In this document: positions 1 to 46,974 of the stretch, piece after piece | Layout: every line of letters starts with the position of its first letter | How positions within the stretch are numbered: position 1 is the stretch's first letter | DNA from: Bacteroidota bacterium | GTDB taxonomy: Bacteria > Bacteroidota > Ignavibacteria > UBA10030 | DNA: 46,974 nucleotides | Assembly: GCA_016928255.1 (NCBI GenBank) | Contig: JAFGLB010000037.1 | Span: forward strand, 1-46,974 | Reading direction: 5' to 3' | Made by a program: the position numbers and the translations under genes | The notes under the pieces: generated by a model | Told to the model about the DNA's origin: nothing | What the model saw: the letters and a program-made list of their open reading frames with translations, nothing else | The model's database searches: none

Positions 1-744
1 AAAGGATTTGCTCTTCGGCAGGGACTGGACTGCACGCTGCAGCGTATACACCAGCCTCTTTTGCCTGTCCGTGCCCGCAGGGTCATGCCTTCTATGAGAC
101 CCGCCAGACGCCTGCGCCCTGGCATGCAAATGAATATGTATACACAACGACGGTTTGAACCAGGTGCGGTGAGGCAGCATCCTGCTCGCCAGCATCAACG
201 GAATACCGTCATGGTATACCTGGCATGCACGGACTAAATCATGATCCGAATATGCCATCAATGCAAGAGGCGCAAGAAAACTCTCGCAGAACTGCCGGTA
301 TGCAATCCAGACATTCTCATCTCCCGTAAAAAAAGAGAGCGTGTCAATCAGCTTCGGCTTGCCGTCTACAAACTGAATGTTAAACGGCGTTGCATCTTTA
401 AGGTTGAACCCGTACAAAAGCGCCAGCTCCTGTATCTTCAGCGTGCACAAAGCTGCATCTTTATACTGTTCAAACGACCATTCATACGGATATGAAATCG
501 GATTTATTTGAAGTGGACGAATAATCAGCGGGTGATGAAGAATGTGCAGGGCAAGTTCCTTCTCTTCTTCATGAGGAATGATAAGCTCCTCTTCCAGCAA
601 AGCGTCATAAAATCCGGTCGATTTCAGCTTCGCATACGTGGCCAGATAGCATTCATTTACCGCACGGTAGACTGTTCCTTGATATTCGAAAACATAACCG
701 TCAACGTCCCGGAATGAAGCCGGATCTTTCTTCATAAAATTCAT
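1..744 (-). CDS. SAM-dependent methyltransferase-like protein, N-terminal part (cut by window edge)
   Basis: An open frame of 248 codons runs from an ATG at 744 to base 1 without a stop, so the C-terminal part lies outside the window. The visible part contains FRDVDGYVFEYQG, YRAVNECY, ISYPYEWSFEQ, LKDATPFNIQF and YRQFCESFLAPLALM. These match, from memory, the N-terminal region of a family annotated as class I SAM-dependent methyltransferase or nodulation protein NoeA-like. The SAM-binding fold of that family is in the missing half, so the catalytic assignment rests on family knowledge alone. An AGGAGG lies 11 nt before this ATG and an AGGA lies 8 nt before a second in-frame ATG at 735, so either could be the start. 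It follows the Wzz-like gene by 57 nt on the same strand, which suggests a role in surface glycan modification (inference). Confidence 0.72.
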   Translation of the reverse strand, partial: MNFMKKDPASFRDVDGYVFEYQGTVYRAVNECYLATYAKLKSTGFYDALLEEELIIPHEEEKELALHILHHPLIIRPLQINPISYPYEWSFEQYKDAALCTLKIQELALLYGFNLKDATPFNIQFVDGKPKLIDTLSFFTGDENVWIAYRQFCESFLAPLALMAYSDHDLVRACQVYHDGIPLMLASRMLPHRTWFKPSLCIHIHLHARAQASGGSHRRHDPAGTDRQKRLVYTLQRAVQSLPKSKSF

Positions 745-801
745 CCTGCCGGATGCCTCCTGTACAATCTGTTACATAACCCGGCGAGCTTTATTGCCGA
801 T

Positions 802-1785
802 TTATTTCAGTGTCTTGAATTTATTCCGCCAGTCGTTTATTTGCCGGCTGTATTTTTGAATTACTATACAGTAACTTCCCGATAAAAAAAGCGCCAGCAT
901 TATTGAAACAAAAATAATTACAGCTTTTTTCGGATGTTCTTTTTTGGCTGCCGCCCTGCCGTAATCCAGTACGTTTATTATCGGTGTTGTCCTGATTTCT
1001 TCAATTCTTGCCAGCTCATACTGCTTCTTCAATTCTATATACATCGCCGAATTGATCTCTACCTCCCGTATCAGCCTTTCCTGGTTGAGCAGTAATTGAG
1101 GAGAACCGCTTACCACCCGGTTTTTTTCACGGAATATTTTCAGATTATTCTCCGATTTTGCAAGATCAGCTTTTACTTCTTCGAGCCGCGCTTCTATCCA
1201 CTTCCTCTGTTCCAGCGCATTTGTATTTCTCTTTGTGCGTATAAAATCATCCGCTTCGCAAATTATATTGTTTAAAATATCGGCCGATAACCGGGGCTCT
1301 TCTGTTTCGATAGACATTGTCAGGACCGATGTTTTTGCATCCATCGAAATACTGAGCTTTTCACGCAGTGCTTTTTGAGCAACTTCATAATCGCGTTCCG
1401 GAGTATTTTCCTTTATTTTCCAGTACCGTATCAGATCAACCGAATCCTCATACTCATTTGTACGGTATTTTGAATAAATAACATTTCTAAGCACCGACTC
1501 GCTTTTTATGATGGTCGGATACAGTTTGGCGGTCGCCACTTCCCCTCCGATATTCAGTCCCGCAAGAGAAGCAAGATTCGATATGCTCCCAAGCGAAGCA
1601 AGTTTCGATTTGTCCGTATCAGGCAGGAGAATTGCGGTCGATTTGAATGACTCGGGCAGTATGAAACTTATCACTGCCGCCAGTATCGTTATACTCGCTG
1701 TCGCAATAACTATAACTCTTCTCGAACGCCACAGGATGGAGAGGTATTCGAAGTAATCTTTTCGTTTTTTTTCTTCAGTCTGCAA
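802..1785 (-). CDS. Wzz/GumC-like polysaccharide chain-length determinant protein
   Basis: This 327-residue inner-membrane protein has the Wzz topology: a first membrane segment at about residues 27-46, a long periplasmic region rich in predicted helix (about 170-260, charged and coiled-coil-like), and a second membrane segment at about 287-306 just after a proline-containing stretch (TTPIINVLDYGRAA). There is no C-terminal tyrosine kinase domain, so it is the Wzz type and not the full Wzc type. Members of this family set polymer length or couple to the export channel of O-antigen or exopolysaccharide. The SLBB export protein upstream on the same strand is the likely partner. The four-helix-bundle gene and its repeats lie between the two. 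Which polymer is made cannot be told from the window. Confidence 0.85.
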   Translation of the reverse strand: MQTEEKKRKDYFEYLSILWRSRRVIVIATASITILAAVISFILPESFKSTAILLPDTDKSKLASLGSISNLASLAGLNIGGEVATAKLYPTIIKSESVLRNVIYSKYRTNEYEDSVDLIRYWKIKENTPERDYEVAQKALREKLSISMDAKTSVLTMSIETEEPRLSADILNNIICEADDFIRTKRNTNALEQRKWIEARLEEVKADLAKSENNLKIFREKNRVVSGSPQLLLNQERLIREVEINSAMYIELKKQYELARIEEIRTTPIINVLDYGRAAAKKEHPKKAVIIFVSIMLALFLSGSYCIVIQKYSRQINDWRNKFKTLK

Positions 1786-1805
1786 TTTATTGTCGTTTAA
1801 TAATT

Positions 1806-1851
1806 TTGTGATTTGTAATTAGTGATAAGTAATATGTGATTAGTGATTAGT
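1806..1851. repeat. Degenerate GTGATTAGT / GTGATAAGT repeat, left flank of four-helix-bundle gene
   Basis: Tandem, imperfect units of 7-10 bases (GTGATTAGT twice at 1836-1851, plus variants) run across the 3' end of the 124-residue gene and supply its stop codon and last residues. The same units occur in opposite orientation at 2230-2320. The nine bases GTGATTAGT here are exactly complementary to ACTAATCAC at 2309-2317. Confidence 0.75.
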
Positions 1852-2214
1852 TTTTATGCTCTTTATAAGACCACTTAAGAGCATTTCCACTTCTGATAAG
1901 CGCTTATTTATTGTATCGTTTATTTCTTCGTCAATAAAATTCAATTTGTATGATATTTCAATTTGCGAATCTATCTCACTCAGAGAACCCTGTGCCATAT
2001 TCAAAAAATGGATTTTATCTTTTTCGGTCCTTCTTGTTAATCCTTCTGATATATTTGAAGGGACAGAAACAGCAGCACGCTTTAGTTGTGCTTTTAATCC
2101 AAATTCTTCTTCACGCGGAAATCGTTTTGTGATCCCATAAATATATACAATAAGATCAATTGCTTTCGTCCATAATTGTAATTTCTTATGTGGTTTTCGT
2201 CTCTCCAATTCCAT
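1840..2214 (-). CDS. Four-helix bundle protein (23S rRNA intervening-sequence / S23 family)
   Basis: The 124-residue protein shows the family pattern: KLQLWTKAIDLIVYIYGITKRFP at the start, then FGLKAQLKRAAVSVPSNISEG (about residues 58-78), then a Ser-Glu-Ile-containing helix (AQGSLSEIDSQIEIS). Members were first found encoded in intervening sequences of 23S rRNA, but most copies, like this one, stand alone and have no established function. Both flanks are inverted, degenerate 7-10-base repeats, and the downstream repeat encodes the last residues and the stop. The gene separates two polysaccharide genes that are normally adjacent, which suggests a mobile or inserted cassette (inference). No transposase is visible. 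Confidence 0.88.
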   Translation of the reverse strand: MELERRKPHKKLQLWTKAIDLIVYIYGITKRFPREEEFGLKAQLKRAAVSVPSNISEGLTRRTEKDKIHFLNMAQGSLSEIDSQIEISYKLNFIDEEINDTINKRLSEVEMLLSGLIKSIKTNH

Positions 2215-2229
2215 TAACTTTTTCTCCCT

Positions 2230-2320
2230 TCACTTATTACTTATTACCTATCACTTATCACTGTTTACCGTTTACCATTTACCGTTTACTTATCACCAAT
2301 CACTTATAACTAATCACCAC
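2230..2320. repeat. Degenerate TTAC/TCAC repeat array, right flank of four-helix-bundle gene
   Basis: About 90 bases are built from units such as CTTATTAC, CTTATCAC, GTTTACC and CTAATCAC. Read on the minus strand they become GTGATAAGT and GGTAAACG units, the inverse of the left flank at 1806-1851. Similar TGTTTACTGTTTAC units recur at 2350-2366, into the end of the SLBB gene. Units and spacing are too short and variable for CRISPR. Confidence 0.75.
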
Positions 2321-2325
2321 TTTTA

Positions 2326-2343
2326 CGAAAGCTGAAGCTTTCG
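2326..2343 (-). repeat. Perfect 7-bp hairpin downstream of the SLBB gene
   Basis: The sequence CGAAAGC-TGAA-GCTTTCG can form a 7-bp stem with a 4-base loop, 20 bases after the stop of the export gene. On the minus strand it is followed by TAAAAG and not a clean U-tract, so it is at best a weak terminator or an RNA 3'-end structure. Confidence 0.35.
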
Positions 2344-2362
2344 GCTACCGACTGTTTACTGT

Positions 2363-4753
2363 TTACTTCGTAATCTGCACAATTCCTATGGTGATAGCAG
2401 CAAGGCTGGCAATGATAGTTGCCCAATCCCGCAGTATTGCAAGGGTTTCTGTTTTAGTTTCAATTTTCTTGGGGACATAAACAGTACTTCCGCCAAGAAT
2501 ATCATTGCTTGAGAAGAGGTAGAACTTATCTTCCCATCGCCTGCCGTTGGGCAGTATCACCACTATCCTGTCTTCGTCGGCTTCATCCGTCATTCCGCCT
2601 GCCTGTTCTATATAATAATCCAGGCTTGCACCTTTTTTATGAACAACTGCGGCCTGAACAAATACTTCTCCCCGCACCTTGACAACTTCCTGTTGAAAAG
2701 AAATCATAATTGAATCGCCGGCAAGCAGTTTGATATTTTCGGAGGATTCAGTGTCGTCAAGCGCTTTTTCAAAATCGATCGGTACTAAACCCGCGTTGTT
2801 CCACTTGCGCACCAGTGTGGATCCTTCCAGGTATGCACCCGGGCGAAGTCCACCTGCTCTGTTGATCAGGCTCGAAAGTCTCTCGTCCTGTTCACTGAGT
2901 GCATAAGAACCGGGATACAGCACATAGCCATGAATTTCGACGACTCTTTGTTTATTGTACTTCGGATTTGAAGGCACCATCAAGTGATCGAAATCCTCCA
3001 GGTAACTCGATTCGCCGTTTTTTTCTTCCCAGTATTCATTTTGAACATTGAATTTTCTGATTGTGCTGAATGAACCTATACGAGTCGTATCGAGCCGCGA
3101 CAGTTCCCATGAATATTTCGAAGCATTTTCGGTAAGCCCTCCGGCCATGACTACCAGATCCGCAATTGTCATATTTTCGTGGCGCGGGTATGTCCCCGGT
3201 TTCCTCACGGCACCTCCCACGCTCACTGTATGTTCCGGAAAGAACTGGCTCTCTTTATATATGACAAGCGAGTCCTCGTTCTTCAGCTCAATATTATTTT
3301 CCGGATCATCCAAGAAAGCGAGACGCGGATTGAAAGAAATTATTTCCCTGCGGAGATTAGCCAGCATACGGAAGAGAGTGCCGCGCTCGGTAAAAGTATT
3401 GCGGTCCAGGCTGTCTGCTTCATACAAAAGGTCTTTTATACGCATTCCCGATTTTAATTGAAATGTCCCGGATTTTTTCACATTGCCTGTTATAATCACC
3501 CGGTTTTCGGGAATTGATCCCACCTGGTAGACAGAAACTATATCGCCGTTCTGTATTTCGAATTTGCTTTCTGCTGCTTCGCGGTATGTATTAAAATGTA
3601 CGTCGAAATCAAGAAAGTTCTGAGAATGTTTTTTTCTTTCATCAAAGGGAATAAGCCGTTCGATATGAATACGTTCGAAATACGCATCGAACCTCAGTCC
3701 TCCCGCGAATCCGATCAGCGTGCCGAGATTTTCATTCTCCTTTATCTCATATATTCCGGGTCTCAGAACGTTGCCGGTTATTGCCGCCCTTGTTCCGACA
3801 GGTTTCACAAATACTATATCGCCATCCTGCAGGTGGATATCCTTGGAATTGTCGGCCCGCAGCGCGTAATCGTAAAAATCAAATACGCCTGCGGTGTTTC
3901 CGCTGCGTACAATCTGAATATTTCTGAGACTTCCGTTAATTGAAGGACCTTCGGAAAGATAGAGAGCATGCAAGGCGGTGGATAATGAAGACAGTGAATA
4001 CCCTCCAGGTTTGCGGACTTCGCCGAGGACAAATATCTGAATGGTCCTGATTTTCGCCAGAGAAACATCCAGGAATGAAGTCGCGCCCCGCCCGCCGTTC
4101 CTGAGACTTGAATATACAGCCGTCATCTGCCTGATCAGTTTATCCTTCAGATTGGGTACTGTTGTACCACCTGCCGAGACGGGGCCTATATCTGGAACCA
4201 GAATATTTCCTTCCCTGTTCACCGGCAGCTGATAGTATAATTTTGTGTCTCCCCACACTGCAATAACAACTTCATCACCCGGGCCCAATGTATAAGACGA
4301 CGGCGTAGCCGCATCTAGAATCGGCTCGAATGTCGATTGGGGATATTGAAAAATCGAATAGCCGAACGGTTTCAGATTTACAGCCGGCGGCCTTTCCGAA
4401 AATCCCGGAACTATGCTGTCGATTTCCATTCTTTCCGCTAATTGATGATCTTTTTTCTCTCCAAACCTTGAATCTTTAAAAGGCCCTGTTTTTTTGTATA
4501 ACGAATCGGCAGCTGACGGATACTGAGAGACAGGATTAAGAAATTCTTCAAGATCAATGTTGTACAGCGACGCCTGTTTAACTGCTTCCTCTCTTGAAAT
4601 TCCAAGTTCCTTAAGCCTTTTTTCCATATCTATCGGGTTCATCTTGTTCAGTGCGGATTTATTATGCGGTTTATTTTGCGCATGCATCTGCCGGGGAAGA
4701 ATTATCAAACCTGTAAGCAGAACAGTAACCAGGAGAATTGAATATTTACTCAT
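2363..4753 (-). CDS. Polysaccharide export protein with multiple SLBB domains (Wza-like)
   Basis: The 796-residue protein begins with a Sec signal peptide (residues 1-25, cleavage near HAQ-N; no lipobox). A polysaccharide export domain follows at about 152-230 (YTLGPGDEVVIAVWGD). About six SLBB-type repeats come next, each with a G-x-V-x-x-P/S-G core: near 242 (GEVRKPGGY), 327 (GNVLRPGIY), 423 (GNVKKSGTF), 513 (GGAVRKPGTY), 608 (HGYVLYPGSY) and 694 (RGEVFVQ). A hydrophobic segment at about 778-793 ends the protein and could be the outer-membrane helix, as in Wza. The family forms the periplasmic and outer-membrane channel for capsule or exopolysaccharide. With the Wzz-like gene downstream it suggests a Wzy-dependent export locus. 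Six SLBB repeats are more than the two or three of enterobacterial Wza. Confidence 0.9.
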   Translation of the reverse strand: MSKYSILLVTVLLTGLIILPRQMHAQNKPHNKSALNKMNPIDMEKRLKELGISREEAVKQASLYNIDLEEFLNPVSQYPSAADSLYKKTGPFKDSRFGEKKDHQLAERMEIDSIVPGFSERPPAVNLKPFGYSIFQYPQSTFEPILDAATPSSYTLGPGDEVVIAVWGDTKLYYQLPVNREGNILVPDIGPVSAGGTTVPNLKDKLIRQMTAVYSSLRNGGRGATSFLDVSLAKIRTIQIFVLGEVRKPGGYSLSSLSTALHALYLSEGPSINGSLRNIQIVRSGNTAGVFDFYDYALRADNSKDIHLQDGDIVFVKPVGTRAAITGNVLRPGIYEIKENENLGTLIGFAGGLRFDAYFERIHIERLIPFDERKKHSQNFLDFDVHFNTYREAAESKFEIQNGDIVSVYQVGSIPENRVIITGNVKKSGTFQLKSGMRIKDLLYEADSLDRNTFTERGTLFRMLANLRREIISFNPRLAFLDDPENNIELKNEDSLVIYKESQFFPEHTVSVGGAVRKPGTYPRHENMTIADLVVMAGGLTENASKYSWELSRLDTTRIGSFSTIRKFNVQNEYWEEKNGESSYLEDFDHLMVPSNPKYNKQRVVEIHGYVLYPGSYALSEQDERLSSLINRAGGLRPGAYLEGSTLVRKWNNAGLVPIDFEKALDDTESSENIKLLAGDSIMISFQQEVVKVRGEVFVQAAVVHKKGASLDYYIEQAGGMTDEADEDRIVVILPNGRRWEDKFYLFSSNDILGGSTVYVPKKIETKTETLAILRDWATIIASLAAITIGIVQITK

Positions 4754-4823
4754 AGCGTACCCTTTTGTATCAATCGTCAGTATTCGCTCTCAAAAATAAC
4801 AATATGCAAAATGAATCGGATTT

Positions 4824-4858
4824 GTATTACTTTTTCAGATTACAGGGATGAGTAATAC
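4824..4858. repeat. Inverted repeat between HIT gene and export gene
   Basis: GTATTACT (4824-4831) and AGTAATAC (4851-4858) are perfect 8-base complements 19 bases apart. They lie just past the HIT stop codon and about 70 bases upstream of the export gene ATG. No U-tract follows on the minus strand. It could be a protein-binding site or a weak 3'-end hairpin. Confidence 0.35.
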
Positions 4859-4859
4859 T

Positions 4860-5369
4860 TCATTTTTCTTTTTTGCTGTTCTTGTTGAAAAAAGATACAA
4901 GTTTTCGCCAGCTGTTATGCATGTCTTCCGAAACAACTTTAACATCCGCAAGAACAGGAAAAAAATTCGTATCCCCATTCCATCTCGGGACAAGATGGAA
5001 ATGAATATGTTCTGCAACGCCGGCCCCTGCCTCTTTCCCGATATTCGCTCCAAAATTGAATCCGTCCGGCTTGCTGGTTTTTTTCAAGACCTGCATACAC
5101 CGAACCACGGTCTTCATAATTTCGATATTCGTTTCGTCGGATAATTTATCCATTGCCGAAGCATGGATATACGGCACTATCATCAAATGGCCGTTATTGT
5201 AGGGATACTTGTTCAGAAGCACAAAACACTTTTTGCCGCGCCAGATAACAAGATTATTTTCGTCATTATCTTCTTTTGCTATCCTGCAAAAAATGCATCC
5301 CTTATTTTTTTTACCGCCCTGGAAGGATTGTATATAGGCCGACCGCCATGGAGAAAACAAGCGCTTCAT
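4860..5369 (-). CDS. HIT family nucleotide hydrolase/phosphorylase
   Basis: The 169-residue protein carries the histidine triad AEHIHFHLVPRW (His121, His123, His125), the nucleotide-binding core of HIT enzymes that act on dinucleoside polyphosphates or nucleoside phosphoramidates. CxxC at 25-28 (GCIFCRI) is a typical N-terminal zinc-site motif of the Ap4A-hydrolase/phosphorylase-like branch. The start MKRLFSPWRSAYI is characteristic of that branch and supports this ATG. Length is normal for the family. The gene stands alone with its own promoter at 5435-5463, and the exact substrate is not determinable from sequence. It is probably cytoplasmic, since no signal peptide is seen. Confidence 0.92.
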   Translation of the reverse strand: MKRLFSPWRSAYIQSFQGGKKNKGCIFCRIAKEDNDENNLVIWRGKKCFVLLNKYPYNNGHLMIVPYIHASAMDKLSDETNIEIMKTVVRCMQVLKKTSKPDGFNFGANIGKEAGAGVAEHIHFHLVPRWNGDTNFFPVLADVKVVSEDMHNSWRKLVSFFNKNSKKEK

Positions 5370-5434
5370 CTTTTCAGTATCTCTTTCATTTCAATTGATT
5401 ACATTAGAAACTGTCTGTAAGACTTTTATTAAAT

Positions 5435-5463
5435 AATGTATCAAACAAAGATATACCAATCAA
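5435..5463 (-). promoter_or_regulatory. Sigma-70-type promoter of the HIT gene
   Basis: On the minus strand, TTGATT (5463-5458) is followed after 17 bases by TACATT (5440-5435), about 65 bases before the HIT ATG. The same geometry recurs at the other promoters listed here. Confidence 0.5.
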
Positions 5464-5494
5464 GATGATATAATCGTTAGTCTTAATCGCATTG

Positions 5495-5533
5495 GAACTG
5501 TATTTAAACGCTTTTACCCCTGTTTTACAGTTC
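5495..5533. repeat. Inverted repeat over the 3' end of the DUF5683 gene
   Basis: GAACTGTA (5495-5502) and TACAGTTC (5526-5533) are perfect 8-base complements around the stop codon, with a 23-base loop. No U-tract follows, so a role as terminator is uncertain. It could still stabilise the 3' end of the long T9SS transcript. Confidence 0.35.
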
Positions 5534-6460
5534 ACACTGCATATGAAGTGTGGGTACGAATTCCACAAAATTTCCATAGACATTTCGCGGTTCGATATGG
5601 CTGTGCATCCTGATCCTGCGGTTAATGCCTGACGTATTCCAGACAGCTTCCAGCGCGCTAAGAATATGGTTTGCTACTATTATGTACGTGGCTGTTGTAG
5701 CTATGTCGTAATAATCGTTCGCATCGCCGCGCATTTTGGCATAAGCTTTAAACTGATCGGATACATTTCCCAATCCGCTGTTGGCAATTACATCTGCTCT
5801 TGTAAACCAGCCCGCATCGGCCCATCCGCTGCCGAATTGAGAATATTTTCCTATCATCTCGTAGTACTGCTGGTCGCTGTAGGGCGCGAGTTTATGAGTG
5901 AATCCTGTCGGCTGTATCGACAGGTCGCCGCCGATTTCTTCCTCGATAGTATTTAATTCATCCCACTGAACTCTTTCCCATGGTTGGAGATTAACTTCCG
6001 TTTGATTGATAGCAATATTTTTACTAAAGTTGGCATTTATCCAGCCGGCATACCTGACCACCGACCAGTTTTCATCTGCGTATTTTTTAAAGTCACTTGT
6101 TTTGTCGTCGCCTTTTTTCTCATGCAGGAGATATACAGCCCATAAAACGGCTTCCGCACCCAGGAAAAGCGAACCTTTCAAATATTGTTTTGTATACAGC
6201 TGTCCTGCGCCCGGTATTACAAGCGAGAACAATCCAGCCGTTACAGGCGAGTAGAGTTTTACCTTTACAGTTTTTTTCGCAGAGACAGCGCTGTCCGCTG
6301 CTGCATCGTAATAATTGTCAGCCCGTAAATCACAAATGAGATTTCCAGTCAGAACGAATTCCTTATTTGTTTCTGCCTGACCTGTTTTATACTGGCCGTA
6401 AGCATTGAAAATAATTATTATCAGCCCGATAATTACCAATATAATTATTCGGATGTTCAT
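5525..6460 (-). CDS. DUF5683-like membrane protein
   Basis: The 311-residue protein opens with a hydrophobic signal segment (residues 4-21, ending FNAYGQ). A conserved hydrophobic core at about 70-112 (SPVTAGLFSLVIPGAGQLYTK, then a membrane-like stretch up to WAVYLLHEKK) matches the pattern of DUF5683 proteins of Bacteroidota, as I remember it. A second weakly hydrophobic stretch lies near 255-280. No catalytic motif is seen and the family function is unknown. The ATG is 4 nt after the stop of the peptidase-barrel gene, so it is almost certainly the last gene of the T9SS-associated operon, and a role in that envelope system is inferred only from this position. Confidence 0.75.
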   Translation of the reverse strand: MNIRIIILVIIGLIIIIFNAYGQYKTGQAETNKEFVLTGNLICDLRADNYYDAAADSAVSAKKTVKVKLYSPVTAGLFSLVIPGAGQLYTKQYLKGSLFLGAEAVLWAVYLLHEKKGDDKTSDFKKYADENWSVVRYAGWINANFSKNIAINQTEVNLQPWERVQWDELNTIEEEIGGDLSIQPTGFTHKLAPYSDQQYYEMIGKYSQFGSGWADAGWFTRADVIANSGLGNVSDQFKAYAKMRGDANDYYDIATTATYIIVANHILSALEAVWNTSGINRRIRMHSHIEPRNVYGNFVEFVPTLHMQCEL

Positions 6461-6464
6461 TTTA

Positions 6465-9400
6465 TCACCTCATAAATTGACGTGGTGCCATTGCATTCAA
6501 ATCAAAACCAAACAGAATTCCCAGATAGAACCGCCATTCCCTGCCGTATTGAACGGTCGTTACATTTATATCCCTTACACTTCTTGAAAATTTATCCAGC
6601 CCGTATGCCCCCGAAAAAAATATGCGTGTCGGCATGGTGTAGAAAGAAAATGCTTCCAGCCGGAGTTCAAATCCGATATCTCTTTTCCATTTATCAAAAG
6701 AAGGCATATCGCTTGTCCATGCATCCCCGACATCGTAAAACACGGAACCGTAGAGCTTTTTAAAATACAGCTGAAGAATTCTGAAATTCAATTCAGTGAA
6801 AATCGGGAATCTATAAGTCGCATTTATCGAAACCGACTTGTTGCCTCCGATTGCATAGAACGGGTAGCCCCTCATTCCCACAAACCCACCTGCATAATAA
6901 TCAAAAAACTGGTCCACTGAATCGCCAAGAATTCCCGCGGCATAGACTCCCAGCGTAAGCGTCTGCTTGTCAAGCGGAAGCTGTATATGTTCAGTCCAGT
7001 TTAATTCAAGACGATTCATATTAAATTTATTGTACACAGGAACCCTGAAGCCGTCTTTGTATTCGGCAGAGTCCCTCGGATTGTATTTATTAATATCATA
7101 AAAATATTTCAAAGTGACCAATCGTCCGACCGGATTTATTTCCCTGTCTACCGTTCTCATGATACGGTCGTATTTCAGTTGCAGAGCAAAAGAATTGCCG
7201 ATGAAATAAGTGGAGCGCGTAGCCGGGATCGGCTCCCTGAACAGCGGATGCTTCCAGCTGCCGAAATCCTGGTTATACCTGCTCAGCGCGTACACTATTT
7301 TTGCTTCGCACAGCTCTGAGACAAACTTCTGCTTTAAGGAAATATCGAACTCGAAAAGAGAATAACTCACATCTGTGTAAAAAGTCTGCAGGCCGTACGG
7401 GTGATTCGGATTATTGACATATAGATCAAACGAGATATCCCGTTTTCGGGATATACTGTAAAGCTCGAGTGAAACTACCGGTTCAAGTCCCAGCTGGTAT
7501 AGAAACGGCAATTGCCCCCTGTACTCGGTGATCAGGAAAATATCTCTTTCCCAGTTCCTGTTGATCGCCGCCCCGCCGAAAATATCCATTTTGTTTAAAA
7601 CTTCGGATGATGTAAAATAAATGCCCGGTTTAATTATATCCAGTATATTTTTGCTTTGTGTGTAATCATCAAAACGAATGAACGGCATGAACAAAACATT
7701 CGTGAATACAGGTTTATACGGCCTGACCGAATGCGGGACTGAATCGGCCGGCATTTTTTTAAAAGATATTTCGTCCCTTGCCGATGAATCCGGATACTGC
7801 GGTGCCAAAAAACTTGGTGCGTTGTTTGTAAAAGTACCGTGCATTAAATTTTCTTTATCGGATTCTTTTTGTAGAAGCGCGATTTTATAACCCGAAGATT
7901 TATAACAGGCAAAAATCAGGTTTCCTTTTTTATCCACTGAAGGGAGAAAAGCGCCTCCCAGTACGTTTGTTTCCTGCCTCTCGACACCTGTAACTAAATT
8001 CAGCGAATAAATATTATATATTCCTCCTTTGTTCCATGAATAGTAGAGAATGGAGTCAGAAGCAAAGAAAGGATTACGGCAGTCCCCGCTGTGATTGGAG
8101 ACAGCCAGACCGCTCCCGTCCGAATTGATAAACGCGACCGACTGGTTATGTGCTGTCGAATAGCCGAATGCGGTTTTCTTTCCGTCTGCCGACCAGACTG
8201 GAGTGTAAACCTGTTCTCCGTTTTGAAATCCTGTTATATTTTTAATATTGCTGCCGTCGTTATCGCATATGCCGATATTTGCAGTACCGTCTTTTCCATA
8301 AACGAAAACAAGCTTTCTGCCGTCAGGAGAAATTTTCGGATTGGATGCGCGAAGCCCGTAAGTCAGTCTCTGCTCGTCATCCGCCGATAAATCATATTTG
8401 TAAATATCGCCGTACCCCGACCAGTGCGGATTGTCGAAATCGATTCGCGAATAATAAAGATAACGTCCATCCGGTGAAAACGACAGGGATGAACGCACAC
8501 CTGACTTTATCATTCTGGATTCTTTTGTATTCAGATCATAAATATAAATTCCGCTTAGTGAAAGGTAATCCATGCCTTTGTTGGATACATATGCAATTTT
8601 TGATCCGTCCGGTGAAAACGCAGGGTAAAAATTGCCGAATCCTTCATTCTCTATAATCGTTCCTTCCCTGATCGCTGTGCCCAGGGAATCTTTCATCCTT
8701 TTATACTGATTTATTTTCTCCAGCTTCCATTCATTATAAAGCTGTTCTCCGGTCATGCCCAGAGATTCTTCAATTGCACCATCAATAGTTAATCTTAAAG
8801 GTGCGGAAATTTTTTGTGAAATCTCCTTAAGCTTATCAGCCCCGTATTTTTGAGAAATATACTCTACCAGTGAAAAACCTGAATTATACACGGACTCGTT
8901 GCCCAAACTGTTTTTACCAAACATACCCATTTCTTCCCATTCGAGCGGAGTTCCTTCTAACATATTCATTCGGAGAATCATATCCCTGTGTGAATCCCAA
9001 TAATCATAGTCCAGCGAAGGATTATTGTACTGCGCCGTGCCTTCGGCAAACCACATGGGAATTACGAAGCCGGAAAACGGATACGATGCAATGACATTCG
9101 GGTACCCGTACAGCACGTCCGGCCTTTGTTCATCTTCGTATCCGAGCCATTGCAGATAAATTCCCGGGAACTTACGGCCGAACTTCATTGATTTTTGTAT
9201 TTGTATGATATGAGTAAATTCATGCGTCACTACGTTCAACAACCATGGATGAGTACCTCTTAATTCAAAATCAAGCGAAGGTGCCCAGATTTCAATCTTA
9301 TTATCGTAAAAGTATGCACCACCGTTTGAATAATCATCATGATCCCTTATAATAATGCTTACACGCTGATCCGGTTCATGATCATACAGGCTGGTGACAG

Positions 9401-9638
9401 GTCCGAAAATGCTTTCAGCTGCTTTTGCAGCTTCGCGTGCGGTTCTTTCTGCGCCGTCATGGAAATGGACAAGAAAATGCTCCGTCTCAATTGTCTGCCA
9501 GTTGAGCTCAGGATGAAAAAATTCATCCTGTGCAAAGCATACCGATGAAATTAGAAAAGTAAAAATCAAAATAAAGATAAGTCTATGATTCAAGTTGTCA
9601 CACCGATTTTTGAAAGATTTGTTAAAAACCGCCGGCAT
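6465..9638 (-). CDS. Surface metallopeptidase / TolB-type propeller / outer-membrane barrel fusion
   Basis: I place the start at the ATG at 9638, 2 nt after the upstream stop. The longer frame to 9746 would overlap the upstream gene by 106 nt and bury the signal peptide. From this start (1057 residues) the order is: signal peptide about 1-36 (ends CFAQ); a gluzincin-type peptidase domain with HEFTH at 139-143 (bases 9210-9224) and a downstream WFAEGTAQY whose Glu198 is the likely third zinc ligand; a propeller of PD40/TolB repeats at about 330-624 (AFSPDGSKIAYVS, SFSPDGRYLYYS, KISPDGRKLVFV, VWSADGKKTAFG); and a C-terminal D15/BamA-like barrel from about 680 to the end (GGFVGMRGYPFYAIGG, YDVGDAW). 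The predicted protein would be anchored in the outer membrane with a zinc peptidase attached. Substrate unknown. It is translationally close to the M6-like cargo gene and the DUF5683 gene. Confidence 0.85.
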   Translation of the reverse strand: MPAVFNKSFKNRCDNLNHRLIFILIFTFLISSVCFAQDEFFHPELNWQTIETEHFLVHFHDGAERTAREAAKAAESIFGPVTSLYDHEPDQRVSIIIRDHDDYSNGGAYFYDNKIEIWAPSLDFELRGTHPWLLNVVTHEFTHIIQIQKSMKFGRKFPGIYLQWLGYEDEQRPDVLYGYPNVIASYPFSGFVIPMWFAEGTAQYNNPSLDYDYWDSHRDMILRMNMLEGTPLEWEEMGMFGKNSLGNESVYNSGFSLVEYISQKYGADKLKEISQKISAPLRLTIDGAIEESLGMTGEQLYNEWKLEKINQYKRMKDSLGTAIREGTIIENEGFGNFYPAFSPDGSKIAYVSNKGMDYLSLSGIYIYDLNTKESRMIKSGVRSSLSFSPDGRYLYYSRIDFDNPHWSGYGDIYKYDLSADDEQRLTYGLRASNPKISPDGRKLVFVYGKDGTANIGICDNDGSNIKNITGFQNGEQVYTPVWSADGKKTAFGYSTAHNQSVAFINSDGSGLAVSNHSGDCRNPFFASDSILYYSWNKGGIYNIYSLNLVTGVERQETNVLGGAFLPSVDKKGNLIFACYKSSGYKIALLQKESDKENLMHGTFTNNAPSFLAPQYPDSSARDEISFKKMPADSVPHSVRPYKPVFTNVLFMPFIRFDDYTQSKNILDIIKPGIYFTSSEVLNKMDIFGGAAINRNWERDIFLITEYRGQLPFLYQLGLEPVVSLELYSISRKRDISFDLYVNNPNHPYGLQTFYTDVSYSLFEFDISLKQKFVSELCEAKIVYALSRYNQDFGSWKHPLFREPIPATRSTYFIGNSFALQLKYDRIMRTVDREINPVGRLVTLKYFYDINKYNPRDSAEYKDGFRVPVYNKFNMNRLELNWTEHIQLPLDKQTLTLGVYAAGILGDSVDQFFDYYAGGFVGMRGYPFYAIGGNKSVSINATYRFPIFTELNFRILQLYFKKLYGSVFYDVGDAWTSDMPSFDKWKRDIGFELRLEAFSFYTMPTRIFFSGAYGLDKFSRSVRDINVTTVQYGREWRFYLGILFGFDLNAMAPRQFMR

Positions 9639-9640
9639 TT

Positions 9641-12600
9641 CTATTTTACAACGGCAATTTTTATCAGAGCTGTGCTGCTTTGAGCGGCTCCCTTTGCTTC
9701 GACGCGCGCAAGATAAATGCCGCTCTGGATATTTGAAACATGCCATATTATCTCGTTATCCATACCGGCTGTTCCTTTTCCCTTCAACTCTGTTATTTTT
9801 ACACCGGAAAGATCGATAATTGTTATTGTGATATCTGAATTTTCCGATGTATAATAGCGGATATGCGTTAAACTGCCGTAAACCGGATTCGGCCAGTTAT
9901 AAACGCGTGATTTCGGAAAGAACTCGCTGCTGATAGGCCTTGCGACCATTATGCTTGTATCCGCATTCAGGTGCTGCTCGCTTCCTAAGTGCTGGTACCA
10001 GTAAAAGACCCTGCCTGCTGTCGAGGTACCCGTAAGAAACGCATTTAATTCCCCGTCTTCTGTAATAACCGCTATACCTAATTTATTTTGCGGGTACGGA
10101 CTTTCATATAATACCGGCTGCGCTTTTCCGCCTGCCGCCTGGATCGGGAATCCGGTCTGTAATTTTCCATCTCCCTCATGGATCCACATTGCACCATTAT
10201 TTGTCATTAACAGAATTTCCGGCCTGGCATCGCCGTCAAAATCGGCAACTAGCGGTGTACCTGAAAATTCCAGCCCGGCTTTAACGGTTATCGGGAATCC
10301 GTCAAGCATCAGGCCCATGCGGTTAAGAACGACAACCCGGAGTTTTGATTGGATTATTATATCTTTTTCGCCGTCCCCGTCAATATCGGCTACGGCAGTT
10401 TCCTGAATCTCGTCTCCGTCCAAAACAATGTCGAAATTTTTATTTTGCAGAAATCCGTCGAATGAAACAACCCTGGTACCGTTCTTTTCAAATGCGGCAA
10501 TAAAATTACCTTTGGGTGAAACCGCTGCGGCCAGCATCCAGCCGTATGCAGAATTGGGAAGCTCAGCCGAATCCTGCTCGCTGTAGATATAATTTCCAGA
10601 TGTGAAATAGCTGCTCTCTGATGATGATCCCGGAAGAACCGCAATAGACGATACTTCACCCGTGCCCGCGGAACGTCCTGAAATCAGTCTGCCGTCTGCA
10701 CTGTATTTATAGAATCCTTTTTCAGCTCCTACCAGAATATACAACGAATCGAAATTTACAATACACGGAGACGCGGTAATTTTATTCTCTACTACTGCGG
10801 TCGTTAAGACTACTGGATCCCCTGCAGTTGAAATATTAAATATACGAAGAGTATCATCATTGGCGCTTACAGCCATTTCTGTATTGCCGGACAATTTGCA
10901 TACCGCAACACCAAAATCTGATTTTACCGCCGAGATGAGCGGCGAAAATCCGGGTGACAATCCATTGCCGTCATTTTTAAAAGCGTAAATCCCGTTTTCA
11001 GCAGGAATATAAATATGATTTCTGGTTGATGTGGGGTACAAATTGGTGTTCGAGAGTGTCCGGCACAAAGCGGAATCTTTAACCAGCACGCTATTTCCTA
11101 TTTCCACATCTATGGACATGCGTTCGGATCTTTGACTGAAATTATTTATTGCGATCAAACTGGCGGCGCCAGAATGACTATTGCTGTTCGGAAATGAATT
11201 CAGGTCAAAGCTGTTTTTATACAGAAAAGCCGGATTGCCGGAGAACCAGCAGTCGAGCGGACTGCCGTATTCGGTACCTGATTCGTATGAAAGATCTTCA
11301 TATTTCTGCCCGATATCTTTTGATCCGTCCGCTTCCTTCAATTCCACACCGCGATGTTCGATATCTGCATTCACGGTATTTGATTTCAAACCCTCCTTGA
11401 TAACATTCTCATCTATATGCCAAATCAGAATTCCGCCGCCGTCGTATTTATCTGTTGTGTCCGACATTTCACCTATAAGAGCCCAATCATAACTACTTAC
11501 ATCTACTACCGAACCTTTGATGGTGTCGATATCGTAATACTTGAAACCTTTTATATCTTTTTCAAAGTGTACGATCGAGTCGCCGTTCAGGCCGGCAAAT
11601 GTCAGGTAAATGCCTGCTCCGTATGGATTTCTAATTCTATTTTCAACCAGAAAATATTCTGAGTTATTAATCGGAATGCGGTAAATAGTATCTTCTGCGG
11701 CATCGTTTAATCCTACCGCAGGCACTGATAAATTCTGTACAGAATTACCGGCAGTAATCGGAGTTACCCAGCCCAGGAACACTTTTTCCCATGCATTAGG
11801 TTCGGGAGGAAATAATCCGTTATACGCGAAGAAGCCTGCACCGTCCATCAATCCGAATTGGCCTATCCCTGAACGGCCTGTTTTAGTATCGAACAGATCC
11901 GGCAATCGCAGATAACTGCCTATTGAAGCGGCAAATAATCCGTTAATGCTCAGGTTAAGCTTAACACCATCAATTTCTCTTGATTCCGTTTCGGGCAGAA
12001 TAATTGTGTTTTTCACATTACCGTTTACAAGGCCGTTAAATGCAGATTGGTTTAACGCAGCGGCCAGTGCGGTAGAATCCAGATATAAAGACGGAATATC
12101 GAACGGAGCCGGATTATATCCCAGAGAACTTAAAAGATCTATATCGCGCCCTACGCCTGCATGGAAAACAACAAACAAATCGTAATCGGCGAAATTAATT
12201 CCGGAATAACTGCTTTCTGCCGCAATCCAGCTCTCCTGTGCCAGCTCGGCCAGTTTTCTATTGTCTGCCATTGTTGTAGGCGGAGAGTAGCTGGACATAG
12301 TTTTTGCAAGTACAACCCGCTGTCCGAGCAGTTCGCCTTTTACCGTCAGTCTCCCGTCAGATACCTTGCGGAAATAATTCTCGACAAAACGTATTTTATT
12401 TCGAAAATAAACTGAATCATGCGGCGGCGGATCAACCTGCTCCCGTGATCCGGTCATTATGAAGGTACCGTCTCCGGTGGTTTCATCAGTATTATCTGTC
12501 TGGAATTCGACCATCACTGCAAGAATACGAACAGTATCGACCGAATTCGGCAAAATAGAATTGGAAAAAAAAGGGACATCTACACTGCCGAGACGATGAT

Positions 12601-12703
12601 TAATTTTGAATTGTATCTGCCCTTCTACTGAAGAACCGATAAGCAATAAAGCCAACACCCAGTTACGTATCACAGATATTCCTTTTTTTTCCATACAAAG
12701 CAT
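9641..12703 (-). CDS. T9SS cargo: M6-peptidase-like protein lacking the zinc motif, with FG-GAP repeats and type A sorting domain
   Basis: The 1020-residue protein has an N-terminal signal peptide (about 1-28). Residues about 55-320 resemble M6 (immune inhibitor A-like) peptidases: LAVMVEFQTD, YDLFVVFHAG, LRLPDLFDT, GLMDGAG and NAWEKVFLGW are in family order. The zinc motif, HEFGH in active members, reads ASIGS here (residues 259-263, bases 11915-11929), so both histidines and the glutamate are missing. A propeller-like region with FG-GAP/VCBS motifs follows (VADIDGDGEKDIII, VADFDGDARPEILL, about 750-830). The last 85 residues are a T9SS type A sorting domain (YNWPNPV, IIDLSGVKI, SGIYLARVEAKG, KIAVVK). 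It is predicted to be secreted by the T9SS and processed by PorU. An alternative start is the ATG at codon 4. Confidence 0.85.
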   Translation of the reverse strand: MLCMEKKGISVIRNWVLALLLIGSSVEGQIQFKINHRLGSVDVPFFSNSILPNSVDTVRILAVMVEFQTDNTDETTGDGTFIMTGSREQVDPPPHDSVYFRNKIRFVENYFRKVSDGRLTVKGELLGQRVVLAKTMSSYSPPTTMADNRKLAELAQESWIAAESSYSGINFADYDLFVVFHAGVGRDIDLLSSLGYNPAPFDIPSLYLDSTALAAALNQSAFNGLVNGNVKNTIILPETESREIDGVKLNLSINGLFAASIGSYLRLPDLFDTKTGRSGIGQFGLMDGAGFFAYNGLFPPEPNAWEKVFLGWVTPITAGNSVQNLSVPAVGLNDAAEDTIYRIPINNSEYFLVENRIRNPYGAGIYLTFAGLNGDSIVHFEKDIKGFKYYDIDTIKGSVVDVSSYDWALIGEMSDTTDKYDGGGILIWHIDENVIKEGLKSNTVNADIEHRGVELKEADGSKDIGQKYEDLSYESGTEYGSPLDCWFSGNPAFLYKNSFDLNSFPNSNSHSGAASLIAINNFSQRSERMSIDVEIGNSVLVKDSALCRTLSNTNLYPTSTRNHIYIPAENGIYAFKNDGNGLSPGFSPLISAVKSDFGVAVCKLSGNTEMAVSANDDTLRIFNISTAGDPVVLTTAVVENKITASPCIVNFDSLYILVGAEKGFYKYSADGRLISGRSAGTGEVSSIAVLPGSSSESSYFTSGNYIYSEQDSAELPNSAYGWMLAAAVSPKGNFIAAFEKNGTRVVSFDGFLQNKNFDIVLDGDEIQETAVADIDGDGEKDIIIQSKLRVVVLNRMGLMLDGFPITVKAGLEFSGTPLVADFDGDARPEILLMTNNGAMWIHEGDGKLQTGFPIQAAGGKAQPVLYESPYPQNKLGIAVITEDGELNAFLTGTSTAGRVFYWYQHLGSEQHLNADTSIMVARPISSEFFPKSRVYNWPNPVYGSLTHIRYYTSENSDITITIIDLSGVKITELKGKGTAGMDNEIIWHVSNIQSGIYLARVEAKGAAQSSTALIKIAVVK

Positions 12704-12744
12704 GCAAAATGAAATCTCTTAAAGAATCAGATTCTATCTTATAC

Positions 12745-13830
12745 TTACTCTCCACTGTCCCAGCCTATCGATAATGTGAGGCGTAATGTTCCGTCAAGCG
12801 GCTCTTCGCCTTCAAGTGTGCTGATGTATCCGAAATCGAAGCCGTAGAGGTCATATCTTATTCCCGCACCTACTGTCCAGAATTTTCTGTTGCCTTCACG
12901 AGGATCTTCATAGAAATATCCGGCGCGAACCGCTATCAATTTTGGCGAGCCGTACCAGTATTCCACACCCAGCATAGAATTGAACCTGCGCAATTGTTCG
13001 CTGATATTGCCCTGCGACCAGGTTGTAAAAATTGCTTCATAGAACTCGTCCGATTTGGCATCTCTTCTTCTTACCAACAGCCGGTTTACTTCAGCAGTGA
13101 CAGTAAGGTTGTTATATTCGCTCTGTAATGCTTTATAAGCTACACCGAGACGGAGGCTCATGGGAAGCGGATCCGCCTGTTCTCTATCCACATACGAAAT
13201 ATTAGGTCCGACATTAGCCAGCTTTAAGCCAAAGCTCATAGTAGTGTCAAGAAAATACGGTTTCCAGAGTAAGCCGACATCAAAGCAGAATCCGGAAGCA
13301 GTTCCGCTTCCGACTTCCATTCCTGCTCCCTGGTCGGCAAGATGCGAATAAATAAATCTTGCGGTGGTACCTATTCCAAGCTGATCGCTTATATTAGTAC
13401 TGTATGTAGCCGCAACAGCCAGCTCATAACCGGTAAATTTTCCGATAGGATCAGGTCCCGACGCACTCGTTCTGATAAATTCACCTAGATTTAAATACGT
13501 TAACTGGCCGCCGATAACTCCGTCGAGCATCTCAACAGGCTGTTTATAAGCCACATGTGCTATCCAGATATCGGAAAGGCCGAGGCCGGGAAGCCATTGA
13601 GTGTGAGTTAATGCCAGTTCTGAACCTTGCTGAAAAGCAAGTCCTGCCGGATTCCAGAACACAGCCCAAACATTATCCGCAATTGCCACGCCTGTTTCGC
13701 CCATACCGCCGGCACGTGAATCCGGTATAATAGTAATAAACGGTACAGCCGTAGTCTGCGTCTGTGCTTGCATAGTATTCTGAACAAATAATATGAATAC
13801 AGAGAGAACCGCTATAATCCTTTTTTTCAT
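12745..13830 (-). CDS. porV: PorV, T9SS outer-membrane shuttle/attachment protein
   Basis: This 361-residue FadL-type barrel has a signal peptide (1-23) and the PorV N-terminal motif SRAGGMGETGVAIADN followed by FWNPAGLA. Other PorV-like stretches are WLPGLGLSDIWIAHVAY and the terminal strand LRLTLSIGW. In Porphyromonas gingivalis, PorV (LptO) carries cargo from the SprA translocon to the attachment complex with PorU. Here the gene lies directly downstream of porU on the same strand, which supports the call over a generic FadL-like porin. GGAGG about 8 nt before the ATG is a clear ribosome-binding site. The 260-nt gap to porU holds a two-hairpin repeat, and the next gene encodes a protein with a T9SS sorting domain. 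Confidence 0.9.
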   Translation of the reverse strand: MKKRIIAVLSVFILFVQNTMQAQTQTTAVPFITIIPDSRAGGMGETGVAIADNVWAVFWNPAGLAFQQGSELALTHTQWLPGLGLSDIWIAHVAYKQPVEMLDGVIGGQLTYLNLGEFIRTSASGPDPIGKFTGYELAVAATYSTNISDQLGIGTTARFIYSHLADQGAGMEVGSGTASGFCFDVGLLWKPYFLDTTMSFGLKLANVGPNISYVDREQADPLPMSLRLGVAYKALQSEYNNLTVTAEVNRLLVRRRDAKSDEFYEAIFTTWSQGNISEQLRRFNSMLGVEYWYGSPKLIAVRAGYFYEDPREGNRKFWTVGAGIRYDLYGFDFGYISTLEGEEPLDGTLRLTLSIGWDSGE

Positions 13831-13963
13831 TTAAGTGACCTCCAGACTGTTAATTTAAAATGCTTTTCATTTTTCTTATTGATTCATATAATGCAGTTTG
13901 CTAGAAATCTTAGAAAATCAAAAGTAATATCGGGTTTTTAACACCATTTTCGAGAATTCTATT

Positions 13964-14017
13964 GGGCTAAAGCCCGCTCCATTTTGTTTATTCAGTTCCA
14001 CGACCTAAAGGTCGTGG
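13964..14017. repeat. Two-hairpin palindromic repeat (REP-like) between porU and porV
   Basis: Two hairpins stand close together: GGGCT-AA-AGCCC (13964-13975) and CCACGACCT-AA-AGGTCGTGG (13998-14017, a 9-bp perfect stem). Their loops are both AA and they are 22 bases apart. This pair, sometimes read as 'gggctttagccc' and 'ccacgacctttaggtcgtgg', is of a type dispersed in many copies in related genomes as I recall. Only one copy is in this window. No U-tract follows either stem, so it is not a standard terminator, though it could stop exonucleases and uncouple porU from porV levels. Confidence 0.75.
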
Positions 14018-14090
14018 CAATTCATCTAATGAAAACAATTTATTTTCTCTGCATATTATCAGTATTAATAAAATTTTTCCCCTCGTTTCG

Positions 14091-17000
14091 TTAACGTACT
14101 ACTGCAAGCTTTCCTATTGCTTCGCTTGTATTGCGGCCGTCCAGGGTTCGGGCAATTAATTTATACAGGTAGACGCCATTAGCAATCTCTCCGCCGTCGC
14201 TGTCTCTTCCATCCCAGGGGATCTTCACAGAACGGTCTGTAATATTATAAGCGTTCAGCCTGCCTATCAGCCTTCCTGCTATCGTATAAATTTTTACCTC
14301 GACATCAACCGGGTCAACACCGGTTCTTTGGAAAGTAAATGTGGTGGAGCTTGTAAATGGATTCGGGTAATTTACTACATTGAGCAGGGAGAGGTTATCC
14401 GCAAGCGTTATTGTAAAATAAACCTCTGCTTCCGCCGAATTGTTTTGTATATCCCATGCCTTTACACGAAGAGTGTATTTGCCTTCACCCAGGTCATTCA
14501 ACTGGTACCGCGCTTCGCCGGATTTATATGTATCGTAATCGCTCTGGTAATAGTTAGACAGGTTAATAATACGTTCATCGTTATTTATAGAAGCCGACAG
14601 CTGGTGGCCGACGCCTGCAGCCGATGTATTGATGCCGCTCTCGTCGTAAAATTTCACTATCAGCGTCGGATTGATATTCACGGCATCCCCGGAACGGAAA
14701 TCCAGGTCATTCATATAGACTGAAATTTGAGGCCCCTCGCCGTCGTTATTTGCAGATGCAGCAGAATCAACACCGTTTATCATAATATTTTCAGTATAAC
14801 CTGTCCCGTCAACTGCATCGTTCCATGCATACATCGATATTCTTGACCTGTTTCCGAAAGTGACATCCTTCGGGATCGGAATTGTCGCATTGAATTTTCC
14901 ATCCTGAATAGTCACTCCCCCCCGGTACAACAGACTGCCTTTTTTCTTGAAAATAAATGTTGCACTACCTTCCGTAATCTGGACATCCCTTTGTGAATCG
15001 AAAACCTGCAGTATTCCCTTTCCCTGAAAAGAAGTAACGGGTGTGCCGTCATTCAATCTCATCGAACCCCGAACGGGGACGTGCGCCAGCGATTTCATTT
15101 CCACCAGACTTGTTGCCGGGTGTCCGTTCACGCTGTCGATAGAGGTTACATTCTTCGGTGCAGTCAACCTTAATGTGGGATCGGCAAATAAATGAAACTT
15201 TTGTGCGTTCTCAACATCATCATTGCCTGCACTCGCGAGAATAGTTGATTTAGCATATTTTGAGGCATCACCAAGCCGTGAAGCTCTTCCATTTGCATCT
15301 TTTAAAAACAAATACTCGAAAAAAGCATTATTCAAATTGACATTCCGTGTATTTTGAACTGCACGAGATGCCGCGTATGTTCCAATAGCGCCATTTTCCA
15401 TTGTTACAAGCTGTTCGCCTGAACTTAAGACATTTGGACCGTCGTACTTACTATATGAACAAGTCGCTGCAAATATGAAAGGTAATTTATCCTTATTCTT
15501 AAGTTTAGGAAATTCGTCGTCTTGAACAAATATATGCTCATGCGCCCATAATTGATCGTTTCCATGTCCGATAAAATTCATGAATAACGTTCCCTGATTT
15601 ATCGCTTCAACAATTGCTTTATTCGCATCAGGTTTTCTGCGGCCTGACGCACTGTTTACTGTGGGGTATTCGATGATAAAAATCTTCTTTACTTCAAATT
15701 TCTTTGCCGAATTACTCTCCGCAAATCTTTCTGACGGATGGGTATATATTGCTTCATCGTCTCTTTCCGGCGTCCACCCGTCGTCTGCAACAAATGTCAG
15801 AACATTCCGCCAGGCGGAGGAATCAGCAAACGCATTTGTCTCATATGAAATGATTTTATTGACCACAATCGATGCTTCTTCGGCACTTCTTACCGGAAGA
15901 CGTCCAATCGCGGCAAAATATACATTTACATTCGGATCCAAAAGTACAAATTTATCATCTGTCGGATAACTCGAGTTTACTATATTAAACGACTCTTCCG
16001 GCTCGAACGGCGGAATCCAGTTCTTTTTGCTTGTAGTCTTATTTTTATAGTCAAAATGGCCCCATCCAAAAAGCAGAAAATACTGCGGCGCACCTGTCCA
16101 ATTATCCCGGGTATATCTTACAAATTCACGTATTGCCAGAACATCCGGTATCCCTCCTCCGAATTCACTGTAAATATGATTGATATCCACAACCAATGTG
16201 CGAAGGCTATCGCGTGTTTCCCTGTGTGTTTTCAACTGATTTGCCTGAGTTAAAAATTCAGTCGGTGAGATTATGACAAAATCATACTGCGATTGCGTAT
16301 TATGTAAATTTATCGTGTTATCAATTTTTACCGGCGGAACGGGAGTTTTATACCCGTTCGTACCGATTACAGCAATTTCGCGGACAGTTCTGCTTGCCAG
16401 CTGCACCTGAATCCGGCACATAGTCGGATCAGCTGAATAAAATTTCAATTCCTTAACATTGCCATGCTCTGTGACATCAAATGCACGTACATTTCCTGAA
16501 AAATTGCTGATGTCATATTGTACAATATCGTCGAAACTGTCGTGCGTATGGAAGAACAAGGCATCGTTCACCGCTTCGAAATTCCGGTCATAGAACATTT
16601 CTATCCAATCCAGCCAGGTTTTGGACTCCTGGTTCCCTGTTACCTGGATCTTTATTTCGCCTGCTCCAGTAGTATTCCCCCATGCTGTAAATGATACTTC
16701 TGATGCATAATAATCACTGCTGCCGCCCCTGTTTAAAGTATTTTTCAGTATAGACTGGCCGTTTTCAAAAATTTCCAGATTATCAACATATGAGGAATTG
16801 CGCAAAAATTTGAATTTATACGTCACTTTACTCGATGCCATAAGCCCGTGGAAAGTTCTGTTATATGCTGCTTCATCGGTACCTGAAAAATATTCTCCAG
16901 CCCACCTGCGCCCTGAATTCTGCAGGTTAAATTTTTCCTCTTCAATAAACATTTTTTCCTGGAAGCCTGTAGGTTTTATTGCAGAAGGCGAGACTGCAGA

Positions 17001-18062
17001 TGCAGAGACCGTATCCATCTGTCTGCCGTTACCCTGGTTATATGTAAAGAAATAAAAATTTTTTTCAGAGTAAGGATTGATATAATGCTTAAAGTTGCTG
17101 CTTCCGTCATAGACGTAATTCCAGCCGCTCGTACCGCGTCCGAAGAATATTATATAATCATCAGGATCAAAAACACCATTGCTGTTTTGGTCGCAGACCA
17201 GCCGGGAAATTTCCTCCAGCCCGTTGGGTCTTGGAGTAGTATTATCGTCAGGTATCGCCTGCCCGCCGTTCCCGAACAAGCGGATGGAATTTATATCTGT
17301 AATATTAAGGCCGCTGAAATATGAATATCCCAGTTTGTACATTCCAGTTTCAGTCACGTCGATCCGGTACCAGCTGCCCTGAGTGAGCGGAAAATCTGTT
17401 TTGGCGGATTGTTTATAACTTGCCTTTATCATTTTCTGCAGATGGGCTTTTGAGGGCTTCTCGCCTCTCATCAGGCAAGTCGATTTTAAACCAGCTGGGA
17501 AAGAATTTCTAAAATCGATTCTGACAACGATGCGTGAATAGATCCTTGCCTTTTCTCTATCGACTGCCTGTACGGGGTGCAGAACAAGAGTCCCGACATG
17601 CCCTATACTTGTTTTTCCCACGTTTGTCATTGCTGCAAGTATTTTTTGTTCAGGCGCGTAAGCAGTTCTTTCGAAACTTGAATCATCATAGGTTTCTGAA
17701 TAGCCTAATTCCTTGAGTTCTATAATAGTTGGTTTCGGCAGCAGTTTTACAGAATCTCTGGTCTGGTATTCGCTTGCGATCACTTGAAGCGAGAACCCGT
17801 CCGACGGCAAGAGTAAAAGCAAGGGCCGTATAAAATCCGTTCTTCCGGACGAATCGTACGCAGTTTGACTGCCGTAGAATAGAAACCGGGTAAATACAGT
17901 CCCCTGGTTTCCGGTCACGTATTCGGTTTTAATTTGCGGTGTAAATTCAATGACCAGTGAAGACTGGTCTTCGCTTAAAACACGTATATCGGTCATAAGC
18001 TGTGCATCGACAGCTGTAACTGCGAGTACACAGGCGAAGAAGAGTAAGATTGATTTTTTCAT
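14091..18062 (-). CDS. porU: PorU, T9SS C-terminal-signal peptidase (sortase)
   Basis: The 1323-residue protein has a signal peptide (1-20), a long N-terminal beta-rich region, and a gingipain-type C25 peptidase domain at about 590-1000. The catalytic dyad is visible as His833 in FIGHGNDQLW and Cys868 in IFAATCSYSKYDG. PorU cleaves the C-terminal sorting signal of T9SS cargo and attaches the cargo to the cell surface; it acts outside the outer membrane together with PorV. The C-terminus is itself FlgD/T9SS-like (NYPNPFTSSTTF, IYTIAGRLIG, NGVYLYKLIA, KLAVVR), as in other PorU proteins. It is somewhat longer than the roughly 1160 residues of the P. gingivalis protein. The ATG sits directly behind the U-tract of a strong terminator at 18063-18106, so expression should depend on readthrough. 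Confidence 0.93.
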   Translation of the reverse strand: MKKSILLFFACVLAVTAVDAQLMTDIRVLSEDQSSLVIEFTPQIKTEYVTGNQGTVFTRFLFYGSQTAYDSSGRTDFIRPLLLLLPSDGFSLQVIASEYQTRDSVKLLPKPTIIELKELGYSETYDDSSFERTAYAPEQKILAAMTNVGKTSIGHVGTLVLHPVQAVDREKARIYSRIVVRIDFRNSFPAGLKSTCLMRGEKPSKAHLQKMIKASYKQSAKTDFPLTQGSWYRIDVTETGMYKLGYSYFSGLNITDINSIRLFGNGGQAIPDDNTTPRPNGLEEISRLVCDQNSNGVFDPDDYIIFFGRGTSGWNYVYDGSSNFKHYINPYSEKNFYFFTYNQGNGRQMDTVSASAVSPSAIKPTGFQEKMFIEEEKFNLQNSGRRWAGEYFSGTDEAAYNRTFHGLMASSKVTYKFKFLRNSSYVDNLEIFENGQSILKNTLNRGGSSDYYASEVSFTAWGNTTGAGEIKIQVTGNQESKTWLDWIEMFYDRNFEAVNDALFFHTHDSFDDIVQYDISNFSGNVRAFDVTEHGNVKELKFYSADPTMCRIQVQLASRTVREIAVIGTNGYKTPVPPVKIDNTINLHNTQSQYDFVIISPTEFLTQANQLKTHRETRDSLRTLVVDINHIYSEFGGGIPDVLAIREFVRYTRDNWTGAPQYFLLFGWGHFDYKNKTTSKKNWIPPFEPEESFNIVNSSYPTDDKFVLLDPNVNVYFAAIGRLPVRSAEEASIVVNKIISYETNAFADSSAWRNVLTFVADDGWTPERDDEAIYTHPSERFAESNSAKKFEVKKIFIIEYPTVNSASGRRKPDANKAIVEAINQGTLFMNFIGHGNDQLWAHEHIFVQDDEFPKLKNKDKLPFIFAATCSYSKYDGPNVLSSGEQLVTMENGAIGTYAASRAVQNTRNVNLNNAFFEYLFLKDANGRASRLGDASKYAKSTILASAGNDDVENAQKFHLFADPTLRLTAPKNVTSIDSVNGHPATSLVEMKSLAHVPVRGSMRLNDGTPVTSFQGKGILQVFDSQRDVQITEGSATFIFKKKGSLLYRGGVTIQDGKFNATIPIPKDVTFGNRSRISMYAWNDAVDGTGYTENIMINGVDSAASANNDGEGPQISVYMNDLDFRSGDAVNINPTLIVKFYDESGINTSAAGVGHQLSASINNDERIINLSNYYQSDYDTYKSGEARYQLNDLGEGKYTLRVKAWDIQNNSAEAEVYFTITLADNLSLLNVVNYPNPFTSSTTFTFQRTGVDPVDVEVKIYTIAGRLIGRLNAYNITDRSVKIPWDGRDSDGGEIANGVYLYKLIARTLDGRNTSEAIGKLAVVR

Positions 18063-18106
18063 AAAAAAAAAGCCGATCGAGAAATTTTGGTTATCTCGTT
18101 CGGCTT
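18063..18106 (-). terminator. Intrinsic terminator ending at the porU start codon (attenuator)
   Basis: On the minus strand the arms 18106-18094 and 18082-18070 form 12 of 13 pairs (one A-A mismatch) around an 11-base loop, followed by seven U (18069-18063) and then the porU ATG. The next gene upstream is divergent, so this terminator can only act on RNA begun inside the 344-base gap. An alternative 8-bp perfect pairing exists between the 5' arm (18105-18098) and an upstream segment (18137-18130). It would break the terminator. Confidence 0.8.
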
Positions 18107-18119
18107 AAAATATATGTTA

Positions 18120-18227
18120 AGAGAGCTTCAGCCGAACTTGAATAAGGTTCCTACGGCAAATACAATCCCTAACTTTTTCCACGACAATTTAGGAATGAAC
18201 CTTTATCAAGCCTTCGATAAACTCTCC
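18120..18227 (-). ncRNA. Structured RNA leader upstream of porU (candidate riboswitch-like attenuator or small RNA)
   Basis: On the minus strand GGAGAG (18227-18222) pairs with CUCUCU (18125-18120). Inside, 18210-18197 pairs with 18150-18137 at 12 of 14 positions. Further in, 18196-18189 pairs with 18172-18165 (8 bp, one G-U). A competing perfect 6-bp hairpin uses 18221-18216 with 18207-18202. The segment 18137-18130, in the 3' side of an internal loop, is the antiterminator strand for the terminator at 18063-18106. A promoter lies just upstream. I do not recognise a known riboswitch consensus. It could be a ligand- or protein-controlled leader for porU, or a terminated small RNA of 6S-like shape. 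Confidence 0.6.
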
Positions 18228-18251
18228 ATTAATAGTAAGCAACTAGTGATT

Positions 18252-18280
18252 AAGATAATAAACTGATTGAATATTGTCAA
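18252..18280 (-). promoter_or_regulatory. Sigma-70-type promoter of the porU leader
   Basis: TTGACA (18280-18275 on the minus strand, a full consensus match) is followed after 17 bases by TATCTT (18257-18252). Transcription would start near 18243, about 15 bases before the first paired base of the structured leader. Confidence 0.65.
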
Positions 18281-18349
18281 GCTTGGCCGAAGAATAACAA
18301 TCGTGGTAAAACGCTCAGTGTTATTGATAATTTAAGAATTGTTTTGCAG

Positions 18350-18379
18350 TTGTGGCAATATTTGGGTAAATTGTAATAT
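18350..18379 (+). promoter_or_regulatory. Sigma-70-type promoter of glgA
   Basis: TTGTGG (18350-18355), an 18-base spacer and TAATAT (18374-18379) lie about 28 bases before the glgA ATG. It is divergent from the porU promoter, with about 70 bases between the two -35 elements. Confidence 0.55.
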
Positions 18380-18406
18380 TAATGAATTTATTTACAATCG
18401 GGTGAT

Positions 18407-19888
18407 ATGTCAAAACCACTTAACATTCTATTTGTATCGAGCGAAGTAGAACCATTCGCCAAAACCGGCGGATTAGCCGATGTTTCAAGCGCTCTTCCCA
18501 AAGCGGTAAAAGACCTTGGTCATGAAATCCGCATAATAATGCCGCGTTACAGATTCATAGGCGAGCGCAAGTTCAAGCTGCATGATATTATACGGCTGCA
18601 CGGGATTCCTATTCCGGTTGGAAATTCAACCGAGCTCGGCGACGTAAAGTCGTCATTTATAGACAACTTAAAGGAAAAGGTTCAAGTCTATTTTCTCGAT
18701 AATACAAACTATTTTGGCAGGGACGGCGTTTACCAGAGTCCGACTACAAAAAAAGATTACAAGGACAATGATGAACGTTTCATATTCTTCTGCCGTGGGG
18801 TAATAGAGACGCTGAAGCGCCTTGGCTGGCAGCCTGACATTGTTCACTGCAACGACTGGCAATCGGGACTCATTTCTGCCTACCTGAAAACGATGTTCGC
18901 GGCCGATCCATTTTTCAAATCGATGAAGACTGTTTTTACTATTCATAATATGGGATACCAGGGATCTTTTCCGAAGGAGTCGTTCGTTAAATCAAATTTA
19001 CCAGAGGAGTTATTCCGTACAAACGGCGTTGAAGCTTACGGCAGTTTCAACTTTCTGAAAACCGGGCTGTTTTTCTCTGACTCCATTACAACTGTCAGTG
19101 AAAAATACGTTGAAGAGATCTGTTCATCTCCGGAAATCGGCGCCGGCTTGAACGGACTTTTATCATCCAGGCGTAAAGACCTGCACGGCATACTCAACGG
19201 AATAGACTACCAGATCTGGAATCCAGCCACTGATGAATTTTCATTCCGTAAATATGATGTAAAGTCCATCGAGGCAAAGGTTGATAATAAACGGGCTTTG
19301 CTCGCAAAATTCGGACTGGAATTTTCTGAAAACCGGCCTTTGATCGGGATGATAAGCCGGCTTGCAGACCAGAAAGGATTTGATCTTCTCTTCGATATCA
19401 TGGAAGAGCTTGTAAAACTTGATCTGCAGCTTATAATGCTGGTATCCGGTGATAAAGAATACGAAAAGAAAATTGAAAATATACAGAAGAAGCATTCGAA
19501 ACGAATTGCGGTGGTTATCGGATATGATAATGAAGTTGCACATTTGATTGAAGCCGGAACTGATATGTTCCTCATGCCGTCTAAGTATGAACCTTGCGGA
19601 CTTAACCAGATGTACAGCATGCGCTACGGTACGGTTCCCATAGTACGAGCGATAGGCGGATTGGACGATACTGTTGAAGATTATTCGGGCAGCGGAAAAG
19701 GCACCGGATTTAAATTTGAAAAATATGAATCAAAAGAATTGATGAAAGTTATTCAGCGTGCATTAAAGGTCTTCCAGCAGCCGGAGGAATGGAAACGGCT
19801 TATGCGGAACGGCATGCTTAAGGATTTTTCATGGGAAAATTCTGCACGGAAATACATCAATCTGTACAAAGAACTTATTAAAGCATAA
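18407..19888 (+). CDS. glgA: Glycogen synthase (GT5)
   Basis: This 493-residue enzyme transfers glucose from ADP-glucose to the end of an alpha-1,4-glucan. The GT5 signature KTGGLADV (residues 19-26) marks the nucleotide-sugar site. IVHCNDWQSGL, TIHNMGYQG and ILNGIDYQIWNP are typical of bacterial GlgA. The C-terminal GT-B domain holds EPCGLNQMYSMRYGTVPIVRAIGGLDDTV, with the conserved catalytic-site glutamate. Length is normal for the family. It is cytoplasmic and stands alone: no other glycogen gene (glgB, glgC, glgP) is in the window. It is divergent from porU and has its own promoter, so both may respond to a shared intergenic region. Confidence 0.96.
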   Translation: MSKPLNILFVSSEVEPFAKTGGLADVSSALPKAVKDLGHEIRIIMPRYRFIGERKFKLHDIIRLHGIPIPVGNSTELGDVKSSFIDNLKEKVQVYFLDNTNYFGRDGVYQSPTTKKDYKDNDERFIFFCRGVIETLKRLGWQPDIVHCNDWQSGLISAYLKTMFAADPFFKSMKTVFTIHNMGYQGSFPKESFVKSNLPEELFRTNGVEAYGSFNFLKTGLFFSDSITTVSEKYVEEICSSPEIGAGLNGLLSSRRKDLHGILNGIDYQIWNPATDEFSFRKYDVKSIEAKVDNKRALLAKFGLEFSENRPLIGMISRLADQKGFDLLFDIMEELVKLDLQLIMLVSGDKEYEKKIENIQKKHSKRIAVVIGYDNEVAHLIEAGTDMFLMPSKYEPCGLNQMYSMRYGTVPIVRAIGGLDDTVEDYSGSGKGTGFKFEKYESKELMKVIQRALKVFQQPEEWKRLMRNGMLKDFSWENSARKYINLYKELIKA

Positions 19889-20042
19889 TGCATAATACTT
19901 GATGGAACTGACGCCTGTTCCAGCTGCACGGCATCAGAAGCGGCAGTAAGCGTTCCTGCCAGAGAAGCGGCTTTCCATTGTATCAAAATTTTTGGCTGAT
20001 TAATATGCACTGTGCCGGTCTTTTGCTTTTTTACTGATAAAA
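19889..20042. other. Intergenic region with two short hairpins and a promoter
   Basis: This 154-base gap has no gene. GGAAC-N8-GTTCC (19904-19921) and GGCAG-N9-CTGCC (19942-19960) are 5-bp stems. ATGGAA (19902-19907) and TTCCAT (19973-19978) could enclose both. No U-tract follows, so I call no terminator for glgA. Confidence 0.35.
19978..20006 (+). promoter_or_regulatory. Sigma-70-type promoter of the lipoprotein/barrel pair
   Basis: TTGTAT (19978-19983), a 17-base spacer and TAATAT (20001-20006) lie 37 bases before the lipoprotein ATG. Confidence 0.55.
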
Positions 20043-21269
20043 ATGCGAGGAAAAAATTTGAAATTACCCCGTCTCTTACCCCCTTTTTGTATGGCGGTTA
20101 TTCTGTTTTTGTTTTACGGATGCAACGATGGCCCGGATTCAGTCGGTGCAGGAACCCAGCCGTCGGGTGATTTCGGCGTGATTCAGGTCGACACATTATA
20201 CGCAACCGGACACAGCTCGCTTAAAACCCATCTATATTCTTCAACAAGCAAAATATTTATGCTGGGTAAGTACAAATCATACGAGGCTTGGGCCTGCTTA
20301 GGATTCGCTACCTGGCCGGATTCCATGATCGGCGTAACTGTTACAGGCGCGACAATCAGGTTAAGATCCGCTTACCATTTCGGCCGGCCGATGTCTTCTT
20401 TGCCGGTCAATATATATCGTGCGCGCGCAAATTGGTCGGGTACAACACTCACTTTCGATTCTCTCTACTTAAATTCCGCTCCGCAATCTGTCTATGGATA
20501 TTACTATGACATAAACAGCGGTCACTCCGCAACAATCCAGGCAGGCGATACCGATTGGGTCACAATAAGCATCCAGGATACCAGCATGCTTCGCGAATGG
20601 TTTTCGACCAATACCGACACACTGGAATTGAACAGCGGACTGGTGATTCGCCCCGATCCTTCCAATGCGATCAGAGGTTTTTATACTTATTATTCTGCAG
20701 ACACCTCTTATATGCCTGCATTGTATGTAAATTATATAAGTGAAAATGGCATCCAGACTTATGAACACAAAATTAGTTATTCAAGATTCGTTACTACTGC
20801 AGATTATGCGAGCATTGTTTCAGATCCCAAACTGGTTTATATACAGAGCGGAATCTCGTACAGGGGACTGATTTCGTTCGACAGCCTTCTGTCTGTGTGG
20901 CCAGTTTCCATTCATAGAGCCGTGCTCGAAGTGACATTAAATAAAGAAAAATCATCTTCCAGTTTCAGCCCTTTTTCAATTCCTTTTTCGAACGATTCAC
21001 TATATGCTTTTTCTGTCGGACAGGATAGTACAGCCGACGGATCGTACTATGCATTATGCAAGAATACAACGGACAGTTACGGCAATACGGTTTATTCATT
21101 TGAAGCAGCATCACTTGCCAACCTATGGCATAATAATTTTCTAATTCGTAAAGTTACTCTAAGCGGATATTCGGAAAGCACTACATTTGATTTATTTACG
21201 CTGTACGGCGAAGCTGCTGAGAAAAATCTTAGACCGCGAATCATAATAACATATTCTGCCAAACGCTGA
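20043..21269 (+). CDS. Predicted outer-membrane lipoprotein, DNRLRE/CBM96-like
   Basis: The 408-residue protein has a lipoprotein signal peptide with lipobox LFYGC (Cys27). The rest is beta-rich and repeats a pattern: a strand such as GATIRLRSAYHF, then VNIYRARANWS, then a WVTISIQDT / LNSGLVIRPDP segment. A second copy starts near AVLEVTLNKE. This resembles the DNRLRE (CBM96-like) beta-sandwich of secreted proteins, but I cannot confirm that without a profile search. The stop overlaps the start of the next gene by one base (TGATG), so translation is coupled to a PorV/FadL-like barrel. Function unknown; it is probably surface or periplasmic, acting with the barrel. Confidence 0.75.
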   Translation: MRGKNLKLPRLLPPFCMAVILFLFYGCNDGPDSVGAGTQPSGDFGVIQVDTLYATGHSSLKTHLYSSTSKIFMLGKYKSYEAWACLGFATWPDSMIGVTVTGATIRLRSAYHFGRPMSSLPVNIYRARANWSGTTLTFDSLYLNSAPQSVYGYYYDINSGHSATIQAGDTDWVTISIQDTSMLREWFSTNTDTLELNSGLVIRPDPSNAIRGFYTYYSADTSYMPALYVNYISENGIQTYEHKISYSRFVTTADYASIVSDPKLVYIQSGISYRGLISFDSLLSVWPVSIHRAVLEVTLNKEKSSSSFSPFSIPFSNDSLYAFSVGQDSTADGSYYALCKNTTDSYGNTVYSFEAASLANLWHNNFLIRKVTLSGYSESTTFDLFTLYGEAAEKNLRPRIIITYSAKR

Positions 21270-22513
21270 TGAATCATTTTATGAAATATCGCAACATAAT
21301 CATACTTGCTGTATTATCTTTTTTCTGCTGTTCGTATGCAGCAGCGGGCGGGTCTTCTTATTCGAGATACGGATTCGGTGATATACTTCGTTATGGAGAC
21401 AGCCGGATATACTCTATGGGAGGGACGGGTATCGCCCTTTTGGATAATGGAAGCATAAACCTTTTAAATCCCGCCGGTATCAGCCGGATAAACACCACAA
21501 GATTTTCAGCCGGTGCGGAATACAACAGCTTTTCATCAAAAGACGAAAGCGGATCGTCTTCCTATTCTTTCGGCGGCTTTCAAGGCATTGCTTTTGCAAT
21601 TCCCATATCACCTGAAAACGGAGTTGCTATTTCGTTAGATGCCACTCCATACAGCAAAGTGAGTTACTCAATTAACTCTTCGAATCTCGATCCGTTGTCA
21701 GGATCATTCCAGCACCAGACTTTTTACGGCAGCGGCGGACTTTCCTGTCTCGGACTCGGCATTTCCGTTTCGCCTTTCAGCACACTGCATGTAGGCGGAC
21801 GTGCCGGCTATATTTACGGCCGAATAAGACAATATCAAATTTCCACTTTCGACAGCAGCGGCTATTTAAAAACAGAATTCGACCGCTCTATATATCATTC
21901 CGGTTTTGCTTTCAATTTCGGCGCAATATACGAAGGCCTTACAAGGATATTCGATCTCCCTTCAGAAAATCATTTGTATTTCGGCTTCACAATCAGAACA
22001 GCCTGCTCTCTTGATGCCGAAGCCGAAAGAACTTATACCGACACTACTTCAATTGAAAACGGAACTGCCGAAATACCGCTTTCAGCAGGGATCGGATTAT
22101 CATTTTTATATAAAAACAAGTACAGATTTCTTGGAGATATAGTAATTGAAAACTGGGGCGATTTAAAACCTTTTTCTATAGATCCGGCCGAGCTTCGTAA
22201 TTCGTACCGCGCCAGCGCCGGCTTCGAAGCTTTGCCGTCAAGGGGTGCCGACAATTTTTGGAAAAAATTATGTTACCGGGTTGGATTTTTCTATAACTCG
22301 ACTTATTATAAGGTCAATGGAATCGGAATCAACGAATACGGTTTTACAGGCGGAATCGGCCTTCCCCTCGGATATGATTCGTGGTTAAATATCGGAGCAC
22401 AAGCGGGATTCCGTGGTACTACAGATAACAGCCTGCAGAAAGACATGATTGTCCGTCTTTCTGTTGCAATTACAGCCAGTGAACTATGGTTTCTAAAATT
22501 TGATGAAGAGTGA
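21269..22513 (+). CDS. FadL/PorV-like outer-membrane barrel protein
   Basis: The 414-residue protein has a signal peptide (about 1-27, AAAGG) and the N-terminal signature shared by FadL, PorV and PorQ-type barrels: YSMGGTGIALLDNGSINLLNPAGISR. The remainder alternates short polar turns with amphipathic strands (GIAFAIPISPENGVAISL, LHVGGRAGYIYGR, NHLYFGFTIRTAC). These barrels import hydrophobic compounds or act in secretion; the role here is not known. The ATG overlaps the stop of the lipoprotein gene by one base. A second MKYRN start at codon 5 is possible. rpiB begins only 5 nt after the stop, so the pair may head a longer housekeeping operon. Confidence 0.82.
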   Translation: MNHFMKYRNIIILAVLSFFCCSYAAAGGSSYSRYGFGDILRYGDSRIYSMGGTGIALLDNGSINLLNPAGISRINTTRFSAGAEYNSFSSKDESGSSSYSFGGFQGIAFAIPISPENGVAISLDATPYSKVSYSINSSNLDPLSGSFQHQTFYGSGGLSCLGLGISVSPFSTLHVGGRAGYIYGRIRQYQISTFDSSGYLKTEFDRSIYHSGFAFNFGAIYEGLTRIFDLPSENHLYFGFTIRTACSLDAEAERTYTDTTSIENGTAEIPLSAGIGLSFLYKNKYRFLGDIVIENWGDLKPFSIDPAELRNSYRASAGFEALPSRGADNFWKKLCYRVGFFYNSTYYKVNGIGINEYGFTGGIGLPLGYDSWLNIGAQAGFRGTTDNSLQKDMIVRLSVAITASELWFLKFDEE

Positions 22514-22518
22514 ATACT

Positions 22519-22959
22519 ATGATAGCTATCGGAAGTGATCATGCAGGATATGAGTACAAGGAGCAATTGAAAAAGCTTCTTGATGAAATGGGCAAATCCT
22601 ATCAGGATTTCGGCACAAACTCGCCGGACTCCGTCGATTACCCTGATATTGCCCGGCTGGTTTCAAAAGCCGTCGTATCCGAAAAATTTATAAGAGGAAT
22701 TCTTATCTGCGGCACAGGAATAGGAATGTCCATCGTGGCAAATAAACACAAAGGGATCAGGGCTGCTGTATGCGAATCCGTTGCTTCAGCAAAACTTTCG
22801 CGCGAGCATAATGATGCAAATATTCTTTGCATCGGTGCACGAACCATAGAATGGGAGAAAGCATCGGAGATCATAAAAATGTTTCTCTCGACTCCTTTTA
22901 GCGGAGGCGAAAGGCACATGTGCAGAATTCAGAAAATTCATTCGTTAACCAATCTGTAG
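22519..22959 (+). CDS. rpiB: Ribose 5-phosphate isomerase B
   Basis: The enzyme interconverts ribose 5-phosphate and ribulose 5-phosphate in the pentose phosphate pathway. MIAIGSDHAGYEYK at the start and ICGTGIGMSIVANK around Cys64, the likely catalytic cysteine, are RpiB hallmarks, as are SREHNDANILCIGAR. I take the ATG at 22519 because RpiB proteins begin with this strand; a GTG at 22510 would add three residues and overlap the upstream stop. Length of 146 residues is usual. glyA follows after 34 nt. Confidence 0.95.
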   Translation: MIAIGSDHAGYEYKEQLKKLLDEMGKSYQDFGTNSPDSVDYPDIARLVSKAVVSEKFIRGILICGTGIGMSIVANKHKGIRAAVCESVASAKLSREHNDANILCIGARTIEWEKASEIIKMFLSTPFSGGERHMCRIQKIHSLTNL

Positions 22960-22961
22960 AA

Positions 22962-22973
22962 TTTGCTAATACT
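22962..22973 (+). promoter_or_regulatory. Extended -10-like element TTTGCTAATACT before glyA
   Basis: TGC-TAATAC fits an extended -10 element, 21 bases before the glyA ATG. No good -35 is seen. The identical 12 bases occur at 26090-26101, before the phosphoglucosamine-mutase-like gene. Confidence 0.3.
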
Positions 22974-22993
22974 CAAAAAAAAAGAGAATAAAT

Positions 22994-24289
22994 ATGAAAA
23001 ACTTAAAAACAGCAGATCCGGAAGTATTCGCAACAATACAAAATGAAGTGCACAGGCAAAATTCGAAATTGGAACTTATCGCATCGGAAAATTTTGTCAG
23101 CCCTGCCGTTTTGGAAGCTTTAGGCAGTGTAATGACAAATAAATATGCCGAGGGATATCCAGGCAAACGGTATTACGGCGGCTGTGAATTCGTTGACATG
23201 GCTGAGAATATTGCACGCGACCGGGCTAAAAAACTTTTCGGTGCTGAATATGCCAATGTCCAGCCCCATTCAGGCTCACAGGCCAATATGGCTGTTTACT
23301 TCTCTTTTATCAAACCCGGCGATACTGTTTTGGGCATGAATCTTTCGCACGGCGGCCATTTGACACATGGTTCGCCCGTCAACTTCTCAGGCCAGCTTTA
23401 CAGGTTTACAGCTTACGGCGTTTCTAAAGAAACAGGCCGTATCGATTATAATGATGTTGAAGAAATGGCAAAACGCGAAAAACCTAAAATGATAACGGTA
23501 GGAGCAAGTGCTTATTCGCGTAATATCGATTACAAGGCATTTCGAGAAATCGCAGATAAGGTCGGTGCCTTCCTTTTTGCAGATATCGCCCATCCGGCAG
23601 GACTGGTCGCGGCAAAACTTCATAATGACCCGCTTCCATTTTGTCATGTAGTCACGTCGACAACCCACAAAACGCTTCGCGGACCAAGAGGCGGATTAAT
23701 TTTAATCGGCAAAGATTATGAAAATCCATTCGGGCAGGTTGCACCTAAATCCGGCCGAAAGAAGATGATGTCGAAATTGATAGATTCTACTGTTATTCCC
23801 GGAGTCCAGGGCGGCCCTCTTATGCATGTTATTGCAGCGAAGGCAGTCGCATTCGGCGAAAATCTTACTCCTGAATACCATACTTACGCGGAACAAATAA
23901 TCAAAAATGCTAATGCCCTCGCATCTGCATTAATAAAACGGGGCTACAATATCATTTCCGGCGGTACGGACAACCATCTGATGCTTATAGATTTAAGGAA
24001 TAAAAATCTTACCGGAAAAGAGAGCCAGGATGCACTTGATCTTGCGGGTATAACCGTCAATAAGAACGCAGTACCATTTGACGATAAATCACCCCTGATA
24101 ACTAGCGGTATACGGATAGGCACTCCTGCGATGACGACACGCGGTATGAAAGAATCCGAAATGGAGACTATAGCCGGATTTATTGACCGGGCGCTTATTA
24201 ACCGGGCAGATGAAAAAATAATAAAGCAAATCAGTGAAGATGTAAAAACGCTTTGTGCAAAGTTCCCTCTGTATCCTGAACTCACATAG
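22994..24289 (+). CDS. glyA: Serine hydroxymethyltransferase
   Basis: This PLP enzyme converts serine and tetrahydrofolate to glycine and methylene-tetrahydrofolate, feeding one-carbon metabolism. The PLP lysine is Lys226 in [15 protein letters not shown]. Other family marks are [40 protein letters not shown] and the C-terminal [15 protein letters not shown]. The 431 residues match the usual length. tatC begins 8 nt after the stop, so the two are likely co-transcribed. Confidence 0.97.
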
Positions 24290-24297
24290 GATTTTCA

Positions 24298-25092
24298 ATG
24301 GGAATCACCCGGGTAATTCTAGGCAAGATATTTCAATCGGCCGGAAAATCTGCCGGCCAGAAGGAAATGTCTTTCCTGGAACACCTTGACGAACTTCGGT
24401 CCAAAATAATTCATGCAATAATTGGAATTCTTATAGGGACTGCCTTTTGTGTTGTTTTTGCAGATTTTATCGTTCAGACCGCGCTTCTCTCCCCCCTTGA
24501 TTCATACGGACTAAAAACACAGGTACTTTCTCCATACGGAATTGTACTTTTATACATGGAATCTGTGCTGGTCTGCGGCATTATTATCAGCATGCCGTAT
24601 ACGATTTATTGCCTTTGGTCATTTGTTGCACCGGGATTACTCACTAAAGAGCGCCGTTACATTTCAAGAATTGTTTTTTTTACTTCGTTTTGCTTCTTTG
24701 CCGGTGTGGCATTCGGATATTATATAATACTTCCCGCGGCTCTTCAATTTTTTTCCACTTTCCATACGCAGGAAATAAACCTTAATATCGCGCTTGACCG
24801 GTACGTCAGCTTTATGCTTATGCTTCTGCTCGGGGCAGGACTGGTTTTCGAACTGCCGATGATCTCCTATTTTTTATCCAAGATGGGAGTGCTTACTCCC
24901 AAATTCATGCGGAAGTACCGGATACATGCTATAGTGGTGATTTTTATTATTGCCGCATTTGTTACACCGTCTCCTGATATGATAACACAGACTCTTATGG
25001 CTCTGCCTATGATTGTTTTATACGAGGTAAGCATTTTCATTTCCAAGTTTTCTCAAGGAAATTCCTCCACTCTATCGGATGGCTCCGTATGA
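24298..25092 (+). CDS. tatC: Twin-arginine translocase subunit TatC
   Basis: TatC is the receptor for folded twin-arginine substrates in the inner membrane. The 264-residue protein has the family start MSFLEHLDELRSKI (residues 23-36) and six hydrophobic segments (about 38-58, 80-106, 120-144, 164-190, 204-220, 222-240). FVAPGLLTKERRY and ATFVTPSPD-like AAFVTPSPDMITQ are conserved loops. There is a 22-residue N-terminal extension before the usual start. Stop and start overlap by 4 nt (ATGA) with the prenyl synthase. No tatA/tatB gene is in the window. Confidence 0.95.
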   Translation: MGITRVILGKIFQSAGKSAGQKEMSFLEHLDELRSKIIHAIIGILIGTAFCVVFADFIVQTALLSPLDSYGLKTQVLSPYGIVLLYMESVLVCGIIISMPYTIYCLWSFVAPGLLTKERRYISRIVFFTSFCFFAGVAFGYYIILPAALQFFSTFHTQEINLNIALDRYVSFMLMLLLGAGLVFELPMISYFLSKMGVLTPKFMRKYRIHAIVVIFIIAAFVTPSPDMITQTLMALPMIVLYEVSIFISKFSQGNSSTLSDGSV

Positions 25093-26084
25093 GTATATTA
25101 AACCTGTCAGACAATCCGCTCGACGCTATCCGCGAACCTGTCAAAGAAGAACTTAAAAAATTCGACGAAGTATTCCGGGAATCTATGAAATCACGGGTCG
25201 CTCTCGTGCACCTGATCACACGCTATATCATGCGGCAAAAAGGCAAGCGCGTTCGTCCTCTTCTGGTGATGCTGAGCGCAAAACTTTGCGGTGAAATAAA
25301 CGACAGTACTTACCGCGCCGCCACGCTTATAGAGCTTCTGCACACCGCCACTTTGGTGCATGACGATGTGGTAGATGATGCGGATACGCGCCGGGGCTTC
25401 GCTTCCATCAATGCTGTATGGAAAAACAAGGTCGCTGTTCTGATGGGCGACTATCTGCTTTCGCGCGGTCTTCTTTTATCCCTGCAGTATAATGACCATT
25501 ATTTTTTAAATTCGACTTCTTTCGCAGTCAAACGGATGAGCGAAGGAGAATTGCTGCAGATACAGAAAAGCAGGCAGTTAAATATAGATGAAGATACTTA
25601 CATAAAAATCATAAGCGATAAAACTGCATCTCTTTTTTCGACATGCACTGATATCGGGGCGGCAAGCACAACGGAAGACACGGATAAAAGGAATTCACTG
25701 AAATTATACGGTGAAAATATCGGACTGGCCTTTCAAATACGCGACGACCTGCTGGATTATCTGGGCAGAAAGACTATTATCGGCAAACCTACCGGCGGCG
25801 ATATTAAAGAAAAGAAAATTACACTGCCTTTAATCTATGCCCTTAACCGGACTGGCAGGAAAGAAGCGAAGCAAGCCCTTCATATGATAAAAAAAGGTGC
25901 AAAACACAGAGATATAGCATGGATAATAGATTTCGTCCGTGCCAACGGCGGGGTAGACTATTCACTCAAGAAAGCCGAAGAATACGCGGCGCGAGCCTGC
26001 GAATGTATTTCCGCTTTTCCTGATTCGCCTGAAAAAAACTCTCTTATGAAATTTGTCCGTTTTGTTATAGAACGCAAAAATTAG
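25089..26084 (+). CDS. Polyprenyl diphosphate synthase (trans-isoprenyl, long chain)
   Basis: The 331-residue enzyme has both aspartate-rich motifs that bind Mg and the diphosphates: DDVVD at 92-96 (LVHDDVVDDADTRRG) and DDLLD at 219-223 (FQIRDDLLDYLG). KGKRVRPLLVML at 51-62 is the conserved KxxRP region. It condenses isopentenyl diphosphate onto an allylic primer; the likely product is the side chain of menaquinone or another quinone (IspB/HepT-like), but chain length cannot be read from sequence alone. It overlaps tatC by 4 nt. The C-terminal half of the isoprenoid pathway is not in the window. Confidence 0.93.
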   Translation: MSILNLSDNPLDAIREPVKEELKKFDEVFRESMKSRVALVHLITRYIMRQKGKRVRPLLVMLSAKLCGEINDSTYRAATLIELLHTATLVHDDVVDDADTRRGFASINAVWKNKVAVLMGDYLLSRGLLLSLQYNDHYFLNSTSFAVKRMSEGELLQIQKSRQLNIDEDTYIKIISDKTASLFSTCTDIGAASTTEDTDKRNSLKLYGENIGLAFQIRDDLLDYLGRKTIIGKPTGGDIKEKKITLPLIYALNRTGRKEAKQALHMIKKGAKHRDIAWIIDFVRANGGVDYSLKKAEEYAARACECISAFPDSPEKNSLMKFVRFVIERKN

Positions 26085-26089
26085 TTCAC

Positions 26090-26101
26090 TTTGCTAATAC
26101 T
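26090..26101 (+). promoter_or_regulatory. Extended -10-like element TTTGCTAATACT before the phosphohexomutase gene
   Basis: These 12 bases are identical to those before glyA (22962-22973). TGC-TAATAC fits an extended -10 element, 33 bases before the ATG. An AAAGGA ribosome-binding site follows. Confidence 0.3.
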
Positions 26102-26134
26102 GTATTTTAATCAGATAAAAAAAAGGATATAAAA

Positions 26135-27517
26135 ATGGCATTGATGGTCAGCATTTCCGGTATTCGCGGCGTTGTCGGCGAGACTCTGACACCTGAGACG
26201 ATAGTAAAGTACGCCTCCGCGTACGCACGCTACTGCAACAGGGGTCATATCATAATAGGAAGAGACGGACGTGTGACCGGCAAGAATATACTGGATATCG
26301 TCGTGTCTACGCTGATCCAGATGGGATGCGATGTGACAGACCTGGGTATATGCCCGACCCCGACAGTTGCCCTGGCTGTCGAGAAAAAGAAAGCATCCGG
26401 CGGTATTTCGATAACCGCAAGCCATAACCCGATTATCTGGAACGGACTGAAATTCTTCGCCTCCACCGGCCTTTTTCTGGATGCCGATGAAAACCGGAAC
26501 TTCTGGAAACTGTCTGAATCAGCCGCCGAATACGTGCCATGGAATAAACAGGGCCGTTATGTTCTTGAAGAATCCTTTCTCGATGAACATATAAAGGAAG
26601 TTCTTTCCCTTTCTTATATCGATATTTCAAAAATAAAATCAAAAAAATTTAAAGTCGTTTTGGATTGCGTCAATGCGGCAGGAGGAATTATAGTACCGCG
26701 CCTTCTTAAAGAATTCAATTGCGAGGTTATACCCATCAGCTGCGAAGTAACCGGAATTTTCTCTCATACACCCGAACCGATACCTGAAAACCTTGCTTCA
26801 CTCTGTTCCGAGGTGTTTAAACAAAAAGCCGATCTCGGCATTGCCGTCGACCCGGATGTCGACCGCCTTGTGCTTATCAACGAAAAAGGCGAGCCGTTTG
26901 GAGAAGAATATACTATTGCATCCTGCACTGAATTCATACTTGAAAAAATATCCGATAAGAATACCCGCCGGCATTCAACCGGGACTCAGCCTTTAAAAAC
27001 CGTTGTGAATCTTTCGACTACGCGCGCTGTTGAAGATATTTCAAAAAAATACGGCGCGTCTGCACTTCGCACTCCTGTAGGCGAAATCAATGTTGCCAAG
27101 AAAATGAAAGAGACAGGTGCGGTAATCGGAGGAGAAGGAAGCGGCGGCGTCATACTGCCCGATGTGCATCTAGGCCGCGATGCAATTGTAGGCATAGCTC
27201 TCGTTCTTCAGCACCTGGCTGAGTTCGGCGGAACACTTTCCGAGCTTAAGGCAGCGCTTCCTCAATACCATATCACTAAAGGCAAAGTGGATCTGGGCAC
27301 ATTGAATCCGGACGCTATTCTGAAAAAACTTGCTGCCGATTATTCAAAGACCAATTCTATAAATACCGACGACGGATTGAAAATTGATTTCCCGGAATCA
27401 TGGGTACATTTAAGAAAATCAAACACAGAGCCGATAATTCGCATCATCGCTGAAGCGCATACAAAACCTGGAGCCGATGAACTTGTGAAAACATTCACTG
27501 CAAAAATACTCGGATAG
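26135..27517 (+). CDS. glmM: Phosphoglucosamine mutase / phosphohexomutase
   Basis: This 460-residue alpha-D-phosphohexomutase has the phosphoserine loop ITASHNP (Ser96), the metal-binding DPDVDR (239-244), the sugar-binding GGEGSGG and the phosphate-binding RKSNTEPIIRI near the C-terminus. The start MVSISGIRGVVGE is typical. Family members interconvert hexose 6- and 1-phosphates. Overall form is closest to GlmM/PMM proteins of Bacteroidota and archaea, which make glucosamine 1-phosphate for UDP-GlcNAc, but phosphomannomutase or phosphoglucomutase activity is possible. An intrinsic terminator follows at 27618-27645. Confidence 0.88.
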   Translation: MALMVSISGIRGVVGETLTPETIVKYASAYARYCNRGHIIIGRDGRVTGKNILDIVVSTLIQMGCDVTDLGICPTPTVALAVEKKKASGGISITASHNPIIWNGLKFFASTGLFLDADENRNFWKLSESAAEYVPWNKQGRYVLEESFLDEHIKEVLSLSYIDISKIKSKKFKVVLDCVNAAGGIIVPRLLKEFNCEVIPISCEVTGIFSHTPEPIPENLASLCSEVFKQKADLGIAVDPDVDRLVLINEKGEPFGEEYTIASCTEFILEKISDKNTRRHSTGTQPLKTVVNLSTTRAVEDISKKYGASALRTPVGEINVAKKMKETGAVIGGEGSGGVILPDVHLGRDAIVGIALVLQHLAEFGGTLSELKAALPQYHITKGKVDLGTLNPDAILKKLAADYSKTNSINTDDGLKIDFPESWVHLRKSNTEPIIRIIAEAHTKPGADELVKTFTAKILG

Positions 27518-27617
27518 AAGAGAAATCCAAAAAATAATTAAGACTTTTTTCTTTTCTTTTTTTTTCTTAGGTTATTGTAAATTGTCTGTACACAGGTATA
27601 TATAATTATAAGCGCCG

Positions 27618-27645
27618 CGCCGGCCTTCAACGGGCCGACGTTTTT
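27618..27645 (+). terminator. Intrinsic terminator between the phosphohexomutase gene and dprA
   Basis: CGCCGGCC (27618-27625) and GGCCGACG (27633-27640) pair at seven of eight positions around a 7-base loop, followed by TTTTT. A TATAAT lies just upstream at 27601-27606, so if that is a -10 element the hairpin would fall in the dprA leader instead. Confidence 0.6.
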
Positions 27646-27670
27646 ATCCATTTTATCAGACTTTATATCA

Positions 27671-28762
27671 ATGGACTTGTATTCATTGCTCAGGTTATCA
27701 TCTGTACCGCGTATCGGTGCGCAAAAAATTCGTGCACTTATCACCTATTTTAAAACCCCTGAAAATGTCTTCCGTGCATCGGCACGCGAGTTGACGGCCG
27801 TTCCCGGAATAGATAGGAAGCTCGCTTCCAATATTGCCCACTATACCGGCGGCAATAAATACGCAGATGACCAGATGAAACGGCTCAACAGGTCCGGAGG
27901 AAGAATCATTACAGTTTGGGACAAAGAATATCCCGACCTCCTTCGTAGAATTTACGATCCGCCCGCTTTCCTTTTTTTACTGGGAAAATTCAAAGAAACA
28001 GATGCGCGTGCAATCGCCCTTGTCGGCACACGGCATCCTTCTTCATACGGATGCTCAGTGACTGAAAGTATTACTCGAGACCTGTCCAAACAATCGATTT
28101 CTATAGTAAGCGGACTGGCGCGCGGCATCGATACCATTGCTCATCTCGCTGCATTAAAATCCGGGGCCAGAACTATCGCTGTAATCGGTTCGGGACTTGA
28201 CATCCCTTATCCTCCAGAAAATAGAAGGCTTCTGGAAAACATAAGCGAAAAGGGCGCTATAGTTACAGAGTTTCCGATGGGAACCAAACCGGATGCTCCG
28301 AATTTTCCAAGGCGCAACAGAATAATAAGCGGTTTAACTATCGGCACTGTTGTAATTGAATCCGATGAAAACGGCGGCGCAATTATCACGGCAACCACCG
28401 CCCTCGATCAGGACCGCGAAGTATTCGCGGTGCCCGGAAACATAATGGAAAAACGGAGCGCCGGACCTAATAAACTCATCCGCGACGGTCATGCAAAATT
28501 GATTACCTGCGTCGATGATATATTTGCAGAACTCAGAATCCAGTTGCGCCTTTCTCTCGATAAAACAGAAACCAGACCGGCTGTGGAGATGACCACGGAC
28601 GAACAGAGGATATATAATTTGCTCGGTTCTGAACCGGTTCATATCGATAGTCTGGCTGAAAAGGCAATCTCGTCAACCTCCAACGTGCTTGTAACTCTTC
28701 TTTCATTGGAATTTAAAGGCATGGTGTGTCAATTGCCGGGAAAAATGTTTATCCGCTCATAG
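27671..28762 (+). CDS. dprA: DNA-processing protein DprA
   Basis: DprA loads RecA onto incoming single-stranded DNA during natural transformation. The 363-residue protein has an N-terminal helix-hairpin-helix/SAM-like region (1-65), the Rossmann core with ALVGTRHPSSYG, SGLARGIDTIAH, IGSGLDIPYPPENRRL, FPMGTKPDAPNFPRRNRIISGL and SDENGGAIITATTA, and a C-terminal winged-helix part (about 300-363). Length and order are standard. No other competence gene is in the window. The minus-strand open frame over its 5' end is an antisense shadow. Confidence 0.96.
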   Translation: MDLYSLLRLSSVPRIGAQKIRALITYFKTPENVFRASARELTAVPGIDRKLASNIAHYTGGNKYADDQMKRLNRSGGRIITVWDKEYPDLLRRIYDPPAFLFLLGKFKETDARAIALVGTRHPSSYGCSVTESITRDLSKQSISIVSGLARGIDTIAHLAALKSGARTIAVIGSGLDIPYPPENRRLLENISEKGAIVTEFPMGTKPDAPNFPRRNRIISGLTIGTVVIESDENGGAIITATTALDQDREVFAVPGNIMEKRSAGPNKLIRDGHAKLITCVDDIFAELRIQLRLSLDKTETRPAVEMTTDEQRIYNLLGSEPVHIDSLAEKAISSTSNVLVTLLSLEFKGMVCQLPGKMFIRS

Positions 28763-28826
28763 TACCCATCACTTTCCTATAATCAGATTTTTCGCTATAC
28801 TGTATTCAGAGAGATTGGCATACTTT

Positions 28827-29411
28827 ATGATAGACGTTCAAAATATTTACATTGAAGAAAATATCCCGGATGTAAAATTTTCCTGCAATACCGCAATATG
28901 CAAAGGCGCCTGCTGTACCATAGCCGGTGGAAAAGGTGCTCCCCTTCTTGATGAAGAATTAATTATGATTGAGCAGCTTTTCCCAATTATTAAACCATAC
29001 CTTTCTCCGGAGCATATTGATGCGATAATTCAATCAGGCCTTTATGAAGGCGTTCCAGGTTCCTACACAACAATGTGCTTCAACAACAGGGCATGCGTCT
29101 TTGTTTTCTATAAAGACGGCATTGCACGCTGCGCTTTTGAAAAAGCTTTTTTTGAGGGAAAAACTGTATGGCAAAAACCGCTATCCTGCCATCTTTTCCC
29201 CATACGGATTGACAGCGGTATGATTACCAGGCTTAGATACGAGCAAATCTCGGAATGTGACGGTGCACTCCGGTCCGGGTTGAAAAATAATATATATTTA
29301 ACCAGCTTTCTAAAGGAACCTCTAAAGAGAGCATTTGGTTCTAATTGGTACGAAGACTTATTATCCATGTGTGAATCTCGGCGAAAAGAGACCAAAATAA
29401 ATACATTATGA
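28827..29411 (+). CDS. DUF3109 family cysteine-rich protein
   Basis: The protein (194 residues from this ATG) contains a cysteine pattern typical of DUF3109: FSCNTAICKGACCTIAGGKGAPL near the start, CFNNRACVFVF and ARCAFEKAF in the middle, and LSCHLFPIRI later. The family is widespread in Bacteroidota and is thought to bind a metal or Fe-S cluster, but its function is not established. I chose ATG 28827; an in-frame TTG at 28815 would add four residues. rpoN follows after 9 nt, so the two are probably co-transcribed. Confidence 0.9.
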   Translation: MIDVQNIYIEENIPDVKFSCNTAICKGACCTIAGGKGAPLLDEELIMIEQLFPIIKPYLSPEHIDAIIQSGLYEGVPGSYTTMCFNNRACVFVFYKDGIARCAFEKAFFEGKTVWQKPLSCHLFPIRIDSGMITRLRYEQISECDGALRSGLKNNIYLTSFLKEPLKRAFGSNWYEDLLSMCESRRKETKINTL

Positions 29412-29420
29412 CGCGGCAAG

Positions 29421-30851
29421 ATGATTAATCTTTCACAACAACTAAAATTAGGTCTCAGGCTTACCCCCCAGCAGGTTCAATATTTAAAACTGCTCCAGCT
29501 TCCGACACTTTCACTCGAACAAAGGATAAAACTGGAACTCGAGCTTAATCCTATGCTGGAACTTAATGAGGAGCAGGAGACTCCAGTTGAGCAGGAAGAA
29601 ACAATCGAAGAGCCGGCGGAAAAAGAAGAGAATCAGATTGAAGACAGCTACTCAATTGAAGATTACATTAATGATGATGTTTCCGGATATAAAAGTCCCG
29701 AAGCGTACAAATCCAGCGATGAAGATGATTCATATGAACCTCCGATGCCGACTGCCATACCGCTTTTGGAACGCTTGCTCGGCCAGTTAAAAATGTCTCC
29801 GATAGATGATGACGAGATACTCCTTGCGGAAGAAATTCTGGGCAATATCGACGAAGACGGCTATCTGCACCGCGATTTGAATCTTATTGTACAGGATCTT
29901 AATCTCAGTTACGGACTTAATCTCAGCGCCGAGAAAGCCGGCCAGGTACTCCAGAAAATTCTCCTGCTTGACCCGCCGGGAATCGGAGCGAGGAATCTTC
30001 AGGAATGCCTGATAGCCCAGCTGCACGCAGGTAAATATCCAAATTCCTTAAAAGAGCTGTGTATTAAGGTCTTGACCGTTTATTTCGAAGATTTTAAGCT
30101 TAAACGATATGATAACCTGGAACAGAACCTTTCTATAAGCCGTGAAACGCTGAAAAAGATCATTGATACTATTCAGCATCTGAATCCAAAACCCGGGGAA
30201 GGCGAATTCACAGCACAGGAAAACTATATCACTCCGGATTTCATAGTCGAAAAAGACAACGGCGATTTTATTATAACTCTGAACGACCGCAACATTCCGC
30301 CATTACGCATAAACAACGCTTATAAACAGTTAATGGCGCCAAGAGGCAAAAAAGTCTCCGCTGAAACAAAAGATTTTGTCAAGAAAAAATTCGAAGCCGC
30401 AAAATGGTTCATTGCCTCCATACATCAGAGACGGGAGACTTTAATGAAGGTAATGAGAATTATTGTAGAGAAACAAAGACAATGGTTCGAAGAAGGCGAA
30501 ACATTGAAACCGATGATCTATAAAGATATATCCGAAGTCGTTGGTGTCGATATTTCCACAATCAGCCGGGTCGTTAACAGTAAATATGCGCAAACTGAAT
30601 ACGGGGTCTACCCTCTGCGGTTCTTCTTCACGTCGGGATTGGAATCGGAAAACGGAGAGGATATATCGAACCAGGTAGTAAAACAGCGTGTCAAAGATAT
30701 TATTTCTGCGGAAAATCCGGATAGCCCCTTAAATGACGACAAGATAGCCGAAATATTGAAACAGGAAGGAATTCGAATCGCACGACGCACGGTAGCAAAG
30801 TACCGCGAACAAATCGGACTTCCCATTGCCAGGATGAGAAGAAAGGTTTGA
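29421..30851 (+). CDS. rpoN: RNA polymerase sigma-54 factor
   Basis: Sigma-54 directs RNA polymerase to -24/-12 promoters and needs an AAA+ activator. The 476-residue protein has region I ([23 protein letters not shown], with [10 protein letters not shown]), an acidic region II (about 55-110), the core-binding region, a helix-turn-helix ([18 protein letters not shown]) and the RpoN box [10 protein letters not shown] at residues 454-463. No activator gene is in the window. The stop overlaps a rejected TTG start of hslV; the true hslV start follows 20 nt later. Confidence 0.97.
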
Positions 30852-30871
30852 TTCCATCAGGAGAATATTCT

Positions 30872-31411
30872 ATGCAGAATAATAAAATTCAAGCTACAAC
30901 AATTATCGGATTACGGCATAACGGTCAAGTTGCAATCGGAGGCGACGGCCAGGTCACTCTCGGCAATACAGTCATGAAGCAAAAAACAAATAAAATACGC
31001 AGGCTTCATAATGATTCTGTCCTTGTCGGTTTTGCCGGTTCAGCTGCCGATTCATTCAGCCTGCTGGAAAGATTTGAAGAAAAACTCGAACAATATCAGG
31101 GGCAGCTTACACGAGCAGCTGTTGAACTGGCAAAATTATGGCGCACCGATAAGTACCTCAGACAGCTCGAAGCACTGCTGGCCGTTCTCGATAAAGATCA
31201 CGCACTTATTATATCAGGTACCGGCGACGTTATCGAGCCCGACGACGGCATAGTGGCAGTGGGTTCAGGAGGCAGTTACGCGTTGGCGGCTGCACGCATA
31301 TTAATCAAGCACACGAAGTTAGGCACCAAAGAAATTGTACAAGAGTCTTTAAATGCCGCTTCGGATATATGCATATACACAAACAAAAATTTCACAATCG
31401 AAGAGTTATAA
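30872..31411 (+). CDS. hslV: ATP-dependent protease subunit HslV
   Basis: HslV is the peptidase of the HslUV (ClpYQ) protease. After a short propeptide (MQNNKIQA) the mature protein should begin at Thr9 in ATTIIGL, the catalytic N-terminal threonine. [15 protein letters not shown] and the KIRRL stretch are conserved, and [19 protein letters not shown] is the typical C-terminal region. I chose ATG 30872 because AGGAG lies about 8-9 nt upstream; the TTG at 30848 would overlap rpoN. Mature length fits the family. hslU begins 5 nt after the stop. Confidence 0.96.
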
Positions 31412-31416
31412 CAACC

Positions 31417-32802
31417 GTGGCAAAAAAACAAATCCCAATCCCATCAAAAGAACTTACCCCTCGTCAAATTGTGCATGAACTCGACCGGTATATCATCGGC
31501 CAGCATGCGGCAAAAAAAGCGGTTGCTATTGCACTTCGCAACAGGTGGCGGCGGCTCCAGGTAACGGGATCTCTCCGCGAAGATATAATGCCTAACAACA
31601 TTATTCTTATCGGGCCCACGGGCGTAGGCAAGACTGAAATTGCACGGCGTCTCGCGAAGCTCGCTAACGCGCCGTTCCTTAAAGTTGAAGCATCAAAATT
31701 CACGGAAGTCGGCTATGTGGGACGTGATGTCGAATCAATTGTACGTGACCTTACCGAAATTTCAGTTAATATGGTTAAAGCTGAAAAAGCCGCGGAAGTT
31801 GAAAACAAAGCGCGCGAACTGGCAAACGAAAGGCTTCTTGATATCCTGATACCTGTCAACAAGCGGCCGAAAACCTCTGAACCTGCGGTTCCTCCCGCTG
31901 AAACCACGGAGGAAAATGAGAATACACGACAGAAATTCCGCGAGAAGCTGCATTCGGGCGCGCTTGATGAACGAGTTATTGAACTTGAGTTATCTTTTTC
32001 GCAAATGCCGGCAATGCAGGTGATGGGGCCTTTCAGTATGGAGGAAATCGGCGTAAATCTCCAGGAAGTTTTCAGCAATATACTTCCCAAAAAAGAAAAA
32101 CGCCGAAAAGTCACTGTTGCTGAAGCACGCAGGCTTCTGATACAGGAAGAATCACAGAAACTGATAGACATGGAAAAAGTGATTAAAGAAGCCCTGGAGC
32201 GCGTTGAAAATTCCGGTATCGTTTTTATTGATGAGATCGATAAAATTGCAAGTGCACGCGGGCACAGCTCGGGACCCGATGTTTCGCGTGAGGGAGTTCA
32301 ACGCGACCTGCTTCCTATCGTGGAAGGCTCCAGCGTACTAACCAAACATGGTATGGTCAAAACCGACCACGTTCTTTTTATTGCATCGGGAGCATTTCAC
32401 GTAGCTAAACCTTCCGACCTGATTCCCGAAATGCAGGGCCGCTTCCCTATTCGTGTCGAACTTAAAAGTCTTACCGAAGATGATTTTGTAAAAATACTCA
32501 CACTGCCGCAAAATGCCCTTATTAAGCAATATGCCGCATTATTAAATACGGAGGAAATTAATCTATCTTTCAACGATGAAGCAGTGAGAGAGATTGCCAA
32601 AATCGCTTTTGAAGTCAATGATCAGGTAGAGAATATAGGCGCCCGCCGGCTTCACACAATAATCACAACACTACTTGAAGAGATATTGTTTAACTCCCCC
32701 GACGATATTCCTGATCCCAATATCGTAATAACCAAGGAAATCGTTCAGAAAAAATTGAACATGATCGTAAAAAACCGCGATCTTAGCAGGTATATATTAT
32801 AA
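31417..32802 (+). CDS. hslU: ATP-dependent protease ATPase subunit HslU
   Basis: HslU is the AAA+ unfoldase that feeds substrates to HslV. Walker A is GPTGVGKT (residues 66-73), Walker B is [11 protein letters not shown], and the family stretch [19 protein letters not shown] follows Walker A. The C-terminal LSRYIL tail that inserts into HslV is present. I place the start at GTG 31417, reading [15 protein letters not shown], five bases after the hslV stop. A longer frame from ATG 31369 would overlap hslV by 43 nt and adds residues with no family match. Length is then 461, close to the usual 440-470. It converges with the minus-strand barrel gene, with 14 bases between the stops. Confidence 0.96.
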
Positions 32803-32816
32803 ATTACGATTTTTCT

Positions 32817-34235
32817 TTATACCCTGACTTTCATTCCAATAGATAATGAGATCGTCTGAAAACTATTTGGGATGAAAACCGTGCCGAAGTTATCAGATGC
32901 AAAATCAAGACTGAAATTATAAAGATCTATTCCAAATCCAAAACTCCATCTAACTTTATCATCACCGCCGAATGCTATTCCGGTTCGCAGCGGCAGCATA
33001 GAAAGTACATAGTATTCTGTTCCGAGCGAAAAACGGGGCTTTGTTGTATTACCAAGAGATTCATTGAATCCCTGCAAGTAATCAAATGCGATAATAAAAT
33101 TATCAGGCATAAAAAACAATCCTGGAATTTTAGAAGCTTCTGTCTCGAAACCTATACGCAATGCGGAAGGTAATTTTGTCTCGAACGCCTCTCCGGGACG
33201 GGTTTTTCCCTTGGTCATGGTATCCAGGGTATCTTCAAGATGACTGAAATTGCCTGTAATCGCAACCGATTTGCTGTTATAGCTTTCAATAACATTTTTA
33301 TTCCATTTTATTTTACCTATATCCGTAACACTCATAGATGCCCGCATACCGTTTACGAATTCTCCCGAGAACCCGATATCGAAGCCGATTCCTTTACCTA
33401 CAGGGGCAGGAAATAATGCTTGTATAATATTTGGATTTTCATTAGAATTTTCATGCATATAATCGGCACCCGTATGAGTAGTCAAAAAATCAATACTACC
33501 GACAAGCGTATATTGCAACGGATTTAGCTCGTCCGGATAATTGCCAAACGAAGAGGTTTGTCTTATCGATTTAGAAATTCCGAATCCATGCAAAAGCTTA
33601 ACACCAATACCTGTATAAAGAGCATTTAAAAACTCTAAATTTACCGGCAGTTTTCGTCCATATGATAAATTATATTCCCTGTACCACCACGCGTTGGCTT
33701 CGGTTCCGTCAAAAACATATACAGATCCTGCCGGTTCCAGTCCAAACGCAGCCATCCTGAAAAAATCCTTTGATAATTTAACATCCGCCCCGGCATGATC
33801 GATCATACCAAATCCGATTCCGCCTATTATCGGATCCAGAAAAGACGCCCCGAATATCATGACTTCCGCACGAACCCGTGTTACCGGTAAATCGGGCATC
33901 TGATTCAGTATTTTTTCCTTATCTGCAGGTTCAAGGCGCTTTGCCCAGCGTTCGCCGACTGAATCCACTCCGGTAAAATACTCCTTGTATAAATCAAATG
34001 TAAGTATCTCGGTGCTCACACGTGCGCTTGACGGAACCAGGTTAATATTCAAGAATCCTTTATCGGGGATTGAAATATTAGCCGGATTGATACCGACTGC
34101 ATCGATACCTCTTGAAGCCGCATTTATGGTTCTCGCCATTCCTACGCCGCGCGTATTCGACATGTCCCCTGGCATGGCTGTCTGAATCACGAAAGAAATA
34201 ATTGTAAATTCTAATAAGTATAATTTCGATTTCAT
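32817..34235 (-). CDS. FadL/PorV-like outer-membrane barrel protein (DUF5723-like)
   Basis: The 472-residue protein has a signal peptide (about 1-22) and the N-terminal pattern TRGVGMARTINAASRGIDAVGINPANIS, a variant of the NPAG signature of FadL/PorV barrels. It alternates amphipathic strands to the end (RFSLGTEYYVLSMLPLRTGIAFGG, WSFGFGIDLYNFSLDFAS, QTISLSIGMKVRV). The pattern resembles proteins annotated DUF5723 in Ignavibacteria, from memory. Function unknown. It starts 14 nt after a large lipoprotein gene and is probably co-transcribed with it. Confidence 0.78.
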   Translation of the reverse strand: MKSKLYLLEFTIISFVIQTAMPGDMSNTRGVGMARTINAASRGIDAVGINPANISIPDKGFLNINLVPSSARVSTEILTFDLYKEYFTGVDSVGERWAKRLEPADKEKILNQMPDLPVTRVRAEVMIFGASFLDPIIGGIGFGMIDHAGADVKLSKDFFRMAAFGLEPAGSVYVFDGTEANAWWYREYNLSYGRKLPVNLEFLNALYTGIGVKLLHGFGISKSIRQTSSFGNYPDELNPLQYTLVGSIDFLTTHTGADYMHENSNENPNIIQALFPAPVGKGIGFDIGFSGEFVNGMRASMSVTDIGKIKWNKNVIESYNSKSVAITGNFSHLEDTLDTMTKGKTRPGEAFETKLPSALRIGFETEASKIPGLFFMPDNFIIAFDYLQGFNESLGNTTKPRFSLGTEYYVLSMLPLRTGIAFGGDDKVRWSFGFGIDLYNFSLDFASDNFGTVFIPNSFQTISLSIGMKVRV

Positions 34236-34249
34236 TTGCTGCTCTGCCT

Positions 34250-36340
34250 TTACGGTTTATTTATTGTACAGCGAACATTGACAGAAGAACGTATCCGTAT
34301 AAAATCGTTATGCCTGAATTTTACCGGATTTATTCCATTTCCCGTGTTAAAAAACAGCCTTATGCATACTGAATCCGATTCCGCCATTGTATTGACCTCT
34401 TCACCGGTCAGATGAATTGCCATGTTCGAGATCCTCGGGTTCGTCGCATTGCCTAACATATCAACTTCCGAAGCTTTTATAAGCGTATCCGGTAAAATTC
34501 TGAATGTCGTATCGGACAGCGATCTCGTTGAATCCCATTTTAAAAAGCTCATCTGGAATTTCATAGCTATAGGAATTCTGTTTGTAAATTCCAGATTCAT
34601 TGCACCATCTATGATGCTTCGTATTACTGACTGTTCAACATCATCGCTGATTGGATCTTTTTCCACACCCACAACGCTTCCGCTTATAATTGCCAGGTCT
34701 GTCGGGATGCTCACATCCAGCGACGGGTAGACCTTCGAAGTATCGTATATTGTATAGAAATTATTCATGTCTGCCGGCGCATTAAAGACACCACGGACAA
34801 AAAAAGAATCCGGCAGATCCGGGAAAAACTCACCGAAGAAATTGACAAAATTGGAGTATTCCGCGGCGCTGGAATTCTGTGCGATGTTAATGAATGAATT
34901 CTGATGTGCCGGATCGACGGTTCCGTTAAAAATGGATATAGAGCGCGTCTGATTATATTTTGAGTTCTTGGCAACCAGCACAAGATTCTCATAACTGAAT
35001 GGAATATTTTCCCGTGTATACAATCTTAAATTAAGCTGAACATTTCTGAATAATAATCTGGCCCTGACTTTATCGATATCCTTTCCGAGATCATAATCCG
35101 ATTCAAAACCCGAATCAATGTCCTGTGCCATCGGTTCAAACCTGCCGTCCACCCTTTCGGCTGTAAGCGGACGGTCCGGCTGCAGCTGGGCTATCATAAC
35201 ATCGTTCTTGGAAACTTGCTTTTTAACGCCTTCCGAATCGAATATCTCGACATCAACAGAATAATGCAGATGAGTGCCTGTTCCCGTACCTGGAGTTTCA
35301 ATATAAAGCGGCGGCATTGAAACCGGATGCACGTATGTTTCCCCGCCCTGTATTGGTCTGTCGACCCTGTAATTTTCTCCATTTGACCTGTAGAACAATT
35401 CATTAATTCTTATGTGAACTTGTGAATTAATCTGGGAGCCGTTTGTAATGCTGATCAGGAAACTGCCTTCCTTAAAGAATGCTTGCCGTATTACAGTAAC
35501 ATCATCCAATGTGAACGTCCCGTTTGTTATCGGTTGCAGCATCTGATATGATATAACCGCGAAAGCGCTGTCTGCTTTCAGAGGAGAGGATTGAAATGAA
35601 ATAGATATGCCGTCGGATGGAAAGATTGAAATCGGGCCGCTGTATCCTTCAGTATGTATTGTAATAGCATCTGTTGTAAGAATTCCACGAACAAGCTCGT
35701 TATCAAGCGGCGACTGAAGCGATATGGAAGCACCCTGCGATAATATGCCCGGGACTACATATCCGGCTATTCTTACCGTGTCTTCCGGCGATGTCCAATT
35801 ATTGCGTAAAATTATGGGATCAGGAAAACTTATCGGAAATGGAAAATTATTTGTTACAGTCATTGTCAATATACCGGTATTGACTCCAACATAATAGAAT
35901 TCGCTGGTATCTATAAGATCCACCGGTGCTGCTGAATATGTACCCACACCCAGACCGGGCAGGTTTCCTGTAGGAACTCCAAAAGCGGGAGCAGCAATAT
36001 TCTTTGCCGGAAGGACAAAAGGCTCGATATCAAACACACCCAAAGCAGCCGTAGTATCTGTTGCATCCGGTTCATACGTCATCGAGTCAACCTGAACCGG
36101 CTCTGTCGTAAATGAAGTATTATAGAAATACGTACTGTCTGCAGTGTTAAGCAAAAAGACTGTATCCTTTTTCGCAAATTCACTGAAGTATTCTGTCTTA
36201 TCAAGGATCGGAATTGTCAGATGTGTATCATATGTCGGCCCGACCGGTTCAAGCGGGGACTCAATACAGCTGAAAGAGATGAAAGAGACTAAAAGAATTA
36301 GAATGTTTTTTTTGTTTATTCCTGAATTTCTATTTTTCAT
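34250..36340 (-). CDS. Large predicted lipoprotein
   Basis: I place the start at ATG 36340, giving 696 residues with a clean lipoprotein signal (MKNRNSGINKKNILILLVS, then FISFSC, lipid-modified Cys25). A longer frame reaches 36466 but would start upstream of the promoter at 36386-36414. The mature protein is beta-rich with no recognised domain; stretches such as LTMTVTNNFPFPISFPDPIILRNN look like repeated immunoglobulin-like sandwiches. No catalytic motif is seen. The next gene, 14 nt downstream, is a PorV/FadL-like barrel, so this is the second lipoprotein/barrel pair in the window. It is likely anchored in the outer membrane. Confidence 0.75.
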   Translation of the reverse strand: MKNRNSGINKKNILILLVSFISFSCIESPLEPVGPTYDTHLTIPILDKTEYFSEFAKKDTVFLLNTADSTYFYNTSFTTEPVQVDSMTYEPDATDTTAALGVFDIEPFVLPAKNIAAPAFGVPTGNLPGLGVGTYSAAPVDLIDTSEFYYVGVNTGILTMTVTNNFPFPISFPDPIILRNNWTSPEDTVRIAGYVVPGILSQGASISLQSPLDNELVRGILTTDAITIHTEGYSGPISIFPSDGISISFQSSPLKADSAFAVISYQMLQPITNGTFTLDDVTVIRQAFFKEGSFLISITNGSQINSQVHIRINELFYRSNGENYRVDRPIQGGETYVHPVSMPPLYIETPGTGTGTHLHYSVDVEIFDSEGVKKQVSKNDVMIAQLQPDRPLTAERVDGRFEPMAQDIDSGFESDYDLGKDIDKVRARLLFRNVQLNLRLYTRENIPFSYENLVLVAKNSKYNQTRSISIFNGTVDPAHQNSFINIAQNSSAAEYSNFVNFFGEFFPDLPDSFFVRGVFNAPADMNNFYTIYDTSKVYPSLDVSIPTDLAIISGSVVGVEKDPISDDVEQSVIRSIIDGAMNLEFTNRIPIAMKFQMSFLKWDSTRSLSDTTFRILPDTLIKASEVDMLGNATNPRISNMAIHLTGEEVNTMAESDSVCIRLFFNTGNGINPVKFRHNDFIRIRSSVNVRCTINKP

Positions 36341-36385
36341 ACTCAACCTTAATATTCTCTTTTTTCTTGAACTAAGACTTAAAAG

Positions 36386-36414
36386 AATATAGCCACAGCA
36401 TAAAGAATAGTCAA
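36386..36414 (-). promoter_or_regulatory. Sigma-70-type promoter of the second lipoprotein/barrel pair
   Basis: TTGACT (36414-36409, minus strand), 17 bases, then TATATT (36391-36386). The start site would lie near 36379, about 40 bases before the chosen ATG, and it excludes the longer open frame. Confidence 0.65.
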
Positions 36415-36465
36415 TGAATTGAACGGCCGGCAGGTATGCATTCGAGAATAATGTGCGTGCTGTCA

Positions 36466-36512
36466 CAAAAAAAACGGAAGCTGGCTCACAAATCTTATGC
36501 GCCGGCTTCCGT
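36466..36512 (-). terminator. Intrinsic terminator after the DUF3467 gene
   Basis: On the minus strand the arms 36512-36501 and 36485-36474 form a 12-bp stem (one G-U) around a 15-base loop, followed by seven or eight U. It lies 20 bases after the DUF3467 stop and closes the TPR/DUF3467 unit. Confidence 0.88.
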
Positions 36513-36532
36513 TGGTAAAAAAATGAATACAG

Positions 36533-36859
36533 TTAGTGAAATTTTTCTTCTTTGTTGGGGGGCTGAAAACCAAACATCGATCCAGCTGAAACATCTCCGG
36601 CAATTTTAATTTCGCCGAATTTCTTTTCAAATTTATCGATATTGTCGCGAAGAGCATTCAGCAGCATTTTTGTATGCTGCGGAGTCATAACAATTCTGGC
36701 ATGAACTTTTGCCTTCGGCACTCCGGGAAGAACCCTGGTAAAATCAACTACAAACTCTGCCGGGGAATGAGTAATAATGGCAAGGTTCGAGTAGATGCCT
36801 TCCGATTCTTTTTCCCCAAGTTCAATATTTATTTGCTGCTGACCAGGTTGATCGCTCAT
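36533..36859 (-). CDS. DUF3467 family protein
   Basis: The 108-residue protein has the DUF3467 pattern: GIYSNLAIITHSPAEFVVDF, then RVLPGVPKAKVHARIVMTPQHTKMLLNAL, then DNIDKFEKKFGEI. The family is common in Bacteroidota and other phyla and has no established function; it is short, soluble and probably cytoplasmic. I chose ATG 36859 (MSDQPGQQ), where homologs usually begin; ATG 36871 would add four residues. It lies 32 nt after the TPR lipoprotein gene and is followed by a strong terminator, so the two form one unit. Confidence 0.9.
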   Translation of the reverse strand: MSDQPGQQQINIELGEKESEGIYSNLAIITHSPAEFVVDFTRVLPGVPKAKVHARIVMTPQHTKMLLNALRDNIDKFEKKFGEIKIAGDVSAGSMFGFQPPNKEEKFH

Positions 36860-36891
36860 TCGAATTTCCATTTCATAATAAAGTTAAATGA

Positions 36892-38334
36892 TTATCTTTT
36901 CATCACCTTGCGTATTTTATCGACTTCATCCAGGTATTTTGTAGCCTGGTCAGCCTTTCCAAGAAGCGCATAAATGGTTCCCATTGATTCCCATACTCTC
37001 GCGTCATCAGTTGTCAACTGAGCCCGCCAGTCGCCGCCTGTCTGTGCAACTGCTTCTTGTGCGATTTTTGTTTTTATTTCCACTACTTTCATCATCCAGG
37101 GCAGAGCAGCTTCAAACTTTTTCTTATAATTCTGACTGTCATCACCCTTCTCCAGCTCTTCCTTCTTCAGCTTTACTCCCCAATTATAATATGTTGCACC
37201 GATATCATAAAATGCATCGCTGAATTCGGGATCGATTTCAATAGATTTATTGAATTCATTAATCGCACCGTCATTGTTGCCGACCATTCTATAGAGAAGG
37301 CCGAGAATATAATGATTCATTTTATTTCCCGGATCATTATTGACCGCCAGTTCAAATGTCTTGGTCGCTTCCTGAATACGGTTCGCTTCGTAATATGCCT
37401 GCAGAAGCAAATTCAGGTTCTCGTTGTCCTTTGGATTTTCAGCTTTTATCTCTTCATGAATCGCAACTGCATTGTTAAAATATCCTTTTGCTTCGAAATA
37501 TTTTGTTGAATCAATTTTTAAATCGATTTTCTTTGTGATTTTCTTATCAACGACCCTGTCGTTTTCCAGGGTTAATGCCAAGCCGTATTTATTATACTTC
37601 CACACGGATTTCCTGCGTTTCCTCTTATCGACCGCCTTGCTGTCCGGCTCTCCCAGCTTTAATTTAACATCGCTCTCATAACTGCCCGTTTCGATATCTT
37701 TTATATTTTTCTGAATTCGCAGCGCATCAGCATTTGCAGATCTAAATTCTTCCTTGCTTTTTAAACCTTGGTTGATAAATAACCTTCCAGCCTGCTTATA
37801 GGCATCTGCATCGCGATCAAACTCCCATATTTTCTTATGAACTGCAATTGCCTTCGCAATATCTCCTTTGTTTTGATAAGCTGGGGCCAGAAAATAATAT
37901 GTTAGTGATGTATCCGGCCATGCTGCTGCCGATTTTTCATATTCTTCTATTGCTTTATCAAGAAGCATTGTAGAATCGCCGGTTGCTCTCTTGAATAAAT
38001 CAGCGCCGTTATTCAGGTGTTTTGCCCATATAGCAAATCTATAATTATAGATCTCAGTATTTTTATCAGCGGTGAGTTTTTCTACTTCACGAAACGCCTT
38101 GTTCATACCTTCATAGTCATTCAATTTTCCGCCTTTTACAGTACCCATGCGAAACCATGCTTCAGCATTTGAAGGATTCTTTTGAAGCTCTTTTTCATAG
38201 AATTCCACAGCACCTTTATAATCCCCGTTTTGTTCTCTTACTTTTCCGGATGTAAAATCTGTCGATCCGCACCCGTGTAAAATAAATCCTGCAATCAGCA
38301 GTACACAAATTAAACCAAAGTATCCTTTTCTCAT
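36892..38334 (-). CDS. TPR-repeat lipoprotein
   Basis: The 480-residue protein has a lipoprotein signal with lipobox FILHGC (Cys22). Tetratricopeptide repeats follow: GDYKGAVEFYEKELQKNPSNAEAWFRMG near 38-65, YYFLAPAYQNKGDIAKAIAVHKKIWEFD in the first half, and NLLLQAYYEANRIQEATKTFELAVNNDPGNKMNHYILGLLYRMVGNNDGAINEFNKSIEIDPEFSDAFYDIGATYYNWG in the second, quoted here as one landmark of successive repeats from about 305. Between the two blocks (about 222-265) a KLGEPD ... SVWKYNKYGLALTLENDRV stretch resembles BamE/OmlA-type folds (inference). TPR lipoproteins act as scaffolds in the periplasm or outer membrane. Promoter at 38383-38411. Confidence 0.88.
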   Translation of the reverse strand: MRKGYFGLICVLLIAGFILHGCGSTDFTSGKVREQNGDYKGAVEFYEKELQKNPSNAEAWFRMGTVKGGKLNDYEGMNKAFREVEKLTADKNTEIYNYRFAIWAKHLNNGADLFKRATGDSTMLLDKAIEEYEKSAAAWPDTSLTYYFLAPAYQNKGDIAKAIAVHKKIWEFDRDADAYKQAGRLFINQGLKSKEEFRSANADALRIQKNIKDIETGSYESDVKLKLGEPDSKAVDKRKRRKSVWKYNKYGLALTLENDRVVDKKITKKIDLKIDSTKYFEAKGYFNNAVAIHEEIKAENPKDNENLNLLLQAYYEANRIQEATKTFELAVNNDPGNKMNHYILGLLYRMVGNNDGAINEFNKSIEIDPEFSDAFYDIGATYYNWGVKLKKEELEKGDDSQNYKKKFEAALPWMMKVVEIKTKIAQEAVAQTGGDWRAQLTTDDARVWESMGTIYALLGKADQATKYLDEVDKIRKVMKR

Positions 38335-38382
38335 GGAAATTTTCCTTAAAAGTGGTAATTAATTTAATAAGTATGCGGAAAA

Positions 38383-38411
38383 AATATACCAAAAGGTGTC
38401 AGCAGAATCAA
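38383..38411 (-). promoter_or_regulatory. Sigma-70-type promoter of the TPR/DUF3467 unit
   Basis: TTGATT (38411-38406, minus strand), 17 bases, then TATATT (38388-38383), about 48 bases before the ATG. Confidence 0.62.
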
Positions 38412-38486
38412 GATGAAATTGAATTTTATCAATTTTATGTATAAAGCCGAAATTATCAGCCTGCCGTGCAAATATCATAAGAAAAT

Positions 38487-38510
38487 AAAAAACCCGGCAT
38501 ATAACCGGGT
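38487..38510 (-). terminator. Intrinsic terminator after the anti-sigma gene
   Basis: On the minus strand ACCCGG (38510-38505) pairs with CCGGGT (38497-38492) around a 7-base loop, followed by TTTTT (38491-38487). It lies about 36 bases past the anti-sigma stop. Confidence 0.8.
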
Positions 38511-38545
38511 AAAAACAAGGTTTTTTTTAAAATTAATTACCTCCG

Positions 38546-39832
38546 CTACCTCGAAATATTTTGCAATGCGGAGTCCTTGGAGTCGCGGATTTCAATAGCG
38601 CTGCCCGGTGATACAGTATGCATAATGCGTTTTCTAACCCTCGGCTGAACCATCAAATGCATCTGCTGCTGGTCAATTTCGTCGGCAGGTACAATAATCT
38701 CGACATTGAAGAATTCTTCGTGACCGAAAGCATTTCCATGCTGCGGGTAAGGAGAAGAATTTCGTAAGCGGTTAAAATCTTTCGACAAAATCCTTTTCAG
38801 CATCGCTTCACGACGCTGCTCTAATGCCCGGACATCTTCACTCATTTGTTTTCTCATACTGTCGAAATCAATTTGAATCTGTGAGTATATCATTGTATCA
38901 GGCGTAATAATAACAAAACGGTTGTCACGCGGCAGCTGAGGTATCCTCTGGAATACCCGGTTTTCAGCTTCAGTAGTGCCGTTTTTCACCGTTACTGTGT
39001 ACGGCGCATCGTTTGCTTCAAGTAAACGTTCAAACTGTACTCTTTGATATGGTTCCAGGCATGCAGCAATATTGGTTACCATCATCTTATTGATATTCGG
39101 CAGGTCGGGTGCTATTGCCATGACATTATTTTCACCGATCAGAACAGACGATTCAATACGTCTGCTGGTCAATTCCAGCAATGAATCAATCAGCCTTTTC
39201 TGTCTGCTTGAGGGTTTTACTTCCGCTATGAAGCGGTCAAATGTTATGGTATTTGCCTTGTTCTTAGAATCCTTAGCAACTTCTATACGATATCCTTTCT
39301 CCGATTGTTTATCCATGCGAAGTTCTGTCTTTGATTTTTCGTCAATAGGAAGAGTGCCTAAAAGCGAAAATTGCAAAGCCCTGTCTTTGTCGATTTTTGA
39401 AAAGAACGGCATTAACTGTCCCTGCATCCTGCCTGAATTCGGTACATCTTCCGAAACCTGAATACCGCCGGTCGACTGATCCGTTTGTTTTATCATATTC
39501 TGATATACGATTGACCCTGCAACTATAAAAACGACCGCAGCGGCAGCAGATAAGGCAGGCATAAATTTCCGTGTAAAAGACGGGGCATTCTGTTTAATCT
39601 GGTTTTGTCTTTCTAATTCAGCCGAGAAACGAGTCCAGAATCCGATGTCCTGAGTTAATTTCTGCTTTGAAGCAAGCAAGTCCTTTAATACCAGCAGATC
39701 CTTCAACCGCTTTCTCGCCGATGCATTTTCTGACAGCATGGCCTCAACTTCTTTTAATTCGTTTTCCGAAAGCCTGCCGTCAACATATTGCGAAAGCAAC
39801 TCATCCATTCGTTGTTCGTTCATTTTTTTCAT
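38546..39832 (-). CDS. Putative membrane anti-sigma factor
   Basis: The 428-residue protein begins 2 nt after the ECF sigma gene. Residues 1-70 are helical and charged (MDELLSQYVDGRLSENELKEVEAML), like the cytoplasmic anti-sigma domain, but the zinc motif HxxxCxxC of ZAS domains is absent. One membrane segment lies at about 91-110 (MPALSAAAAVVFIVAGSIVY). The rest would be periplasmic, with helices and a glutamine/methionine-rich C-terminus (RKQMSEDVRALEQRREAMLKRIL). Such proteins hold the sigma factor at the membrane until an envelope signal releases it. The role is inferred from position and topology. An alternative start is the ATG three codons in. Confidence 0.75.
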   Translation of the reverse strand: MKKMNEQRMDELLSQYVDGRLSENELKEVEAMLSENASARKRLKDLLVLKDLLASKQKLTQDIGFWTRFSAELERQNQIKQNAPSFTRKFMPALSAAAAVVFIVAGSIVYQNMIKQTDQSTGGIQVSEDVPNSGRMQGQLMPFFSKIDKDRALQFSLLGTLPIDEKSKTELRMDKQSEKGYRIEVAKDSKNKANTITFDRFIAEVKPSSRQKRLIDSLLELTSRRIESSVLIGENNVMAIAPDLPNINKMMVTNIAACLEPYQRVQFERLLEANDAPYTVTVKNGTTEAENRVFQRIPQLPRDNRFVIITPDTMIYSQIQIDFDSMRKQMSEDVRALEQRREAMLKRILSKDFNRLRNSSPYPQHGNAFGHEEFFNVEIIVPADEIDQQQMHLMVQPRVRKRIMHTVSPGSAIEIRDSKDSALQNISR

Positions 39833-39834
39833 AT

Positions 39835-40437
39835 TTACACTTCCTCCAATAACGGCTTTAAAGCTTTTCTCAGCATAGAGCGTGCTCTGGAGATTCTTGA
39901 TTTTACTGTACCAAGTTCACAATCCATAACTTTGGCTATTTCTTCGTATGTAAGTCCGTCTATATCCTTTAACACTACGGCGATTCTGAACTTTTCCGGC
40001 AGCGCCTTTAATCCCAGCGATACTAGTTCCTGCGTATCCCTGTCTTCCGGAGGCACAGATATGCGCTTATTAAGTTCATTCTCAATACCTTCATCAAGCG
40101 TTTGAAAAGAAAAAAATCTTCGTATTTTCTTCTTCCGCAGCTCGTCGCGGCTCTTATTTACAGCTATTCTGTAAAGCCAGGTATAAAACGATGCCTCGAA
40201 CCTGAAATGAGGCAATGCCTGATAGGCCTTTATAAAAACTTCCTGGGCGAGATCCTCTATGTAATCACTGTCATGGAAAATGGAAAACAATAAATTCCGG
40301 ATTCTTTCCTGGTGACGTTCGACGAGGAAGCGGTATACTTCTCTATTCCCGTTCTGGAATTGTTTTATCAGTGCTTCGTCATCCATTTCTTTAAGGACTT
40401 CAGCACTTGGTCTGTGTTGAATTTTATCGCTCGTCAT
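39835..40437 (-). CDS. ECF (RpoE-like) sigma factor
   Basis: Sigma region 2 (YRFLVERHQERIRNLLFSIFHDSDYIEDLAQEVFIKAYQALPHF, a landmark given in pieces: DYIEDLAQEVFIKAYQ and FYTWLYRIAVNKSRDELRKK) and region 4 (LPEKFRIAVVLKDIDGLTYEEIAK, GTVKSRISRARSMLRKAL) are complete. There is no region 3, as expected for ECF factors. I place the start at ATG 40437 (200 residues). The frame extends to ATG 40578, but the extra 47 residues are Gly/Pro-rich and match no sigma domain; because the promoter at 40641-40670 would transcribe both, the longer form is not excluded. The partner anti-sigma gene follows after 2 nt. Envelope stress is the likely signal (inference). Confidence 0.92.
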   Translation of the reverse strand: MTSDKIQHRPSAEVLKEMDDEALIKQFQNGNREVYRFLVERHQERIRNLLFSIFHDSDYIEDLAQEVFIKAYQALPHFRFEASFYTWLYRIAVNKSRDELRKKKIRRFFSFQTLDEGIENELNKRISVPPEDRDTQELVSLGLKALPEKFRIAVVLKDIDGLTYEEIAKVMDCELGTVKSRISRARSMLRKALKPLLEEV

Positions 40438-40640
40438 TGAACCCGATTCGCCGGTTTTTGTGAATGAAGGTACAAAACTTCTTCCACGAACTCCAATTTC
40501 ATAAGGCTTATTCTTTGACGGCCATCCTGCACCCGGCAGAGGTAGCGCCATGCCTGCTCCTGTCGTTTGTGATTTCATATTGCCAATTCTTAAATGCTAT
40601 TAACAAATTCTCAAAATAAACGTCCCTGTAAATTCGTTTA

Positions 40641-40670
40641 TTTAGACGGGGAACAGGCGGATTATGTTCC
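40641..40670 (-). promoter_or_regulatory. RpoE-type (ECF) promoter of the sigma/anti-sigma operon
   Basis: On the minus strand GGAACAT (40670-40664), exactly 16 bases, then GTCTAAA (40647-40641). This fits the ECF/RpoE consensus GGAACTT-N16-GTCTAA at all but one position, directly upstream of the ECF gene, which points to autoregulation. Confidence 0.7.
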
Positions 40671-40723
40671 TTTAATAAGCAGGATTGCCTTAGATATGCC
40701 GTACCAGGAAGGATAGAAATAAA

Positions 40724-42025
40724 TCAGTTGCCGGCTTCTTTTAATTCTGAAGCCTTTGTGCGTTTTTCAAATTCATCCCTGAAATTGCGGATTATTGATT
40801 GAACCGGCCAGGCAGCTGCATCGCCCAGCGCACATACAGTATTGCCTTCGATATTATTTGCAATATCCAGCAATAAGTCGATATCTTCACTGCATGCTTC
40901 ATAATTCTGAAAGCGCTTTAAAATTCTGAACATCCAGTTGGTGCCTTCGCGGCATGGCGTGCACTGGCCGCAAGATTCATGATAATAAAATTTTGTAATC
41001 CTTGTGATAACGTCGATCAGATCCGTATCCTCGTCCATAACAATGATGCCTGCTGTTCCGACAGAAGAACCTGCCGACTTCAGGGATTCGGAATCCATAC
41101 AGACGCCTTCAAGCTGATCGCCGCGTAATATCATAGTTGACGAGCCGCCGGGAATGACCGCTTTTATTTTCTTATTTGCAGTCGCGCCTCCTGCCCATTC
41201 GTTAATAATTTCGAGAAGCGGCCTGCCCGTTGGCATTTCAAACACACCGGGATTATTTATATTCCCGCTTACACCGATTAAAATCGGACCCGGATGCCTG
41301 GATGCGCCGATCTTCGAATACCATTCCCATCCATTGTTTATTATCAGCGGGACATTTGAAATTGTTTCTGCGTTGTTTATTGTCGTCGGGCATCCCCACA
41401 GGCCTGATTGCGCCGGAAACGGCGGCTTAACTCTTGGGTACCCGCGTTTTCCTTCGATTGAATTCATCAAAGACGATTCTTCACCGCATATGTAAGCACC
41501 TGCTCCGCGGTGAATTGTTATCTGAGTGGAAAAATCCTTGCCGAGTATATTTTCACCGATAAATCCCTTGGTATATGCATCATCAATTGCTTTCTGCAGC
41601 ATCATAATCCATTTGTTATATTCTCCACGGATATATATATATGCCGATGTTACACCCATCGCGTAGCATGCTATTATTGTTCCTTCTATAAGCAAGTGCG
41701 GATTGTGTTCAAAAATCTGGCGGTCTTTAAACGTTCCCGGTTCAGATTCATCCCCGTTGACGCACAGATATTTCGGCTTATCGGAATTCTTCGGCATAAA
41801 CGACCATTTGAGTCCTGTCGGAAAACATGCACCGCCCCTGCCCCGAAGATTTGATTTCTTCACTTCTTCTATTATCTCTTCCGGCTTCATCTCCAGTGCT
41901 TTTTCCAATGCCCTGTAGCCTCCGCACGAGATGTAATGATCTATCTTATGGAGCTCATTATCGTCCGGAATAATGATCCGTTTCCAGTCATTCAGATGCT
42001 TTTTGTCGGATGGAATAAAATTCAT
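40724..42025 (-). CDS. nuoF: NADH-quinone oxidoreductase subunit F
   Basis: NuoF holds the NADH site, FMN and Fe-S cluster N3 of complex I. The 433-residue protein has the FMN/NADH glycine-rich stretch LRGRGGACFPTGLKW (60-74), CGEESSLMNSIEGKRGYPRVKPP (180-202) and the N3 ligands Cys352, Cys355, Cys358 (SCGQCTPCREG) and Cys398 (NTVCALGDAAAWP). It starts 4 nt inside nuoE (ATGA overlap). nuoG, which normally follows, is absent; the next gene is the ECF sigma factor. Confidence 0.97.
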   Translation of the reverse strand: MNFIPSDKKHLNDWKRIIIPDDNELHKIDHYISCGGYRALEKALEMKPEEIIEEVKKSNLRGRGGACFPTGLKWSFMPKNSDKPKYLCVNGDESEPGTFKDRQIFEHNPHLLIEGTIIACYAMGVTSAYIYIRGEYNKWIMMLQKAIDDAYTKGFIGENILGKDFSTQITIHRGAGAYICGEESSLMNSIEGKRGYPRVKPPFPAQSGLWGCPTTINNAETISNVPLIINNGWEWYSKIGASRHPGPILIGVSGNINNPGVFEMPTGRPLLEIINEWAGGATANKKIKAVIPGGSSTMILRGDQLEGVCMDSESLKSAGSSVGTAGIIVMDEDTDLIDVITRITKFYYHESCGQCTPCREGTNWMFRILKRFQNYEACSEDIDLLLDIANNIEGNTVCALGDAAAWPVQSIIRNFRDEFEKRTKASELKEAGN

Positions 42026-42486
42026 TTTAATTTTTCAATAAGTTGGTCAACTTTTTCAATAGTAAGGTTTTCATAATACTCATCGCCGACGGCCAGCATC
42101 GGTGCAGTCCCGCAGGAGCCCATGCATTCAGCTTCCGAAAGAGTCCATTTCTGATCCGGTGACGTTTCGCCTGCTTTAATACCGAGGCGCTTTTCTAGGT
42201 GTTCCATAATTTTTGCGGAACCGCGCAGCATACAGGAGACATTCGTGCAAACCTCAATATGATTTTTTCCGGTCTTTTTCCTTTTCAGCATTGTATAGAA
42301 CGTAACAACGCCGAGAATCTGACCAACAGGAATATTCAGCAAAGAAGCCACATACTTCATTGATTCTTCTGAGATATATCCCTCCTGCTTTTGTATCATC
42401 CAGAGTACCGGCAGTATCAAAGCTTCCTTTGTGGGATAGCGCTTCTTTAATTCCTCGACTTTTTTTATGTTTTCTTCTGTCAGCAT
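42022..42486 (-). CDS. nuoE: NADH-quinone oxidoreductase subunit E
   Basis: This 154-residue thioredoxin-like subunit carries the 2Fe-2S cluster N1a. Ligands are Cys80 and Cys85 (CTNVSC) and Cys121 and Cys125 (ECMGSC), the CX4C...CX3C pattern of the family. GVVTFYTM is also typical. With NuoF it forms the NADH-dehydrogenase tip of complex I. It overlaps nuoF by 4 nt and lies 59 nt after nuoD. Confidence 0.97.
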   Translation of the reverse strand: MLTEENIKKVEELKKRYPTKEALILPVLWMIQKQEGYISEESMKYVASLLNIPVGQILGVVTFYTMLKRKKTGKNHIEVCTNVSCMLRGSAKIMEHLEKRLGIKAGETSPDQKWTLSEAECMGSCGTAPMLAVGDEYYENLTIEKVDQLIEKLK

Positions 42487-42545
42487 ATCGAATTATTCCA
42501 AATTCTCCAGCATCAACTTATCAGCCATATAGTGAAAATCTTATT

Positions 42546-43802
42546 CTATTTATCTGCTTCTCCCATCACCGGATCAATACTGCCGATTATGACAACAACA
42601 TCAGAAATCATTGAACCTTTCATTAATAAAGGAAGAGACTGCAGATTAACAAATGACGGCGAGCGAATTTTCATACGCCATGGCTGGCCGTCGCCTTTAC
42701 TGTAAATATAGAACCCTAATTCCCCTTTTGACGACTCTACCGCTTGATAAATTTCGCCGGCTGGAGGATTAATTCCAAAGTTCACAAGCATAAAATCATG
42801 GATTAATTCCTCCATTTTTGTATATATACGCTGTTTCTGCGGCAGGACTTTCTTCGGACTTGGCGAATGTACTTCCCCTGCAGGCATTTTGTCCAGCACT
42901 TGGAGGACGATCTTTCTGCTTTCGCGCATCTCATTCATTCTCACATAATATCGAGCCAGAGCGTCCCCGTCGTTATAAACCGGTATATTAAAATCCAATT
43001 CATTATAAACAAGATATGGATTGTCCCTGCGCAAATCATGCTCGACACCGCAAGCCCGGAGTGAAGGGCCTGTCAGGCCGAGGTCAATTGCCTGCTCGCG
43101 CTTAATATAACCGACACCGTCGAGACGGCCGATAAAAATCGGATTTGTATTGAATAATTTTTCACACTCGTGCAGTTTTTCCGGAAACTCATTAATAAAA
43201 GTCTTGATCAATGCGATCGTTTTGCCGGTGATATCCTGAGCTACTCCGCCTACGCGTGTATAGCTGGTGGTAAAACGTGCGCCCGCTATACGTTCGAAGA
43301 TATCATATAATTTTTCACGCTCCCTGAATGACCACATCCACACTGTCAATGCACCGATTTCGATAGCAACCGAACCAAGAAACACAAGATGCGACGATAT
43401 GCGTGCCAGTTCAGATATCAAAACACGGATATACTGGGCACGGGGTGGACATTCAATGCCTGCAAGCTTCTCAACCGCCAGAACATACGCAGTATTATTC
43501 GATAACGGGCAAAGATAATCCAGCCTGTCCGTATGAGGTATGAATTCATGATATGTGCAATTTTCAGCCAGCTTTTCGTAACCGCGATGCAGATAACCAA
43601 GCTCCGGAACGGTGGCAAGCACAGTTTCACCATCCAGCTTTATGAGCAATCTCAGCACACCATGTGTGGCAGGATGCTGAGGACCCATATTCAGGACCAT
43701 TTCACTCTCGAGCGGATCATTAAATGAAACACTTGTATGTATGTTTTCCAGCGCTTCGAGAATCTTAGTTTTTCGTACAGCGGTTTCTGTTTTCTGATCC
43801 AT
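42546..43802 (-). CDS. nuoD: NADH-quinone oxidoreductase subunit D
   Basis: NuoD is the 49-kDa-type subunit near the quinone site. The 418-residue protein contains NMGPQHPATHGVLRLLIKLDGE (about 38-59), PELGYLHRGYEKLAE, the RLDYLCPLSNNTAYVLAVEKL region, TGPSLRACGVEHDLRRDNPYL-type segments and GDGQPWRMKIRSPSF near the end. It is a stand-alone D subunit, not the NuoCD fusion of enterobacteria. The ATG is 1 nt after the nuoC stop. Confidence 0.97.
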   Translation of the reverse strand: MDQKTETAVRKTKILEALENIHTSVSFNDPLESEMVLNMGPQHPATHGVLRLLIKLDGETVLATVPELGYLHRGYEKLAENCTYHEFIPHTDRLDYLCPLSNNTAYVLAVEKLAGIECPPRAQYIRVLISELARISSHLVFLGSVAIEIGALTVWMWSFREREKLYDIFERIAGARFTTSYTRVGGVAQDITGKTIALIKTFINEFPEKLHECEKLFNTNPIFIGRLDGVGYIKREQAIDLGLTGPSLRACGVEHDLRRDNPYLVYNELDFNIPVYNDGDALARYYVRMNEMRESRKIVLQVLDKMPAGEVHSPSPKKVLPQKQRIYTKMEELIHDFMLVNFGINPPAGEIYQAVESSKGELGFYIYSKGDGQPWRMKIRSPSFVNLQSLPLLMKGSMISDVVVIIGSIDPVMGEADK

Positions 43803-43803
43803 T

Positions 43804-44295
43804 TTATTTTTTCGGTAAATTTAATGATCCCGGAATTCCCATCAGCGGGAATTCTTTTCGCAGCGGATGATACTCAAACTCCTCCGGCATATACATTCTG
43901 CGGAGATCAGGGTGCCCCTCAAAAATTATTCCAAACATATCATAAGTCTCGCGCTCGTGCCAGTTGGCGGTTGACCAGACACCTGTAACTGTAGGAACTT
44001 TCGGCTGTTCTTCCTGCGTATATGTCTTCAACCGAATTCTATGCTTATTCTTTAAAGAGTAAAGATTATAAATAACTCCAAATCTGTTTTCCGATGTATT
44101 CATATCAATACCGCAAAGATCGGCAAGAAGATCGAACGCCAGTTCGCCGTCCTCTTTTACAAATCGGCACACTTCGACTATCCGCTCTTTCGGGACTGTA
44201 ACAGTCAACTCTCCCCTGAACTCATTAGCATCTAAAATTACATCAGGGTGACTCGCTTTAAGCTTATTAATAACTTTTTCGTTTTTTTCTTCCAT
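43804..44295 (-). CDS. nuoC: NADH-quinone oxidoreductase subunit C
   Basis: This 163-residue 30-kDa-type subunit has the family signature ANWHERETYDMFGIIFEGHP, then DLRRMYMPEEFEYHPLRKEFPL. It forms part of the peripheral arm of complex I with NuoB and NuoD. The residues before about position 60 are variable, as usual. It lies 38 nt after nuoB on the same strand. Confidence 0.96.
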   Translation of the reverse strand: MEEKNEKVINKLKASHPDVILDANEFRGELTVTVPKERIVEVCRFVKEDGELAFDLLADLCGIDMNTSENRFGVIYNLYSLKNKHRIRLKTYTQEEQPKVPTVTGVWSTANWHERETYDMFGIIFEGHPDLRRMYMPEEFEYHPLRKEFPLMGIPGSLNLPKK

Positions 44296-44333
44296 TGTAA
44301 TACTATGATTTTACTTTGTCTAAAGATCTGTCA

Positions 44334-44864
44334 TCAATCTGCGGTTTTCGGCTGGACATTTCTTTTAAAATCACCGACAAATGCAGGGGCCATTCCTTTG
44401 CTTTCACCTCGCTGCACTTTTTTCTGAAGCAGCATAAGTCCATTTAACAAATTATCCGGCCTTGGAGGGCAGCCGGCCACGTACACATCCACAGGAAGAA
44501 ACAGGTCAATTCCCTGAACTACCGAGTAAGTTCTGTACATACCGCCCGAAGACGTGCAAGCGCCCATCGCGATCACCCATTTGGGTTCAGGCATCTGGTC
44601 ATAAATTCTGCGCACTACTTTAGCCATTTTAAATGTTGTTGTCCCTGCAACAATCATTACATCGCACTGGCGGGGAGTGAACCGCATTACTTCAGATCCG
44701 AATCGTGCAATATCAAACCTCGGCCCTGCGGCGGCCATCATTTCAATCGCACAGCAAGAAATTCCCATAGGCATGGGATAAAGAGAATTCTTTCTAAACC
44801 AGTTTAAAGCATCTTCAATTTTTGTAGCGATATATCCGCCGCCCATACTGCTCTCTAATCCCAT
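44334..44864 (-). CDS. nuoB: NADH-quinone oxidoreductase subunit B
   Basis: NuoB carries Fe-S cluster N2, the electron donor to quinone. Ligands are the tandem Cys37-Cys38 ([10 protein letters not shown]), Cys103 ([10 protein letters not shown]) and Cys132 ([11 protein letters not shown]). I place the start at ATG 44864 (176 residues), where [20 protein letters not shown] begins the family match; this overlaps the end of nuoA by 10 nt. A longer frame to 44975 lies inside nuoA in another frame and has no family similarity. Confidence 0.97.
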
Positions 44865-45211
44865 TCCAGAGCTCCTTTTCTCCAAACGTAGTAAAAACCC
44901 ACAAGGAGTATAAACACAAAAACAAACATCACGATGAATCCCTGCAGTCCGAGTTCCCTGAACGTAACCGCCCATGGATACATAAAAACGATTTCTATGT
45001 CGAAAATAATGAAGAGGACTGCGACCAAATAATATTTAACAGAAAACCGTTCACGCGCTGTTCTAATAGGATCCATCCCGCTTTCATATGTAGTAAACTT
45101 GTCATCAACATGCCTCTTTGGACCTAATAATTCATTCACTTTTCCCATAAAAAGTCCGAATGCGGCGGCACAGGCAGCCATTAGAAAAATAGGTATATAG
45201 TTTTCTATCAT
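44855..45211 (-). CDS. nuoA: NADH-quinone oxidoreductase subunit A
   Basis: NuoA is a small membrane subunit at the joint of the two arms of complex I. The 118-residue protein has three membrane segments (about 5-25, 63-82, 90-110), the conserved loop [11 protein letters not shown] and the [21 protein letters not shown] segment with its acidic residues. It is the first gene of the nuoABCDEF run, with its own promoter at 45236-45264. Confidence 0.97.
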
Positions 45212-45235
45212 TTTGAATTTTCTAATTGTTTTAAA

Positions 45236-45264
45236 ATTCTATATATAAATTGCCTAAAAAACAA
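45236..45264 (-). promoter_or_regulatory. Sigma-70-type promoter of the nuo operon
   Basis: TTGTTT (45264-45259, minus strand), 17 bases, then TAGAAT (45241-45236), 25 bases before the nuoA ATG. Confidence 0.5.
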
Positions 45265-45305
45265 ATAAATCTGCAACAGAACCGGCAAAACAGAATCGGT
45301 ATAAA

Positions 45306-46974
45306 TCATTTTAGTTGAATAATGACTCCTTCCAGAGGCCAGCGAGCGCGTACTTTCAGTGTATCGGATAAATTGCTCATTCTTTCAGAATACTTGAAAG
45401 GGAAAGGATTACCGGGATCGAATACATTGTTTTTATTCCGGTCTTTGAATGCCTGAAGTACATACTGCCCTTCCTTAATAAGGGGAAGAATGAATTGCCC
45501 GGTGGATTTATCTGCTTTAGTGGAATAGCGTAAATCCTGTTTGCCAATCTGCCAGGCAACAACATATAAATCGCCTTCGATGTCCGCGGTATTCAAATCT
45601 GTAACTGTTCCTTCCACACTGCTCATATCTTCTAAGTCAATCGTTTCAAATCTCCATACTTTCGTAGAATCCCTGCCCGTGCTGTCCCTCCAATCCCTGA
45701 TTTGCTGCAATTCAGCACGCAGTGTGTACCATGTTTTGCCGGCAAGTTCTTTCTCAGGCATTATCGAAACAACAGCATCGCTTATTCTCTTTTTTATTGC
45801 CGGAATCGCCTGATTCTTTCCATCCAGAATTGAAATAAAATCAAGTGGAAGGTTTTTTGCTGCGGCGTCAGAGAATGTAAGCGTGAGAACAGGCATTATA
45901 TCAATATTCCTAATGCTGTCTTTTATTGATACAACAGCCATTCTTATCTTTGTATTCACTGCTCTGGATGAACCCTGGAATACCAGTGAATTCGCAAGCG
46001 GATTTATCATGTTTCCCGTTGAATCTGTAACATCTTTGATAAATAACGAATATGCTTTGGCAGAGTCCTGTTTTTCTGTTACTGCAATCATTGATTTCGG
46101 CAGTACAGGATTCTGATAAACAGTTATTAAACCAAGCGATTTCTGGTCGATTGTATCCATAACGACAAATGATTCAGGTTTGACAGATGAAGCAAGAATT
46201 GCCTCGGAAAATTCCGCTATTATATGATTCCTGTCCTGCGCAAATGCTTTAATAAGTCTCGGCCCTGATGTGTCTTCTTTTGCCAGCTGCATAAAAATGC
46301 CTTTTGCCAGAGTATCATCCTGCGTAACCGAAACGGGACCGGATTGCACGCCGTATTCATCGGTTTCTCGATCGTATACTAAATTCCTGTATTCATCACG
46401 CACGGCAAATATTCTGTAGTCAGAAAAAGGAATATAGCGGAGGAAAAAATCCCCGCTTTTCCCTGCCTGTGTAATAAAATCCGGTTTTGCCGACATTGGA
46501 TTCAGCGTGTCCGGATTAATTCCTTCATCCATCTTGTAGGCAAAAATCATCACGCCGGACACATCTTTGCCTTTCATGCTTGGATAGACTATACCCTCGA
46601 TGTTCCCTCGGTCAATATCAGGCCCCGTCGAAAAAGCCATTGTATAAGCTTTTGCCATTTTCGTTAAACCCCTGAACCGGTCTTTAACGTCCGTCCCAAT
46701 ATTTACGACATAAGTTGTGTTTTGCCTGAGCTTTTCCGAAAAAGTAATCTCAACTTCTTTGCCGCTCCAGTCAAATTCCAAATCTCCTACATACGGAGAA
46801 ATAAAGATGGATTCTTCAAGCGTTCGTTCTTCGATATAACGATCGAATTCAATAATTATCCTATCGCCTTTAAAATTCAATGTATTATTGCCGGGATATA
46901 CTGCAATGATTTCCGGGGTGGTCAAGTCCACCGGTCCGCCCTGAGGCGGCTGTTGATTTGCACATCCTGAAAAA
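45306..46974 (-). CDS. Ig-like-domain lipoprotein (start cut by window edge)
   Basis: The frame is open from base 45306 through the right edge; 556 codons are seen. The first visible residues read FSGCANQQPPQGGPVDLTTPE, so a lipobox (FSGC) is present and the signal peptide begins beyond the window. The GTG at 46931 is therefore not the start. A SbsA/Big_5-type Ig-like domain follows (IIAVYPGNNTLNF, IIIEFDRYIEERTLEESIFISP, TTYVVNIGTDVKD), then further beta-rich domains, and a final EGQYVLQAFKDRNKNNVFDPGNPFPFKYSE segment typical of this Bacteroidota lipoprotein family. Function unknown; probably outer-membrane. It precedes the nuo operon by 94 nt but nuoA has its own promoter. Confidence 0.85.
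   Translation of the reverse strand, partial: FSGCANQQPPQGGPVDLTTPEIIAVYPGNNTLNFKGDRIIIEFDRYIEERTLEESIFISPYVGDLEFDWSGKEVEITFSEKLRQNTTYVVNIGTDVKDRFRGLTKMAKAYTMAFSTGPDIDRGNIEGIVYPSMKGKDVSGVMIFAYKMDEGINPDTLNPMSAKPDFITQAGKSGDFFLRYIPFSDYRIFAVRDEYRNLVYDRETDEYGVQSGPVSVTQDDTLAKGIFMQLAKEDTSGPRLIKAFAQDRNHIIAEFSEAILASSVKPESFVVMDTIDQKSLGLITVYQNPVLPKSMIAVTEKQDSAKAYSLFIKDVTDSTGNMINPLANSLVFQGSSRAVNTKIRMAVVSIKDSIRNIDIMPVLTLTFSDAAAKNLPLDFISILDGKNQAIPAIKKRISDAVVSIMPEKELAGKTWYTLRAELQQIRDWRDSTGRDSTKVWRFETIDLEDMSSVEGTVTDLNTADIEGDLYVVAWQIGKQDLRYSTKADKSTGQFILPLIKEGQYVLQAFKDRNKNNVFDPGNPFPFKYSERMSNLSDTLKVRARWPLEGVIIQLK

Follow-up and report, generated by a model that had tools for sequence, protein, structure and literature searches.

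A putative family of cis-acting transcription attenuators upstream of the T9SS sortase gene porU

The window analysed here is a 46,974-nt stretch of DNA in which the minus strand carries, directly upstream of porU (18063-18280), a promoter, a long rod (helices P1, P2, and P3), and an intrinsic terminator. The question raised by this leader is what a structured RNA and a terminator do immediately in front of a sortase gene. The first-pass annotation had read the layout as that of a transcription attenuator. The element is best read as belonging to a family of cis-acting attenuators of transcription that precede porU and have not been described before, a reading for which a probability of about 0.82 was estimated from sequence comparison; the attenuator layout is supported by covariation of the rod, the terminator, and the antiterminator and by the constant link to porU.

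Leader and genes at the porU locus

The gene behind the leader (14091-18062, minus strand) encodes the T9SS sortase PorU (1323 aa; NF033707, 928 bits; Peptidase_C25). It is followed on the same strand by porV (12745-13830), identified by domain and family search, and by a gene for a T9SS-dependent M6-like protein with a sorting tail (9641-12703; NF052323, 837 bits), a cargo gene that is probably in the same operon as porU. On the other side of the leader, the divergent orientation of glgA was confirmed. Judging by gene order, the leader would control the T9SS operon of porU, porV, and the cargo gene.

The promoter consists of the -35 hexamer TTGACA (18280-18275) and the -10 hexamer TATCTT (18257-18252) on the minus strand with a 17-nt spacer, as annotated before. 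TTGAC recurs in relatives and lies upstream of the AAAGG of P2 in 62 of 65 related loci. Transcription would start at ~18245, ~183 nt before the porU ATG. The 5' strand of P1 (18219-18227), which begins with GGAG (18224-18227; A/GGGA(G) in most relatives), pairs with the 3' strand at 18128-18120. The conserved AUCGAA that comes next (18213-18218) reads AUAGA in many relatives, and its CGAA (18216-18213) pairs with UUCG at 18136-18133. The 5' strand of P2 is CUUGAUAAAGGUU (18198-18210), with UAAAGGUU as its near-invariant part. P3 is a hairpin with a variable loop (18166-18195) in which 18195-18190 pairs with 18171-18166. The 3' strand of P2 together with GUUCGGCU (18130-18150) has two candidate partners, P2 in the OFF state or the terminator 5' arm in the ON state.

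The terminator hairpin and its U9 tract span 18063-18106. Its arms, 18106-18094 and 18082-18070, form 12 of 13 pairs with a single A.A mismatch (18099/18077), and the 5' arm with the start of the loop, AGCCGAACGAGAUAACCA (18088-18105), is the antiterminator partner. The nine-T run at 18071-18063 leads without a gap into the porU ATG at 18062-18060. The terminator thereby lies between the promoter and the first gene on the same strand, as in an attenuator. Both the nested pairing of 18227-18120 and this terminator were found as the first-pass annotation had drawn them. The folding energy of the leader was -50.5 kcal/mol versus -34.9 kcal/mol for shuffled sequences (z of -3.88), lower than that of 200 out of 200 dinucleotide shuffles.

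Two further sites were noted in the window. Within porU, a hairpin of 7 bp followed by a T-rich tail (17969-17952, minus strand) scores as terminator-like, and an eight-T run (36467-36488, minus strand) abuts the GTG start of the ORF at 34250-36466 in a way that resembles the porU junction.

Distribution and covariation of the element

A DNA search found the element in five of five other genomes of the same genus, each time between porU and glgA and with 70-81% identity. Covariance model R1, built from the six same-genus sequences, was then used in a whole-genome search and found the element in 27 of the 32 genomes of the host family. These first family members all carry it as a single copy directly before porU on the same strand, with the porU ATG 3-14 nt past the U tract (27/27); this spacing leaves no room for a promoter and argues against a porU transcript that starts downstream of the hairpin, an outcome raised in the first-pass annotation. 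Model R2 (22 family and order sequences) carried the search into further families and orders of the host class, and its matches outside the family were again directly before porU, apart from weak false positives. Model R3 (49 sequences) gave matches in 84 of the 98 genomes of the host order. When the R3 match coordinates were compared with a separate protein search for porU, 78 of 86 matches (78 of 98 genomes) were directly upstream of porU on its strand, and the remainder mostly look like contig breaks, apart from one palindromic match on the reverse strand and one chance match. Since covariance models carry no gene information, the link to porU is independent evidence that the matches are real. 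In nearly all genomes that have porU without a match, porU is broken at a contig end, and in two genomes with porU for which the initial search gave no match (G017 and G089), the element was found with filters off. Most of the genomes searched are MAGs.

The gene upstream of the element varies between families (glgA or other genes), and the RNA and porU remain together. An element tied to the glgA-porU pair was rejected, as glgA was not found upstream in f2, f4, f12, f17, f20, and some other families. A sample of 395 genomes from across the phylum yielded no real copy outside the host class: six matches in other classes proved to be ordinary terminators (GCCGAA...UUCGGC) that lacked both a rod and porU. 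One in-class match (G237) was also discarded, having no porU and lying in an apparent coding sequence. An exact DNA pattern searched against named genomes matched Ignavibacteriae/Ignavibacteriales and Bacteroidetes MAGs and also gave ~8 matches in unrelated taxa, including Acidithiobacillus and Mariprofundaceae, against ~7 chance matches expected by our own estimate. The names among these pattern matches point to the class to which the carriers would belong.

The covariance search of porU upstream regions, as proposed in the first-pass annotation, found helices that are both conserved and covarying. In the 49-sequence alignment, 36 of 42 pairs were altered on both sides, and 88.6% of cells were paired versus 32-48% when the partner was slid by 1-3 columns; alignments A6 and A8 were fitted to the model structure, so the exact percentages lean towards the model. 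The same picture was obtained for 22 sequences aligned with R1. All nine pairs of P1 have changes on both sides across relatives, with the sequence lost and the pairing kept, and P2 (UUAAAGGUU paired with RRCCUUUAA) hardly varies. CCGAA/UUCGG is retained in the terminator stem, 10 of whose 12 modelled pairs are altered on both sides in relatives. In most members, a purine-rich A/GGGA(G) stands before P1 and AUA or AUC after it. A survey of 65 related loci for an SD-like A/GGGA(G) ~10-25 nt before P2 showed this motif, followed 5-9 nt on by AUA, AUC, or AUU, to be kept across most of the class.

Alternative pairing and predicted switching

The terminator 5' arm can also pair with the rod. GTTCGGCT at 18137-18130 is perfectly complementary to AGCCGAAC at 18105-18098, and this 8-bp pairing is perfect in six of six same-genus sequences, though the terminator 3' arm drifts. 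The alternative pairing of the first-pass annotation is therefore real, but its length was underestimated, as it reaches well past 8 bp and takes in parts of both P2 and the terminator loop. Beyond the genus, a longer helix forms between the P2 3' strand with its flanks and the terminator 5' arm with the loop start; for instance, GGGAACAGCCUUUGUCAUGUCGG pairs with CCGAGUGAGCGGGCAUUGUUCCC in L055, and GACCUUUAACAU with AUGUUAAAGGU in L097. The terminator 5' arm and loop start resemble the P2 5' strand in relatives, and on this resemblance the terminator is taken to carry a copy of that strand.

The antiterminator tests were run on unaligned sequence, since gapped alignment columns cut the strands. 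For the host family (30 sequences from 16 genera), the pairing of each sequence with its own partner averaged -20.7 kcal/mol versus -16.0 kcal/mol for swaps with other genera (0 of 5000 permutations), and the outcome was again 0 of 5000 with one sequence per genus; the portion outside the conserved arm gave -11.1 versus -8.2 kcal/mol (0/5000). Outside the host family, the values were -13.5 kcal/mol for own pairing versus -11.1 kcal/mol for swaps (0/5000), and -13.6 versus -10.95 kcal/mol (0/5000) with one sequence from each of 18 genera. These swap permutations lessen the effect of shared ancestry but do not fully remove it. G017, which is in no model, had an antiterminator of -26.7 kcal/mol (p of 0.01), an out-of-sample success, and G089 had one of -13.3 kcal/mol (p of 0.08). 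A noisier version of the test, in which the entire rod could serve as partner and terminators were picked automatically, placed 28 of 61 sequences at p<0.05. The leader thus combines a terminator with a mutually exclusive antiterminator that has covariation support.

Some families depart from this arrangement. The pairing is weak in some f6 and f12 members, and in three f17 members no pairing was found between the P2 3' strand and the terminator, two of these three using a loop sequence for pairing. In f17 members L100 and L124, the apical loop of the rod nearly repeats the sequence of the terminator 3' arm (UUUCAAUUUCGG/UUUUAAUUUCGG), which is proposed as an alternative route to an antiterminator. 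A proper second terminator is absent in f20 and in two f5 members. In f20, L112 (2491-2627, minus strand) and L132 (2501-2650, plus strand) consist of a near-perfect palindromic rod that ends in a U tract, have no second terminator, and have their best porU start codon within the 3' strand of the rod; control in f20 may be at translation. In f5 and f12 (L101, L102, L145, L129, L110, and L128), a U tract directly follows the rod, and the rod may itself act as a terminator that precedes the second one in a tandem arrangement; the second is lost or degraded in L145 and L129.

Folding of the full leader gave a probability of ~1 for the terminator and 2.5e-8 for the antiterminator. Before the terminator 3' arm is made, the rod was still favoured by ~7 kcal/mol, and in thermodynamic folding without a helper, the share of the antiterminator was almost nil. 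Because the rod and the terminator fold at a probability of ~1, the predicted default is OFF, and activation would therefore have to keep the rod 5' strand occupied during synthesis of the 3' strand. The nascent leader would present the rod 5' strand (P1/P2), then P3, and then the rod 3' strand (CCUU..UUCGGU). With the rod closed, the terminator 5' arm would be free, the terminator would form, and transcription would stop at the porU start codon (OFF). Were a factor to hold the rod 5' strand unpaired, the freed 3' strand would form a helix of ~15-25 bp with the 5' arm and loop of the terminator, the terminator could not form, and porU, porV, and the cargo gene would be transcribed (ON), a route taken from the folding model. 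We infer from the sequence that termination takes place, that OFF is the default, and that an activating signal acts on the leader. The first hairpin of the nascent RNA (7 bp, 18220-18202) briefly occupies the rod 5' strand; the second competing fold that the first-pass annotation placed at 18197-18221 is real as this hairpin, though inspection by eye showed no conservation of it beyond the genus.

Input to the leader, rival explanations, and significance

A trans-acting factor (an RNA-binding protein or a ribosome subunit) on the near-invariant AUAGA/AUCGAA...UUAAAGGUU strand is favoured over a small molecule as the putative input, because the element is a single rod in which the conserved letters lie mostly in one helix strand and not in a junction-type pocket. 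A true riboswitch, in which the rod is an aptamer and a ligand sets termination by stabilising or opening P1/P2, is a sub-case of the attenuator reading that differs in its input. It is possible though on balance unlikely. The layout does match the expression platforms of riboswitches, and the conserved unpaired AUAGA/AUCGAA and the end of J3/2 lie beside the near-invariant P2. However, the conserved unpaired nucleotides are few, P2 is conserved as a helix, and the element occurs as one copy with one target gene, found only before porU and not before several metabolic genes. Rfam also gave no match: with Rfam 15, neither the window nor the members from nine other genomes matched at the database's own thresholds, and a loose threshold returned four chance-level matches for the window, which agrees with the earlier statement that no known riboswitch class could be recognised. 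SD-like motifs precede 8 of the 33 genes in the window versus a background of 5.5%, so a ribosome might dock at the conserved A/GGGA(G). A more specific proposal is a class-wide RNA sensor of the secretion or translation state, in which the 30S subunit or a dedicated protein would dock on the A/GGGA(G)-AUA/AUC/AUU-P2 5' strand of an untranslated leader, hold the rod open, and turn porU on, or else a new riboswitch class; this proposal is speculative and was given rather low odds. Attenuation by ribosome stalling on a leader peptide is far less credible. Short ATG ORFs do occur in some same-genus leaders (e.g., MESLSKA), at or near GGAG, but not even the members of the genus all share an ATG ORF, the AUH triplet and AAAGG are separated by a distance without frame conservation (33/16/11 over the three frames), and peptide lengths range from 2 to 81 residues. 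The leader-peptide attenuator was rejected for want of a conserved short leader ORF.

The remaining explanations do without a switch. A fixed, unregulated partial terminator that keeps porU at a low constant level, or a roadblock for incoming transcription, was judged improbable. It would accord with a default fold that is fully terminating and with the fact that no ligand or protein input for the leader is known, but the covariation of the terminator loop with the rod 3' strand across genera points to a second partner, for which a fixed terminator has no need, and in the host family, where the upstream gene is divergent, there is usually no incoming transcription to block. An independent small RNA gene, a 6S-like rod with its own terminator that lies before porU by chance, is very improbable, even though the element has its own promoter, the shape of a rod, a length of ~183 nt, and a terminator, and in some relatives a U tract straight after the rod. 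The short distance from U tract to porU leaves no space for a second promoter in the 27 first members, the link to porU persists when the upstream gene changes, and a covarying antiterminator would be useless to a plain small RNA. The leader is like 6S RNA (RF00013) in its rod-like form and similar length and unlike it in having an antiterminator and being cis-linked to porU, whereas 18 of 32 family genomes encode 6S RNA at another site. 6S RNA itself was rejected as the identity of the element, as RF00013 had no match at the porU locus or in its own genome and the 6S loci of the family are on other contigs. The candidates in those 18 genomes (L064-L067 and others) mostly score below the Rfam cut-off; in the genus of the window, no 6S RNA was found by the RF00013 search, and it may be too divergent for that model. 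A terminated small RNA is possible as a by-product, as the first-pass annotation suggested; as the main role, it is argued against by the antiterminator and the constant porU linkage. The view that the RNA structure is incidental and that the inverted repeat serves a transcription factor as a DNA operator can hardly be entertained: GTTAAAGG/CCTTTAAC is a conserved inverted repeat, but the spacing of its arms varies by tens of bases, P1 goes on pairing despite the loss of its sequence, and the repeat sits between a normal promoter and a terminator.

For the attenuator reading, the TRAP/trp leader, BglG-type RAT, and L10 leader were used for comparison. The porU leader shares with these a promoter and a structured leader with an exclusive antiterminator and terminator before the first gene, and as in attenuating riboswitch and protein-dependent platforms, the strand that pairs first would decide the outcome. 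It differs in having no sequence or Rfam similarity to such leaders, in its target, a T9SS sortase gene, and in a terminator arm and loop that copy one strand of a rod helix. In Porphyromonas gingivalis, PorXY-SigP regulates the expression of T9SS component genes, and SigP was shown to bind upstream of porT, ruvA, porV, and porP (PMC4800418). That two-component system and ECF sigma factor act on promoters (PMC4800418), whereas the porU leader would act at the RNA level. RNA-level control of porU was not found in the T9SS literature searched, the coverage of which is incomplete. A class-wide single-copy attenuator before the sortase gene would be a new control layer and a new RNA family. Its conservation across the class, with compensatory changes, suggests that protein secretion is under RNA-level control by a signal, and the element offers a way to learn what these bacteria, most of them uncultured, may sense before investing in surface secretion.
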